From a bacterium (lineage in GTDB: Bacteria > B130-G9): DNA of 5,031 bases. The notes below the pieces were generated by a model. It made no database searches. It was not told the origin of the DNA and worked only from the letters and a program-made list of their open reading frames with translations. The translations under genes and the position numbers were made by a program. The first letter of the stretch is position 1. Each line of letters begins with the position of its first letter. Location: contig JAGHCW010000206.1 in assembly GCA_021160245.1 (NCBI GenBank), positions 1-5,031 of the forward strand. Reading direction: 5' to 3'. Shown here in pieces: positions 1 to 5,031 of this stretch.

Positions 1-82
1 CTTTGGGGGGAGCGTAATTTTAAGGGCAGCCTCGTCCTTGCAGGGCAACGAGGCTGCCCTTAAAATTACGCTCCCCCCAAAG
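1..82. repeat. Perfect 35-bp inverted repeat (fold-back palindrome) at the window edge
   Basis: Bases 1-35 are the exact reverse complement of bases 48-82, with a 12-base centre at 36-47. I checked all 35 pairs and found no mismatch. The right arm is ordinary coding sequence of the glycosyltransferase (residues 221-232), so the left arm is a mirrored copy of it, and the mirror reaches base 1. It supplies the TAA (20-22) that ends the ORF. A real terminator would not consist of an inverted copy of conserved coding sequence. A fold-back chimera from amplification, library preparation or assembly at a contig end is the likeliest cause; a genuine inverted duplication is possible but less likely. 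Confidence 0.95.
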
Positions 83-742
83 GTGCTCCATCGCCGACAG
101 CAGCGTGTCGATGCCCTTGCGTGGCTCAATCGTGCCAATATGCAAGACGTATGGCTCATCCGTTGGCAGTTGGCGGCTGGCGGTTGGCGGTTGCGGGTTG
201 CGGAAGAATCGCTCCTCAACGCCCTGATGGATGACGGAGATTCTCTCAGGTGGAATCGAGAACGCCCTTCTTGTGCCCTCAGCAGTGGCTTCCGAGACGG
301 CGATAACGTGGTCCGCCTTGTGAATGACCCTCGGCAGGACGCGAAAATAATACTGCCCCCCCGTCTTGTGCGTGCGCTCGGGATGCTCCAGAAAAAAGAG
401 ATCGTGGATTGTCGTGACGCTCTTGCCTGCTCGTTGAGGCGCGACGTTGTTGTTTGGCGAATGGAAGATGTCCACCGACCCGATAGCCGCCTCAACATTT
501 GGCCAGCGAAGATGCTCCCAAAGCCACAAAACCGCACGGCCGGGCCATCTCTTATGCACAACACTTACGTTCGGATACTCAGCAAACCAATCCCCTGGCG
601 GCGTATCCTTATACGAAAACGTAAAGACCACGAGCTCAACCTCAGGCGCATTCCGAGCCAGCGACTCAATCAGGCACTTTATATACCGCCCGATCCCCGT
701 AGGCTGCTTGAGCATCGCCGAACCATCAATCCCGATTCTCAT
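20..742 (-). CDS. GT4-family (GT-B fold) glycosyltransferase, 3'-truncated at a fold-back
   Basis: This predicted cytoplasmic glycosyltransferase would transfer a sugar from a nucleotide-sugar donor, probably in polysaccharide or lipopolysaccharide synthesis; the sugar and acceptor cannot be told. The ORF encodes 240 residues against roughly 350-400 for the family. The N-terminal domain starts MRIGIDGSA with PTGIGRY at 14-20, typical of GT4 mannosyltransferase-like proteins. IHDL lies at 112-115 and HKADHVIAVSEAT at 141-153. A short linker (about 181-194) leads to the C-terminal domain, where GTIEPRKG (203-210) carries the donor-binding Arg208/Lys209. The family's E-x7-E motif and the rest of that domain are missing. 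Residues from about 233 to the stop come from the loop and mirrored arm of the palindrome at 1-82, so genuine coding sequence probably ends near base 48 and the stop is artificial. The ATG at 742 overlaps the comEC stop (ATGA), with a good Shine-Dalgarno just upstream. Family assignment is firm; substrate is unknown. Confidence 0.9.
   Translation of the reverse strand: MRIGIDGSAMLKQPTGIGRYIKCLIESLARNAPEVELVVFTFSYKDTPPGDWFAEYPNVSVVHKRWPGRAVLWLWEHLRWPNVEAAIGSVDIFHSPNNNVAPQRAGKSVTTIHDLFFLEHPERTHKTGGQYYFRVLPRVIHKADHVIAVSEATAEGTRRAFSIPPERISVIHQGVEERFFRNPQPPTASRQLPTDEPYVLHIGTIEPRKGIDTLLSAMEHLWGERNFKGSLVALQGRGCP
162..203. repeat. Six-unit heptanucleotide tandem repeat inside the glycosyltransferase gene
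   Basis: Six consecutive 7-base units start at 162, 169, 176, 183, 190 and 197. On the plus strand units 2 and 4 are GTTGGCG, unit 1 is GTTGGCA, unit 3 is GCTGGCG, and units 5 and 6 are both GTTGCGG. The 42 bases make 14 codons, so the array stays in frame even though the unit is not a multiple of three. It encodes most of the Pro/Gln/Arg-rich stretch RNPQPPTASRQLP (about residues 181-193), in the linker between the two GT-B domains, where length changes should be tolerated. Confidence 0.85.
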
Positions 743-3240
743 CGCTCTCCCTTTTCACCCTCAGCAAAGGGCGCTATCACACGCCAATCGCGTCCATTGG
801 ACTCCACTATAACGCAATGGAGTTCGTTCGTCATATAGACCTTGAACGCGTCGATCGTGTATGGAAAAGCCCGGGGCTTGTCTTTCTTCAAAATAGCGGG
901 GCCGATGCCCGAGGCGATGATTGCCGATGGCGACACGAGCTCCAAGAAGGCCCGCTCTTCGGGCAGAATGTCCTTCTGATGCTTGCCCTCCGAGCTCGAC
1001 CACCCTCTTACGGGAATCACGAGCACTGTGCTCTTCAGCGAGGCGCCGTGCTCGGTAAGCAGCAACTGCGCAAGTGGCCCCGCCTCGCTCAAGAAAAGGA
1101 TGGAGAAGTCCTCAAACTCCAACTTGAAGACGAGTGATCTCTCACAAGGCCGTCTGATCTGAAGCCGTGTTTCGTCGGGAAATTTGTCGCCAATATGGCT
1201 GATCGGAACCGACAGCCGCTTTGCCCAATCCATCAGTTTTCGGAATTTGCGGCTCTCGCTCTTAGAATCCCCGATCATAAGTTGCCCAATCTCAAGCCGG
1301 CCCAGGGCTTTGGACCCGGCCTCCGAGAAAAGGTCGAGAAGACCATCGATGTGCTCGCCCGATGGGTTGGTCAAAACCGCGTAATCAATCCGATCTATGC
1401 CCCGTCTCCGCAAGTACGGCACAATGACGTTCTTGCCTGCGCCGGTGTCCGAGTAACGCGAGCCACCCCCGTCAACAAGCACGGTCTTACCACCCGGCGC
1501 CTCGATAACACAGCAGAATCCCCGGCCCACGTCGAGAAAAGCCGCCCGAAGCTCCCCATCTGGGCTCCATCTGGCGCCAATAACGACCGAGGCAATGAGA
1601 AGGCCAATCGACAGTATCGCCGCCTTTCTTAGGCGAGTTCGCATCCTCTCATTTTCCTCATCAGCTCCCCATTCCTGATTTTTTAGCCTTAATACAAGGG
1701 CAGAAACAAGAAGCAAAGAGACAAAGAACATCAGACAGGTGAAGAGACCTGGCGTTGGGACGATCAAGGAGGAATAGGGCGCCTTGTCGATGACGTCCAT
1801 GGTGGCCTGCATTACCCAAGTTACCCAATCGGCAAGTGACAAGAGAACCGATGAGACCCACGCGTTGATCAAAAAAACGAAGAGCGAGAAAAATAGAAGA
1901 TTCACAAGAACCATTGCCGTTGGGATAACCAGCACATTAGCGATAACTGCAATGAGGCTTACACGGCCAAACCAATACGCACAGATAGGCGCCGTGGCAA
2001 GCGTCGCGGCCGCCGATGCGACCGCCAGCCCAATTACATAGCGCTGTATCCGGCGCTGCTCCAAGTATCTTCTTCTGGCAGAGAGATACCGTATAGCTTC
2101 TGAGACGGCGATTACGGCGGCAAACGATAGCTGGAAGCCCGCCTCAAAGAGAGAACCTGGCATCCACAATAGGATAGCTATCGCGGCGAGCGCTATGATG
2201 TTCATGGTCTCTCTATGGCGATCGAAGGCCATCGCTATTAGATAGGCGCAGACCATGATCACCGCCCGAATAGTCGAGTGCCTCGGGCCCGCGATTAAAG
2301 CGTAAGCAAGAACCGGCACTATCGTCACGAGGCAGATCACTCGCCGGCCAGAAGCGCCCCGCGCAAGAATGCCCAGATGCAGCAGCAATTCACGAAACAC
2401 TCGGTAAAAAAAGAATGCCACGAAGCCGATGTGAAGCCCCGAGATAGCGATTATGTGGGCAATCCCAAGCCGTTGAAGCTGATCGCGATGGTCCGATGTG
2501 ATCCCCGTCCTGTCTCCAAGCACAAGCGCCGCCATGATCGGCGACCTCCCAGGATTACAGGTCTCATCCAGCAGCCCCTTGAACCCCCGCCTCACCCCGA
2601 GCAACACGTTGACCGCGCCCGACCAGAGACCGCCGTCGTTGCCGAGGCGCGTAAGGTTCGCCTCGGAGCAATATGCCAGCCGCAGAACGCCTCGTCTCTG
2701 CCAATACTCGCGAGCGTCGAAACCACCCGGATTGCGCCGCGAGTTCGGCCTTTTAATTCTCGCCTTGGCCTCAATGAGCTCGCCATGTTTCAGATCGCTA
2801 ATCGGCCACAACTTCTCGCGGTCTGCCCTTATTGTGAGCATCATGCTGTAGCCTATCGACCAGGTCTGTCCCTCGTATTCGACCATGCAATCATTCAGTT
2901 TGACCTTCGTCTTGCCCGCAAAGGTCACGGGAAAACCTGTGATTTCGCCGCGGACCTTGGCTTTGTCCAGCCAATCTGGCAGGGGGTCTGCGGGCATCTG
3001 CAAGCTGTAATTGAACCATCCAAGACCGAGAATCGCGATCGCGGCCCAAAGAAATGCTCTGCAGAGAGAGCGGTGGCGCCTGAGCATTACCGCCGCAATG
3101 CCGACCATCAATAGACCCGTCAGGATAGCGATGGCTGGATGCAAAGCAACATAGCGCCCAACCCAAATGCCCACGCAGAGCGCAATCGCCGGCGCGACAA
3201 GCGGCGATCTCTCCAGGAACTGACCCATCCCCGTCCTCAT
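739..3240 (-). CDS. comEC: ComEC/Rec2-family DNA internalization channel protein with degenerate metallo-beta-lactamase domain
   Basis: ComEC forms the inner-membrane channel that brings single-stranded DNA into the cytoplasm during natural transformation. At 833 residues it is full length. Order of parts: about three N-terminal membrane helices (12-77); a soluble OB-like DUF4131 region (about 85-215); the Competence core with ALVLGDRTGI (238-247), LGIAHIIAISGLHIGF (258-273), RHSTIRAVIM (320-329) and FEAGFQLSFAA (365-375); further helices to about 556; then a C-terminal metallo-beta-lactamase-like domain (about 564-815). That last domain keeps LDVGRG (569-574), VLVDGGG (587-593) and PYLRRRGIDRIDYAVLT (608-624), but the ligand motifs are replaced: NPSGEH (625-630), LSEA (717-720), PVRGW (743-747). 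Nuclease activity is therefore doubtful, while the channel core looks intact. Cys118 and Cys191 flank the OB-like region and might form a disulfide, as reported for Bacillus ComEC (inference). An alternative start, Met5 (base 3228), has AGGA five bases upstream, a better ribosome site than that of the first ATG. Transformation in this organism cannot be shown from one gene. Confidence 0.95.
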   Translation of the reverse strand: MRTGMGQFLERSPLVAPAIALCVGIWVGRYVALHPAIAILTGLLMVGIAAVMLRRHRSLCRAFLWAAIAILGLGWFNYSLQMPADPLPDWLDKAKVRGEITGFPVTFAGKTKVKLNDCMVEYEGQTWSIGYSMMLTIRADREKLWPISDLKHGELIEAKARIKRPNSRRNPGGFDAREYWQRRGVLRLAYCSEANLTRLGNDGGLWSGAVNVLLGVRRGFKGLLDETCNPGRSPIMAALVLGDRTGITSDHRDQLQRLGIAHIIAISGLHIGFVAFFFYRVFRELLLHLGILARGASGRRVICLVTIVPVLAYALIAGPRHSTIRAVIMVCAYLIAMAFDRHRETMNIIALAAIAILLWMPGSLFEAGFQLSFAAVIAVSEAIRYLSARRRYLEQRRIQRYVIGLAVASAAATLATAPICAYWFGRVSLIAVIANVLVIPTAMVLVNLLFFSLFVFLINAWVSSVLLSLADWVTWVMQATMDVIDKAPYSSLIVPTPGLFTCLMFFVSLLLVSALVLRLKNQEWGADEENERMRTRLRKAAILSIGLLIASVVIGARWSPDGELRAAFLDVGRGFCCVIEAPGGKTVLVDGGGSRYSDTGAGKNVIVPYLRRRGIDRIDYAVLTNPSGEHIDGLLDLFSEAGSKALGRLEIGQLMIGDSKSESRKFRKLMDWAKRLSVPISHIGDKFPDETRLQIRRPCERSLVFKLEFEDFSILFLSEAGPLAQLLLTEHGASLKSTVLVIPVRGWSSSEGKHQKDILPEERAFLELVSPSAIIASGIGPAILKKDKPRAFPYTIDAFKVYMTNELHCVIVESNGRDWRVIAPFAEGEKGER
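745..752 (-). promoter_or_regulatory. Shine-Dalgarno site for the glycosyltransferase, inside comEC 3' end
   Basis: Read on the minus strand, AGGGAGAG lies two bases before the ATG at 742, with its GGGAG core six bases (747 to 743 excluded core, spacer AGCG) upstream in good position. It falls within the last codons of comEC, and the ATG overlaps the comEC TGA as ATGA (739-742). Together they support this start codon and translational coupling of the two genes. Confidence 0.7.
3234..3237 (-). promoter_or_regulatory. Possible Shine-Dalgarno for an alternative comEC start at Met5
   Basis: On the minus strand AGGA lies five bases before the second in-frame ATG (3226-3228). The first ATG (3238-3240) has only the sequence CTGCGGACTGA before it, with no clear purine-rich site. 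The protein may therefore start at Met5 (MGQFLERSPL), which still keeps the whole first membrane helix. Confidence 0.4.
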
Positions 3241-3486
3241 TCAGTCCGCAGCATCTCTGAAAAGCCCCAACAAGCCTGACCCAAAATGCGCAGACTATGT
3301 TCTCGCCGCAGTTCTGTCAATATAAAGGCAATGCTGGTGAAGCAGATTGACCCGGGCGGGTGGCGCCATTTGGATTGGGGCGGCAGGGCTGCCGCTTCCA
3401 CTCATGGCGGCTTGACGCGACCCACGCTGCGTAGGCGTGATGGGTCTAGCAGCGCGATTCCTAATGCCATCACTTTCAATTGGTCC
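3241..3486. other. Non-coding gap between the methyltransferase and comEC
   Basis: These 246 bases separate the methyltransferase stop from the comEC start. I see no convincing gene here: plus-strand frames crossing it run on into the antisense of the methyltransferase and show no recognisable protein. Two small hairpins are present. One at 3380-3395 is GCGGCAG/CTGCCGC with a tight GG centre. The other at 3419-3446 has a CACGC/GCGTG stem extended by GACC/GGTC with a three-base bulge. Neither is followed by a T-run on either strand, so neither looks like an intrinsic terminator. The likely content is the comEC promoter and leader. Confidence 0.6.
3292..3320 (-). promoter_or_regulatory. Candidate sigma-70-type promoter upstream of comEC
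   Basis: On the minus strand a perfect TTGACA (-35 box) is at 3315-3320. With 17-base spacing the -10 position reads TAGTCT (3292-3297), a poor match; with 15-base spacing it reads CATAGT (3294-3299), a better match but tight spacing. A TATATT also overlaps the -35 just upstream (3318-3323), without a good -35 of its own. The site is 50-60 bases before the comEC start, a sensible distance. This is a by-eye match only and the organism's promoter consensus is unknown. Confidence 0.3.
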
Positions 3487-5031
3487 TCAATGCCCGCGGG
3501 GAAGCAGTTCAAACTGCCGTCCCTGCCGCTTTGTGCCTTTGGCCTCGTCGAAGCAAAGGAATTTGCCTATGCGACCGGGCTGGGCCCAGTTGCACGATCC
3601 ACCCGTTCGATGCGACTCAAGCCAGAACTGGATGCCAGAATCACGTAATCGCGAGGCAATTCTCTCCGCCTGAGGCCTTTCTTGAAAAGGCATAAATGCT
3701 TGGAGCGCGTTGTTTGGTTGCCAGAGACCAAATTCACAAGAGGAGAAAATCCGAGGCTCGAATGTAGATCGGCCATAGGCTTCCCAGACGACCTTGTATG
3801 GTGCAAATGAGTATCGCCCAACACCCAATAGCGCCCACCAAAACGCTCTGCCGATCCAGGAGTTGATCATGACTCCCTTCCGGCGCGTCAACAGATCTTT
3901 CATGGAAAGGAGATAATTCCAAGCATCGGGCATACGCTGCAAATCATCTTGATGCAGAGGCCTACCGGTTGTTGGATCAGGCGGCACGAATATGAAGCGA
4001 CTAGCAGATGATTCGCTGTTTTGAAATTGCTCATGTGAAATGAGGGGAAATACGAGTTGTTTGGGTAACCGGACGCCTCTTGTGTGTTGGTTTGCTAGAA
4101 TGAGCGTATGGGGCTCTTCCTCTTCGATCCTATCGAAGATATAGACTCTATTTGCCCCGCATGTATTTATCCCCTGCCTGGGTTTCGAGGACTTCGGAAC
4201 TGATATGCGAGGGATCGGCGACCGGCCGGTGTGTTCAGAATAATGGGCGTGAATGGTCCATGAATCCGTCGAATCCCGAAGTGGAAGCGCAGAATAGCGC
4301 TCCCATGTGTTTTCCTTAGCACGGACATAATAAGGAACTGGAAACCTTTGCTTCTTGTTGCGTTCAAAGGCGCAAAAGCAATAGCTCGTGGATACATTTT
4401 CAAATATCTTCTCCCGGCCGAAATCGAATACCTGACAAATACGAAAATCCACCTGGTTGACCTCATAGGTTCTGAATTGCTCGTGAGCACCATCGTTGAG
4501 GAGCAAAGATAACGGCATGAAAAATAACGCTTTTCCGCCTTCTGCAAGGTGCTCCTGAATGCACCTGCTGATTATTAGAGCAGCAATATCTACGCGAGAA
4601 TTCCCCAGAATTATTGGCCGCGTTGCTCCCACAAGGCCGTATTTTCTAAACAGTGGCTTGAGCTTCTCCTTATATAATTCCGGGAGTTCGGTGAAGTTCA
4701 TCCAAGGTGGGTTGCCAATGACAATGTCTGCCCGTATTGTTCCGCGCCAAAACAAATAGTCAGCAGATATGAAGTTCTCACTGGGGAATGTGATCCCATA
4801 GCGGAGCTTCATTCCGGAGAGGAACTGCTGCACAAAGCGCATTTCGACCTCAACGCCATACAGCCTGCGAATCATGCTATCCGTGACCTCGACGCCGTTA
4901 TCTACGGCGGATGCCACTAGAGCCTGAAGAAAATTTCCGGTGCCAGCTGTGGGATCGAATACAACCGCGCCATCGCGCCAAGCCTGCAACAGATGGTACT
5001 TGGCAATAACCCACTTACACCATTTGAAAGG
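3487..5031 (-). CDS. N6-adenine DNA methyltransferase (Eco57I/type IIG-like), 5'-partial
   Basis: This protein should methylate the N6 of adenine in a specific DNA sequence using S-adenosylmethionine, as part of a restriction-modification or defence system or as a solitary enzyme. The frame is open to the window edge: a further 14 codons (PFKWCKWVIAKYHL) precede the in-frame TTG at 4989, so that TTG is internal and the true start lies outside. Numbering from the edge, 514 residues are visible. Motif I is FDPTAGTGNF at 25-34 (AdoMet binding), an acidic GVEVE follows at 59-63, and catalytic motif IV is NPPW at 107-110, diagnostic of N6-adenine enzymes. A glycine-rich EGGKALFFMP segment is at 164-173. 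The C-terminal half, from PRQGINTCGAN (284-294), resembles the target-recognition region of Eco57I-like methylases. No nuclease motif is visible, and any N-terminal domain is out of view. It looks too short for a BREX PglX unless much is missing. The TGA stop is at 3487-3489. Sampled G+C is about 48%, lower than comEC, which fits horizontal acquisition. Confidence 0.9.
   Translation of the reverse strand, partial: PFKWCKWVIAKYHLLQAWRDGAVVFDPTAGTGNFLQALVASAVDNGVEVTDSMIRRLYGVEVEMRFVQQFLSGMKLRYGITFPSENFISADYLFWRGTIRADIVIGNPPWMNFTELPELYKEKLKPLFRKYGLVGATRPIILGNSRVDIAALIISRCIQEHLAEGGKALFFMPLSLLLNDGAHEQFRTYEVNQVDFRICQVFDFGREKIFENVSTSYCFCAFERNKKQRFPVPYYVRAKENTWERYSALPLRDSTDSWTIHAHYSEHTGRSPIPRISVPKSSKPRQGINTCGANRVYIFDRIEEEEPHTLILANQHTRGVRLPKQLVFPLISHEQFQNSESSASRFIFVPPDPTTGRPLHQDDLQRMPDAWNYLLSMKDLLTRRKGVMINSWIGRAFWWALLGVGRYSFAPYKVVWEAYGRSTFEPRIFSSCEFGLWQPNNALQAFMPFQERPQAERIASRLRDSGIQFWLESHRTGGSCNWAQPGRIGKFLCFDEAKGTKRQGRQFELLPRGH

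Follow-up and report, generated by a model that had tools for sequence, protein, structure and literature searches.

A Candidatus Coatesbacteria ComEC with a conserved metallo-β-lactamase-like domain that has lost most of its metal ligands

The window analysed here is the entire 5,031-bp contig (C102) of a Candidatus Coatesbacteria genome bin, and it carries a comEC gene on the minus strand (positions 739–3240). The open reading frame call and Pfam matches to DUF4131, Competence and Lactamase_B divide the 833-residue product into an OB fold, a competence channel and a pseudo-metallo-β-lactamase (MBL) C-terminal domain (CTD); as a preliminary description of this DNA had stated, the frame is open throughout. 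Upstream of comEC, a partial type II/IIG restriction-modification methyltransferase-like gene on the same strand (3487–5031) runs off the contig. Downstream, a GT4 glycosyltransferase gene overlaps comEC by 4 nt and is cut by the contig end; an inverted repeat at window positions 1–82, with perfect 35-nt arms 12 nt apart, breaks this truncated gene at the contig start and looks like a fold-back assembly artefact. The GT4 gene directly follows comEC in the three Coatesbacteria genomes other than G002, where a PtuA/PtuB (Septu) defence pair sits between the two genes (L033, 6855–8782).

The N-terminal part of the protein has the DUF4131/OB region of ComEC/Rec2 channels (residues 34–195; 2656–3141, minus strand; 81.9 bits against a cut-off of 31.6), with modelled strands that match SSB/OB proteins weakly. 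It is followed by the Competence channel domain (PF03772; residues 239–515; 1696–2526, minus strand), matched at about 202–206 bits. The score of 201.8 bits for the window protein, against a cut-off of 23, identifies a ComEC/Rec2 channel domain and bears out the earlier remark that the channel core is intact. This ComEC is the sole PF03772 match in its genome, that is, a single copy. It scores 173.8 bits against the NCBIfam equivalog TIGR00361 (ComEC_Rec2), below the cut-off of 190.05, and that match stops at residue 634, the point at which the catalytic domain departs; the channel-domain assignment is independent of this score. The remaining MBL-like CTD, a pseudo-nuclease (residues 559–833; 742–1566, minus strand), is delimited by a structural model, a fold match to 9ic4 and a CTD profile score of 118 bits. 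Lactamase_B reaches 21.7 bits on the full-length protein, under its cut-off of 22.7, and 24.4 bits, just over it, when the CTD is scanned alone.

Ligand positions were taken by phmmer alignment from 9ic4, the MBL (BLACT) domain of Moorella glycerini ComEC, and alignments were the sole basis for judging the geometry of the metal site. The relevant residues of 9ic4 are HPDADH at 598–603, D700, H725/H726 and S728; Ala in place of H598, D602, H603 or D700 removes nearly all activity from the Moorella domain, and D600A lowers it about 5-fold (PMC12455585). All four motifs quoted in the preliminary description, LDVGRGF, NPSGEH, LSEA and PVRGW, are present in the CTD at the expected aligned sites. 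Motif II reads NPSGEH for HxDxDH (residues 625–630; 1351–1368, minus strand), with H598N, D600S and D602E, and with H603 kept as H630. In motif IV, LSEAG (residues 717–721; 1078–1092, minus strand), the bridging D700 has become Glu, and PVRGW stands for PHHGS (residues 743–747; 1000–1014, minus strand), with H725V, H726R and S728W, the last removing the substrate-contact Ser. The motif-III Asn is lost as well. The window therefore has N/S/E/H, no motif-III Asn, E and V/R where Moorella has H/D/D/H, N, D and H/H, and a metal-capable residue is left at no more than 2–3 of the 8 metal-ligand positions. LDVGRGF replaces LDVGQGD (residues 569–575; 1516–1536, minus strand), the second Asp being lost to Phe and the first kept as D570. 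The description had counted this motif among the metal-binding ones; the loss of its second Asp stands, but the first Asp is not an active-site residue, since the corresponding D541A is a neutral control in Moorella (PMC12455585).

Loop 2, the ‘pin’ loop that usually reads NRFGHP, has likewise given way to a basic stretch, IGPAILKKDKPRAF, which does not have the Arg-Phe pattern (865–906, minus strand). This loop guides the degraded strand, and Legionella carrying a double Phe mutation in it no longer transforms (PMC12455585). The replacement is found in all four Coatesbacteria with a net charge of +2 to +5, compared with a mean of +0.5 (sd 1.8) in 87 intact CTDs; the net charge of the entire CTD is not a consistent feature.

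The Coatesbacteria sample comprises four genomes (G000–G003) from one family, all of them metagenome bins, and the same ligand loss occurs in each, with NPxxE[HR] at motif II and PHHGS absent. In the three relatives, motif II is N-(H/R)-E-R, with Arg at the position of H603; they keep Asp at the D700 position and have lost both PHHGS His residues. In all four, the second Asp of LDVGQGD is Phe, and N625 and E629 are invariant. Neither the window protein nor its relatives have the combination of HxDxDH, bridging Asp and PHHGS that marks the catalytic ComEC MBL nuclease. The proposal that the substitutions are fixed in the clade is thus upheld, and a search for relatives with intact motifs finds none among these four genomes. 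The description of the domain as stripped of its ligands is right for most of them but too strong as a statement of total loss, given H630 in the window copy and the acidic residue at the D700 position (Glu here, Asp in the relatives).

The window CTD is 45–51% identical to those of its relatives and so is as conserved as the whole protein, although its last 60 residues are less conserved. In G003, comEC is a mosaic: up to about residue 300, each 40-residue window of its channel half resembles G002 more than G001 (75% versus 53% in one example), and from about residue 380 its identity to G001 is ~80–88%, dropping again in the last 60 residues. Because the identity pattern switches there, recombination between lineages seems to have joined the two halves of the gene close to the domain border, and the CTD appears to persist alongside different channels. 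Both the CTD and the downstream GT4 gene of G003 are like those of G001 (L034, 1–1929, in G003; L032, 3549–6257, in G001; L033, 3998–6829, in G002).

The ligand positions bear on whether the CTD remains a metal enzyme of altered activity, its site rearranged around Asn625, Glu629, Asp/Glu719 and other residues. The invariant N625 and E629 and the Asp or Glu kept at 719 would suit such a site, as would similar Asn/Glu swaps in Streptococcus pneumoniae, whose effect is debated; a single metal ion could still be coordinated by E629 and D/E719, which counts against inactivity. We nevertheless consider this reading unlikely, given the Arg at the H603 position in three of the four genomes and the disappearance of H725/H726, the motif-III Asn and S728. 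The four CTDs contain 2–6 His each, compared with a mean of 9.6 in intact CTDs. A check for other His or Asp residues filling the metal site, suggested in the preliminary description, finds none: across the four CTDs there are no conserved replacement ligands, and the sole invariant His, H808, lies near the C-terminus.

By prediction, the domain has kept its fold. An AlphaFold model of the CTD (12 sequences; pLDDT 79, pTM 0.83) has the αβ/βα fold of MBL proteins and aligns to 9ic4 over 237 residues with VIA-align (Z 27.3, rmsd 2.2 Å), in line with the earlier claim; further matches are to the pneumococcal phosphorylcholine esterase (Z 21) and then to RNase J and tRNase Z (Z ~15). Selection on the domain can be read as dN/dS only for the pair G001–G003, the other pairs being saturated. 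For this pair, the CTD gives 0.19 (YN00) or 0.29 (NG86; bootstrap 0.20–0.43), with 37, 26 and 79 differences at codon positions 1, 2 and 3, and the neighbouring GT4 gene gives 0.19–0.22. In the one measurable pair, the CTD with lost ligands is under purifying selection, as had been proposed in preference to recent decay.

A decaying remnant, with the C-terminus drifting in a phylum whose ComEC no longer serves transformation, is in our estimate slightly less probable still than a rearranged enzyme. Ligand positions do vary (H/R, S/H/R, V/E), the sequence of loop 2 is scrambled and conservation is lower over the last 60 residues, but the comEC frame is open in all four genomes, dN/dS of about 0.2–0.3 resembles that of the neighbouring gene, the fold is retained and Coatesbacteria root-to-tip lengths in a channel-domain tree are only modestly above the median. 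In addition, Coatesbacteria encode DprA, PilT-type ATPases and an anchored helix-hairpin-helix protein resembling ComEA, and this gene content makes a transformation or uptake pathway plausible. An assembly or sequencing artefact or mis-binning, which the apparent fold-back at the contig end and the origin of the genomes as metagenome bins could suggest, is refuted by the sequences of the relatives, in which the same substitutions recur across four bins, the two matched to public records coming from different isolates. Because the retained fold, the clade-wide ligand loss, the open frame and dN/dS of 0.19–0.29 come together, we favour a conserved pseudo-nuclease over decay or sequencing error.

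To place this loss among other bacteria, a profile of intact CTDs was run on the ComECs of about 110 diverse genomes, with 60 bits or more taken as a clear CTD. Among 97 CTD-bearing ComECs from outside Coatesbacteria, 87 retain the full set of five core ligands, 2 have a change at one of them and 8 have three or fewer left (L071, L072, L077, L078, L080, L086, which is borderline, L141 and L028). Set against the 87 of 97, loss in four of four Coatesbacteria is more than chance. The degenerate share of 8% is a rough figure, because the sample was partly picked by similarity to the query. Weaker CTD remnants in L082, L094, L105 and L131 suggest further degenerate cases. On the tree of channel domains, Coatesbacteria form a clade (support 1.0) placed with the intact ComECs L006–L008, L021 and L092, and the other degenerate ComECs lie elsewhere, in at least four places. 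The preliminary description had mentioned neither this recurrence nor the pneumococcal precedent considered below.

Pseudo-MBL subunits of the RNase J2 and CPSF100 type offer an analogy, since they retain the MBL fold in a structural or regulatory capacity alongside an active partner, although they belong to different families and no such partner subunit is evident for Coatesbacteria ComEC. With the ComEC nucleases of Moorella glycerini, Moorella thermoacetica and Bacillus subtilis (9ic4), the Coatesbacteria protein shares the domain order, fold, flanking strands and PYLRxRGI segment, but not the catalytic ligands, S728 or loop 2. A closer precedent is S. pneumoniae, whose ComEC has an MBL domain with substituted metal ligands, for which a guide role has been suggested, and in which EndA degrades the non-transforming strand (PMC8579336, PMC5031224); the authors are cautious on the effect of the ligand changes (PMC8579336). 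As in the pneumococcus, the Coatesbacteria lineage conserves a full-length MBL-like CTD with His-to-Asn and Asp-to-Glu changes in motif II and ligands lost elsewhere. It differs in being distant, in having also lost PHHGS and the pin loop, in having D/E rather than Asn at the bridging position and in having no separate EndA-type nuclease in the families searched, with no PF01223 match in G000–G002 and no PF13930 match in any of the four genomes. Coatesbacteria thus add a new and independent case to the pneumococcal-type pseudo-nuclease ComECs, one in which the loss goes further and EndA is missing; because EndA is absent and other nucleases are possible, the likeness holds at the level of ComEC only. 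In the literature searched, judged by titles and abstracts, we found no paper on ComEC in Coatesbacteria.

Two other candidate nucleases emerged from an inventory of chosen families in the Coatesbacteria genomes. A staphylococcal-type thermonuclease (SNase), anchored in the membrane at its N-terminus and with SNase motifs that look intact, is present in three of the four (L150, 859–1398, in G000; L149, 1246–1818, in G001; L148, 1–648, in G003). The two most complete genomes encode a secreted, free-standing ComEC-type MBL of 300 residues with intact THPHPDH, GD and GHHGA motifs (L035, 3094–4002, minus strand; L036, 3460–4434, plus strand), adjoining a gene for a large multi-pass membrane protein in both. 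Neither gene is linked to comEC. Free-standing ComEC-type MBLs are only slightly commoner in genomes with a degenerate CTD (5 of 15) than in those with an intact one (4 of 35), numbers too few to claim enrichment, and this counts against the model of a substitute nuclease. That another nuclease must degrade the strand, one of two alternatives in the preliminary description, goes further than these results, with EndA-type nucleases absent and the two candidates having no demonstrated link to ComEC.

Taken as a whole, this ComEC probably has a conserved pseudo-nuclease CTD with a structural or guide role, the strand being removed by a separate nuclease or displaced. Judged from its residues, the CTD would not cut DNA. 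It may be retained through packing on the OB fold and channel, forming an extracytoplasmic mouth that would hold or steer incoming DNA, a role that the basic replacement loop would fit. The non-transported strand would then be removed by a separate extracytoplasmic nuclease, as by EndA in S. pneumoniae, a part perhaps played here by the anchored SNase or the secreted ComEC-type MBL; alternatively, it may be displaced without being cut. How the non-transforming strand is removed without a working ComEC MBL nuclease is a stated open question (PMC8579336).

We extend this model only tentatively to the other lineages, where, as in Coatesbacteria, the MBL domain might act as a non-cutting DNA guide, with the other strand displaced or cut by a nuclease of another family and degradation and transport repeatedly uncoupled. 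If so, strand degradation and transport would have been separated several times in evolution. The folded, selected and ligand-poor CTDs of one phylum and of other lineages are natural separation-of-function variants, which allow one to ask whether the CTD also guides DNA and which nuclease stands in for it.
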